Below are positions 1 to 64,000 of a stretch of 64,000 bases of DNA, one piece after another (positions within the stretch are counted from its first letter, which is position 1; each line of letters begins with the position of its first letter). Position numbers and translations under genes: made by a program. Under the pieces are notes generated by a model. The model did no database searches. It had not been told where the DNA came from and was given only the letters and a program-made list of their open reading frames with translations. This DNA comes from Deroplatys truncata (taxonomy: Eukaryota > Arthropoda > Insecta > Mantodea > Mantidae): NCBI GenBank assembly GCA_030765065.1, contig CM060986.1, positions 75,509,573-75,573,572 of the forward strand, given 5' to 3'.

Positions 1-316
1 GAAGTTAAGATATACCAACGTGTCGCGTTGCTTCTATCATCCTGTGATGGTCCACACAGTCAAAGGCTTTAGTGAGTGAATAAAACATATAAATCATTTT
101 TATGGAACTCGTGGGCTGTTTCTATAATCCATCTCATGTTCGCTATCTGGACCCTTGTACCTCTGTTTTTATGAATCCTGCCTGGTCTATCGAAATTGAT
201 TGCTTAATAAAATGCTCCATTCTTTTGTGTAAAAGTTTTAGCATGATTCTGCTGCAGTGTGGTATTAAAGCTATTGTCCTATTATTGGTGCACTCTCTTA
301 CCTCCTTTCCTGGGAA
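1..316 (-). pseudogene. LINE reverse transcriptase fragment, left-truncated by window
   Basis: Read on the minus strand this stretch translates, with frame changes, into the palm region of a non-LTR retrotransposon reverse transcriptase. In order it shows NNRTIALIPHCSRIMLKLL, then QAGF, then (other frame) QIANMRWIIETAHEF, then (third frame) KAFDCVDH. That order and spacing match the RT of RTE/CR1-like LINEs. At least two frameshifts make it non-functional. The element continues leftwards out of the window, so the YxDD box and 3' end are not visible. The clade is tentative; that it is a LINE RT is fairly sure. Confidence 0.75.
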
Positions 317-414
317 GAACTATATATAAGATGTCTTCCATTCGTCAGGCGATTCTTCCTTTTCTCAAATTATATTCCACATTTTTCCTTATAATAGGGA
401 TTAATTTTTCCTGT

Positions 415-1048
415 TTAAGAACACGACGCTATATGCTGGCCTTAAAATTCCATACTCTTTCCATGCAATCGCGAAAAACAACTGAATGTTGAAAGAAAAT
501 TTAAAAGAAGGACAAAGTGTTGAAGAACGCGAACCATTAATGACGGATATCTCGAAAATGGCTTATGTTACAAATAAGTTATTGGAAATAAATTTTGTGT
601 TTTAAAGAGATCTACATTTTTGTGTAGCAAGTTTTCTTCTATCCCTCAGCTTACCAACTATACAACATTATATATAATTACTACAGGCTATTCCCAGAAA
701 ATTCAAGATAATCTTTTATTTGTCATGTAAATATCTTTAATATGTGATATTGTAATCAAAATCGCTAGAGTATTTTTCAGAAAATAAAACATTTTGAAAA
801 AATCTTCCATGTAAAGGATAGTTTGGGTGGGGTATTTTCCTGAAAACCTTTGGAAGATAATGAAATTGAATATCGAGTTTTCTTTTTCGAGTTATACTTT
901 CACAGACACATACGGACCGTTCACTAAAAATGATCTTTTTGGATTCAGACGGCATCAAAACATGTACTTCTGGTGAAATCTTGATATCTAATTTTGGATG
1001 GAATGCAATATCTTCTCTACCTATTATGCTCTGGTAGGGAGAGTAAAA
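415..1048 (-). repeat. DR1 dispersed repeat, copy 1 (subfamily B)
   Basis: Member of the dominant repeat family, DR1 (orientation + means starting with the TTTACTTTCTCTAC end). This copy runs from the 'tatatgctggccttaaaattcc' block, diagnostic of subfamily B, to GGGAGAGTAAAAA. It carries the internal 'ccatgtaaagg' and 'ggaatgcaat' blocks shared by other copies. No conserved reading frame is evident. Confidence 0.8.
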
Positions 1049-1049
1049 A

Positions 1050-1721
1050 TTACAAGTATTGAAAAATTCAAAGCAGTAATAACGATATCTCGGAAACAGC
1101 TGATGCCACAGAAAAGTTTCTTGATATACACTGTTTAATTTAAAGAGGTCTACATATTTTGCCTATGTCTTATAGTGCACTTGTTATTCAAAATTATATA
1201 AAATTACTTCCGAATGAAGTAATTGGACTTCAGACTATTCTATAAAAATTCAACATATGAAGCTTTTTTTTCATTTAAATATTTAAATATATGGTATTTT
1301 AATCAAAATAGTAATTTTTAATAAAAAATGGCTGTATAATGTTCAAGATATACATTTTATTTTCAATTAAATATTTTATATATATTGGAACTAAAATCGT
1401 TAGAAAAGTTTGATAAAATAAAACATACCGAAAAATGTTTCATCTGAAGTGTAGTTTGGGGATAGGGAGATTTTCTTTAAAATCATTTTGTTATATCTTA
1501 GAATGCTGCTGTACTTATACAAAGTTTGCTATCTATCCCGATTGTTATTATTGACTTATTCTGTTCATAGATACACAGATGTACGAGATTTTTTAATAAT
1601 GCTTTTTCTGGATTCAGGGGGTCTCAGATCATGTATTTTATGTGAAACTCAACACGAAATTTTTGGGAGAATACAATACTTGCTCTTGTCTACTATAAAT
1701 AGATGGAAGAGAAAGTAAAAA
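1050..1721 (-). repeat. DR1 copy 2
   Basis: Lies directly behind copy 1 in the same orientation, from 'taacgatatctcgg' to GAGAAAGTAAAAAG. The CA-tract region is reduced to 'agatacacagatgtacg'. The head-to-tail pair suggests tandem duplication or repeated insertion. Confidence 0.75.
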
Positions 1722-2501
1722 GGACCATAACTACAAATTTACTCCGTAGTCTTAGCGAAATATAAAAGATTCTTGCCAAACACCAGCCAATGTAATGTGG
1801 ATAAAGAAAAAAATATTCTCGACTAAAAATATGGAATTGAGAACAGTTTATTCTTATAATGTTCATCCTTCACACTCTTAGTGTTTCGGAAAATAGCATC
1901 ATTGAATGTTTTTGCTATTTTTAAAACCTGTGTAGGAAAACTTCAACAGATACGTGCTACAGATATAGAAAAGAGGAATTTCATTGCATCCCTCACTTCA
2001 TTATTACCTAGGACTAGTTTTCACTCTCATTCCATATCTAAATTGTATAATTTTAAGGTCCTCTGAACTCAAGAAGCACATTTAGAAACAGATGTCATGT
2101 GCGTGTGTGAAGATTTTCATGATATTCGCTGAACTCAAGAATTTAATTGCAGAAGATGTTTTTCATTTTCTAAAATTTGACATTTATGAAAATATGATAT
2201 ATGATGATATATTCTTATGAAATATTTTTGATATAATTGTATAAAAGATAATTATATTTTCTGTAATGGTTTGTAACTAGGTAATCATAAGGAATGGGAA
2301 AAATTATTACAGAAAGAAACGTAGATTTCATTAAAAATGTACAATCATGTTAAATAACCGTTCCGCAGCATTAGCCATTTCCGAATTATTTATTGTTATA
2401 CACCAAAAGTTTACCAGTTTTAAGCACACTTAGATCGGCATTTATTAAAAATACTGATAATTTTTCGTGAATTCATAAAGCACTGTGACCTTAGCCGCCC
2501 G
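1722..2501. other. AT-rich intergenic DNA, nothing recognised
   Basis: No conserved coding segment, terminal repeat pair or RNA gene was seen. Confidence 0.5.
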
Positions 2502-3047
2502 ATGTCTCCCTTCCTCTCTGGAGAGCCCCTTGTTGGGGCTTACTACCGGTACAATGTTCAGCCTCTCTGGATCAGTGCCGAAATCCCCCCACCCGCTTCT
2601 CATTCCATTCCATGGACTGATGAGGAAGACGAATCTTCAGTTGTAAATTATTATAAAACGAATGAATATTTGAGAGAATTCAGTGAAGTTGGAGAAGAAA
2701 ATGTACGTCCAAAAATATCTTTTGTGCTTTTGTGTGCAAATGCTCTTCTTGCGCTTTTCAGTATTTTCCACACATGTGGTGTTCCTGTCGCGAAAGAAAA
2801 TTTAATACAAGAGGGGCATTATGCGAGTTATAACTGTGTGAACGGGCATCCTTGTGAGTGGTGCTCTGGAGGTGAAAGTGGAAGTCTGAAATGCAATGTG
2901 TGCATAGCTTCAGCATGTATCTTTGCGGAACGACATTTAATTTTTCTTGCCATTCTCACAAGCAATAAAACTATTTTTTGTCTGAATCATATTTTTATAG
3001 AGATGTTAAAACGTTTGTTTTCCCTTTTGTACACAAAGCCTGGTTAA
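2502..3047 (+). CDS. Unrecognised 181-codon ORF
   Basis: An ATG-initiated open frame of 181 codons. The first ~45 codons lie in a GC-richer patch (2480-2640) and give MSPFLSGEPLVGAYYRYN, then a proline-rich and an acidic run (WTDEEDE). Residues ~74-92 form one hydrophobic stretch, and a Cys-rich patch follows (CEWCSGG, CNVC). The 3' half is AT-rich and ends in a hydrophobic low-complexity tail. I do not recognise the protein, see no promoter or poly(A) signal tied to it, and no neighbour supports a function. It may be a chance ORF or a repeat-derived remnant. Confidence 0.2.
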   Translation: MSPFLSGEPLVGAYYRYNVQPLWISAEIPPPASHSIPWTDEEDESSVVNYYKTNEYLREFSEVGEENVRPKISFVLLCANALLALFSIFHTCGVPVAKENLIQEGHYASYNCVNGHPCEWCSGGESGSLKCNVCIASACIFAERHLIFLAILTSNKTIFCLNHIFIEMLKRLFSLLYTKPG

Positions 3048-3591
3048 GAGAAAAGGAAATTAATTTTGTAATCGCCATGAATGATTCAAATTTATGTTTA
3101 TGTGGGGATGGACAGTACCACTCCCCAGAATTTTCGGCTAAGCATGTGACATATTCTACAAAGAATTTGGCAACAAATAAATTAAATTCATAATTGTACA
3201 GAGAGAAACTGTAGGTGGTGATCTTGAGAAAGCTGCTTGGGAATATATACTAGCTTCTATGAATGAAAACCTGCCCTAAAATTGTTCCGACAGATACACG
3301 GGTATTAGAGCTTTGATGAAAAAGAAATTTCGTATATATACCATGAATTTGATATATTGTGGCATTTGGTTGTGGTATTACGTTTATAACATGTGGTTTT
3401 GGCAACATTTGTTTGGTGTATATTTTAGGTTGATAGTACGAACCGGAATGACGTAATAGGAGTGGGGTAAACCGGTTATATCTTAGTAAGCGTCTAGGGT
3501 GCTCAGTCTGTCTCTTGTAATGCAACGAACAGTGCAGACATGTGAATCAGGACGTTCCGTCAAGCGGAAGGTAACATGTATCAAATTTAAT

Positions 3592-4365
<774 letters not shown>

Positions 4366-4529
4366 CTTCATTAAATCCTACCATCTAAACTTTTACTATG
4401 TAGTTATTTGATGTAGACAGATCCTTCTTTCCTTACCCATAATGACCTAGGAATATTTTAAGAGTTTACAGGTGTTTTTAGGAACCTTTTTAGCTCGCCC
4501 CGTCGGACCTCGTGTAGATTGCTGTGATT
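4366..4529. repeat. 164-bp direct repeat, right copy (LTR-like)
   Basis: Right partner of 3592-3755, about 95% identical by eye. A run of C (4552-4561) follows shortly after. Confidence 0.8.
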
Positions 4530-4533
4530 TAAA

Positions 4534-6780
4534 CTCCGGTACCATGCTCTACCCCCCCCCCCGTGATATGCGAGAATATAAGAGGTCACGACAATATGGC
4601 ATCTTGTTAAATCCCTTATGAAAATGTTTAATAAAATTCCAAAATCATCGTTCCTTCATGAATGAAAGCATTCTATTTATAATCATCTATGGTGGGCATC
4701 TGCTACTTGTAAAAGTGACAGTGTACTCCTAAAGGAAAAGTTCACGTCAATCCTAAATCACATTATAATGTCCATAATTGAGTAGGTTTTGAGAAATTTC
4801 ACTCATATGCTGATGAAGTAGTGAGTGAAGAAAAAGCTAAAAACACAAACTGACTGCGTAAGAATTTCACAGAATACAATGTCTTGTGCAGTATCATAAG
4901 TAATGGAAGATTTTTAAAGCGACATTACGCGTATAAATCATTTTCATCATACAGGAAACCTTGAATCCTATCACAATCAACTGTTGAAGTACATCCATAA
5001 ACGAACACATTTTACATTTCTAGGAATGTATGTCAGATCAATGATAGCTGCTCTAGATCATAATTTTCATCAAGGGAAAGAAGTAGTGGGCAATTGCGTG
5101 GAATATTCTAAATTGGCTGATGACTGGGTGTATAAAAAGAAGTGTGAGAAAGAAACCTAGTAACAGAAATAGTGAGTGAAATAATGAATAAAAGTTTCAA
5201 TACGATCATGTTGTACCATTAAGTTACTGACAGTAGTGACATTTCTTGTAATATTGGCTCAGTCCATTAAATTAAACCTAATAAACAGGAATTGGAAGGC
5301 CGCCAGTTCTCTCGGTTTAGATTAACGAGATTTAGTGAGAAAAAAGCTAAAATAATACGTAAATAATGAGACGCGTTCAAATGAGTGACATTTTGAAGCA
5401 TGGAAATTCTAGGTACTACAGTGACTACACGTTCCTGTGGAAACTTAACGCTAGACTGATCAGCTGCTACGACAGGAGATGTTTACTCCAAGAGTGCTGG
5501 CCGTTATGTCACCACAGTGCGCTGTCCGTGTGGAAAATGTCCTGCAGATCCTGAACGGAAGTCGTAGAATGTTCCAGTTTTCAACATTATTATCGACAGC
5601 CCAAAATCTTGTAGAATATTAAATAAAATTGACATGTGAACTTTTATTTCAGTCCTCCTTTAATTAACGTATAAACTTTGAACTGTGTGTCCTATTTGTA
5701 GTTCCTTTGCGGTATTCAATGGCGAGATATTGAATCTCAAGAGCAAAGCGATAAATAAAACAGAGGGAAAAAGGTAAACTCTAATTTAGGATCCATAAAG
5801 ACCCTGCCATTTCGTTAACACTGAACGTTGTTTATACCACTCAGCTATTTGCAACGTGGAATCTCAATGGTTTTTCAATTGCTCTAATCTAACTTTGTAA
5901 TAGACAAATATCTGTTCCCACTTAGAAGGTTTTGTTTATTAAGGTCTTTTAATACAACGTTAAGCCTGAATTAGACCTTTTTATTTAATTAATCAAATGC
6001 CGCATACCATTATTTGCAGTATATCGAATATACGAGGTGTAATTAACTTAAGGATTTAAATGTTAATTTAATTTCTTCTGTGTGGCATGACTGTTCAGCG
6101 TCCATCACAGGCGTCTCTCTTAGCTGCCTTTACCCTATCGTTTCTCTAGTTGTTTACATCCACTATTTTCTTTCTGGTTGATTTTTAATATTGAACCACT
6201 GGGATAGATGGCTTGCTTATTGATGCGAAGATGGGTAGCAATACACGTTTATAAAATAGGCTAGGAATTGGCGTGTCTCTAAAAGAAAGGATATGTTTCT
6301 GAAGTGGATCTCAGAGTTACTTCTGTGCGTTAAACGCCTTTTTTCAGCAACTGAGAGACCTTCAACTATCCAAATACTAGAGGAGCTATAAAGTGGGCTA
6401 CGGAAGTGGTCCTAAAGGTACATCTAGTGATCAACATTGCATGAACTAAGAAAAAACAAAAATAAAGAAATAATCTAATTTATGTGGTATATGTTTGGAC
6501 GTTCACCTTACAAAAACTGCCTGAGATTCCAAACTTGTCATTTGTTACTGCTCTTTTTGAAATAATAGAACCTTTTTTAGATATATATGCTCTTATTATT
6601 TTTGGAATATTGTATGAATCCTTTGAGCTCTTGTATGGATTTCATTCTCTGAAAAGAACACATCGTTGGCGCCTGTGGTTTCTCAAAAATATTCGTTGCG
6701 GTAGTTTTATTAATTCACCTATATATTGCCAGAACTTCTGAATGGTTCAACCCAAGGATCTCTCTGTTTGCGTTTGTCTC
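4534..6780. other. AT-rich intergenic DNA, nothing recognised
   Basis: Only short frames without conserved motifs. No inverted terminal repeats or tRNA-like promoter boxes were found on reading through. Confidence 0.5.
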
Positions 6781-6799
6781 TTGTGTACTCGTCTCTAAA

Positions 6800-7157
6800 T
6801 CCCCTATGCGTTATTTTCCTCCTGCGCCTTGCTTCTAGTTTCTTTACCAGCTTTTAGTGTCCATCTTCCATCCACATTCTTGTTTTCCATTCTAATCGCA
6901 TATCCAAATCACTTCCACCACATCTTGAAACACACAATAGCATTTCCATTTCTTTCTCTCCTCGAATTCCCAACTTCCGTCCTCCAAAACCCCATTTCTT
7001 TGCCCAGTAGTTTCTTTGTCAGTTGTTTACCAACGTTTCCACTCCAGTGCACCCGCATTCGGTTCATAACATCATTTGATGCTACACTTAATACTAGAAG
7101 CATAACAGGAAACCGCCTCCTTTCAGTTTTACCATTGTATTTGTTATTTTTATCCAT
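6800..7157 (-). pseudogene. Possible C-terminal tail of a LINE polyprotein
   Basis: On the minus strand the frame reads ...CFKMWWK, a stop, then FGYAIRMENKNVDGRWTLK, then AGKETRSKAQ. This resembles the 'WFGHVxRM' segment found near the C-terminus of many RTE/CR1-like LINE polyproteins, with a Trp-to-stop change. Only one motif supports it and no RT is visible upstream, so the call is weak. Confidence 0.3.
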
Positions 7158-7540
7158 TATCGAATCCTTAGACTACTACGTTTACATTATGAAAGAAGGT
7201 GCAAAATTGAGAAATGACAAGTTGTGGTCAGTGGCAGATAGTAATACTCAGATTGCGGATGATTGTATTTATCTATGTGTAAAAAATTAATAATATAGAT
7301 AGCGTGTATGTGTGTGCATTGTCGCATCGGACACATTATTGCTTTGTAGCATGACATTGTTGAACTAATTATTTTGGTGGGGCTTTGAATTTTGTCCGAC
7401 GCGGCATCTCTCTCCCCAGCTCCTGGCCAAGGGGTGGAGAGAGGAAAGGGAGTGATGGCAAGTAGAGCAACTAGCTTCTTTGTTCTAGTGGCGTCAGTCT
7501 AGTAGTAGCGTGAGTCTCTTCAGGGCGAGTGGTTGTAGCG

Positions 7541-7592
7541 TGCGTGTCTCGTGTGTGTGCGTTTGCGCGTGCGTGTGCGTGCGCTTGCGCTT

Positions 7593-7628
<36 letters not shown>
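7541..7628. repeat. (GT)n-rich microsatellite
   Basis: Imperfect GT/GC alternation grading into a pure (GT)n run near 7601-7628. Open frames here are simple-repeat artefacts. Confidence 0.9.
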
Positions 7629-7630
<2 letters not shown>

Positions 7631-7709
7631 CATCTCCCTCCAATGTTTGCCTGTAATCTGTTGTGAACGATGTAGGTAGTGACACGAAGGTAAATTTATA
7701 ATAAACCAC

Positions 7710-8940
7710 GGTAAATGTGAAATTAAGTGTATTTTGTTACGAATACTCCGCGCCTGCTTTAAACTTAGCAGCTAAGTTCCTGGTCCTCTCGTTTCCACTG
7801 AGTCTACGAGCCCCAATGTTTATGCCGGGGTAACTAAATTTAGTATTTAACTGCAAAATCTTTTGGCCTCACCCCGGTATATAACAATAGGTAGCTGGGG
7901 GAAACAAAAGAAAGTTCACAATTGGTAAAAGGAAGGTTCACTATGAAGTTGGTAAGAATGGTTTGCTTACGCAGCAGCAGTAATGGGGGTAAGATGTTTG
8001 CAGATGTAGCTACAGCTTTAGTGGAATCAAGATGGTCATATAGAGAATGGGGAATAGAGGAAGGGTAGGAAAAATGAACTAAATTCTTAGCCTCACGGTG
8101 CAAAACCGTGTTAAATTACCCCAATATTCTGCAAACCTAAATGCTATGATTAGAGATGAACAAAATTTGGGGTGTGGGGGATGACTATGGAAAGCGGTTT
8201 GAATTACTATCATCAGATTTAACAACTCCATGAAGGGTGTATACGAGTACTAAAAGACTTTTTAAAATATAAGGAGAATGACAAGCATGATAATATTTGG
8301 GTAATAATAGATTAACTGCAGATAAGTGTTATGGGGGATATTTGGAAGAAACAATTTAATAGAGGATTTTTGTAGAGGCTGCGACCAGTTTGACGAGATG
8401 GATGGACAAACTCTATATGTGTATGCATCAATGAAAAACAAGATCTGTCTTAAATTTTATTTAGGTATTAAGATAAAATAGAATGGCGTGGTATCAGGGT
8501 ATGAATGAATTAATGAATATTTATTTCTCAACACTCACAATTACATAAATATTAGATTGTAATAGCATTTGAAAATATTAGCCTATTCACGCTCTAAATT
8601 CACTTCTTGGTTGCTTGCCTATGGTAATTTACATCTCAGTACGTACAACTCCTAGTTTTTCGTGTATTGATGACCCACTGTCTGCTTGCTTACATTGTTT
8701 GTCTATTCCATCTGCCTTTAGTTACATCTTCTTTGTAGTCATTCTTAACCATTTCTCTTTGACCTTGCCTAAAGATTTTCCCATAGCTTTTATATTTTTA
8801 TCCTCTTTTGCAGTCAGAATGTTCCTTATTAATACTTCCCCACCCAAGGCTTTTCATTGCTGTTGCCAAACTTGTTCCCTCTATGTATTTGTTTGATTAC
8901 AATATGCAGTGGAATATCACGGTAAGAGAAGGATTGTGTG
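7710..8940. other. Intergenic DNA, nothing firmly recognised
   Basis: No conserved protein segment seen. The end of this stretch may be the degraded upstream part of the LINE scrap at 8944. Confidence 0.4.
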
Positions 8941-8943
8941 GCT

Positions 8944-9105
8944 GAGAACGAGGGGTATGGAGACTTAAAGGTTCCAAAAAGAAAATGGGTAGGGGACTTC
9001 GTCCGATTTGTAGGAAGGAAGAAGATACAAAGCATATTTTATTTGACTGTTCTGGAATAGAACAATGGACATTGAAATTACTCAAACAAAATTGCTTAAA
9101 ATGAA
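8944..9105 (+). pseudogene. LINE polyprotein C-terminal Cys/His tail
   Basis: The plus strand reads RGLRPICRKEEDTKHILF, then DCSGIEQW, then a stop after NCLK. The Cys ... His-x4-Cys arrangement after the RT thumb (C-R-K-E-E-D-T-K-H-I-L-F-D-C) is typical of R1/Jockey/RTE-type LINE proteins, whose last segment has 'E..xHxLFxC'. It is a short isolated fragment. Confidence 0.45.
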
Positions 9106-9228
9106 TAAGAAATAGCACGTAGCTTAATATTTGAAGAGATCACAAATTCAGTTATTAGGAGACTGTAATAAGTTAAAAATAAACGGGCATGGTCAATTGA
9201 TAAGCACTCATAGAGTACAAGAGCTATA

Positions 9229-9544
9229 CAGGGTGAATCGCCTAAAACTTGCACCGCAAATATTTCGGAAATGGAAACCGATTTTAATAATACTGAGAAA
9301 GTGTATTTTTTGAGCAAACATACAAGTTTTAAATAGAACAATGCCTAGTTACATCAACAGAATAAATGTAGGGTAAATTCGAATGTCAGTGGCGTTTGTT
9401 GCAAGATCCTAGTGCAAGTGGTTTATTGTTTATAGGCTAAATGTACGAGCCCCTGACTACCAATCAATGCTGTGAAAACTGCACATCAATAGCACTTTCC
9501 ATTTCCGAAATATTTTTGGTACAAGTTTTAGGTGATTCACCCTG
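9229..9544. mobile_element. MITE with ~50-bp terminal inverted repeats
   Basis: The left end begins CAGGGTGAATCGCCTAAAAC and the right end is the reverse complement of CAGGGTGAATCACCTAAAAC. Homology continues through 'aatatttcggaaatggaaa' on both sides, about 50 bp with a handful of mismatches. TA dinucleotides flank both ends (9227-9228 and 9545-9546), as expected for Tc1/mariner-superfamily insertion. The 316-bp interior has no coding capacity, so it would need a transposase in trans. Confidence 0.85.
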
Positions 9545-9548
9545 TATT

Positions 9549-12500
9549 GTTCTGTATTAGTAAGGAACAAGTATTGGCTCCAAGACATACTATTTTGTAA
9601 TTTGAATCACGTGAATAAGACAATGTTTACACTATTTAACTTCCTAGCTACAGCAATATACCCTTAGTGTTGAAAGGTGGCCCATTCTCTTGACCCCAAA
9701 AGTGTTATTTTTTGCTTTCTTGTGTAAGGTTTTCACATTTATCAACACTGACTCCACCTAGCCTTTATCAGTTTCTACATGGGCCAATGAGCAACGTTAT
9801 ACTTCGTGAGAAACGAAGGAGGGATGATGAATAACCTCTCTTAATGAATTATACTGCGATTCACACAAAAAGAAGAAATGGCTAGCCCAATTCGATGTTG
9901 TAGGGAGGGCTGGGTTAGTTAAAAATGAGTTATCTATAGCTTTAAAATGCACTACAGCCACAGCATTTTTTGTCAAACGTTTCTTCTGAAGTAGACTTGG
10001 AAATCGAATCTAAAACTATTACCGGCATCATTCAGGTATGTACCGTTGTAAGCGCTATTCATTATATGGCATAATACGTTCATTATCTAAATCACGTATT
10101 GGACCGTTACGTCTTCAACAAAAACTAGTCCGATTGTCATTTTCTTGGTCTCCTTAAGTTTCTATTTCCGACTGGTTTGATTTTATTATTTGTTATGGTA
10201 TTCTGTTGCTATCCATTTGGTTTCAATGAGGCCATCATCCATTTCTTGGCGTTATCATTATATAATTTATATACCCTGTATTTAAAAGACTTCTTATTCC
10301 CTCATGCTTGATTCATAAAATACACACATACCTTGAAGAACCTAATCGAGTTAGAGAAAAATATAAAGAGGTGCTTATTTCAACAACGTCTGAACGGTAT
10401 CTATAATCCTGTTAGCCCATACCTGGGTCTGCCTATGCTCAAGTACGTACATTATACTCTTTCAGGTATCTGTCAGTTTCAATAAATGCATAAGTCTATA
10501 AGCATTTAGATGCGGACATGATGATTATTTACAATATAATGTTCAGCATTATTAGCATTTTGATTATTAATTTTAAATTAATGTTATCCAGCTAGGGGAG
10601 GATTACGGAGCCATTTCATCTGAATGGCTGCAAGGTATGCTTCGCAAGACTGTTTCCATCTCCCGAATGAGTCCGTCTCGTATTGGTTTGATATCAAAAG
10701 TCTGGCACTCAAACTGTGAAGACATATAGGTTTCAGGCTCAGGAGCGAAAAAAGGTGGAGTAAGACGAACATTAACTGGGGTGCTGGAATCGGGTAAGGA
10801 TGGGAGCTGGGCATGGCAGAGGAATTTAGCATTTCTTACCAATATACCACTGCACATTATATTAGCATGATTCCATGCGCTTGATTATATGCGGCGGAGA
10901 AAGTAAAAAGCACGAATGTCCCTACGTATAGGAACATGTCCCTTCAGGTGGTAACGCTGAACAGAACTTCTCAGCAAGAAACCACACTCGGCCCGTTTAC
11001 GGAAAGATGCCATTAAGGAAAATGACTCGTGGTGGCCTGTCTTGAGCTACTTATTGTTAATGTTAGATAAGAGGGCAAGTTGTCAAACCTCTGGGAGCAA
11101 GAAGTTGCTACGAGACCAGCGTAAAGCAGCTTACTGAGGATTACTGGCGTGGGAAGGACAATTTTTAAGATCCTTACCACAAAGTTCGTCGCTAAGTGGT
11201 GGCGCTCTTAGCTTCAAAATCTCCTTATAACGTCAACACAGGAAGTGTTTACGATATTCCCTGGAAAGATTGGCTATTAAATCGCATCAGCTTAAACTTC
11301 CATTGTAGGAGTGATTTGATGACGAGAGTTACGAGAATTTATCATGGAAAGGGTCTCTTGTGGAACCTTCATGTTCTACAGGCAATTTAAGCATATTAGC
11401 GCTTCTATTCTGAATAGCTATTGTGCTAGAATGAAAATGAGAATTAGGAAGTTAATGGATATCTGGATAGTGAATAAAGAAATAAATATCATAAATGCGT
11501 GCATAATATTGCTTGGTACTGAAACATAGAATTTCTACAACTTTCAAGTAATTTAACTAGGATTTTATCATAAGATTTGTTCAACATAATTCTAGCAGAA
11601 AATTAAGTTTCATAGTTCTATGTACCTAAACTTCTAAGAAAACAATTTTCAATAAATAAAATGGGGTCTCACCTGGAATCCCCACATGAACATTTTAGAC
11701 TTTTAAATTTTGCATTATTAACTCAAATATGTTCTTCAGAATCAAACAAAATAAATGTGGTGTTAAAATATAAAGCTAATGCTAAATAGGCTTTTGGTGG
11801 TACTTGGTATTTATGAAGCATTCGCACTTATAAAGCATTAAGTTCAGTGTAATTGAAACATTATTCCAATTCGTTTGTTTGTTAGTCTCCGCTCTGGTAT
11901 ATATCGATTTATTTTATGACATAATTGGCTGTTTTCTCAGCCTCTTGTGTAGTACTTAGAATAGGTATTCATAGTTATTTGCTTGAAGTGGATAGAAAAT
12001 ATTTCATACTGGTAATTTGTAATATTGTTATGAAAACTTAATTGATGGAAATATTTGTGCGACTATTACACATCAAACGTTTGCGCCCACGTTTGCTGCT
12101 CCTAAGGTCTGGGCTCTGAGAATTCATCAAGATACACAGAATAGGTTCAAACTCTCAGTCTATTCGTCTGACTAAGGTTTATCGATTTCATCTGATCACT
12201 GCCGTACTTACATTTCCTTGGGTGTGGTTACGAATCGTGGAATAAACCTACTCTTAGGAGCTTTTACCTCAATGAATCTCGTAAACTTTGCTTTACATAA
12301 GATGTTTTAATTAAGTTGATGAATGTCACTAATTCCGTCAGTATCTTAATAGAAATGCTAAAAATTGCTAATCTTCCATTACGTATCGTATCTATAAACT
12401 CATTTCGTCTTTAACGATCCGTTAATAATTCCGTCTTCAAACAGGAACAACGATAAATAAATGATCAAACTCAACCGACACCAACATTTTCCTATTGAAA

Positions 12501-12563
12501 CCTTTACACACAGCCGTTAGTATCTAGGTATTATAATTTACGATTTGTACAAAAAATTGTAAT
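9549..12563. other. Intergenic DNA with one unexplained ORF
   Basis: Mostly AT-rich DNA without recognisable elements. The exception is the GC-richer patch 10570-11180, whose ORF is listed separately. Confidence 0.4.
10603..10857 (-). CDS. Unrecognised short ORF, possibly an exon or captured fragment
   Basis: A minus-strand open frame of 84 codons in a GC-richer island. It contains VRLTPPFFAPEPETYMSSQF and FDIKPIRDGLIREMETVL, which look protein-like rather than low-complexity. The frame opens just after 'ataatgtgcag', which could be a splice acceptor. No donor, partner exon or known domain was recognised. It could be an exon of an unseen gene or a transposon fragment. Confidence 0.25.
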   Translation of the reverse strand: MCSGILVRNAKFLCHAQLPSLPDSSTPVNVRLTPPFFAPEPETYMSSQFECQTFDIKPIRDGLIREMETVLRSIPCSHSDEMAP

Positions 12564-12565
12564 TA

Positions 12566-13868
12566 TGAGGCGCATCCAGAAAGTAAGTTTCCCGATTTTG
12601 CTTCCTTTAAAGTAAACGTATTTAACCGGTAAAATTGCGCATGCGTAAGAGACCTATGACGTATCAATCATGCCGGCCTGGTGCCAGTAGCGCAGCAGCA
12701 GTGGCCTGAAATGCCAGCTCATATTCGTTCTTCCGCTGCCTGTGAGGTTCGGTATTTGATAAACTTTCTTACTCCACAAAACATAGCTCCGATCGAAATT
12801 CATCGCCAGTTCTCTCAGGTCTATGGGCCGAACATCATGAGCAAACAGATGGTGCGTTGCTGGTACAGGCAGTTTTCCGAAGGGCGTGAAAGTGTCCACG
12901 ATGAAGAGCGCAGTAGGGGACCGTTCCTCATCAATGATGACCTTGAGCTGGTGCGGCAGCGCATCGTGGAGAACCGTCGCTTCACGATTACGGAGCTCAG
13001 CAGCCATTTTCCGAAGATATCGCGATCCATGTTGCATGAAATTGTCACTAAGCACCTGCTGTTCAGGAAATTGTCTGCCACGTGGGTGCCGCAAAATCTG
13101 ATACCCGAGCACAAAAGAAACGCTTAGGAGCACTGGCATTTCCGCAGCGGCATCATGATGACTGCGACGAGTTCCTCAACAGGATCGTCAGGGCGATGAG
13201 ACGTGCATTTCGCACTTTGTCCCGGGAACCAAGCAGCAGATAACGCATTGACGTCACAGTGGATCTCCGGTCAAGACGAAATTCAACCCGACTGTATCGG
13301 TAAAGAAAGTGGCGTGCACGCGGTTCTGGGACATGAAGGGCATTCTGCCCATTGACTTCTTGCCCAGAGGTGAAACAGTGAACGATGACCGTTACTGTGA
13401 AACACTGTGGAAATTGCAACGTGCCATTCAAAACAAGATGTGCTTACTGCAGGTGTTGTGCTGTTCCATGACAATGCTCGTCCACATACGGCTCGGCACA
13501 CAGCAACTGTGCTGCAGGAGTTCGGCTGAGAGCTTTTGATCATCCACCATGCAATCCTGACCTTGCTCCCAGCGATTTCCATCCTTTCTTGCACTTCAAG
13601 AAATTCCTGTCCTTCGGTCAGCGTTTTGACAACGACGAAGAGCTGAAAACGAATGTCACACACTGGTTCCATTCACAGGCAATCGACTTCTATGACACCA
13701 GTAATACAAAAGTTGATCCCACAATATGACAGTGTCTCAATTCTTGTGGTGACTATGTCTAAAAATAGCTCAAACATTGACGTACTTGTTGTCAATAATG
13801 TTTTTCATGTAACTATGTTTTGTTTGTTTTTAAAAAAATAGGGAAGCTTACTTTCTGGATGCGCCTTG
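12566..13868 (+). mobile_element. Mariner transposon, full-length with TIRs and TA duplication
   Basis: A 1303-bp element flanked by TA (12564-12565 and 13869-13870). The left end is TGAGGCGCATCCAGAAAGTA and the right end reads CAAGGCGCATCCAGAAAGTA in reverse complement. The inverted repeats continue for about 30 bp with few mismatches. Length and ends are those of a standard mariner. It is complete as DNA but its transposase is broken. Confidence 0.95.
12681..13735 (+). pseudogene. Mariner (DD34D-type) transposase, frameshifted
   Basis: The N-terminal ~148 codons are open. They encode the paired helix-turn-helix DNA-binding region, including VRCWYRQFSEG and a linker ending TWVPQNLIPEHKR. 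A frameshift near 13120 ends this frame. The catalytic part continues in other frames: the first acidic residue in GDET (about 13192), the second in HDNARPHT (about 13464), and the third in PSDFH (about 13570), roughly 34 residues after the second. FLSFGQRFDNDEEL and a C-terminal FYDT follow. All three catalytic aspartates survive, but at least three frame changes and internal stops prevent a full-length protein. It could still be mobilised in trans through intact ends. Confidence 0.9.
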
Positions 13869-13870
13869 TA

Positions 13871-14900
13871 ATCAAAAAGGATAAAGTATAGTGTGGAAGT
13901 AAACATTTTCTCTGAAAGAGAGAGGGATTTTGTAGGATTTAAAGGTATAACATAACAACGAATGCGGTTACCAACTAACTACATAGGGGAAATAGTTATT
14001 TTTCAGTTAAGTTCCGACCGTAACACCTCTAAATAACCGTTCTAGAATAAATCGAGCACATCCACGTGTATTCATACATAACCGTAATAGCAAGATACTC
14101 TTGACTCCGATTCCTTTAGCATCAACTTTGGAATCTTCGTTGCAATATCGAAGACGATGCTCCCCTCCCTTATTCTCTCCTTTCCAATATGCACGCACAA
14201 ATTCGAAACGTAATGTTAGCAAGATCTGTATATACCTATTAGAATCTCTACTCACTTAACATGCGTTTAATAAATTCGCGGCCATCGTTATCATGGTAAC
14301 TAAGGAGTCGGTTTCCATTATGTTACTGATTATGTGTTCCAATAATTAAATCTTATTGGTTGAACAATTTCTATTGAGCGTTGCCTCTATTGAAAGTTGT
14401 AAGCAGCGACTGTTCCCTATATACACTTCTTGTATTGTAACGCAGCGCATTCGTAAGATGATAACAGTACTTCTGGAGACGGTTATAAACGTACTCAAAT
14501 GATCGCGATTGTACAAAGGCAGAGGACAGTAATTTTGAAACTGTATGGACCTATAGTTATTTTTTGAAACTGTTTTGCTACCAGGACAGTATCAAAATGT
14601 AGGTTAACTTATTTTTCCCTATCTCTATAAGAGACTAAATGTATTTCATCTGCTTTTAAGCTTAATGTTTGTTAAATGATTATATCATAGTTCTATGTAG
14701 CGCGAAAGCTTGTGCACCATTTGTAACTGGAAAATGTTGTTCCTCTGGTTGATACCCTTTGCTGCAGTGTTCTTGTCTCCGGCTACCTCTGCTCATCGGC
14801 TGCTGTTTTCTCCATTCCTAATCAATTACCTATCTAACTAATTTCACGGGTCTCAGGGTTTTCGTAGGTGAGGCAAATTAAAATACACTGCATTTCCCTT
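13871..14900. other. AT-rich intergenic DNA, nothing recognised
   Basis: No conserved frames, paired repeats or tRNA-like boxes seen. Confidence 0.5.
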
Positions 14901-15736
14901 AAAAAAATCTAATGTGTTACTCTCGCATGACTTTCTCTACTCTTATGCAAACTATTCTTACAAATACTTATTCTCTATATGCTTCATGTTAATCGAGATA
15001 TCGAGATGTTAATTTTATTATTAATTTTCTTGTAGATGCAAAGGGAATTCTTAGGCTTTAGAGATAGTCAAATATTTTAAGAGCTGTTGCTATGTGGAGT
15101 ATTCCATTCTCTTTGCATTACCAGGACAAAAAGAGGAATATCGTATTCCCATTTGAGAAAAAGTATAATTATTGGAAAATTTAAGGGAATAATAAGCAAT
15201 ATCTCGAAAATGGTTCACTCAACAAAAAAGAGTATATGACATAAATTGTGGATTTTACCGCTATCTACATTTTTGTGTAGTAAAATTTTGTCTATCTCTT
15301 ATGATTTATCAGTTATGCAACAGTCGTTCGTTCGCAATGAAGAATACTTTTGGAATAATTCCCCGAAAATTCGAGATATACAATTCATTTGCCATAAGAA
15401 TGCCTTAAACTTATGGTATTTTATTCAAAATCGTTAGAGCTATTTTTGAGAAAATTAAAATTTTCGAAAAATTTTCCATGAAAAGGGTAATCTGGAGTGG
15501 GGGGATTTTCTTCTTCATGTCGCATGTCTGGAAGATACTGAATGTAAATACCAAGTTTGGTGTTGATCCGACTGTTTGTTTCCGAGTTATTCTGTTCACA
15601 GACACACACACGGACATGTTTCCAAAAATACTTTATATGCATTCAGTGTACCTCAAAACATGTATTTCCTGTGTAATATTTTTGGGTGGAATGCAATACT
15701 TCCCCTATTACTATACGTAGTAGAGAAAGTAAAAAA
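14901..15736 (-). repeat. DR1 copy 3 (subfamily A, near full length)
   Basis: Runs from AAAAAATCTAATGTG through 'tctcgcatgactttctctac' to GTAGAGAAAGTAAAAA, so both family ends are present. The subfamily A block ('gagtattccattctctttgc', 'ccaggacaaa') is present. The CA tract at 15598-15614 is short (ACACACACAC). Confidence 0.9.
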
Positions 15737-17334
15737 TGTAGTTTATTATAAAATAAGTACTTATGGGCGGCTAGCTTTTCCCATTATAGCAATTCCCACC
15801 ATTATAATAAATTAGGAGCCTAATTTAACTGCACAAGCTTCCCACCCCAATGCACACACGTGCATTTGTTTTCCACAGAGTATCACTGTATGTCGACGAG
15901 ATTCTATAAGAGAGTGAAAATCTGGGACTTTCTTTCCTCTTTTATACCTAAGCCTAATGACGCTCACCTTCGCACCTCAAAATGTAACGACATTTCTAAT
16001 TTGTCCTCAGACCGCGTTACCTTATGTATGTAATGTATGAGAATATTCTGCTCCAAAAGAGAATATACGCATACGCGCCCAGTGACGCGCCGGAAGCAGA
16101 CTCAATATCTCTGTATCTTTCCTTTCTATACCTGTCTCTTTCCATTTCTCCTTATTGTTTTTTACAGTTCCTTGCTCATTAACTTGGTGAAAGGTGGGCA
16201 CTACCTAGAATTATCTTTTACCTGGAATTAGCTAGCTCGCTCGTCCCTTGCTTATCTAAATTACAATCTGCTTTTGTACAAATCTTGAATGTTAAATATT
16301 CTAACATATTTCTTGGAGAATTATATTATTATGTACCATTCTTGTTTAGTATTGTTGTGTGTGTGCGTGTGCGCGCGTGTGTGTGTTTTTATACCTCCTT
16401 TCATCTTTTTCTTAGGATATATGAGATAGAATTTCTATGAAATATATACTCAGGCATCTGTTCAACGATCATCAGATAGACCAATTGGTTAATATAACGT
16501 TGGATGATGTAAAATACCCTCTTATATAAAAAGCTCTATATTCGATAAAATATATTTAATAGCACATTGAGGAGTTCAAACGGGAACCATGGCATAATAT
16601 ATAAGTACGCAGGCGATTGTGTCACGAAAGCAACGCATTCAACGGTTTGTAAACTAATTAAAATTTTCATTAAGGTAATTCTGCAATAAAAAAACAAACA
16701 TATCAGCACACCAATGCACTTGAATATTTAGTATTTCAATCGGAGTAGCATCGATTTCTCTGTCTTGAGGGCTAAAGGGGAGCAGCCAAAAGTTCCAGCA
16801 AAATGGTGTTGTATCACACACTGCTAGAATTTCATGGTTGCTGTCCGTCAGCTCTTGGAAATCCAGACATCTTGAAAAATAGAATTACGTATGGCTCAGA
16901 TTTCTCTGTCTGCAACTACTTTTTGGGGGATACTTGAAGATTAGGGTTTACTAAATCCTCTAAATCCCTTGTGGTGTCCTACTTATCAACCTAAATGGAA
17001 ATATCCTGCAGGTATTCAGAACAATCTGTGCAAAATGAAGTGGGCTTCATTGTGTTGGAAAATTATAATTTCTATGATGACATAGAAATACCTGATATAC
17101 CGTGGGTTCTGCGCATTGAAAGATGCTGCCCTGAAAGTTTTGCTTAATATCACACTGAAATATTGGGACAGATATTTCGAGCTACTCAGTAATGCGTCGT
17201 TGGATGTTGTGTGTGGAACTGCATGCTGAGAAGGCACTATGATGGATTATGTGTTAAGGTTTTTATTTAATGTATTGGTTCGAAAGTAAGATTGTTTTCC
17301 CAAAATGTGTCATAATTCTATGAACATCTGATAT
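15737..17334. other. Intergenic DNA with a (GT)n tract
   Basis: Contains a GT/GC microsatellite at about 16354-16386. Nothing else recognised. Confidence 0.5.
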
Positions 17335-18040
17335 TTACTTTCTCTAGAATGTACCTAGCAGGTAGAGGAAATATTACATTCCACCCAAAAATTGCATTTC
17401 GAGATTTCACTGGTAATATGTTTTGAGGCCCCTGAATCTCAAAACGAAGTACTTTTATAAAAAGGTCCTCTGTGTGTTTGCGTTTATGCCAAGTATCTTC
17501 AAAGAATACGACACGAATAACTACCCTTGATATGGAAACCGTTTTGAATCTATTCATTTTCTCAAAAATGGCTGTAACTATTTTGATTAAAATATTAAGT
17601 AAGTATTTAAGATATTTACATGACCATAAAACGTGTATCTTTAATTTTTATGAATATCTTGTAGAGTCCCCTTCATTTGAAACAAATTTTGTATAACTTG
17701 TGTAACTGATAAACCATAATAAATAGACAAAAACGCATTGGATCTCTTTAGAACATACACTTTATTTTTAAATAATTTTTTGTAGCATCAGCCAATTCAG
17801 ATATATTCCTTTGTGTTGGTTTGAATTTTTCGATACATGTACAATGTTTCAAGTGATGTTGTTCCGTTGTTTTTCGAAATGTCATGGAATTTCAAGGCCA
17901 GCATACAACGACCCACTTTTAAACATCTGACTAACGAATGTGTTTCCTTTATCCCCTTACACCTACATCGAAATGTGTACTGAAACTATTTCTGCCATTG
18001 TGCTTGCTAAACTTCTGAGAGAAAAGGATAAGGCGTGAGA
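17335..18040 (+). repeat. DR1 copy 4 (subfamily C)
   Basis: Begins TTTACTTTCTCTAG, with the 'cattccacccaaaaattg' and 'tgattaaaatatt' blocks. Its distal part has the 'gtttttcgaaatgtcatggaa' and 'ggccagcata' version typical of subfamily C. The distal end is poorly defined. Confidence 0.75.
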
Positions 18041-18405
18041 GGACAAAGGTGGTCAGATATAATGGCGGCAGGCGCGGAGCAGCGAGATCCCTAACGTTTC
18101 TAGGTTGAGCATTCCCCGACTCGATGCCCTCCTATCCATATGATCAGTTTTGGGCAGGAAAGGAATGGCTTTCTCCTCAAAGCACATCCACCCTATCCGC
18201 CACACATCACGAACAATCTTGCCAGGCCCTATGACTTTGAAACACGAAGAGGAAAATAAAAAGAGAATAAATGGACAGAAAAATTCGTGTTAGTGTATAA
18301 TCCACCTTAGCATTGTGAAAGTCGACCTGCAAAAACCACGAAAACATCCAAGGTCAGAATGGCCGGGCCAACGAAAATTTAACTCCTGAGCCATAGCGTT
18401 CGGTT
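18041..18405 (-). repeat. tRNA-derived SINE-like repeat, degraded
   Basis: GC-rich relative to the flanks. On the minus strand a head containing 'ctatggctcaggagtt' is followed by GGCCATTCTGACCTTGG and 'gttttcgtggtttttgc'. This body layout is shared with the SINE-like repeats near 31.6 and 53.8 kb. The B box is not clearly preserved. Confidence 0.4.
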
Positions 18406-18605
18406 ATTGTGATTATTTCTGTCGTATTTTCAAAACAACGAAATGAAACGAATCAGACAACACAGCCTGATGTTGCATTACTAAATGACGCAACCAAACC
18501 TGACTCCCATTTTAAGTTTTCACTCACAGTCCGTCTCCATCCCACTGATGGATCCACCACATATATCACAAAACCTTCTTCTACAGGGTTCATATTGGGT
18601 CCAAT

Positions 18606-19417
18606 TTTTTTACTTTCTCTACTACATATAATAAGTAGGGGAAGTATTGTATTCCACCCAAAAATTTTATACGGAGATTTACAGGAAATAAACGTTTTCA
18701 GGCCCTCTGAATTCAAAAAATACCAGTTTTATAAAAAGATCCGTGTGTGTAACTTAAAAACGAAAAGTTGGATAATTGCCAAACTTAGTATATAGGTTGA
18801 CTACCCACCTAGGATGCAACACAAAGATTTTTAAGAAAGTCTCCCAATACAAACTACCCTTCACATGCAATATTTTTCAAAAATTTTGATATTCCAAAAA
18901 TCGCTTCAGCAATTTTGATTAAAATACAATATATGAAAGAAATTTGCGTGACAAATAAAATGTGTATTTTGAATAATTTTCAGGGAATAGCCTGTGAAGT
19001 ACACTTCAGTTGGAAGAAATTTTGTATAATCTTGTACAACTGCTAAACGCTAAGCGATAGACGAAAACGTACTGCACAAAAAATGCAGATCTCTATAAGA
19101 TTACAATTTACTTCCAACAAGCTTTTTTGTGGCGTAAGCCGTTTCTGAAATACCCGTTATTAAAGGTTCCAATTGTTCATTACTTGGTCATTCTTTAATT
19201 TTTTCAGCATCCAGCTGTTTCTTACGATTGCATGTAAACTATGTGGAATTTTAAGGCCACTATATAGAGTCCATGTATCTATTTCTGCAAAGCTATATTT
19301 GGATTAAAATGTAGTAGATAGAAAAATAAGCTTTAGTAAGGATAGTTTGTATATCCGCTAATAAATGATAAAGGGTGGAGAAAGTGGTGTGAATGTGTCG
19401 CATTAAGAATTTTTTTA
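18606..19417 (+). repeat. DR1 copy 5 (subfamily B)
   Basis: From TTTTTTACTTTCTCTACTAC to 'gtgtcgcattaagaattttt', with both ends present. The CA tract is nearly absent ('gtgtgtgtaac'). Confidence 0.85.
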
Positions 19418-19419
19418 AT

Positions 19420-20378
19420 TGCAGTAAACGGTTTACCTAGTAATATCTCTACTCGTACTATAATGTTTGTTGATGATATAACTTTAGGCCATTTTCACTA
19501 TTAACAAAGCTTTTGATGAAAAGCATCTGAATAGTGCGGAGAAGCCAATAGAATGCTTTTAAATAAAGATAAAACTGTTTCTCTCCTTTTAACTTTGAAA
19601 TAATTATCGACTAATTCAGCTCGTTTCTATCAGACTGGTGTTAAATTTTGGGGAGTTTATATTGATAACCAACTAACTTGGACTTCCCACATTGAGCACC
19701 TGAAGAATATTGTAACTTAATACAGTATAATATTCCTAATAAGTATCCCAGAGAATGTATTCCTCTTGAGTATGTGAGAAGTATGTATTTTGCATTCTTT
19801 GAATCTATCCTAAGATATGGTTTAATTCTTTGGTAAGGTACTAACAAGCTACATGAAATTTTTCTTCTGCAAAGGAAAGTTATAAGGAAAATTAAAAAAA
19901 AAAGTTATTCAACTCCTTGTAGACTACTCGTTATTGAGTTGGGTATTTTAACTATATATAATATTTATATTCTACATATTTTAGCTTTGTGCACAACTCT
20001 TTTGAAACTCTAAAACTAAGAAGTGATACGCATAACTACAGAACTGGGTTAAAATCAAATATAAATATTACTTATTTTAGATTACCTAAAACTCAAAATA
20101 GCTATTTGTATTTAGATTCCAAATTATATAACAAGCTGCCTGGTCATATTTAACTCCTAGATAAAAAGATCTTTAAGTCTAGAGTATACGTATGGTTGAT
20201 TTTAAATCCTTTGTACTCCATACGAGAATTTTTAGGTTATCTTGTGATATTAATATGTAAATTTTAATTGACAAAGTGTATATTTGTGTAGTGAAACTTT
20301 TTATAAACGTTGGAAAATGCCTTTATGGTGCTTTAAGACAATAAATACTACTACTACCACTACTACCACTAGCACCAT
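19420..20378 (+). pseudogene. LINE 3' part: RT palm to C-terminus with (CTA)n tail
   Basis: Plus-strand translation with frameshifts gives TIMFVDDITLG, carrying the Y/FxDD catalytic box. Then come GVYIDNQLTWTSHIEHLK, EYVRSMYFAFFESILRYGLI, KLHEIFLLQRKVIR and YLYLDSKLYNKLPGHI, the order of RT thumb and tail in CR1/Jockey/RTE-like LINEs. The 3' end is AATAAATACTACTACTACC, a microsatellite-type LINE tail, at about 20340-20375. Unit 2 of the duplication lacks this segment, so it inserted after duplication or was lost there. Confidence 0.85.
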
Positions 20379-20690
20379 TTTTTCCCAGTGAACACAGTAC
20401 TGGCCATAAAAATAATAAGTGCAGAAAACTCTGAATAGCTGACATTCCCTGTGAAATAAATAACACATATAAATCTGTCAGCTTCTAAAGTACTATTAAA
20501 CATCTGTGCCTTCTTGATTGAAATAATTATTTCGAAGAATTAGCGGAATTTGCACTGACAGTAAGTTTGTTGCCTCTAAGCAACACCTCTTGTAAAGGAG
20601 TAATTTATAAAGTGCGTCTAACAACAACTAAAATTTGGAATAGGCTGGCACTAGATACAGTAAATGGGGAATTCTTTTTCACCCCAGTTA

Positions 20691-21010
20691 TTCATTCATT
20701 CATTATCTGTTTACCCTCCTCTTATGTAGGACTTAAACCCCCCAGGACTTACAAGCGGGTGCCTGGGGACACTCATGGATCAGACAGTGCATCCAGGATG
20801 GGTGATCAGCCCGATGCCTGGTATGGGATGAAGGAAGTAGATGAAACGAAATGTTGGTGAAATGAATGAAAGGAAAGGGGATGATGGAGCAATTGGTGGA
20901 ATGAATGGCGGGGGAAACCGGAGAACCCGGAGAAAACCCACCCAGACGCCGCTTCGTCCACCACAAATCCCACATGCAGGTCCCTGGGATTGAACCCGGG
21001 CCGCCACTTT
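20691..21010 (-). mobile_element. tRNA-related SINE with target-site duplication
   Basis: Flanked by CACCCCAGTTA (20680-20690) and CACACCAGTTA (21011-21021), a good 11-bp duplication. Oriented minus: the head holds a B box (GGGTTCAATCCC), the body has 'gggttttctccgggttctcc', and the tail is (TGAA)n. No clear A box, so it is probably 5'-truncated. Unit 2 of the duplication has the corresponding site without the SINE, near 23210. Confidence 0.85.
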
Positions 21011-22076
21011 CACACCAGTTAGTGATAGAATATGGTGCTTCTGAGAACTTCCAAGTCACCGAGACGTTAAACTGTATGAAAATGAATTTGTATACTGCTA
21101 CAGCAGTTCAGAATGAAATGTGGAGATCAAGAAACACTGTGCTAATCCTGTCTGTAGTCATCGATATTGTAATTATATGCTATAAAATGAACATTATTAT
21201 CATCAGCGTTATTTTAGTATAATTAAACATTTTTAGATATACGATAATTTTGAACACAAATCTATAATCTGAGTGGCTGGTACGATGTATTTACATTTAA
21301 AAATTGGCAACACTTACATATGTCTGCCGGAAAATTTGAAACATTCTGATTAATCATGGTTCGTTAAAGGTATAGTTTTTCAACGTCTGAACTACAATTT
21401 GCATTCCAAAAAATAGGAAGAATTTGTGATTAATCTTTGCACGTGAAAGCGACTCTATGAAGATGATGTTAAACAGAATTGTTATAACTGGAACTACTCA
21501 GGAATTTTAATCGGAAGAGATAGTGGTTAAATAGTATTTCAAACTTAAAAACTTCAAGCGTGGAAACCTAGTAAAAAATTAAAAATGAACTATGCAATTA
21601 CAATACACAGGATTAGCTTTGCAAAAAAAAATATAACACAATAAAACTAACTTCGTCTGACAAATAGTCTCTGGTACTCTGTAACTCTGTCAGCACACAA
21701 GTCCCTTCCCGTAAACAGCAAACTAGAATAGCTGCATATAAATCCATTTTATTGCACTTGTCACAAACTTCTGCAATTTCGTATTATTGTGGGAACAGAT
21801 AAATGTCATCAGGAAACCACGTTTTATGGGGTTGTGGATTTGAAGGTAAAAATTAAGTTTTGTTATAGAATTGGGAAATACTTTGATTAAAAATGCATAA
21901 AATAAGCAATTTATGATTATTTTTGGAAATAATCCACTAAACTCTAAACATTTCAGCAAATCTCTAAATAATTAACCCTTAATTTTGTATCAGAGTCAAA
22001 CAAATATGAAATTATTCGAGAAATGTTCTTTAAACTCTTATAATACACTAAAATTATTTCGGTACGTGCAGCAGTG

Positions 22077-22918
22077 TTTACGTTCTCTACCACGTACATA
22101 GTAGGGAAAGAAGGTATTGCATTTCACCCAAACATTTGATACGAGATTTCACAGGAAATGCATGTTTTGAGGCCCCTGTATACAAAAACATATTTAGAAA
22201 AATCTACATGTGTGTGTCTGTGATCAGTATAACTCAAAAAACGAAAAGTTGGATAAACACCAAACTTAGTATTTAAGTCTGTATCTTCCAAAGGGATCTG
22301 ACAAAGGTTTTCAAGAAAATCCCCCTCCCCAATACCTTTACATGGAACATTTTTCGAAAACATATTTTCTAAAAAATGCCTAACGATTTTGATTAAAATT
22401 CATATATGATAGATATTTACATGAGAAATAAAATGTATATCTCGAATTTTCTGTAAATAGCCTGTGAAGTTCTCTTCATTCAGAAGGAATTTTCTATCAT
22501 CTTGTATAACTGTAAACTTTAAGCGATGGACGAAAACGTACTACACAAGAAATCTCTATCTGTTTAAAAACAATTTATTTCAAATAAGTTTTTTGTAGCT
22601 TAAGTTACAGTAAAACATCCGTTATTAACGGTTCAAATTGTTCATTACTTGGTCATTCTCTTAAAGTCCTGTCAACATTCAGGAAACAGTCTGGAATTTT
22701 AAGGCTAGTATATAACACCCAGTTCTTAAATATTGACTATAGCTGTCCTCTTTGTATCTATAACAAAATGGTAATGCAGCAATTTCTGCAACAGTTTATT
22801 TGGATTAAAATGTAGCGGATAGAAAAATAAGCTTTAGTAAGAGTAATTTTTATACCCATTAATAAAGATAGTGGATAGAGAAAGCATGTGAATGTATCAC
22901 ACCAAGTTTTTTCTTTCA
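22077..22918 (+). repeat. DR1 copy 6 (subfamily B)
   Basis: Starts TTTACGTTCTCTACCACG and ends around 'gtatcacaccaagttttttc'. Internal GT tract 'tgtgtgtgtctgtg' near 22208. Confidence 0.85.
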
Positions 22919-23479
22919 TTATCAGTACCAATGTGCCTAAAATTGTTAATCCCAGTGAACACGGTCCAGAAAACTGATGAATAGTGAATAAAACGCGAAA
23001 TAACTGATATTTCCTGTGAAAGAAATGTCATGTCTAAATCTGACAGCATCTGCGGTGCTATTAAACCCATGTACTAGCGGAATTTGCACTGACAGTGATT
23101 TCGATGCCTCTTAGCACTCTTCTTCTAAAGGAGTTTTTTCTAAAGCGGGTCTTATAAAAACTAAAATTTGGAATCGACTGACACTAGATACAGTAAATTG
23201 GCTATTTCTCTCACCGTAATTTGTGAAAGAATATGGTAGATATGAAACCTTCAAGTCACCGTGACCTTAAACTCTATGACAGTAGCGAATTCGAATGCTG
23301 CTACAGCATTCAGAATGAAGATAAGTACGTTGGGAAACACGTGTGCTGTTTCTGACTGTAGTAAACGACATTGTAATTACTATAAAAATAAACATCACGT
23401 ACAGCGTTGTTTTAGTATAATTAAATAAGTTTAGATGCACGATAATTTTGAACTCAAACCCATTCTGAGTGGCTGGTAC

Positions 23480-24589
23480 AAAGAGCGCCAAAGAAAATCT
23501 CATGCACCTCGCATCTATGTCGCATAAGTTATCGTTGTACGTGGCCTTGCGAAGCCATGGCCATTTCATTGGTTGTTTTAGGCCTCGGTGCAAGGATGCG
23601 CCATTCCTTCTGCTAAATAATTACACCAATAACCACCACAAAGGTTACAAAATGGCGTAGAAACGAAATATATGTTTGCGCTCTAAATCGTATTGGCTAA
23701 ATTCAGTTTGTTATACAGACCTCTTATCGTGATTGGTAGCCCTTACCTTATTGGTAGTGCAGGACACGCCTTTGAAAGGGTTAAAAGTTAAGGGGAAAAC
23801 TTGATGAGTTCCCAGGTTAGCGAAATGTAGATTGTGTAATGTGAGAAGATTTTCACGGGGTGCAAACTAAGATTAAATGGTGTCCATTAAATACATACCA
23901 AGGCAGCATTTTATAACAAAAAGTAAACAGAACTGTATTCTTACAGTGATGCCATTGCTTGTTGCTGCATAGAAGCAAACATAACTAAACAATAAACAAA
24001 TAAAGCAGCATGGTTCCCCTCTAATTCAAATTATAATTGGTTAATGTATTGCTGAACATGGGTATACAACAGGATTATAGACAAAAATATAACCCAATTT
24101 TATTGTCATAATATGCATGTCATATTAAGTAAACAATATACATATTTATCTCTAGTTTCTAAACATGATCAGTCAATTATAACAAAAATGTAATTTGCAT
24201 TTAGTAAACTAACATAATATGCGGATGTTTAACGGGGAGTGCCCACTTTCTGACGAGTACTTTCCACTTTCCTGGAATATTTTTATCTAGTAATTTAATA
24301 TAAAACACTTTTATACACTGCCGTTGCAATTGCTGTAACAGTGCGACCAGCCTCCCACATACCTCCGATACGTCCACGAGTAATTTCGCTAGTATACGGC
24401 ATGACTGGTTCGAGACAATAAACATGTTGATTTCAATAACACCAGAAAAAGCAAAGGCATCAACCTCCCCTCTTTTCCCCTTATTGCTGTGTTATCAGCA
24501 CGCTTTGCGATAGGTAAGGTGAAAGACACGCCTCAAAAGAAACCGGAAAATGATACAAAATCCGCCGAAGATTTTCTTTGGCGCTTTGT
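23480..24589. mobile_element. 1.1-kb non-autonomous DNA transposon, GTAC target duplication
   Basis: The left end reads AAAGAGCGCCAAAGAAAATC. The right end in reverse complement reads ACAAAGCGCCAAAGAAAATC. GTAC flanks both sides (23476-23479 and 24590-24593). The matching locus in unit 1 reads GGCTGGTACGATG with a single GTAC, an intact paralogous empty site. No transposase motif was seen inside, and its superfamily is not assigned. Confidence 0.85.
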
Positions 24590-25225
24590 GTACGATGTGA
24601 AATTTGGCAACCCTGACATACATCTGCAGGAACGGTTTCTTTGAAAAGTGCTAGATTAATCACGGTTCGTTACAGATATAGTCTGTCAAAGTCTGAACTA
24701 CAATTTTCATTCGAGAAAATAGGCGACTCTATGAAGAGAGAGTTAAATAGAATTATTACAACTGTAGCTTCTCAGATATTTCCTATCGAAAGAGATGGTG
24801 GCTAAATATTATTAAGATTTAAAAACTTCAAGCGTGGAAAGCTAGTAATAAATAAAAATGAACTATTTAATTAAAACACAAAGGATTAGTGTTGCAAACC
24901 AAAATATAGGGCAATGAAACTTGCCACTACCTCCAGTATGATAAATAATCGCTGATAGTTTGTAATGCTTGCGAAGTTTTTGCCATCATAACACAAGTTC
25001 TCTTTCCGTAAACAACAAGCTAGAATAGCTGGATATAAATCCATTTCATTACATTTGTCCCGAAGTTTGACAATTCCGCATCAGTACGAGAATAAGTCAT
25101 CAGCAAACCACGTTATATGGGGTTGTGGATATGAAGGTAAAGCTAGAGAGTTTTGGTATAGGACGAGGCAATATTCCGATTAGAAATGCATAAAAAATAA
25201 ACCATTTTTGCATATTTTTGGAAAT

Positions 25226-26156
25226 TGAGGCAGTATTTTTAACACTTAAATGATTTCAGTCTAATTATATAAAATATAAATTCAATAATAGCCCGCCTTA
25301 AAGCAATATGTGTATGTAACAATATATAAAAAGTGTATATTACAATCTTTGTATATGTTTATATTATTGTATCTATGTGTAATAATGTTATGTGAATGTA
25401 TTACGTAATTTAATAAAGTAGGAGCTGTGAGAATAATAAGTTAAAAGTTACTAACAATGAGGTAACCTTGAGTCAATATTGAGTAAGAAAGTTTAACAGT
25501 ACTACTTGTGATTTTTGGAGTAACAGTAATGTAATTTTAGTGACAGTTTATAAAAATAGCCAATCAACAATCAGAAAAAGCTTTAGTTACATGCAGGCAT
25601 TCTATTGGAGTAGGATTACCCAATCAGAGACTTGAAATACAGAAATTTATAAGTTTAGACGGTTGAAATCTATTCAGTTGCCTACAGACAGTGATTGTAA
25701 CCGAATGCGTGATGCGTCCTTGAGAGATTGTATACGTATTTTGAGTAAAAAAATAGTTTACGTGTTAAAAGTGCAAGTATTTAATAAAAACATCTCACAG
25801 CTCTCTCTTTATATCAGTGAAGTGTTATTTAAATCGTATCAAGTATTAATAAACGGAGTGCAGTAAAATAATAGTCTGTGTAAGCCTACATTCTTGTCGC
25901 ATCACAACCTGCCAAGATATCCATGTCTCTAAAATAATACTGACGCAGCCGAAGCAAACATAAATATTAAATATTTAAAGAAACAGTTTAATTACAAAGT
26001 TAATATTTTTTTAAACTTGGGCAAAGGCTACCTGAAAATACATTTGGGGCGAGGGCTACCGAAAACTGTTTACTATACGAAATTTGCAACGAATTTTAAG
26101 TTCGGCTCCCCAACATTGAGATACGATACAACTCCTCCTAAAACTAACCTTTCTCA
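25226..26156. mobile_element. Solo LTR (931 bp) of an LTR retrotransposon
   Basis: Begins TGAGGCAGT and ends CTTTCTCA (TGAG...CTCA inverted ends), flanked by AAAT on both sides (25222-25225 and 26157-26160). Unit 1 has the uninterrupted site GGAAATAATCCAC. The interior has promoter-like features fitting an LTR: CCAATC near 25560 and 25620, AATAAA near 25851, and no ORF of note. The strand and clade are not determined. Confidence 0.8.
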
Positions 26157-26310
26157 AAATAATCCACTAAATTCTAAACTTTTCAGCGAATATCTGAGTA
26201 AATAACCCTTAGTTTTGTATCACAGTGAAACAAATATGAATTAGTTAAACATGTTCTTTAAACTCTTTGAATAGACTATAATTTAATTCGGTATGTGCAG
26301 CAGTGGTAAG

Positions 26311-27078
26311 TAGAGAAGATATTGTATTACACCCAAAAATTTATTTCAGATTTCACCGGAAATGCATGTTTTGAGTCTTACTAATCCAAAAATAGCACGT
26401 TTAGAGAAAGGTCTGTGCATGCGTCTGTCTATGAGCAGCATAACTCAAAAAAAGAAAAGTTTTTAAAACACCCAACCTGGTATTTAAGTTCAGCGTCTTC
26501 CAAGAATGTGACCCAAAGATTTTGAAGGACATTTCCCCTCCCCACTAACATGTAAAACTTTTCTGTATTTTTTATTTTATCAAAAAGCGCTTTAATGATT
26601 TCGACTAAAAGATATGTTTAAAATATTTGCATGACAAATAAAATGTATATCTTTAATTTTTCGGGATAATCTCTGAAGACCTCTTAATTCTAAATGACTT
26701 TCGTATAATCGGTAAGAGATAGACAATATCTTACTGCATAAAATGGTAGAGTCAAATAAAAATGTTTTGTGCCGTGAACCATTTCCAAGGTATTCGTCGT
26801 TATGGGTTTGAATTTTCCAATACTTTTATTTTCCTCAAATGAAAAGTCCTTATTATTTTATTCTCGTTGGCATACAAAGAACTTGGGATCTCAGTCATCA
26901 TATAGCGACATACTTTTTAAAAATCTGACCGTCGTTTTAGTTTACTGCAGTCTTCTTATACCTACAACTGATTACACATCAGTCTAATATAAGTTAATCT
27001 CGATTAACAAGGGGTACTTAGATGGAGCAACAAGGCTCTAAGATAATAGTTTGTAGACGGGTGAATCAGATTTTTTCC
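26311..27078 (+). repeat. DR1 copy 7 (subfamily C)
   Basis: Closes the R-U-R-U-R array. The first ~10 bases of the family end are lost; it starts 'taagtagagaagatattg' and ends GGGTGAATCAGATTTTTTCC. Confidence 0.8.
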
Positions 27079-27185
27079 TTCTTTTTTTATTCATTGTTTC
27101 AGTTGTTCCCCTGGACCTGGCCAAAGGTTTGTTCGCGTGTTCATCGGTCGCTAGGTAAAAGCTGGGTTGGATAATTTTATCCGTG

Positions 27186-27385
27186 AATTTTCCTATCATC
27201 CCTTTCATCACTACATTTCATTTCCTTCCTCTTCACCGTCATACCAGGCACTGGGCTGATCACCCATCCTGGATATGCTATGATACAGAGTTTGCTTGCT
27301 CCTCGACAGAATACTGACCCAAGGCATTGGCTTGTACGTCCTTGGGGATGTAAGTCCCATTAAGAGGAGGGTGATCGTTGCATTT
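27186..27385 (+). repeat. SINE copy, same family as 20691-21010
   Basis: Shares, in opposite orientation, blocks such as GGCTGATCACCCATCCTGGA and 'aagtcc.atta.gaggagggt' with the SINE at 20.7-21.0 kb. Its tRNA-like head is missing or beyond recognition. Confidence 0.6.
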
Positions 27386-27499
27386 AAGTTCTCCAGCCCC
27401 CTTTAACTTCTGTGGTCAGAGCAGGGTTTTGTCTTTAGAAACAATTATCTGGTTGACTGCAGGTTGGTTTTTACTGATTTACTGGTTTTTAATAGCAAA

Positions 27500-27690
27500 A
27501 ATACTTACATTGACTCTTAATTTCACATTTCCATACTCTATGGAAGATAGGGAATTATTACAATTAAAGAAATACTCCCCCCGCCCAGCTGGGAATTGAA
27601 CCCAGCACCCGCAGTTGCGAAGTCAGAACACTGACGACTCGACTTCAGCGGCAGTTGCAGCAGTGTTGCCGGCTAATCTTTGGTAGAGTC
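27500..27690 (-). repeat. tRNA-derived SINE (family with GGGTTCAATTCCCAG)
   Basis: On the minus strand GCCGGCAACACTGCTGCAAC is followed by GGGTTCAATTCCCAGC, a good Pol III B box in a T-arm-like stem, then an AT-rich body. The A box is degenerate. Confidence 0.55.
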
Positions 27691-27821
27691 CTACAAGCAA
27701 GTTTTATATGGATAAGTAGTTACTATATAAGGGATATTGGGTGTTCACACCAAGCCTTTGAATTAAAAATAAGTGCCTCACCTCCTACGGCTCGTTAGCC
27801 CTCTCTTCTTTCTTTCTTTCA

Positions 27822-28013
27822 TTTAAAGTTCCTTTGTTTCCCTAGTTTATTATTACTGTGTTTTACTGTATTCTTTACCGTTTATTACTGCAATTACACG
27901 ACACACAGGCCAACACAAATACCCATACCCATGGTGGGACTTGAACCTGCGACCCTTGGCGGTGCGCCGAAGCTATACACTCCAGCGACCACGGCTACGA
28001 GGGCCGGCTTCCT
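27822..28013 (-). repeat. tRNA-derived SINE, family shared with 40226-40406
   Basis: Minus strand: GGCCCTCGTAGCCGTGG head, B box GGTTCAAGTCCC, then a body with GTGTCGTGTAATTGCAGTAA and 'taataaactaggg'. The copy at 40.3 kb aligns over its whole length. Confidence 0.75.
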
Positions 28014-28467
28014 TTACGTATTGATGCGAAGAAAACAAATACTGTCGCTCGAAGAGAGAGGTGTGGTCACTAGAGGATTTGGAATTGCTCGAGAATAGCA
28101 ATTCCTTCACTAGAGAAAATGTGCTTACGCAGCTTCTGGATTGTTCACAAGAAACCCAACTTTCTTCCCCAGTATTGACACAAATGAGGGATATTGCGTT
28201 TGTAGCAAGGGTTCTTCAAATTTCAATTTCCTTCCTTTATGAGGTTCTTGAGACAACTTTAATGTGACTTTTCTGTTGTAACCTGTTTCAACCATCGCAA
28301 ATAATAGCAGTTCCCACAGTTTTACTACAATACGAACATCAAAGCTTGCGCAGAATTCTTATAGTAGGTTTTATAAATCAATACGCTTATAAAAACAAAT
28401 ATTTATAACATTTGAGAAACAAGGATAAGGCATGTGAAAACTTCCAGGAATGAAATAAGAAAATTTA

Positions 28468-29200
28468 TGTGTTAAATTCACACAACTTTCTCTACATTTA
28501 TCATTTATTACTGGATATACAATTATTGCTACGAAATTTAATTTTCTGTATCTACTTCATTTAAATCAAGATAAGATAAACATCTGCATAATACGTTACA
28601 CATTTCGTTACGTACAAAGGGTATAGTTATAATCGCTGTTTAAGAACTGAACGCTATATGTTGGCCTTAAGTTCCATACTGTTTCCATGCAATTGCGAGG
28701 AACAACTGACAATCGATGCGACTTGAAAAGAATGACATAGTATCGAACAATTTGACCATTAATAACGGATATATCGAAAATGGCTGATGCCACCAAAACG
28801 TTATTTAAAATAAATTGTGTTTTCTAAGGAGATGTACAGTTTTTGTGCTGCATGTTTTCGTCTATCACATAACGTTTACCAGTTATACGAGATTATACAA
28901 AATTCCTTCCGAATGAAAGAATGAAGAGGCTATTTCCAGAAATTTTAAGATTTATAGTTTATTTTTCATTTAAATATACTTAATATATAGTATTTTAATC
29001 AAATTTATTACAGCCATTGTTTAGAAAATAAAAAAATTAGAAAAATGTTCCATGAAAAGTGCAGTTTAAGGTGGGGGGGATTAACCTTCAAATTTCCGTG
29101 GCACATCATTGGAAGGTATTAAACCCAAATACCAAGCTTGGTATTTATCCGACTTTTCGTTTTTTAGTAAGGCTGTTCATACACACACACGACCTTTTTC
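28468..29200 (-). repeat. DR1 copy 8 (subfamily B, truncated)
   Basis: Begins near 'gtgttaaattcacacaactttctctac'. It stops inside the CA-tract region, where copy 9 begins at once in the same orientation. Confidence 0.8.
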
Positions 29201-29977
29201 TGAAAGTTTGATGTGATACATTCACATGACTTTCTCTACCCTCTGTCGTTTAATAGTGGGTATACATATTATACATATTCAAGTTTATTCTTATATCTAT
29301 CACATTTTAATTCAAATAAACTTTACAGAAATAGCTATAATACACATTTCGTTACAGATACAAAGGGGACAGCTACAGTCAAATGTTTAGGGACAGGGTG
29401 CAACATGCTGGCCTTAAATTGCATACTGTTTCCATGCAATCGCGAGAAACAGCTGAATGCTGAAAGGACTAAAAGAATGGCAAAACATGAAGAATTCGTA
29501 AAAGAATGACCAAAGCATGAAGAATTCGAACCTTTAATAATTGATATCTAAGAAATGGCTTATGCCACATAGAAATCTATTTAAATAAATTACGTTTTTT
29601 AAAGAGCTCCACGTTTTTTGTATAGTAAGTTTTCGTCGGTAGTTTAACGTTTATCGTTAACCATTCAAGTAGAAAATAAAAGTTTTCGAAATATGTTCCA
29701 AGTAAATAAGAGTTTAGGGTGGGGAATGTTTTTTGTTTTGAGAATCTTCGTATTGCATCTTTGGAAGGTACTGAACCTCAATACCAAGTTTGATATTTAT
29801 CCGATTTTTCGCTTTTTGATTTACGGTGTTAACAGACAGACACACGAACATTTTTCCAAAAGTGTTTTATTTGGATTCGGGGGCCTCAAAACATGTATTT
29901 CGGTGAAATATTGGTATCGCATTTTTGGATGGAATGCAAGACTTCCCCTACTTTACGTAGTAAAGAAAGTAAAAATG
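29201..29977 (-). repeat. DR1 copy 9 (subfamily B)
   Basis: From TTGATGTGATACATTCAC to GTAGTAAAGAAAGTAAAAA. It abuts copy 10 end to end in opposite orientation. Confidence 0.8.
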
Positions 29978-29979
29978 CC

Positions 29980-30235
29980 TCTATATTCTCTGCCACATAC
30001 ATTAGTAGGTAGAGAAGGTAGGTATTGGATTCCATTGAAAAATTTGATACCGAGATTTCACCGGAAATACAAGTTTTGATGCCCCCTCAATCCAAAAAGG
30101 CATGTTTAGAAAAAGGGTCTCTCTCTCCCCCCCTCTCTCTCTGTGCGTGTGCGTGCGCGTGCGCGACCATAAATAAGAAATGAAAAGTCAGATAAATACA
30201 ACACCTAACTTTAAAATTAAATAAATTTAAAATAA
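29980..30235 (+). repeat. DR1 copy 10 (partial)
   Basis: Only the first ~230 bases of the family, including 'gataccgagatttcaccgga'. The CA-tract position is occupied by a (TC)n(GT)n run at 30117-30164. Confidence 0.8.
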
Positions 30236-30244
30236 CTTTAAGAT

Positions 30245-31098
30245 TAAAAAATCTGATGTGTTACTCTCGCATGACTTTCATTACTCTTGTACAAACTATG
30301 TTTACAAACGCTTAATTCTCCACATGCTTCATGTTAATCGAGATGTTAATCTTATTACTAATTTTCTTGTAGGTGCAAGGGGAATATGTTAGGCTTTAAG
30401 CGATAGTCAAATCTTTTAAGAGCTGGTTGCTGTGTGGAGCATTCCATTCTCTTTGCATGTCCAGGACATAAAAAATGAATAAGGAATTCCCATTTGAGAA
30501 AAGATATAAGTATTGGAAAATTTAAGGGAATAACAAGCAATATCTCGAGAATGGTTCACTCAATAAAAAAAATGTATATGACATAAATTGTATATTTTAA
30601 CACGATCTACATTTTTTGTGTAGTAAAATTTTGTCTATCTTTTATGGTTTATCAGTTAGGCAAAAGTCGTTCGCAATTAAAAATACTTTTGGAGACATTC
30701 CCAGAAAATTCAAGATATACATTTTATTTGTTATGAAAGTATCTTAAATATATGATATTTTAATAAAAATCGTTAGAGCTATTTCTGAGAAAATTAATTT
30801 TCGAAAAATGTTCCATGTAAAGGGTAATCTGGGGTGGGGGGATTTACTTGAAAAGCTTCGTGTTGCATCTCTGGAAGATACTGAACCTAAATACCAAGTT
30901 TAGTGTCTATCCAACTGTTCGTTTTTGAGTTATGCTGTTCACAGACAGACACACACACACAAACATGTTTCCAAAAATGCTTTTTTTTGGATTCAGGGGG
31001 CCTGAAAACATATTTCCGGTGAAATCTTGGTATCGAATTTTGGGGTGGAATGCAATGCTTCCCCTACTTACTATACGTAGTAGAGAAAGTAAAAAGTT
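30245..31098 (-). repeat. DR1 copy 11 (subfamily A, near full length)
   Basis: From AAAAAATCTGATGTGTTACT to GTAGAGAAAGTAAAAA. CA tract ACACACACACA at 30949-30960. Confidence 0.9.
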
Positions 31099-31244
31099 AG
31101 AACATTCAGTCCGTGACCCTTAATACACTGAACTTTGGATAGGAAATGTATTGTTATGGGAATTAGTGTTTTACAGATGGAGGAGCATGCAGTAACTGGA
31201 CAACAGTACTACAAGTAGGCCATAAATGTGCTCTTTATGCTTCC

Positions 31245-31710
31245 GTGGCCCCTGAGAAGAAGGGATGAGGGGAAGACCCGAAGGGCGACCTAATCCAGAC
31301 GACAATCTGCGCTAGCAAGGATAGGTCCCTAACTACTCCATGTGGAGCCCTCCTGACGTCGGCTAGCACTGCCTAATTCCCATGCCTCCCGGGGTTCCTT
31401 GGCAAACCAGACAGCTCCTAGGAAGGGGAGCAGGCCCACCAAACACCGGTTAGAAGTCTTTCCAAAGCGCAAATTCCACCGTACTGCCGCGACAAACAAT
31501 CGTCGTCGCCTTCAACCCCGAATCAGATGAAAGGTAATGATGTGGACAGTAAATCGTCAGAAAATTCATCGTAGAAGGGGAACCATCTCAGCATTTGCCT
31601 ACCGACTCGGAGAAACCACGAAAAACCTCGTGGTCAAAATGGTCGAACCGAGGGAAATCGAATCCGGGAACTCTTGAATGTGAGCTTCACACAGAACCAT
31701 TTCGCTCGAG
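31245..31710 (-). repeat. GC-rich SINE-like repeat with tRNA-like head
   Basis: A GC-rich block in AT-rich DNA. On the minus strand it opens CGAGCGAAATGGTTCTGTG and carries GGATTCGATTTCCC (B-box-like), followed by 'ccacgaggtttttcgtggtt'. The remaining body is unrecognised. The head resembles that of the SINE near 53.8 kb. Confidence 0.5.
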
Positions 31711-32279
31711 CATTGTTATAGGTGTAAATACAATGTTGCAGAGTACAAATTACTGAGTGTGTTGTGATTAGTTTGTAAGATAAGCTTTCCAACTTTGGTT
31801 ATTTGTTAACATGTTGACTTGCATGCACCCCCTTTCCCTTAACAGGCTCATAATAAACAATTGAAGGGAAATAGAGGGAGAAAATTGTGCCAGCGTAACA
31901 TCCGAAACTGCTCAACCAAAATATTTTATGAATAACTACAGAAACGGTTTTTCTCGAGTGCTACAGATTACCAAGTCCAAAATGTTTCAGCTGCTGGCTT
32001 CTGGGGTGAAGGACGAGTGTGGAATCTTACATCCACCCGGTTCGTATTTACTTCGTGGAATTTGATATCAGAAGATTATGTATTTCTCAAAGGCAAAAAT
32101 TGAGAGGTCTTCACGATGTTAACTTTGGGACTAATGAGAAGGTACAAAAGTTAAAAATGTTATCTACTGATGCTTAATTATTCACAGTGTAGACTTTCAC
32201 AGCCGGTGTCATCAAACAAGTAAAACACGCCTTTCGGACCAGGATGCCCTTAGAGGGACGAAACCAAAAGTTCATATTA
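31711..32279. other. Intergenic DNA, nothing recognised
   Basis: No conserved frames or paired repeats. Confidence 0.5.
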
Positions 32280-32511
32280 ATTTTACTTTCTCTACAGCTT
32301 GCCTATAGAGTAGAGGTGGTATAAAATTCCACCCAAAAATCGATATCGCCATTTCACAGCAAATACACCTATTGGATATAATAATAATAGTAGTAATAAT
32401 AATAATAATACTGAAACAAATAATAAAGGATTTTGAGAAAAACCTCCGCGCGCGTGTGAAAACAGCATAACCCAAAAACGAAAAGTCAATTAAATACCAA
32501 ACTGGTATTTA

Positions 32512-33182
32512 CTAGGCGTGTTTTTAAAGTAATTACCGATAATTTTTTTTAAAAAATAACAGAACATAATTTTCAAAAATACTTCATCATTCATTACCCT
32601 AAACCTTAGGCTACTCTTCATACAGTCACCGCCATTATTTAGGCACCTGTCATAGCGGGAAACCAGATTTTGTATGCCTTCGTCAAAGAATGATGCCGTC
32701 TGTGATGAAAGCCAAGTCCACACTTCTAGTGTCACAGCATCATCGTTGTTGAAATATTTTTCACCAAGGAACTTCTTCAGATGAGAAACATAAAAATAGC
32801 TTGGTGCTAAATCCCGACTGTAGGAGGAATATTTCCCAACAAAATTATGCGATCAGATCTTGAGTTTGTTTGCCTGTGTGTGGCCGGGCATTGTCACTCA
32901 TTGTTTTCCCATAAACCTCACACGATTTGATGATAAACGATTTGGTGAGCAACATTTCTCACATTCAAAAAACGAATCGCTGATCTGGCTTCACAATCGG
33001 CGGGTCGTTCGACTGTTTTGAACATCTTGAAACGCTCTAACTACAGGAAAACACAAAGTGACGGACGCACAGCTGCGTCTGGCTAACTAATAAATGGAGG
33101 AAGAGATCGCGCATGCTTAAAATCACGACTACAGCGGCAAAACATTAAAACTGTAGTTATTTTACTTTAAAAACTCGCCTCG
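32512..33182 (-). mobile_element. Internally deleted mariner nested in DR1
   Basis: 671 bp flanked by TA (32510-32511 and 33183-33184). Left end CTAGGCGTGTTTTTAAAGTA; right end in reverse complement CGAGGCGAGTTTTTAAAGTA. It interrupts DR1 copy 12 inside GTATTTAGGTTCAGTATC, giving insertion polarity: DR1 first, mariner later. The internal part is a transposase remnant. Confidence 0.9.
32580..32850 (-). pseudogene. Mariner transposase C-terminal remnant
   Basis: The minus strand reads SYFYVSHLKKFLGEKYFNND, then WTWLSSQTASFFDEGIQNLV, then RYDRCLNNGGD. This is the characteristic mariner C-terminus (F-x2-G-I-x-K/N-L-V-x-R-Y-D-x-C-L). The helix-turn-helix region and most of the catalytic core are deleted. 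Confidence 0.85.
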
Positions 33183-33600
33183 TAAGCTCAGTATCTTCCA
33201 AGGATGTTACAAAGATTTTCAAGTAAATATCTCTACCAAAACTACCCCCTATATAGACAGATATTTGTTACTTTTTATTTTATGAAAAATGGCTCAAACA
33301 TATGGTATTGTAACCAAAATTGTTGCAGACATTTGCATGAAAAGGGAGCCCATGAAGTCCTCTTCATTGTTAATGACTTTTGTATAGTTGGTAACTGTAA
33401 GAGACAGACAAACTCTTACTGCACAAAAAATGTAGATTTTATTAAAGCACACAATTTATGTGAAAGGAAACTTTTCTGTTATTAACCATTTCTAAGATAT
33501 TCTTTATTAGTTATTTTCATTTTCAGATTCTTTTTCAGCTGGTTGATTGGTATTTGTTTTTTTCTGGCGGTCATGAGGACAGCAGGGAATTAATAATTCC

Positions 33601-36600
33601 GCAATTTGGATAAATCTTTCAACACTGAAAGATATAGGCTGTAACACATTTCTAGAGTTTTGAATATTCTCGGGGTAGATTAGGAAGTTTAGAGCTCCAA
33701 CATCAGAGGTATTTCATTCCCATTTCCGTAAATATTAAGGGCTTTTTATTTATTTTTATAAATATCAAAGTCTTGTGAAATAATATTCTAAAATAATAAA
33801 TGTTTCTTTAAGATAATTGTACAATAATCTGATAGAACATGTAGAAATGGTAAATGAAATAAATATAATTGAGCACGTCGGATAAGTCGGCTTTAAAGCT
33901 CAGGCTTGCAAGATAGGATACGTTCCATAAAAATATCAAACCTTAGAGAACTTAACATGAGTGCAGCTTTGGTTGTAGCGGTTCCCTTGGTAGGCCCCAC
34001 TACGTTGATGATGGATGCTGTATTACGTACCTGTAGGTCGTCTTGATGCCCGTACTCTCGTGACGTATCTCGACGTTCTCGTAGACTGGAATCTGATAAT
34101 CGTGTATCTGTATTCTTGTGTGTGTGTCAGTGTGTTGTAATTATTACTTCATAATTGTGCCACGGTTGCTGTATTTGTGTCGGAGAGCACTTGTGTCTTG
34201 TCAGGGTTGGGTATGGAGAAGGTTAAAATATTTTGCACACACGTATTCTTTTAATTATTTCACTTGTAGTTTTGATAAACCACATGTAAATATTCACAAT
34301 TCATTATCACCTTTGTTATGTTGAAATATGTATAACTGGTAGACTTTGAATATGTAGTTTTAGCGTCTATTCAGAGACGAGTTTATACGCCACCTTCCTG
34401 CTCGAACACTGACAAGCTTCTGTTAGCGTTCCTTTCAACCGTTCTTCTTAATGTACGTAATTGAATTATAGGGATGTATCAATGTACCTGATTGGTGCTG
34501 ACGTCCAATAACAGTTTGTTATATATGTTTACAAGACATCCATCGTCTTAATTATGAATCCAAGGTTTGTTACACGCTTACGCAGATACTACTGCATTTC
34601 TCGTAATTTTATATTACTGGTTTTATATAGCCAACAATGGTCTTTACCCCTCATATTATGTTTTATATATTATAACGTTATATACTTGTACTCTACAGCG
34701 TGTACATTACAAATATATGTATTTTAACATGCTCTTAATTATTATACGTACAATAATAGCAAAGAAAATACAAAACACGTAAAAATATTAAAGAAAGAAA
34801 TTATTAATGTGTTGATGCTGAGAAGCTGTAAATTAGATATCTTATTGCATTAATGAGTTACTGTATTAGTTTGTCCATGGCTAGTACTATATGTCGCTTC
34901 ATGGTGGTGTTCTATTATAGAAGTATAAGGTATTTTTCTGCATATTAGCCGTAACCAGAGAGTATAGCAAGAGTAATTAATTAATGAAAGAACTCAATAA
35001 TTATTTCCAGCCATTTGCAGAATGCTTTTACGTGCTAAAAGCATGTAACATCACAGACTCTCTAGTTTAAGATCCTTATTTCTGAGCATAATCTTCGTTT
35101 CCTTTACTCTGTTCGTTGCCTTTGGTTGCCTTGCTTTTGTGCTCTTTTGGGAAGATGCTTTGCCTCTTTACTCTTCGTGTATTTGCATTTACTCTCCGTT
35201 AAGTTGCTCCTACTTTTTGTGTTCAGGAAAAGCTAGTGTATTTGCTTCACGACATGTACACAGTTTGAGAAGAAAAGGACGTCTTCTCTTAAAGGATGTT
35301 GCAGACCGCGCAGAAGAATATTAGCGACATTTAATTGCACCAGCATAGAGTCTGAGTTGAATCTACCTAGTTGTGATGTAGGCTTTCATCGTATATAGTC
35401 CTTGAGGCTCTGGAAGGTAAATTTTTACATTTTCTGTGAGTAAATAAACTGAGATAATAGAGAAGGGAACCTAATCAAAGTAACAAAATGATAGGACAAA
35501 AAAGACGTTCTGAAGTTTTCTTGTAAGAGATGTAATGTAAAATAAGCATACATTATATATACACTGTACCAGGATCGATATTCGTGAGGAAGAGGAAGAG
35601 ATAAAAGAGGTGTGTGGGTGGATTGATGATTTCGTTATCTCGGGTCCTGGTGTTCCGATGGTAAATGAAGACGCCGTTTTGCTAAAAGCTTTATTTACAG
35701 GCACATTTCATACTTTGCTTGTTACTGTGCAATCCGAACACACAAAAACATTTATACATCTAGTCGGCGGCCTAACTCGCAAGCTTTTCTCGTAAAAACT
35801 TCCGTTGTCGCCAAGTACGAATTTCACAGATCACACCAATACTGCTGTTATAGCATTGCCTTGCACATTCATCTTTGCAGACTTCGAAATCGTAGGTAAT
35901 CTTACTTGTGAAGGTAATATTTCGTCATATAATTTGTTTCTCTCACTAAGTCATTCAAATCTATTCGTTGAACGCACTTCTTTTTAATAATTGTAATTTT
36001 TTATTGGTCGGTAAATATTATAGAAATTCCTCTTTTAGTCCTGTTCTGCGAATTTGAGGTATAATTGCTCTCGTGCAAACTGATACGATAACAAGTTAAG
36101 TTACGTTCTTCTGAAACCTTAATTTTCCAAACATAGTCCTAACTTTTATTAATATGCGCAGTCTCTATCACCCACAAAATAACTTTAAACCAGACAACTT
36201 TGTGCCATATGTAACTGTGTTCTATTATCCTGCTAAAAGCGTTTGTTTCCCACTGAGTTATTTTTCTCTGAAAGCCCGTACGGGTTCAAAAGTACATCGG
36301 CATCTTGAAATTCTATTACACGAATACAAATATACAGCTTATTACTTACTATAGCTACGCCACTGTGTTTGTTTTCTTAAATAACGGAGTTAAGAAACAC
36401 TTTATTTAGTCTTCGACTTGTAAGGTTCTAACTTGGATTTTATTTTCTAAAATGGATTATTTGGAGTATGTGGAAGATTTTGAAGTGCAACTAGAGCGAA
36501 GTAGTATTTTGTAACGGAGGTTCAAAAGCCGTGATTAATGGGTTCTGAAATCCTTTTTTAGCCACATGTCTGTTGTTACCACCATTATCGTTACCCTATT

Positions 36601-36850
36601 CTTATACTTCCAGGGTTAGAGCTTCTTCTAGTACTGCCTCATCTGTAGAAGACTTGCAGCTTTTAAAGTAATTGTTTACGTGGCCAAGTTTGATAATAAG
36701 TCAAATAATATAACTGAAAATAAAATAATGTTTTACATATTATCCGTGAGCTTATTTAATACTAGATGGAAGCGTATTGTCTTCAAGAGGAATACTAATA
36801 TATGGTCCTATCTCAAATTTCTGATTCGTAAATTAAAAGTTTTTCTTTCT
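33601..36850. other. Intergenic DNA, nothing firmly recognised
   Basis: Over 3 kb without identifiable element ends. A protein-like open frame at about 35537-35795 (plus, with DDFVISGPGVPMVNEDAV) has no recognised homology and is not called. Confidence 0.4.
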
Positions 36851-37523
36851 TTTTACTTTCTCTAGCACTAATTAGAATGTCAAGAGAAATCATTATATTC
36901 CATCCAAAAATCACATATCGAGATTTGAGCGATGATACATCAAACAAGGTTAATGTTAGAAAAATATTCGCAGGCTTCTATGCATGTGTGTGTGAGAGAG
37001 TGAGAGAGAGAGAGAGAGAGAGGAGGAGAAGAAGAAACAAGAATAACACAACTCAAAAACAAAAAGTCAAATAACAACCAAACTTAGTATTTAGGTCCAA
37101 AATCTTCCAGAGTTAGGACGCAAAGTTTTTCAAAAAAATACTCTCATCGTGGAAAATTTTCACTTATCTTTAATTCTCTAAGAAACTAGCTTAATTGAAA
37201 CACCATGCTTTTTAAACTATTTCCATGAACAATACAATTTTTTGTATAATCTGTGAATAGTCTGTGACGTCCTCTTCATTTGCATGTATTTTGTATAATT
37301 TTATGTAACTGATAAATTGTAAGAGATCGACAAAAAGCTACTTCACAAAAAACACACAATTTATGTCAAACAGTTTATTTGTGGTATTAAACATTTCAGA
37401 TATATTCACTGCTATTGTTTTGACTTTTCCATCTTTTGCAGTTTTAAAAGTGCTAAGGTACCATTCTTTCGTTTCTCGTGATGCCCTGTAGAGAGCATTG
37501 AGTATATATCACAGCCAACATAT
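36851..37523 (+). repeat. DR1 copy 13 (subfamily C)
   Basis: Starts TTTTTACTTTCTCTAGCAC. The usual CA-tract site holds (AG)n at about 36993-37024, followed by 'aacacaactcaaaaacaaaa'. The distal third is lost. Confidence 0.8.
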
Positions 37524-38190
37524 ATATGTACAGTCGAGTGCAATGTGCAGTGGTTTGATTTGTGTTAAACTGCCTTTACCACACAGTGTCCCACTCCTTT
37601 GTTTCTAGCACGACACTTAGTGTTTGATTTGCTCCCCCCTCATTCCTTTCGCTCCTGAGCCTGAAGCCGACCTGCGTTTATGTTTGAGTGCCACACATTT
37701 GACATTAAACCAATAGTAGACGGATTCATCTGGTGTGACTGTAGTTGCGAAGCATGCGTACCAGCCACTCAGGTAAAACGTTTCCATACTCCTCCCCTTT
37801 AGCCGCTCATCTAGGCCTAACCATGGTTCATAGGCTAATGCGTGTGTGTCTTACTTGAATTCAAACCAAAAGGGGGATTAGCTCACTCAAGGCTGGTGTG
37901 GAAGCACATGATAAAGGAGATTCTGGCAACATTAAATAAAGAAAAACGTTTCTTATACTCCACTGTACTTCCAATGAAATGTGTAATGAAAACGTTTCTA
38001 TAAATGTTTATCTAGAATATATTTGGAAGTATCTTCTGCGTGGTCAGCTGGAGATAGGTGTTTCAAACGTTTGGTCCACAACTGCGGTGAACATCTTCAG
38101 TGGCGCGGTAGAAGTCTCCTCGGAGAAGGTATTGCTACATCGATGTGTTTGCCATCAGTGTCGCTATATTAATACTGTAAGCGCCAGTCG
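37524..38190. other. Intergenic DNA, nothing recognised
   Basis: Slightly GC-richer than its surroundings. No conserved frames. Confidence 0.4.
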
Positions 38191-38191
38191 T

Positions 38192-38470
38192 CCTCCGTGG
38201 TGCAGTGGTTACCATGCTAGTCTCCAATTCCCGAGGTCGCGGGTTCAAACCCGGCGGATGGCGATGGATTTTTTCGGCCGTAAAATTCCTTAGCCATGGA
38301 ATTAAAGCCACTGTTCCGTGTCATAGATTTACGGCACGTAAAAGAACCTCAAGCCCGATAAAGAGGCCTCTGAGCGAAATTTCCGCTCTTTCACGCCCAA
38401 TATGGAGTGGGATGCTAAGGGCCACAACAGTTAAGGAGCGACCATAAAAAACTCAATTTAATTTAATTTC
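38192..38470 (+). mobile_element. tRNA-derived SINE with intact A and B boxes
   Basis: The head contains TGGTGCAGTGG, an exact A-box match (TRGYNNARNNG). Thirty-odd bases later comes GTTCAAACC, an exact B box (GWTCRANNC) inside a T-arm-like stem (GCGGGTTCAAACCCGG). The body has GTAGATTTACGGCAC-like 'catagatttacggcacgtaa' and 'gataaagaggcctctgagcg'; the tail is TTTAATTTAATTT. The best preserved of three copies (others at 46438 and 60175). Confidence 0.9.
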
Positions 38471-39323
38471 TGTAAGCATCTTCCCATTTACATGAAATAG
38501 AAAAGTAAACTTTTTTAAGAACAGTAGACAGAAGAGATAAAAGTCAACGAAGAATAAGAAACAATCAGGTGAACGTAATATATCAGAACTGCAATACTAA
38601 ATTACTGTATGAATGTATTTTACAGTCCCTTTTAATTTGCCAACAGCCAAGAGAATGGAAAACGCACAGTTTACATTACAACATTTGCAAAAATGACATC
38701 AATAACAATCATTGCGTCACTAGAACCTCTCATCTAGGTGACCATTATAGAACACAGCCCTCGGATATACCAAGCTCAGCAAGATAAAGAAAAGCTTTCT
38801 TTCTGTAATTGGATGACAAAAACAATGGAGAATAGCGTTCTGCGTACCCTTTGGCGATACCACTAACCAATTACATTCTCCGGCGAAGATCACAGAGAAT
38901 TCCACTCCAGGAAGCGACGACAAAAAGAGCACTTCTGAAGGAAAAAAATTGCAGTTAGAAGGAAAAGAAAAGAATGGCACATACCGTTAAATGAATGTAC
39001 AAGTCTTCCACTCAGCCAAGAAATTTGGTCGACAGAGTGCAAACAGCAAAAGACATTCTGGAACAGAGAAAAGGAAAATACAGCTGAGTTCAGCTTACAG
39101 TTCTTAATTAAAATCCCCAACATAGTAGTCTGTTTTATTGTTTTGAATGTTCTTTAGGTGTGTATTAATATAATTATTGATTTATAAACGTTGTTGTATC
39201 TGTATATTAAGAAGTCTGTTGAATTCAAATATTTATCTCGCATTTAGTAGGCATGCAAGATAAATGATGCTGCCCCAGTCATGCTACAGACAATGTAATT
39301 AAAAGCAAACATAGTTGATTGCC
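38471..39323. other. Intergenic DNA, nothing recognised
   Basis: No conserved frames or terminal repeats. Confidence 0.45.
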
Positions 39324-40225
39324 TTTTTACTTTCTCTACTACGATAGTAAGTAGGGGAAGTATTGTATTCCACCCAAAAATTCGATACCAAGATTTCACC
39401 GGAAATACATGTTTTCAGACTCCGTGAATCCAAAAAAAAGCATTTTTGGAAACATGTCCGTGTGTGTGTGTGTCTGTGTGTCTGTGTGTGTGTCTGTCTG
39501 TAAACAGCATAACTCAGAAACGAACAGTCGGATAAACACCAAACTTGGTATTTAGGTTCAGTATCTTCCAGAGATGCGACACGAAGGTTTTCAAATCCCC
39601 CACCCCAAATTACCCTTTACATGGAAGATATTTCGAAAATTTTACTTTTCTCAAAAATGGCTCTAACGATTTTGATTAAAATATCATATGTTTAAGATAT
39701 TTTTATGACAAATAAAATGTATATCTTGAATTTCCTGGGAATGTCTCCAAAAGTATTCTTCATTGTGAAGGACTTTTGCATAACTGGTAAACTATAAGAG
39801 ATAGACAAACTTTTATACACAAACAATGTAGATCGCGTTAAAATACACAATTTATGTCATACACATTTTTTTTGTTGAGTGAACCATTTTCGAGATATTA
39901 CTTGTTATTCCCTTAAATTTTTCAATACTTATTTTCTCAAATGGGAATTCGTTATTCAGTTTTTGTCTTGGATATGCAAAGAGTATTAATCTGTGGGAAA
40001 GAAAATGGTGCTGCACCCAGCAACCAGCTATTAAGAGATATGTGTGTGCTTAAAGGCTACTGTATTTCTATATTGCCCTTGTAAATATATATTCCCCTTA
40101 CATCTACAAGAAAATTAGCAATAAGATAGACTCTGCAAATGCTTATCTCGATTAACATGAAGTAGATGGAGAATAAGCGTATGTATAAAGTTTGTACAAG
40201 AGTGTAACACATCAGATTTTTTTTT
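39324..40225 (+). repeat. DR1 copy 14 (subfamily A, full length)
   Basis: The best reference copy: TTTTTACTTTCTCTACTACG to 'gtgtaacacatcagattttt', with a long GT tract at 39458-39502. It shows the whole order of family blocks, including 'ggaatacatgttttcagact'-type and 'gataaacaccaaacttggta' blocks. Confidence 0.9.
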
Positions 40226-40406
40226 ATTTAAAAACTCCCTTGATTTACCCAGTTTATTATACTGTGGTTTTTACTGTGTTCGTTATCGCTTATCACTGCA
40301 ATTACACAACACACACAAACCCATGACCATGGCGGGACTCGAACCCGCAACCCTCAGCGCCGGAGTTATACACTTCAGCGTCCACGGCTACGAGGGCCAA
40401 CACCCT
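40226..40406 (-). repeat. tRNA-derived SINE, family of 27822-28013
   Basis: Abuts the poly-T end of DR1 copy 14. Minus-strand head GGCCCTCGTAGCCGTGG, B box GGTTCGAGTCCC, then a body matching the 27.9-kb copy. Confidence 0.8.
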
Positions 40407-40745
40407 TTGTTTAGCATATAACCAGACATTTAATCGCCTTCAACGTACATCAGTAACTAATGTTTCGTTCTTAAAAGAGCATAAGGTTTGCTATTACTTT
40501 ATCGCCAATATCATCAATTTTATGTAGATTGATGTTCAATTTACCCATTTAGACTTGTTACAGCTCCAGTTTTCATTGTTGCTTCCATTCTCTAAAGGGT
40601 CTACTAACTCTTACTTGTGGGTTGTATCTTCATGCTTGTAGTGGGCGTCTATATTTCATGCGTTGCAGATCAAACCTATGATTTGTTCTGTCACTTAACG
40701 TATAATTTATTGGTTTTAATACATAGATTTTCTCTTATGTATTCA

Positions 40746-40891
40746 TTTTTACTTTCTTTTTTACGTACATAGTAGGTAAAGAAGGTACTGCATTCCACCC
40801 AAAAATACAATACAGAGATTTTACCGGAAGTGTTTTGAGGCCCTTTGAATCGAAAAAAAACATTTTTAGAAAACGGTCCGCGCACGCGTGC

Positions 40892-40933
<42 letters not shown>

Positions 40934-41491
40934 CTTTCTTTCTTTGTGTGAACAGCATAACTCAAAAACAAAACACATAAATACCTAAGTTGGTATTTAG
41001 GTTCAGTACCTTCCAAAGATGTTCAAAAAATTCCCTCTCCCCAAACTACCCTTTACATGGAATATTTTTTGTAATTTTTTATTTTCTAAATATGGCTCTA
41101 ATGACTGATGAAAACACCATATATTAAAGACATTTACAAAACAAATAAAATTTACACTTTTTATTTTTGTTGCATCAGTCATTTTTGAAATATCCGTTAT
41201 TGTGGTTCGATTTGCTCAATAGTTTGTCATTCCCATCAATTTTCAGTTGTTTCTGGCGATTGCATGGAAACAGCATGGTGTTTTAAGGCTAGCGTATCCC
41301 GTCCAGTTCTTAAACATTTGACTATCGCTGTTCTCTTTGTATCCTAATGAAATGTGTAATGTAGCTATTTCTGCAAATTTTTATCTGGATTAAAATGAAG
41401 TAGACAGAAAAATAAACTTTAATAAGAATAACTTGCATACCACTAAAGAACAATAGAGGGAGAGAAAATCATGCGAATGCAACACATTAAA
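40746..41491 (+). repeat. DR1 copy 15 (subfamily B)
   Basis: TTTTTACTTTCTTTTTTACG to 'gcaacacattaaatattt'. GT tract at 40897-40930. Confidence 0.85.
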
Positions 41492-41568
41492 TATTTAAAT
41501 TTGTCCTTCGAGTGGTCAATCAACCTTAAGAATCTCATTTCTTCTGCCTGGATTCGGCTTAAATCCTG

Positions 41569-41945
41569 TTTTACTTTATTTACTACTTAGCTATAGTAAT
41601 ACCAACCAAAATTTTATACCGAGATTTCACCGTAAAAAAACATATACTGAATACATATACCGAAATCCCCTCCAAAAAATATATAAAAAGTTTGTGTGTG
41701 TTGGTGACATGAAGATTTTCAAGAAAATCCCCCACCCTAAATACCCTTTACTGGACAATTTTTGTTACTGTTTTATTTTATCAAAACGGGCTCCAACGAT
41801 TAACATATTCGCACGATAAATAAAACGTATATCCTGAGCTTTCTGGGAATGGCCTTTGAAGTTGTCTTCATTCTGAATGACTTCTGTATAATTGGTGAAC
41901 CATAATAAAATATAACAGAAAATAGAAAGTACCTGACAAGGTAGA
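41569..41945 (+). repeat. DR1 copy 16 (truncated)
   Basis: Starts TTTTACTTTATTTACTACTT. It has a deletion through the CA-tract region and stops before the subfamily-specific part. Confidence 0.7.
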
Positions 41946-42876
41946 CGTACTAAAATATTATTGAGAAAGCAGGCCTATTCGTACTGAATATCTTCAAAAG
42001 TACCCGCTACATTTTAAGCTTGATAATGTAACCCCTCTTTAGTGACTCGTCAATGTGGCGAATTTTCATTATAAAAAATCAGTTCTCTTATTCAAGCACA
42101 TGCCCTTTGGAATTGCGGTAACGACTGACACATATGCTGTAAAAATAAGAAAGAATTTAGTCCATAATAATTGAAGGTCTCTGCAAATTAGAAAAGGATA
42201 AAACAAGGAAAGTTAGGGAAAGATGGTATGGAAAAATACAGTGATAGAAATGAAATGATAGCGTATGAGGTCCAACATAATCTATAGCAATCATATATAC
42301 ATACATACATATATACGTACATACATAATCTATAAGAAACTAAATAAAATAGGTCATTATATGTAATACATCGAATTCCATACATAAATTATACGGTCTC
42401 TTACTTCTGATATGGGCCTAACGTCAAAATACCAAAATTGATCTTTAAATGGAAATTAATTCGGATATTAAAGGGTTAAAGAGTTACTATTTTTCTATGA
42501 ACGTACATTACGCTAAAAGAATATTGGTGAAAGAGCAGAATTCGAAACCTGTAGAAGCCATAATTGCATCACTGGTATCTGATCACTTCCGAATCACTTG
42601 GTATTTTCTCTGACATCTGAATAAATTCTGGAAATATAAGTTAATCAACAAACAAATGTCATGGGAATGAAGAGGAATTTTGAAGGTGAAAGAAGCGTTA
42701 CTTCTCTGGCTAAATCAATTATATTCATTTAAATAGTTTGAAATAGATAATGGGGATAGGGTTGGCGAGGAAGAAGGACAAGTACAAGTTAAAATTGCTC
42801 CGTTTCTACATTGAAAGGAAGTTTTACATACGATTTCATTCATGGCCCAAATGGGAGATATGACCAATCATGTTTG
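41946..42876. other. Intergenic DNA with an (ATAC)n tract
   Basis: An (ATAC)n-type microsatellite lies at about 42297-42329. Nothing else recognised. Confidence 0.45.
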
Positions 42877-43627
42877 AAAAAATGTAGTGATGGGATGATA
42901 CCACTATTTCTCAATTCTCGATACCGGTACTGATTTTTCAACACCGATATTCGATACTCGATATTCACTTTATAAAAAAACTATAAAGGCGATAGCTTAT
43001 TCACTGAATTATGCTCTTTTAAGTACTTTTCTGTGTATAAACTCGTGTAACCAATTTTGTATTTTACACTAATTCCGAAATTGTTCCTGTTTGACATTCT
43101 CAATTGGCAGACCTTTTTTTTCTCTTGATAATTCCACATATGTATTTCTTCATCCGGTAATAAATAATTAGCCATATAATACTCGGAAACATAGGTAAGC
43201 TTGTGGACTAAACCTCTTTACTCTCCACCCTCATATATTAGTATATACACATTAAATACAAAGGCATACTAGACACAATTAAAATTTTGAAGAAAAACTC
43301 AAGGAAATATTATATGAAATGCAGAGATATTGTTACAGGCTGGAGTGAGAGCCAAAAGGTGTCCAGAAAATGAATAAATTTATTTTCACCCCAGCACACG
43401 CACATGGGGGAACGCAACTCGCTACAGCAGGAAGACCGGAACCTTGGTGTGTAGAATTAGAGGAAGGCGTGGAGTTTTACATTACACAAAAACATTACAT
43501 AACACATATTACCTCAAATTTATTAACAAACGTTTGGCGACGCTACATTATGAGCTAGAAAAAGAGGATGGAGGGAGATGCTCCGAAGCAGTGGACTGAC
43601 CACTAACACGTCTTGCTATAACGACCA

Positions 43628-43660
<33 letters not shown>

Positions 43661-43680
43661 CCGAGTGGAGGAGAAAATGA

Positions 43681-43686
43681 TTTATT
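43681..43686 (-). promoter_or_regulatory. Poly(A) signal AATAAA of the LINE
   Basis: AATAAA on the minus strand, 20 bases before the A30 tail, the normal cleavage spacing. Confidence 0.8.
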
Positions 43687-44091
43687 CACTTACCCCAGCC
43701 CCGATGGGAGTCGAGACTGAGAGTGTGGGAATCTCCAATAGTCGGCATACCCACTAAAAACTCCTCCACCGGAATGAAAAATGGAAGAAGGAAGAAAGAG
43801 GAAGTCGGAGTGGTAATGTGGCCGTACCGCTTTTGCACCGGCGGATTCAAGGTAAGGAAGTAATGGCTGGCCACGAGGGCCAAAGCCAGGTGAGGAGGTG
43901 CCAGGACGCAAGCATGACCGAGGCCCTGCTTGTGCCCTTGGGGATTCAGGAGTGAAGAGTTGCCGCAGTTCCCAGGTTGCGGCCATGGAAATTCAAGGGT
44001 GAGACATGAGGAAAAGTAGGAGAGGTAAGGTGTGTCGGTAGGCAAACTAGACGATGTCCAGATGCCCCCGCGAAGTAGAGTGCAGTCTTGC

Positions 44092-45240
44092 TTAGAAGTT
44101 CTTTCTGTGTCTGTTGCGGCCTCTGGTTGCTGCGTCCGGCCAGTCCGATGAATCTGTGACTGGCTGTTGAAGCTCCCGGCCTAAGTGGCGCTCGTCCCTG
44201 AACATTCGCTGTATTGAGGTGCGGAGTTTGTCCAGATGGAACATGTAGTCCCCAAACTTTAGAGTGGTGTCCAGTTGTACCCTGCAGGCGTGGATGAATC
44301 CATCTGATTTGGTATGGAGTTCTCGAAGCTGCATCAGCTGTGCCTGAAGTGCTCCAAGACGTGTCGGCTGGTCATCAGGTTCAGTGTCGGTGTCGTCCGG
44401 TTCGACGAGGTGGCCCTCGATGCGTTCCAGCTTGCGCTGGACCGATGCGAGGATCCCGTCATCCCCTTGGAGGCCCGTGATCTGTCTTGAGAGGGCTAAG
44501 ATTGCCCTGGCCGAGGTCCGCTGCTTGGCCTCAACTGCCGCAAGGCGCGTGTTGGCTGCGCAGCGTAGCTCAGCCAGGCGAGAGTTGAAGTCGTTGTAGG
44601 TGGTCTTGAAGTTCAGAAGTGTGACCTGCATGGCAGACAGAGTGGCCTGTAATTCTGCTTGTGGATGCGAGGGGTCAGGAACCGTCCGTGGAGGCTCAGC
44701 CCCACGGGGAGGCGTCTGCGGAGGCTGTAGAGTTGCCGTCAGGGTAGTTGACCCAGTAGGTTGTTTCCGGGGGTACAGGGGGCACTGAGCCTGCCCTGTG
44801 TAGTGTGTACGCCCGGAACAGGTGGCGCAGTATCGGCGACGTCTGCGAAGGTCGTGGGCGGTGCAGTTTGCCGTGAGGCAGCCTGCCCCGCAGTAATGGC
44901 ACCGAGGTGCAGCGACGCATGCCTCCGCTGTGTGACCGAAGACACAACAGCGGCGGCAGGGTACCGGGCGTTGACTCCTACTGGCCTCGATGCGCAAGCA
45001 CTGCCCCAGCAGAGGCAGGCTTGACCCCAAGGCCGCCTGAGTGTCCGCGGCGGTTCCGAGATGGAGGCGAACCAGCGGTGTTGGCCCTCGTTTTGAGGAA
45101 ATTCGGGATGCCCGAATTGCCGAGTGCCAGTGGTGTCTTGCGGCATCCAGCACGAAATGTACTGGCAGGTCCCTCGGTACTCCACAGATGACTATCACCG
45201 TGACGCTATTTATATCCCCCCTCCAACCATGTCTAACCAC
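44092..45240 (-). CDS. LINE ORF1 (gag-like) protein with CCHC zinc knuckles, probably 5'-truncated
   Basis: An open frame of ~382 codons that would encode the nucleic-acid-binding ORF1 protein of a Jockey-type LINE, which coats element RNA. Residues ~14-90 (VIVICGVPRDLPVHFVLDAA to LPLLGQCLRIEA) match the conserved RRM-like segment before the knuckles. The knuckles are CRRCCVFGHTAEAC (CX2CX4HX4C), CHYCGAGCLTANC (a variant one residue short with Cys in place of His) and CATCSGRTHYTGQAQC. A hydrophilic C-terminal half with heptad-like Leu/Met spacing follows. The first codon is GTG with an in-frame stop five codons upstream and no early ATG, so the natural N-terminus is missing or frameshifted. 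No interior stops in 382 codons fits a recent insertion. Confidence 0.8.
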   Translation of the reverse strand: MVRHGWRGDINSVTVIVICGVPRDLPVHFVLDAARHHWHSAIRASRISSKRGPTPLVRLHLGTAADTQAALGSSLPLLGQCLRIEASRSQRPVPCRRCCVFGHTAEACVAAPRCHYCGAGCLTANCTAHDLRRRRRYCATCSGRTHYTGQAQCPLYPRKQPTGSTTLTATLQPPQTPPRGAEPPRTVPDPSHPQAELQATLSAMQVTLLNFKTTYNDFNSRLAELRCAANTRLAAVEAKQRTSARAILALSRQITGLQGDDGILASVQRKLERIEGHLVEPDDTDTEPDDQPTRLGALQAQLMQLRELHTKSDGFIHACRVQLDTTLKFGDYMFHLDKLRTSIQRMFRDERHLGRELQQPVTDSSDWPDAATRGRNRHRKNF

Positions 45241-46002
45241 GCCAGGCCAGGGTTAGCGTTATATCAGACGAATTTCAAACAGAGTCCTCTCTTTGGCGTG
45301 GTCCGCGCCAAAAGGAGGGATCGTTAATCCGAAAAATCAAAGAAACCCAATAATGCCATGTCTCGTAGCGACAATGCAACACAACAGTGCGTCCGGTAAT
45401 GACAATGAACTTACTGATACGCCACAATATTAAGGAATCAATGATGTTTAAGAACACAAGCATTCTTGAAAGAAAAAATATTTGCATATGCTGTATTATC
45501 TCACGTCATAACGTTGATTTGTTTCTGCTGGATTCTTTCAAACAATATTGATCAACGGAGAAGGGCGTGTAATGCTTTAGAGTGATTCACCAAGCCAGGC
45601 TATTGCAGAAACGTGATTTAGTGCGTCAGTTAAATCAACTTCATTCACAACTCGGTTAACATTGCATGTTACATTAGTACCTCTACTCCTTCCTCCATTG
45701 TTTCGCATGTTTTCATTTATACATAAAGAGTTTATGGAACGTTGCATTCATCGTATTGGAGGACTATCAAAAACTATAGTCCAGCAACACTTTGGGGACA
45801 CGTGCAAGACAATAACATGACGCCTTGAGTCCTTTCATTCCTTATCTAGCATAAATTTAAATGCAACAACTTTCAATAATGCAAAACTTAAAAATGTAGA
45901 AGTATCGAAGTTTATCTCAAAGTATTAAACCTACTTCGATACCACCAAGTGTCGAGAGTGTCGACATATCGACGATATCAAAGCCCCATCCCTAAAAGAA
46001 TG

Positions 46003-46437
46003 TTACTTTTCAATGAAGTTTCATTCACACTTTGCCAAAATCTCTTTATCACCTCCTACTTACGTGATAAAACAACCTCAGTCAGAGTATAATCTTCCAC
46101 TGCAACCAAATGAGGAACTCTGTTGCAAATTTCTACGCAAATTAAGAAACAATATGTCCATTACTTCACCATTTTATTAACTGCCTTATCTAATCGAGTT
46201 TGGGATGTTGCTTTATTAATAGCAATTTCGTGAATATTAAATTTTGTTACATTAAGTATAACAAACAATGCACAAATTCCTTCCAACTCCTACAGAGTTG
46301 CTTGTGTATTTAGTAATTGCGTTTTTAAATAATGTTTGTTGCAATAAAGAAAATCATAACCTATCATTTTGGTTATTGTATCCTTAAAACATCGCTTGCC
46401 TATTTCTAGTTTTCTACGTCAGATGGCAGTAAATGTC
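46003..46437. other. AT-rich intergenic DNA, nothing recognised
   Basis: Starts after the hAT-like element. No conserved frames. Confidence 0.5.
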
Positions 46438-46722
46438 GTCCTACGTGGTGTAGTGGTTACTATGCTAGCCTTTAGTTCTCTAGGTCACGTTTCAAAACCG
46501 GCAGAGGGCGATGGATTTTTTCATGGCTTAGCATGGCTTCCTTCAGAAGGGAAGTAAGGCCGGTGGTCGGTGTCGTAGATTTACGGCACATAAAAGAACT
46601 TCAAGCCTGATAAAGATACCTCTGAGCAACATTACCGGTCTTTCGCGCCCAATATAAAATGGGACGGTAAGGACTACAGCAGTTAAAGATCGTCCATACA
46701 TAAAACTCAGTTTAATTTAATT
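46438..46722 (+). mobile_element. tRNA-derived SINE, family of 38192-38470
   Basis: A box TGGTGTAGTGG is intact. The B box is mutated (GTTTCAAAACC). Body and TTTAATTTAATTTTT tail align with the 38.2-kb copy throughout. Confidence 0.85.
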
Positions 46723-47308
46723 TTTATGGCAGAAATATTAAATTATCAAGCTGCACTGATCAAACAAACGAATTGCGACCACAATATTCTGATTTGTTTT
46801 CATGCAATGTGGGTTACATTGCTGGCAAATACACGTAAATATTTTGACTGTATTTTAATAAATATGAGTTTTTCATATATGACATTAATTTGTTATTTGT
46901 GAAATAGATTCAGCAAATGCTTACCTTATTTCTAAAACCCAGATAATTTCTCTCGTCACTCTGACTCGTGAATTTATTTGATTTGTAAATCACTCGTGGC
47001 ATTACCTATGATAGCAGGCTGCATGTGTTATAAAATGTCACAGTACTTCCTACAACTACTCAAATCGATTTCTGTCAGTAACAAACTCGAGCAGCCTGTT
47101 TCTTATAAATAGCGCACCATGGTAAACTTCAATCTTAAACACTTATTTATAAAGCTAGCATATTTAGAAAACAGCTAAGACTACAAAGAAAGTGATTTGA
47201 TATAAAGTGTTTATTTATGCTTTTTCCATACTAAGACTTTATATATCTCTAATGGTCTTCCAAATAAACAAACTTCAAATAGAATTAATAGATTCACATG
47301 CTATTCAC
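46723..47308. other. AT-rich intergenic DNA, nothing recognised
   Basis: No conserved frames or paired repeats. Confidence 0.5.
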
Positions 47309-48441
47309 AGGGAGATATACCTTGCTTTTCTTTCACACTGTGGCCACCGTACGGTGGCTCCAGCGCCGGCCGCCACACCTCGGACTACCGCCGAAACAGT
47401 TATAATATTCTCGCAACCGCTCACGTTCTCATATGCATAGTTACAATTACAATGATAATAAGCATATAGTATATCATAAGAGATGTTGGAAGTGTTATCC
47501 TCTATCCGCATATTTCTAGCATCTTCTGGGGAAATTTTCATTTACACTCGAGAGTTCAATATCCGAAATTGACTCTCGCCTGATGATTTCTGTTAGTTTT
47601 CCCAGTATATGGGGTTTGTTGCAGACACCTTGTTTTTCAAGTTTCCCCATAGATAAAATTCGCATATAGTTAAATCAGATGACCGTGAGGCCATAGTTCT
47701 TTATTAATTATATTAAATTTTAAAACTCCTGATTTAAATTTAATGGTTCATCACTGTATGCCCAATAGTAAAGTCTTGTTGGGATAATTCAAAATGATAT
47801 TCAGCGTCGGCCAGCTGTTCAAAAAATGGCGTGAGTAAGTCACTCTTATACTCTGTCTTTATTGTTTGTTAAAAAAAAATACAGGTGCTGTTATTCTGTG
47901 TGCATTTACTGCATACCAGTTTTCTCCTCATACAAGGAAATCTCGTGTATAAAATCGGCTTTCTCTGTGCTCCAATACCTGTTATTTTGCGACGAAACAT
48001 AGCCATACAAAGGGAACCAGGCTTCGTCAGAGAGTAGGCCAATTACTCTATCATCTCGCAAAATCAGTTACAGAAATTTACCCGACTCTGATGATCACAT
48101 GAATAATGAGGTTATATAACAAACTCCCACACATTGTAAGAACTTAAAGAAAACATCAGGCGAGAAATTCATTCAATTTGAGATATTGAACTCTGGAGTA
48201 GGAATGAAAATTTCCTGAGTAGTTGGCAGAATGTGAGAATAGAGTTCAACTACGTTTCCAACATCTTTTATGACGACCAGGTATGTGCTTACTATTATTG
48301 TAATTGCAATTGTAACTATGAGAACGTGAAGGGGTTACGGAGATATAACTGTTCCAGCATTAGTACGAGCTGCGGTGGCCGGCGCGCGAGCGCTGTGCGG
48401 CGGCCACAGATGAGAGAAAAGCACTGTATATATTTCAGTAA
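47309..48441 (-). mobile_element. Degraded Tc1/mariner-type element with ~290-bp inverted repeats
   Basis: The left arm (about 47309-47600) and right arm (about 48150-48441) are inverted copies with many mismatches. Shared blocks include 'tgcttttct.tca', the GC-rich GTGGCC/GGCCGGC portion, 'cacgttctcata' and 'gttcaatatc'. The ~550-bp centre encodes a broken transposase. Exact ends and target duplication are not clear. Confidence 0.75.
47560..48050 (-). pseudogene. Tc1/mariner-superfamily transposase catalytic remnant
   Basis: In successive minus-strand frames: LLSDEAWFPLYGYVSSQNNR (first catalytic Asp in SDEAWF), then RYWSTEKADFIHEISLYEEK, then AVNAHRITAPVFF after a frame change. Next come LSQQDFTIGHT (second Asp, normally QQDNAxxHT) and RSSDLTICEFYLWGNLKNKV. 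The third acidic residue is Glu in CEFYLWG, where relatives have CDF. Several frameshifts and stops make it inactive. The N-terminal DNA-binding region is absent, replaced by the inverted arm. Confidence 0.85.
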
Positions 48442-48666
48442 GAGTAGTAGCAGCAAATTAAATGTATATTTTAAGATGCATTGGACCCTTGACTCGTAGT
48501 CGCTAACATCTTTCAGGGACAAATGACTTAAGTAAGCTTATCTAACAAAACCGTAATAATTTCGTGTTGCCCTCCATTATTTGCACAATTAGTGTATAGG
48601 ATCTAACGAGTATGCAATTCTAATAATGTTCCCTTCTTGTTTTAAGGAATAAAAATAATAATAAAA

Positions 48667-48701
<35 letters not shown>

Positions 48702-49261
48702 GCCTAAACACGATGGGTTATGTATTGCAAGGAGCTTTGAAAGCTCATTTACAGGTTCATCAAGACGCAATTAACGGCCGCCATTACAGCAGAATACATC
48801 CACTCGATTCTTGGCTTGAAATTTTATTGTGAACATAAAACGCACAATAGAAATAGAGGGGACATAATGCCAAGCCTTGAAATTTCCAATTAAAATTAGC
48901 TGAAATTAATTACGAAAGTCTGGCAATCGTAATTTTATTTACTGCAGCGTTATATTCAAATTACTTTATCCGGTATACTTTATTATCTCTTCCGTAAATT
49001 TTCTTAAAAGTGTCTACTTTGTTAATGAAGACAAACGTTTACTCCGAGGTTTCAGTACACATTCTTTGTAGATACAAGGCGGATACAGCAAAAGTCAACT
49101 CTATGGGCCCTTATACCTTTGAAATTCCATACACATTAGTCACCCCTCGAGAAACAAACGAATGCCAACCTTGTACTTCAAAGAGCATAAGTTAAGTGTT
49201 TAAAATTGAAACCTTAACAACAAATATATGGAAGTGGTTAACGGCAAAATATATTAACATA
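48442..49261. other. Intergenic DNA with (AAT)n tract
   Basis: (AAT)n at about 48660-48701. Otherwise nothing recognised. Confidence 0.5.
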
Positions 49262-49565
49262 AATGGTGTGCTTTAACAAGAACTAAAACTTTTGTGCGGT
49301 AACTGTCTAATTTACGTTTTATTAGTTATACAAAATTAATTTCAAATGAAGAGAATTTTAGAAGCTATTCGCAGAAAATTCAAGGCAAGTGAGTTATTAG
49401 TAACGTTAATAAAATTGGTGAACTTCAGTTAAGAGAAAACCAAAAATAATGAAACATCTTTCATTTAGGGATAATTTGGTTTGGGGGTTTTCTTGAAAAT
49501 CTTCTTTCGCAAATTTCAACACCAAATTTGTTATTTATTAGACATTTGGTTTTCCAATTATGTTG

Positions 49566-49611
<46 letters not shown>

Positions 49612-49660
49612 AACGCACGCGCGTAGACAGACATGTTTTCAATCCGCATTTTTTCCCACA
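49262..49660 (-). repeat. DR1 copy 17 (partial)
   Basis: Central part only, from 'tgcggtaactgtctaattt' to 'gacagacatgttttc'. The CA-tract position holds (TC)n(AC)n at 49569-49612. Confidence 0.75.
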
Positions 49661-49706
49661 TAGAATATTTAAATGAATGGCAATTCTTCTATTTAGAATA
49701 CAAGGA

Positions 49707-50355
49707 ACAGAAAAAAGCATTCGTCTTCACTTTAAAAATTCTAGCAGCCAAATTAATGGTGATAAAATTCCGTTTTTCAAGACGCAGAAAGAACAAAGTA
49801 TTGTATTTTGCGTGTAGTTGCCTTTTTCAAAATCTTTTATTTTATTGGTTTTATAATGTTTTGAAATTGCACCAATTTGTCAACCTTTTCATGTATGGTG
49901 TGTACAAGATAATTTTATGTGCACTTAGTGAAATGTTTTGTGTATACTGCCTGATACTTTCATCCATGTATGATTTAACTGACGGAAAAAAAATTGAGAA
50001 GTCGTAACATTTGGGGCGTTAGTGATGAATTTGGGAAAAACGTTGAAAATCTCCGATTTTGACATTTTATTCTTTGCTACAAATGAAAATATACTTTTAC
50101 TGCAAACTCGGGTATCGCATTTAAGAGTCACTCTATTTAATACATGAAAAATGATTCTATAAACACCACGTACAAAAAGTTGAAAAATCGGTATGTTTTT
50201 CAAACAATTGTAAAACTAATATGCAAGATATTGAAAGCTGCTAAAACAAGTAAACTGTAATGCTATTTGTTCTTTTTGGCTATTAAAAATGAGAATTTTA
50301 TCTCCATAATTTGGCTACTAGAAATTTTAAAACTGAATACGAATACTTTTGTCCT
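49707..50355. mobile_element. Foldback-type element with ~240-bp inverted arms
   Basis: The left arm (about 49707-49950) and the reverse complement of the right arm (about 50110-50355) align over their length. Shared blocks include 'tctagcagccaaatta' vs 'tctagtagccaaatta', 'gataaaattc', 'aaaaagaacaaa', 'tttttcaactttttgta' vs 'tttgtcaaccttttcatgta'. The loop is ~160 bases. No transposase, no clear target duplication. Confidence 0.6.
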
Positions 50356-50555
50356 ACTCTGTAGGTGTGCAGTAGAGAAAGTCAAAGTCTTGAGTTGAGT
50401 AGAACACAAACACACAAGACTCTGCCAGCGACTGAACCAGTAGAATAAAGAAAAGGGGGAGAAGGAAGCGGAAATCAATGCTGCCCATACAGGCCCACTA
50501 CACTTTAATAAGCAGCAAAACCAAACACAGTAGGTAATCGGCACCCGGATCATTA

Positions 50556-51200
50556 GTCATCACTCATCATCATCATCATCATCATCATCATGACCATCAC
50601 GATATAGATTTGTCAATCTGTTCCGACCCCATTAGATATTTTTTGCCTGCGTCGGAGTCTCCAACATCGTTTCTCGAGGTGGTGTTGGGAATCTCGGACG
50701 ACCAACATCTCTCCTTCCTTATGGACAATATTGGAAAGCTATCTTCGTGAAGCGATTCTCCTCCATTCCATCAAGGTGTTCCATCCATTTCTTTTGATAG
50801 TTTTCCAACCTTGATTTATTTCCTCTATCTGAAGTTCGTTCCTTATCTCTTCATTTCCCCCATAAGCCGTGAAATTCCTGCTAATGAACACAGAAACGTC
50901 ATCTCAGAGGCTTCAAGCCGTCTTTTATTGTCTTTTGTTAATATCCATGTTTCTGTTCCATGTAGGAGTATTGGTGATGACGCTTATTTATAAAATGTTA
51001 TATGTGTAACTATATTTACTATATTTTCTAAGGATCTCCCTCTGGTTCCACATGTCCAATGATATTTACGTGGCTTTTATTCCATATCAATTATTTTCTG
51101 ATAGGATATTTTATAGCTTATTTGGTCTATTGTCTATTACAATTTTTAATTTTTTCGATTATTTGACTTTAAAGGCCATTGTCTTTGTTTTAGAATTTGA
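50556..51200 (-). pseudogene. LINE 3' end with (TGA)n tail
   Basis: The minus strand encodes, with stops, RNGWNTLMEWRRIASRR, then HKEGEMLVVRDSQHHLEKRC. This resembles the 'W..H..RM...RIP' and 'GRR..GRPxxRW' tail region of RTE/CR1-like LINEs. It ends in a pure (TGA)n tract on the minus strand ((ATC)n at about 50565-50591 on plus), a typical microsatellite LINE tail. Confidence 0.55.
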
Positions 51201-51302
51201 TATCTTAGGTTGCAGGTTTTAGTTATTTGAAATAGTTGTGGGCTGCACTTTGTAATGGTTTTCAAATCTGATTGGAACATTAGTAAAATTTGAAGAAAAT
51301 AT

Positions 51303-52070
51303 ACTGTGTTACATTCAATGACTTTGTCTACCCACCATCGCTTATTTTTATATAGCTTCTACAAACTATTTTCTTACAAAAGCCTAATTTTCTATCTACC
51401 TCGTCTCAATCGAGAAAAAGCTAAGGGAAGAGGAAAAGAATGGATAATCAAGTGTTTAAGAATCGGGTCGCTATATGCTGATCTTAAAATTCCATAATCT
51501 TTCCATGACATCCTGAGAAACAACTGAATAGTGACAACATTTTAAAACCAATAAAGCAGGAAAAATTCCAATAAGTAATTATGAATATTCCTTAAATGGT
51601 TTATATCACAATATAATGTATTTCAAATAAACTGTGTGCGTTTAAAGAAATACTTTTGGTATAGTAAGACCTTTTTATTCAAAACTTTATAGGATGTTCC
51701 CACAAAATACAAGATATAAATTGTATTTGACAATTAACTATCCTTAATATACGGTATTTTAATTAAAATCGATAGAGCCACTTTTGAACAGATCAGAAAT
51801 TTCGAAAAGATTTCCATGTAAAGTGCAATTGAGTTGGGAAATTTTTTTGATAACCTTCGGGTCGCATCTTTGGAAGATGACTCAAATAAAAGTTTTGGTA
51901 TTTATGCAATATTAGTTTGTTAGTTATGCTGATACTCGCACACACATGAACATCTTGTTAAAATGCATGTTTTGGATTCAAGAAGCATTTTAGTGAAATT
52001 CCCTTAACGAATTTTTGGATGCAATACAATACTTTCTCTACCTACTAGGTACGGGTAGAGAAAGTAAACA
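51303..52070 (-). repeat. DR1 copy 18 (subfamily C)
   Basis: From CTGTGTTACATTCAATGACT to GGGTAGAGAAAGTAAAC. CA tract reduced to 'cgcacacacatg'. Confidence 0.8.
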
Positions 52071-52426
52071 TACGAAAAAATTAAAATTATATAACGTAAA
52101 ATGTTACTTCCCTTAAATCTTCATCTTTCAATCTTAAAATATGCTAAATCTAAGTTTGAAATATGCCAATATCCCAGAATATTTTGATATACCCCTACAA
52201 ACACTTCTATGTACAAGATCTGCATTTTTGAACAGATCTCGATATAAAACGTTTAGTTGGAATGGAGTATTTTCTCTACCAATCTTAGATAATCCGTAAA
52301 ATAAATAAAATTGCTGATCCAGCTTCGCATTTAAGCAAATTTCTGTATTTAAAAAGGTCGAAACAAACTATAGGTTAGGGCTAGGAGCGGAGGAGGTCTT
52401 AGCACTTGGAACTATGAAGATCTTTT

Positions 52427-52930
52427 GTGCCTAAGCCCCCGGGAGGGAGGGGTGGGGTGAGAGGAGGAGGAGTGTGTTCAGGCCAGAAGGCACGACGGGG
52501 CAGAGGGCAGGGTCCCTATCTTTTCCAGATTGAAACTTCCCGGATGGCAGCTGGTTCAATCAGCTCCCCTCCCCCCTTGCAGGCAAGCACATCCCACTGG
52601 GGGGCCCAGATCTCGAAGGACACCCCCATTCCATTTCGGGGGACGAAGTGTTACATAGGGCATTTTCCCCTGCCATGCAACACCGAGACTCCCGCCGACA
52701 CTTGCAACCCGTAAACAGCCACTTAGATGAAAGGTGAAGGAAAATGAGAACGGAGGTGAAATTTAGGGACAGGAAATTTGGTGGATGTAATGAACCTTCA
52801 CAGCATTTACTTAGCGACCCGGGAACCTCGAAAAAACACATGGGTCAGGAAGGTTGGCCACGGTAATCGAACCCACTAACCAAGTTGCAGACGTTGCCGC
52901 CAAAGCCACCAGCTCGGTAAGCAAGGTTAA
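52427..52930 (-). repeat. GC-rich SINE-like repeat
   Basis: A strongly GC-rich block. Near its right end the minus strand has GAGCTGGTGGCTTTGGC and GGTTCGATTACC (B-box-like), then GGCCAACCTTCCTGACCC, the layout of a tRNA-derived head. The bulk (52430-52760) is unrecognised. Confidence 0.4.
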
Positions 52931-53379
52931 GTGTGAGGCCTAATTAGCTCCTGTGAGGTTCACTTGAGTGTGTTACAAGCTTGCTCTGCTGGGTTGTACT
53001 AAGGAGACGAACACGAAAGTGCAAGCTGTGTATTCCCAGCTGGTTTTGTCGCTAAGCTTGTCGTTATGGTCGTTAATCTAAAACTCGAGGTTTGCAGCAC
53101 TTGGAAATATCTGCACTTCCTCTCCAGCATCAACTTTAGGTGCATTCGCTATTGCATAGCACTTATTATGGCCACTTTTTCGACTGTATGCCCATAAGCA
53201 CAAAGCAACTCATGCCGCATTGTGAGTCAAAGGCTATACAAACCCTTTCATACTCCATTGAAAGTTGTACAAAATTAGGGTTTTTAGTAGTATTTGACGC
53301 CCTCTCTTACCTTGTATGGCACAACAGGCGATGACACTGGCGATGCATGAAATAAATGATAATTAGGAAACATAATTTG
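52931..53379. other. Intergenic DNA, nothing recognised
   Basis: No conserved frames or paired repeats. Confidence 0.45.
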
Positions 53380-53905
53380 GGAAGGAAACTCTCCAGGCCC
53401 AAGTTAAGGGTAGATTTAGGTATGGGTTATACAACGGAGGGGGACACTACGTGCACTGTGACCTGCATATATCTATGGGATATACATCATCCCCCAGGAG
53501 GAAGCGATGAAGTGAAGAAACTGCAGGAGGCTATAGGCAGAGAGGATACAGAGAAGCTCGAAGACCCGTCCCACTGCTGAAGCTGCCTAGAAAGGGCGAT
53601 GAACGATCCGTTGACCCAGAAGACCTCTGGCGTCGACGGTTTCCTGTAAACAAGCATCCACATCATCTATACGCACCGCCATACACCATGAAACGTAGAA
53701 GTGAATCTGAAAGATGAGAAGGAAACGGAATGAGAAGTAAAATAATGGAAAGGAAATCGTGGTAGACGAGAAACCACACCATAATTCGCCAACCGAACAG
53801 GGAAAACCACAAAAAACAAAGTTAGAGTGGGCGGTAGAATGGAATCGAACTGAGATCTCCCTACTACGAGCCTCACACGTTACCGCGGAGCCATCTCGCT
53901 CGGTT
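53380..53905 (-). repeat. tRNA-derived SINE-like repeat
   Basis: Minus-strand head CCGAGCGAGATGGCTCCGCG, then CAGTTCGATTCCATTC with a B box, then a body with 'tgtggttttccctgttc' and 'gtttctcgtctacc'. The body upstream of 53700 is uncertain. Confidence 0.6.
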
Positions 53906-54060
53906 AAATTTAGTGTACTTTCTCCATTTACCAGCTATGAGTACTGACGAAAACATGGGGGAAAACCTCAATCAGAAAGGGGACCTAGCGAGATTTGAAT
54001 CTCAGACCTCCCGTTTACGAGTTTGTCCGCTTACCACCTCAGCTAGCCTTTTCGTTAAAA
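53906..54060 (-). repeat. tRNA-like SINE head
   Basis: The minus strand carries GCTAGCTGAGGTGGTAAGCG (A-box-like TGAGGTGGTAAG) and GAGATTCAAATCTCGC, a B box in a self-complementary T-arm. It sits tail-to-head beside the previous SINE. Confidence 0.6.
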
Positions 54061-54379
54061 GTAGGGCTACTTTAATTAAAGAAGCTAAATTTTACGGCTT
54101 CCAGAGGTGAAATGTTCTTGTTCAAAGACATTTATCTGCTTGTTAAATATATGGTAAAATAGAAGCAAAATTAGACGTGGTTTTAGGGTCAATTTAATTT
54201 TTTTTTAAATGGAAACCTACAACGACCATCACAACGTCCTCCAGTTAAAACACAAAATGGCGTTTACTTTCCCCCATAATATCAAGCAACTTTATTAAAG
54301 ACATTTGTTTCTACAATGCCTAGTTTTGAAGGTATTGCGCAGCATATAGTAGGTATGCGTTGTTTATAATATATAAAGA

Positions 54380-55233
54380 AAAAATCTGATGTGTTACACT
54401 CACATGACTTTCTCTACTCTTGTACAAACTATTTTTATAAACGCTTATTCTCCATATACTTCATGTTAATCGAGATATTGAGATGTTAATCTTATTTGCT
54501 AATTTTCTTGTAGATGCAAGGGGAATTGCTAGTCAAAGCTATAGTCAAATATTTTAAGAGCTGATTGCTATGTAGAGTATTCCATTCTCTTTGAATTACC
54601 AGGACAAAGAAATGAATAACGAATTTGAGAAAAAATATAACTATTGGAAAATGTAAGGGAATAACAAGCAATATCTCGAAATTGGTTCACCCAACAAAAA
54701 AAATGTATATGACATAAATTGTTTATTTTAACGCGATCTACATTTTTGTGTAGTAAAATTTTGTCTGTCTTATGGTTTACCAGTTATGCAAAAGTCACAA
54801 TGAAGAATACTTTTGGAGACATTCCTAGAAAATTCGAGATATACATTTCATTTGTCATGAAAATATCTTAAACACATGATATTTTAATCAAAATCGTTAA
54901 CCATTTTTAAGAAAATTAAAATTTTCAAAAAATGTTCCATGTAAAGGGTAATCTGGAATGGGGAGATTTTCTTAAACCTTCGTGTCGCATCTCTGGAAGA
55001 TACTGAACCTAAATACCAAGTTTGGTGTTTATCCGACTGTTCGTTTCTGAGTTATGCTGTTCACAAACACACAGACACACACACTCACACACACACGGAC
55101 ATGTTTCCAAAAAATGCTTTTTTTGGATTCAGGGGGTCACAAAACATGTATTTCCGGTGAAATCTCGGTATCGAATTTTTGGGTGGAATACAATACTTCC
55201 CCTACTTACTATACTTAGTAGAGAAAGTAAAAA
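54380..55233 (-). repeat. DR1 copy 19 (subfamily A, near full length)
   Basis: AAAAAATCTGATGTGTTACA to GTAGAGAAAGTAAAAA. CA tract 55066-55099. Confidence 0.9.
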
Positions 55234-57283
55234 TAGCAACATTTACTGAAATACGGTTTAAAACAGCATTTAGTATACAGAAACTTCATTACACACATCT
55301 GTAGAATAAGAATAAAGGTTACACAAGATTTTGATACTGATCGTACTGAACACACCCGTAGCGTTTGATAAAGAATAATTATTACGTGCATGTGGTGCAG
55401 TTAAAAAGAGAATACCGTTGCTTTGCTTTTGCTCTACCATCTGTCCCTAGCATTTCTGCAAGACTTAGATGTTACATCGCGGCCGTCTATGTATGTATAT
55501 TGCTTGGAATAAAAATATACTCTACTTTTGGATTATGTCCTTTATCTATTATACCGCTCATTAGCTTTGTGAACGTACCTTAGCTGACGTAATACCACAT
55601 AACTGCGCTTAGCATAAAATAAAATTGCCCTTCCGTGAGAGGTTAGTTGGTAAGCTCCTAAATCTTGGTGAGAAGGTTGCTGGCTTCAGGTGTGGGGAGG
55701 AAAGTTTTAGCTCCGAGTTTGGCTAGCATTTTTGACATCTGAATTGTAAATTAAAAATTCTAGCCACCCCCTTTTCCTTTAAGTTGTGATCTTAATATTT
55801 AAAGTGTTTCATGTTATTTGAACATAATGAGTGCCAGCAATTAAATGTGCCTGTAATCATTTGTTATTAAAATCGTATCTAATATTGTCATAATCAAAAA
55901 TTTTAAATAAAATATGAACTAAATTTCAACATCCTTAAATTAATAACAAATTCTATAATGGTCAGAATATTGTCGTAAATATCTGGAAGTTTCATTGAAG
56001 CATGAAGCATGTATTCGATGCTGTACACATTATTGTGTACTAGTTTACAAACAAGATATGACTTCTACATTTTATTTCGTAATTCAAACAGACACATTTC
56101 TTTACACTTCACGAACATTCAGTGTTAATTATTCAAACTATAGAGACGTGATACGTATTTTGTATATTCAACATTAGCTTCAGAAGACAGAAATTTAAGA
56201 TTTTGGAGAGATATAAAACTTATTATACATATTTAAGTTTCACAATTCAACTCATTAATATTTCGAAGTCATGAATGTTACTTAAGTTTTTACCCAATTA
56301 AAATTGTTGTATATGAATTTAGTTTTTACAAAGATTGATAATAAAATTCGCAGCTGCAGATAATGTAAGCATCCTTACTTATTCAACCTGGCTCTCCAGA
56401 TACTTTGGGTCGTATTTTAACACATTCCACACTTATAGCACATCACCACCTTCCTTGGGACTTGTGAGTGAGGCAGTGTGAAGTAATACCAACAGCAACA
56501 AAAGGTCAAAGTCAATGTAATAAGGATCTTCTATTATGACCCCATGATGTTCGTGTTCTAATACCAAAGCCTGGTAAATCCTCTTTAGTTTTTCAGTCAT
56601 TAACAGTGACATAATCTACATATTTTATGCTTTTACTTCCCCCATCATGTACCCTTTTGTGCATAAAATGTAGCCTATTCCCCCAAATCACGATGGTGTT
56701 TTTCTCTCCGTAAGGTTTCCACCTTCAGGTAACTAATTCTTGACTGCGCACGTATCGGCTCTCTATGTGACTGGCTTGAATAACAATTCAGGGGCATAAA
56801 AACTAACCAATGAACGGTGTTTGTAACCTATGCGTAAAGGTGGTGTGGTAGGACACCACCTCTGTGAGAGTTTTGCACACAAAGAAATCCTAAACCAATT
56901 AAAACATAATTCGGCCTTCTAGAGGAAGGGTTGAAGAATAATCTGCATGTGTTGTTTAAATTGAACGACAGCTACGAAAATTACATATATGAGAGCTTTC
57001 ATCAGTGACATAGAGGCAAAGGTCAAGTTTTTGTCGCTACTAAACGACAATAAGAAAACCGGCATTAAGAAAACGGAAGTCCAGTATGAAAACATAAGTT
57101 TTAAGTTGTAATGTTCCCTTCGGCAGTTCGGTCACACTTTGGGGGAGGCAAAGTACGCTGGCAGTCCAGTGGCTAGAATTATATTCGAAAAACAGAGATG
57201 CTCACATGGGTAAAGGTGGGGCTATATTTTGTCAGTACCAACATTAATACGTCCGTTCCATTATGGGCCACATATTATGTAAG
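55234..57283. other. Intergenic DNA, nothing recognised
   Basis: Two kilobases without conserved frames, element ends or tRNA-like boxes. Confidence 0.45.
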
Positions 57284-57420
57284 GCGGTATACATAGTAGG
57301 TAGAGAGGGTATGAAATTTTCAGCCAAAAATTCGATACTGAGATTTCATCGGAAATACGCTTTCAGACCCCCTTAATCCAAAAAAGTCATTTTTAGAAAA
57401 AAAGGGTGTGTGTGGTGTGT

Positions 57421-57466
<46 letters not shown>

Positions 57467-58075
57467 AGAACAACATAACTAAAACACGAAAATTCAGCTA
57501 AATACCAAACTTGGTATTTATGTTCAGTACCTTCCAAAGATGCCACACGAAGATTTTAAAGAAAATTGCCCACCTCAATCGAAATTTTTTATTTTATAAA
57601 AAAACGGCTCTAACGAGTTTTATTTAAATACCATATATTAAAGACATTTACATGACAAAAAAGCGTATATCTTCTGTGAATAGCCTGTGAAGTCCTCTAC
57701 ATTCGAAAGGAATTTGTATAATCTTGTATAACTGGTAAACGTACTTCACAATTTATTTCAAATGGCTTTTATTTTTGCATCAGTCGTTTCCGAGATATCC
57801 GTTATTAATGTTTGGAATTGTTCAATACTTGGCCATTGGGTTGAAATCCTGTCGACATTCAGTTGTTTCCCGTGATTGCATAAAAACAGATGGCATTTTA
57901 AGACTAGCATATAGCTTGTGTATATAACGAAATGTGTAGTGCAGCTATTTATGCAAAGCTTTATTTCGATCAAAATGTAGTAGACATAAAAATATGCTGC
58001 AATAAGAATAGTTTGTGTACGCACTAATAAACGTTAGAGAGTAGAGAAAGTGAATGTATCGCATCAGAGTTTTTA
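57284..58075 (+). repeat. DR1 copy 20 (subfamily B)
   Basis: Lacks the first family bases; starts ACATAGTAGGTAGAGAGGGT and ends 'gtatcgcatcagagttttt'. Carries the longest GT tract, about 57407-57463. Confidence 0.85.
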
Positions 58076-58152
58076 TAATATATTATGTTTCAATAGAGCT
58101 TCGTAACCAAGCTTCCTTTGAATCCTTCTACGAAATACATAGATTCATATTT

Positions 58153-58200
58153 TTTTGTTTTAAATACACGATATATATATATAGTGTATTTAAAACAAAA
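58153..58200. repeat. Perfect 17-bp inverted repeat (hairpin)
   Basis: Arms 58153-58169 (TTTTGTTTTAAATACAC) and 58184-58200 (its exact reverse complement) flank a self-complementary AT loop. No neighbouring feature assigns a role. Confidence 0.85.
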
Positions 58201-58799
58201 GATATTATTATTTCAGCCATCTTTATTTAACACTTTATGCGCATTAAGACTTTGTTGAATGTTTCTTTAGTCATCAAGTATCTTTGTGATGAGCAGAAGT
58301 GCACTGGTTTCGCTTTGAGATGCTCCAGAAACTTGTGCGACATCTTTAACGTCGCCTTCCTCATTTCGACAGCCCATTAGCGCAATAAGTGTCTGTTAAA
58401 GAAAGCCGCTTCTTCTGCATCTGGGTCTTGTGTAACTTTGGCTTTCTGGAACCTGATAATTGCTTTCTTTTTATGTGCTGACTTAACAATATGAGAGCGT
58501 ACTAAAGCTCCCTAGCAAAAAAGCCATTAGATAGATTAAATAACTATTGAAAAGGCGTGCACGGTCGTTTCCTGGAGAAAATAAATCGCCAATCTACTTG
58601 ATTATTACTTGTGTGTAAGGTTTGAATTAAAGGTTAGAATAAAATAACGTAACCATTATTTTACAATGGAACTGTTTCAAAAAATAAACTTAGATTCAGT
58701 TATGTAATTAAAAGGAAACAATCCAAAATTTTACAGCAACCCAATAATTTCATTACTTTTATAATCGGTTTCAAAATTAAATTTGATGGATGCATTTCA

Positions 58800-59320
58800 A
58801 CTTTTATTCACCATATTCCAAAGATATTACACAAAGACCTTCAAGAAAGTATCTCCACCCCATCCCTTAAACTACTCTTAATATGGAACATTTTTGTTAT
58901 TTTTGGTTCATCATGTATGGCTGTAACAATTTTGATTAGAATTTCATATATGTAGTATATTTACACGACTAACATCATTTATATTTTAACTTTTCTTTGA
59001 ATATCTTATAAGGTCCTCTTCATTCTGAATGAATGTTGTATAATTTGTAGAAAATTGTGTTTGTTTCAGGGACATTCCTTACTATTGTGTGAAAGTTCCA
59101 ATACTTTATCATAATCTTTTTTTAACTATTTTTCACCATTCTTTTGTTTCTCGTAAAGAGTATGGAAATTCCAAGGCAGAATATAGCGATCCATCTTATT
59201 AAAATTTGCTTAAACCTTTATCTCGATAGAAAATAGCTTTTATTGGAATAGTTTGTAGAGGAGATATTTACATAAACAATATGGGTGGAGAAAATCATAT
59301 GGATTAGCGCTCTACATTTT
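58800..59320 (+). repeat. DR1 copy 21 (distal part, subfamily C)
   Basis: Begins mid-family at CATATTCCAAAGATATTACA and ends GGGTGGAGAAAATCATATGG. The first third is missing. Confidence 0.75.
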
Positions 59321-60174
59321 CCCAATGTTTTTAAAGTTAATTTTCCGGGTTTGTGATTATTCAGTTTACTTTTATTAGTAAATAACGTATTTAAACACTT
59401 AACAATACATAAAGCATTAATGACTTTCACACTTATTAAACAATGAATAGAAAGTTAGGTACACATAGTAGATAACAAACTTACTCTGTTGAAAGAAAAT
59501 AAGGACATAACTACGAAGGTAACATCTGTGGTAGATGTTCTCCAGGATTCTTGTCAACTCGAGGTTGAACTTTTGCTGTTTTCTCTCTGTCCCGCCCATT
59601 GGCCGCTACGGCCTATTGTGGAGTCATAGTGGCTTCCACCTCCAGGGCAGTAAGTCTGCAACTTTCATCCGAACAATGAATGGCAGACCCTTCAAAGAGC
59701 AAGAAGCAGGGAATAGGAACCTACCTGATTCTTTCTTTGAGGAAGGGCTTAGCTTCTATTCCTGGAGTACAATCAACTCCTATTGTAACAGGAGCTATCA
59801 TAGGATATAACACAGATCTTATGGAGTAATTCCATAAAATTATCATTATTAAAACGGCTTATTCCAAAAAATAGTAAAACGTATGTGTAATAAAAATTAC
59901 TTCATGCTATTACAAACATTGAAACGTAAATTTAAAGGAATCCCATCCATTTATTCTAAAAAATTAAAGACTATTCAAAATAAAATTAAGCAACAAAATA
60001 ACAGCGTAAATCTATCATTCACAAAAAAGCAGTGACCAATCACAAGAAGGTGTGAAACAGCTAAATTAACATCAAAATTATTAGCCAGTCAAGAATAGCG
60101 TTTACCTAGCGACTGGCAGTACAACCGCGGGCTTGCTTCATAAAAGCAAACTTCCACTGCATGTAATTTTGTTT
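59321..60174. other. Intergenic DNA, nothing recognised
   Basis: A GC-richer patch at 59560-59760 has open frames but no recognised motif. Confidence 0.4.
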
Positions 60175-60350
60175 TTCGTTTTATTTATGGACGCTCTTTA
60201 AATAATATAATTCTTAGCGTATCATTCTAAATTGGACGTGAAACTACAGAAATGTTGCTCAGAGGCCTCTTTATCAGGCTTGAGGTTCTTTTACGTGGCG
60301 TAAATCCGTCGCCTCGGTAACCACATAGCATGTATGCTAACGTACATAAA
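60175..60350 (-). repeat. SINE fragment, family of 38192-38470
   Basis: The minus strand shows 'gataaagaggcctctgagca' and 'acgtaaaagaacctcaagcc', with a shortened head CATGCTATGTGGTTACC. Internal deletions are present. Confidence 0.75.
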
Positions 60351-60610
60351 AAGTGGCCTATTATGGAATGTGTCTGATTACGTTGTAATGACAGATGTAG
60401 CCCCACCCTCTGCCAGCGTCAGCTCTCTGTTCTTCGAGAGAGGAAATTAGAGGTTAATTTCTAGCCGCTGGTTTGGCAGAGTACTTTCAACCTAAAAAAT
60501 ATAACTGAATTACAAAAGGGTAACATTACACGTTAGTAGCAATAGAATAGCGACTTGAGCGCAGTAGAGAGATGCCGACAAGCGATAAAGTTCTTTGTTC
60601 TACGCCGACA

Positions 60611-60749
60611 AGCCCCGCCCCCTCCCTTTGTGTGCTCACATGCCGCCAGGTCTCGTGTCGTTAGGCCCCGCCCCCTCTCGCTTTGTGTGCTCACCTAATG
60701 CCGGCAGTATCTGTGCTAACAGGTTCTACCCCCTCCCCCATGCGTTCTA
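60611..60749. repeat. GC-box tandem units
   Basis: GCCCCGCCCCCTCCCTTTGT (60612) and GCCCCGCCCCCTCTCGCTTT (60665) both run into TTTGTGTGCTCAC, with a third weaker unit (CTACCCCCTCCCCCATGCG) near 60726. The period is about 52-58 bp. CCCCGCCCC is an Sp1/KLF-type GC box. In context this may be part of a terminal repeat or upstream control region. Confidence 0.65.
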
Positions 60750-60949
60750 CTGTGGCGTCATGACTTGATGGAATTGTTTTCTCGAGTCCTGCCGCCCCTC
60801 GGCAAATTAATTAGGTAATGTTCGTCAAACATTTTTTTTATGATTACTAAGGTCTGCAGATTGCATCCTCGAGCAATTAAGTTTTTTGATTAATGAATTG
60901 TTGACTGGAGCTTGAGTATAAGTAGTCTGCTCACGGTAACAGTCTGTCA

Positions 60950-61268
60950 TGTAATGAAACACTGCAGCCTTCTTGTATCTGGGGAAATCGCTTGTCCATT
61001 AGCTGAACATGTTAGACGCTTTCAACACATTAATAGGCTTTTAAGTTTACATTCCGGATCTGTTTACATACATTAGCGATCAACGACATACTTCCGTCTG
61101 GAGGTAACGGTGACACACATTAGCTGACCCGTTAGACGCTTTCACTCCATTAGCGAACAAGAGCCCGGCATGTAATGAAAAAACCCGTAACCTACTTCTG
61201 TCTGATGGTAACGGTGACCTCTATTAGCTGACATCTTTAGACGCTTTCAACTCATTAGCGAACAATGC
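60950..61268. repeat. Three ~105-120-bp tandem repeat units
   Basis: The core ATTAGCTGA-(6-8 bases)-TTAGACGCTTTCA recurs at 60999, 61119 and 61223. The second and third units also share CTTCYGTCTG, GGTAACGGTGAC before the core and CATTAGCGAACAA after it. The second and third copies are close; the first is more diverged. Direct iterons next to a virus-like gene cluster could be a terminal-repeat or replication/transcription control region. Confidence 0.8.
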
Positions 61269-61647
61269 CAGTAATTGTTTTCCTAAGTGCTCTGAAAAAC
61301 CCCCAGACACTCAATGTAAATACCTTTTAGCTCGTAGAATTTCCATCACAAACCGTGGAAAAACCCAAGTCTAGACAATTTTTTCCCTGATAATTAATGA
61401 TTAAGTTTCATAGTTCTTATTTCTTTCAATAAAATATTGCGAATAAAGTATTCATAATTCAGAAGCGTCTCATTGATTGGTGAATACTACATATGTTATT
61501 AAAAGTAAAATAAATACGGATAACATTATAGTTAAATATTATAAATGTTATTAAAAAAGGTGATTGTATTTCAAAAAATAGACAGCTGGGCTCTGCCTGG
61601 AGGGTGAATAACAGGTCTCAACATGCATTCCACCCCTCCACCGCTGC

Positions 61648-61701
61648 GTGACGTCACCGTCTACAGTATATAAGGAACGTAGGCAGCCGGAGCGATCATT
61701 T
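61648..61701 (+). promoter_or_regulatory. Core promoter: CRE palindrome, TATA box, initiator
   Basis: GTGACGTCAC, a perfect 10-bp palindrome around the CRE TGACGTCA (61649-61656), lies 11 bases before TATATAAG (61667-61674). TCATTT at 61696-61701 matches the arthropod initiator TCAKTY, with its A (61698) 31 bases after the TATA start, the canonical distance. It drives the gene starting at 61737, leaving a ~39-base 5' UTR. Confidence 0.75.
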
Positions 61702-61736
61702 ATTGTTTTTTCAGTGTTCGTTCAGTGATAATCGAA

Positions 61737-62870
61737 ATGGCTGGTGATCATCGTGCATCTGATGTGAATGATAACTGGAGCGAGTGCGGGGAAGATTATT
61801 TTCACTACGTATACTTCCATACCGAAACATGCAATGGTTTAATGCATTCAGTGTTGTGTACTCAACCGTCGCATCATGATCAGATGACTACACTGGAAGT
61901 GTGTACAGAGAGCTGTCCTGTTTATCGAGGAGCGAACATGTAAGTAATATACATATTTCTATAACTCGGTAATATATTGTACGCATGTTAAATGAAATCT
62001 AACTTGAAATTATTTCATTCTTTCAGTGAAAATCACAGGGGTGTTGATGTGGGGGATCTTAGCGATGTCGATGAAGTTGACAATGTCTTCGTCTCGAAAC
62101 ATCTAGCTAAATGTGATACAGAGTCGTGCACCGGATACATGCATTCTGTACTGTGTACTAACCCGGCCCAGCATGAACGCATGACATCCTTCTTCCTATG
62201 TAACGACAACTGCGAGGTCTACCAGCGGAGGAAGAGAAAACTCGAGTAAGTAGAAGAAATGTTAAATTACATATTCATTTACTGCTTCTAATGCTACTCT
62301 GTGTCTAACCTAAAAATTAAATTATTACAGACTGCGAATGACTGCGCCTAAGGTACCCGTACCAATAGAGGAGCTGGATCCTGAGAGACGCGATGTCGAT
62401 ATAGTGGAATATCCAATCGCAGAGCGCCATACACAGCCTATGGAGGAGGATGCCGCTCCACTACCCGACATTACTACTACCCCTGATGATAAAGCAACGA
62501 GGATGCAGGAGTGGATAAATCAGACGACTCCAGATTGCTCGCCCGAGATACACACAGAATCGTGCAAGAGCGTGAAGTGAGTATGACACTCTTTGATAAT
62601 ACTTTTTGTGTGACAAGGGGAGAGGATTTTTCTAATATATGTATTTTCTCTTTCAGACGTATGAAATCATTAACTAAACCTATTTCTAACATTGTTTTGA
62701 ATATATGTTGCAGGGGTGTGAGGAGGGAGCGGAGGAAGAGGCGGAACGAGAGCGGTGAGAAAAAGCAGAAGAGACGGTGTAAGAGGAGAATCCTCAACGA
62801 TGCTCCTATGGTCTTCTTATTCATTGAAGATACCCCGGAGGAGCATGGAGAATCGATCACATGCGCTTGA
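61737..62870 (+). CDS. Four-exon gene: tandem Cys/His modules, acidic middle, basic tail
   Basis: Predicted exons are 61737-61939, 62027-62245, 62331-62576 and 62657-62870 (stop TGA), giving about 293 residues. All introns are GT-AG with consensus donors (GTAAGT, GTAAGT, GTGAGT) and pyrimidine-rich acceptors, 80-87 bases long, and all are phase 2. ATG 61737 is chosen because no earlier in-frame ATG follows the promoter. Exons 1 and 2 each encode one copy of a module with ESC/ETC, then MHSVLCTQPSHHDQMT or MHSVLCTNPAQHERMT, then four or five residues and C-x3-C-x-V-Y. Exon 3 is acidic and proline-rich and ends HTESCK, perhaps a third module start. Exon 4 is highly basic (RRERRKRR, KKQKRRCKRR), a likely nuclear-localisation or nucleic-acid-binding tail. 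I recognise no family. The Cys/His spacing suggests metal binding; a nuclear regulatory role is inference. Confidence 0.75.
62714..62870 (+). other. Alternative 3' splice site for the last exon
   Basis: A second acceptor (TATATGTTGCAG, ending 62713) follows the first (TTTCAG, ending 62656) by exactly 57 bases. A plausible branch site (TTTCTAAC, 62684-62691) lies between them. Using it keeps the frame and removes 19 residues between the acidic and basic parts. Confidence 0.55.
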
Positions 62871-63327
62871 TGACGTCAGCATCTCCCCCTCCCATTCCGT
62901 GAATATTGGACTATACTATGACATCCCCTCCCTCTACATAAACTGCGAAAGTGATAAATCATTTGTTTATATTACAAAATCAGACTGGGATATAATATCC
63001 AAAAACATTCCAATGATTGAAGATTACCTACGCCAAGAAAAAAAGTTTGCGTGTGATGAATATTGTGACAATGTAATTTATGCATACAATATTATTGTAT
63101 TTTTTGACCATTCAATTCATTTCATAAATACTTGTTTAAATAATAATGTAATATCTTTAGACATTGAGGGTGTAAGGAACCTAAAACGACTATTGCCTTA
63201 TATTGAAAGACATTTGAATATTTTAAATGATTTCTGCAAGTCAGGAGCAACTAGTTTTTCAGGGGGTAGGAGGGGGAGAAGGAAAATGCTTGAAATGTAT
63301 GCTAAAGTCAATAAAAGAGTGTTTTAG
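62800..63327 (+). CDS. Overlapping ORF with two PC4-like repeats
   Basis: From ATG 62800 an open frame of 175 codons runs in the +1 frame over the last exon of the preceding gene, then alone to TAG 63327. The part after the overlap contains two related segments: TKSDWDIISKNIPMIEDYL (about residues 57-75) and LDIEGVRNLKRLLPYIERHL (about 118-137). Both follow beta-strand, W/V-x2-I/L, P-x-I-E, L. This pattern recalls the C-terminal half of PC4/p15 coactivator-type single-strand-DNA-binding domains; that comparison is from memory and unconfirmed. The tail is basic (GGRRGRRK). Codons become AT-rich after 62930. No separate poly(A) signal precedes 63310, so it probably shares a transcript with the upstream gene, by leaky scanning or alternative splicing. 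ATG 62845 is another possible start. Confidence 0.6.
   Translation: MLLWSSYSLKIPRRSMENRSHALDDVSISPSHSVNIGLYYDIPSLYINCESDKSFVYITKSDWDIISKNIPMIEDYLRQEKKFACDEYCDNVIYAYNIIVFFDHSIHFINTCLNNNVISLDIEGVRNLKRLLPYIERHLNILNDFCKSGATSFSGGRRGRRKMLEMYAKVNKRVF
62871..62878. promoter_or_regulatory. Second CRE palindrome TGACGTCA
   Basis: Begins at the base after the stop codon of the spliced gene and lies inside the overlapping ORF. It repeats the element in the upstream promoter. No TATA box at the right distance was found, so promoter function is doubtful. Confidence 0.4.
63310..63315 (+). terminator. Poly(A) signal AATAAA, plus strand
   Basis: Overlaps the last codons of the ORF ending at 63327. It is the only AATAAA seen downstream of the spliced gene, so it likely serves both reading frames. 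Confidence 0.65.
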
Positions 63328-63340
63328 TATATGAATTCAA

Positions 63341-63346
63341 TTTATT
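63341..63346 (-). terminator. Poly(A) signal AATAAA, minus strand
   Basis: Lies about 60 bases past the minus-strand stop at 63407 and 25 bases from the plus-strand signal, so the two convergent transcripts end in nearly the same place. Confidence 0.65.
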
Positions 63347-63406
63347 ATTCATAAACTTATCCTAGTACATTCCTTTACAAAACCATTCACCCAAACATAT
63401 ACATAA

Positions 63407-64000
63407 TTATATAAGTGCTTGCATCAAGTGAGAAAGAGGTTTGTAGGTAAATACTTTGTCATGTAGAACCAGACAGTACAGTGACGTCTGGGCTGGTATA
63501 TTTGCAGATGCTTGAATCTCGATTCTGATGTTCACAGCTCCATTTATAACCTCCTCGGGTTGGTGAGAACAGTCTATTACGAATAATGGTGCACGGTGAA
63601 GAAAATCCTTTCTCTTCAAGAGGGGGTAATTATCTCTTTCATAATAGGAACTTTGAAATTTACAGTACATTTCATATAGTGAAGCAAACTTTGAATTTTT
63701 AAAGTCCAAGTTCAAATCATGGTAGGGGTAGCATTCGCTGTTGAGGAATAGTCTCATATTAGTAATGTTACAGTGATCAAACTCGGAACTGTTCTTGCTA
63801 TAATCACCCAATCTTGCAGTCTGAGCACACACTATGATGAAGCGAGGTTTCTCGAGCTTAGATGTTGTTGCTACATTCCAAGTGAAAGATCTTGTCTGGG
63901 GTACAGCAGGCTGGGTATGAAGATCCATAGATCGAAAGGCAAGGTGTAGAGGTTTATCAGACTTGACAATTTTTAGAATGTGAACTCTTTCAGCATCAGA
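63407..64000 (-). CDS. C-terminal part of a large, possibly capsid-like protein (runs off the window)
   Basis: The minus-strand frame is open from the window edge to its stop at 63407, at least 198 codons. Methionine 63928 is internal, because the frame continues upstream without a stop to base 64000. Segments include KLEKPRFIIVCAQTARLGD, FDHCNITNMRLFLNSECYPY, LNLDFKNSKFASLYEMYCKF, APLFVIDCSHQPEEVI and ANIPAQTSLYCLVLHDKVF. Alternating hydrophobic strands suggest a beta-sandwich. The segments resemble, from memory only, uncharacterised proteins repeated across arthropod and cnidarian genomes that I associate with jelly-roll capsid proteins of Polinton/adintovirus-like elements. No database check was possible. 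It is convergent with the plus-strand genes. There are no internal stops in the visible part, so this copy is not obviously decayed. Confidence 0.7.
   Translation of the reverse strand, partial: SDAERVHILKIVKSDKPLHLAFRSMDLHTQPAVPQTRSFTWNVATTSKLEKPRFIIVCAQTARLGDYSKNSSEFDHCNITNMRLFLNSECYPYHDLNLDFKNSKFASLYEMYCKFQSSYYERDNYPLLKRKDFLHRAPLFVIDCSHQPEEVINGAVNIRIEIQASANIPAQTSLYCLVLHDKVFTYKPLSHLMQALI

What the first reader, a model, noticed from the sequence alone, without database searches (positions are those of the whole stretch)
60560..64000. Candidate endogenous DNA virus or self-synthesising element at the right edge
Sequence shows: GC-box repeats, three iterons, one strong promoter, a four-exon gene with short phase-2 introns, an overlapping second frame, shared poly(A) signals, and a convergent open frame running off the edge. 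Gene spacing is tens of bases in a window otherwise devoid of genes. Inference: this is one end of an integrated dsDNA virus-like element (Polinton/adintovirus type or a novel group), with the repeats near its terminus. No frame is visibly broken, so it may be recent or constrained.
Basis: partly seen in the sequence, partly recalled or inferred. Interest (0 to 1): 0.88.

Follow-up and report, generated by a model that had tools for sequence, protein, structure and literature searches.

The report
Recently amplified virus-like Polinton transposon
The right edge of the window is one end of a complete 17,046-base virus-like jumping element (a Polinton/Maverick) that carries capsid, integrase and DNA polymerase genes; its capsid gene occurs in hundreds of nearly identical copies in this 4.3-billion-base genome, so the element spread very recently.

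The parts
60529..60534 (.). left target-site duplication CACGTT
   Evidence: same six bases follow the right end, L010 5581-5586
60535..61293 (+). left terminal inverted repeat, 759 bp, begins AGTAGC
   Evidence: inverted copy at L010 4822-5580, 1 mismatch of 759 (at 60621; the other mismatch printed, at 60534, lies outside)
60613..60694 (+). GC-box direct repeats inside the terminal repeat
60995..61257 (+). three iteron-like repeats inside the terminal repeat
61649..61674 (+). promoter-like words before ORF1: TGACGTCA (61649) and TATATAAG (61667)
   Evidence: consensus match only
61737..61939 (+). ORF1 exon 1, with C-x4-H-x3-C-x5-H-x8-C-x3-C module
62027..62245 (+). ORF1 exon 2, duplicate of exon 1's module
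   Evidence: 42% identity, E 2e-15; differences by codon position 20/18/39; same Cys/His spacing, 0 of 20000 shuffles of each
62331..62576 (+). ORF1 exon 3
   Evidence: GT-AG boundaries, phase 2
62657..62870 (+). ORF1 exon 4 to its stop, very basic; an alternative in-frame acceptor gives start 62714
62800..63327 (+). ORF2, 175 aa from its first Met, overlaps exon 4 in another frame
   Evidence: open in 7 of 8 other copies
63310..63315 (+). AATAAA for the + strand genes
63341..63346 (-). AATAAA for the capsid gene
63407..64000 (-). double jelly-roll capsid-type protein, C-terminal half (rest in L009 1-660)
   Evidence: PF21738 E 2e-60 and 3.9e-42 for the other half

Best explanation
The locus is the left end of a full-length, recently inserted Polinton (Maverick), an integrating virus-like DNA transposon, 17,046 bp (C12:75570107-75587152). 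Shown: terminal inverted repeats, 6-bp target duplication, capsid-type gene, integrase, packaging-type ATPase, polymerase motifs, hundreds of near-identical copies. Inferred from known Polinton biology: a protein-primed polymerase copies the linear DNA from its terminal repeats, the integrase inserts it with a 6-bp staggered cut, and the capsid gene, PLA2/pX-like protein, protease and ATPase would build and fill particles. ORF1/ORF2, next to the repeat-rich left end and transcribed towards the capsid genes, most likely are early regulatory genes: ORF1 a nuclear protein with two Cys/His (probably zinc-binding) modules and a basic tail. That assignment rests on anatomy alone.
Against: The polymerase scores below Pfam's cut-off (18.5 against 25.8 bits), and its C-terminal piece matched nothing in Pfam at E 0.1 or in the PDB at E 1. 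The protease matches are weak (ASFV S273R E 0.036, adenain E 0.32; Josephin 0.034). The 283-aa gene in the place of a minor capsid protein has no informative match. For 3 of 10 other copies the far end was not found in the 3-kb stretch read. In 8 other copies ORF1 (exons 2-4) carries an extra stop in 1 and ORF2 a frame shift in 1. Of the 150 scored capsid matches 9 have a shorter open frame, 218-369 aa. No expression or particle data.
Confidence: 0.96

Rival explanations
1. The element is an actively infectious virus (adintovirus/Eupolintoviridae in the strict sense) that keeps entering the germline, so the many copies are repeated endogenisations and not transposition within the genome.
For: No stop in the 197-aa capsid piece in any of the 150 scored copies, and an open frame of 408 aa or more in 141 of 150; virion-type genes; copies nearly identical.
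Against: Transposition explains the same data. No adintovirus hexon by sequence: the 50 listed viral fold matches share at most 13% identity. No relative confirmed in IMG/VR contigs in three scans. No chromodomain found in the integrase frame at E 0.1.
Confidence: 0.25
2. Copies spread passively, as segmental duplications or satellite-like arrays.
For: High identity between copies.
Against: Each copy whose two ends could be read has its own 6-bp target duplication (8 different ones including the window's); the scored copies lie on many contigs and on both strands, 202 and 210.
Confidence: 0.01
3. A domesticated host gene cluster of viral origin.
For: Open frames, and purifying selection between the duplicated exons.
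Against: Complete element with both ends, and 412 capsid-probe matches.
Confidence: 0.01
4. ORF1/ORF2 are cargo or anti-host genes (silencing suppression or immune evasion) and not early regulators.
For: No homologues found for ORF2 in the large protein set or for ORF1 exon 2 and ORF2 in IMG/VR, Pfam and NCBIfam, in keeping with fast-evolving accessory genes. ORF1 as a whole was not searched in the large protein set.
Against: Place beside the repeat-rich end, promoter-like words and a very basic tail fit a DNA-binding regulator; none of this is decisive.
Confidence: 0.35

Closest known systems
Polinton/Maverick elements of animals (class Polintoviricetes)
   Same: terminal inverted repeats starting AG, 6-bp target duplication, rve integrase, family-B polymerase, A32-type ATPase, double jelly-roll capsid, roughly 15-20 kb (size, AG start and duplication length of the family are recalled)
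   Different: ORF1/ORF2 pair without detected relatives; GC boxes and iterons inside the terminal repeat; 412 exact matches of a capsid probe
Drosophila-associated adintoviruses 1-3 (PMC8363768, passages read)
   Same: insect-associated, 13.3-14.6 kb, polymerase B; adintovirus 1 also integrase, capsid, protease and FtsK-type ATPase homologues
   Different: longer here; hexon relationship by sequence not established
Meldviruses with megavirus- or poxvirus-like capsid folds (Buck 2024 preprint, PMC11071296, section 16 and passages read)
   Same: Polinton-type polymerase and integrase with capsid folds resembling those of larger DNA viruses; the best BFVD hit here is a Megaviridae capsid and a MELD virus protein ranks 19th
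PF21738 double jelly-roll-like proteins of insects
   Same: the capsid of this element is a member; 2200 relatives at E 1e-3
   Different: the window's copy is a long branch, at most 51% identical to the 133 relatives fetched

Membership tests
Polinton/Maverick | terminal inverted repeats | tested here: met
   759 bp, 1 mismatch
Polinton/Maverick | 6-bp target-site duplication | tested here: met
   CACGTT here; 7 of 10 other copies, two matched by script and five read by eye from the printed flanks
Polinton/Maverick | retroviral-type (rve) integrase | tested here: met
   PF00665 2.5e-9; integrase structures, best 1e-6
Polinton/Maverick | family-B DNA polymerase | tested here: met
   exonuclease and palm motifs in the two pieces; Pfam DNA_pol_B_2 only E 0.001, below cut-off
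Polinton/Maverick | protein priming by that polymerase | not testable with these tools
   would need biochemistry
[quoted passage not shown]
   (fold from a relative's model)
Polinton/Maverick | A32/FtsK-type packaging ATPase | tested here: met
   PF04665 7.2e-7; Walker A and a Walker B-like stretch
Polinton/Maverick | Ulp1/adenain-type maturation protease | tested here: inconclusive
   132-aa frame with H, D and C in the expected order (order recalled); ASFV S273R E 0.036, adenain 0.32
Polinton/Maverick | single jelly-roll minor capsid protein | tested here: inconclusive
   283-aa frame L009 751-1599 in the right place, no informative match; no fold run
Adintovirus (strict, PMC11071296) | hexon recognisable by BLASTp among adintoviruses | tested here: inconclusive
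   no adintovirus hexon at hand; the 50 listed BFVD matches share 13% identity or less
Adintovirus (strict, PMC11071296) | integrase with C-terminal chromodomain | tested here: inconclusive
   none in the 269-aa frame at E 0.1; a further exon or frame was not looked for
Adintovirus (strict, PMC11071296) | OTU-like domain at the N terminus of the polymerase | tested here: inconclusive

The most novel reading that the evidence does not exclude
A Polinton lineage that is at present mobile, perhaps through particles, in a living insect, controlled from its terminal repeats by a new early gene pair: ORF1, built from a duplicated zinc-binding-type exon, and the overlapping ORF2. PF21738, found here in insects from flies and moths to aphids and ants, would then be the capsid of a whole insect branch of Polintons whose closest folds are those of giant-virus capsids.
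Probability: 0.3. Interest if true: 0.78.

Novelty: new member of a known kind. Interest (0 to 1): 0.58.

Why it matters
Polinton particles had not been observed as of 2021 (abstract of PMC8097293, its beginning seen in the search listing). A genome with hundreds of near-identical copies, many with an open capsid frame, is a natural place to look for transcripts and particles without building anything. The locus also ties the Pfam family PF21738, with thousands of members and no paper found here that names it, to a complete Polinton.

Tried and rejected
Searches that led nowhere: IMG/VR scans for the capsid, ORF2 and ORF1 exon 2; prokaryote contigs; phage and plasmid records; PDB by sequence for the capsid (7, 49: best E 0.11 and 0.13); homologues of ORF2 in the large protein set (34: 15 candidates, none at E 0.001); PDB for exon 2, ORF2 and an ORF2 half (64, 65: none; 93: seven rows, best E 0.34); PHROGs for capsid and ORF2 (11: best E 0.0038, an unknown family, not pursued); Pfam and NCBIfam for ORF1 exons and ORF2 (6, 90, 91; PF17568 at E 0.0085-0.031 is below its cut-off); Rfam on the window (58: none). 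An internal duplication in ORF2 was suspected (a PC4-like pattern, recalled), but 605 of 5000 shuffles reached the BLOSUM62 score and 152 of 5000 the BLOSUM45 score: not claimed. A first structure model from 10 sequences was poor (pLDDT 54.1) and was not used. Literature: no paper in the held library names PF21738 or holds 'jelly roll-like domain' with 'insect'; searches gave context only. Two papers asked for by id were not held.

Before the genome search answered I leaned to the view that this capsid family stands apart from known insect Polintons; the flank showed a Polinton gene set beside it.

Full report

The whole element. The genome search answered: the window is C12:75509573-75573572 of a 4,289,915,091-bp assembly. 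Two stretches to the right (L009, L010) showed the rest. The window's 60535-61293 recurs inverted at L010 4822-5580 with 1 mismatch of 759; the next six bases outside are CACGTT on both sides. The element is thus 17,046 bp. The GC boxes and iterons lie inside this terminal repeat, so they occur at both ends. To the left, interspersed repeats with copies elsewhere in the window run up to about 60535.

Genes from left to right (Pfam). Rightwards: ORF1 (four exons) and ORF2. Then leftwards: the capsid gene (417-codon open frame; about 404 aa from its first Met, by arithmetic), a 283-aa frame, a 132-aa protease-like frame and a 244-aa frame with PLA2-like (9.6e-13) and adenovirus protein-X-like (2.9e-7) segments. 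Then rightwards: an A32-type ATPase (7.2e-7), two frames of 369 and 273 aa without usable matches, and an rve integrase (2.5e-9). Then leftwards: the polymerase, in two pieces. The polymerase rests on motifs and a sub-threshold match; its C-terminal piece found nothing in the PDB. The protease rests on weak matches.

Copies. Of 10,541 first-look candidates for the capsid piece the tool scored 150; all 150 are 99-100% identical, without a stop in the 197-aa piece; 34 of the 150, the window's own included, are 100%; the open frame is 408 aa or longer in 141 and 218-369 aa in 9. Being the best-scoring, these are not a random sample. An exact 47-base probe from the capsid gene occurs 412 times (202 and 210 by strand), control 0; elements with two capsid genes count twice, diverged copies are missed. 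Over 2091 bp the eight fetched copies differ from the window's at 2-9 sites, with a single-base gap in two of them; the capsid piece at 0-1 of 591. In these eight, ORF1 exons 2-4 are open in 7 and ORF2 in 7 (exon 1 was not covered). Of ten other copies whose ends I fetched, seven show both ends and a perfect 6-bp duplication: GGTAGG and TGCAAT by script, AATGCA, GTCGTT, GTCATC, GCAGTA and CATGCT read by eye from the printed flanks. Three lacked the far end in the 3-kb stretch read. One of the seven (C10:54.2, CATGCT) carries a second, inverted capsid gene between its ends. With one mismatch between the arms and a recalled insect rate near 3e-9 per site and generation, the window's copy would be of the order of 200,000 generations old, with wide error.

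ORF1 and ORF2. Exons 1 and 2 code for a duplicated module, C-x4-H-x3-C-x5-H-x8-C-x3-C (0 of 20000 shuffles of each). Between them third codon positions differ about twice as often as the others (20, 18, 39 differences over 60 codons; synonymous sites saturated, dN 0.44), so the protein was under purifying selection after the duplication. Exon 4 is very basic. No relatives were found where searched. An early regulatory role is an inference from place and composition.

Placement. The features tested fit a Polinton; strict adintovirus membership could not be decided. In a quick tree of 88 capsid rows (85 different) the window's copy is a long branch (1.28 changes per column) with unsure place; it keeps 33 of 43 near-invariant positions. 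The kind is known; copy number, youth and the orphan gene pair are what is notable.

Noticed in passing
G000 C9:40749702 (-) and 40764971 (+); L024; also C10:54203823/54213695 with L029, L030: The far-end stretch of the C9 copy holds an inverted second copy of the capsid side of the element, so it looks like a palindromic, rearranged derivative. Oppositely oriented capsid pairs about 10-13 kb apart also stand at C10:54.20/54.21, C4:95.17/95.19 and C2:275.02/275.04.
   Followed up: partly
ends of copies in L011-L016, L019, L020, L029, L030: Several copies have terminal repeats whose outermost bases differ (such as AGTAGAGATAAT against AGTAGCAATAGA) although the capsid piece is identical or nearly so, which suggests subfamilies or recombination between them.
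   Followed up: no
L010 2-2329: The polymerase frame begins, stop to stop, with runs of isoleucine codons, apparently expanded simple repeats; the true start was not determined.
   Followed up: no
window 12660-13124: Mariner remnant with a Mos1-type helix-turn-helix (PF17906, 1.8e-7).
   Followed up: no
window 60178-60306, 38326-38451, 46578-46706; 60323-60535 and about 57100-57301: Two unnamed interspersed repeats; the element sits at the very end of the second.
   Followed up: partly
window 4013-4384 (-): A frame that resembles, from recall, the N-terminal part of a DEAD-box RNA helicase of the p68 type; no Pfam match at E 0.01 and no PDB match at E 5.
   Followed up: partly
protein P0008: A 124-aa relative of the insect capsid is labelled Klebsiella pneumoniae on a 478-bp contig; contamination of that assembly is the likely reason (inference).
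   Followed up: no
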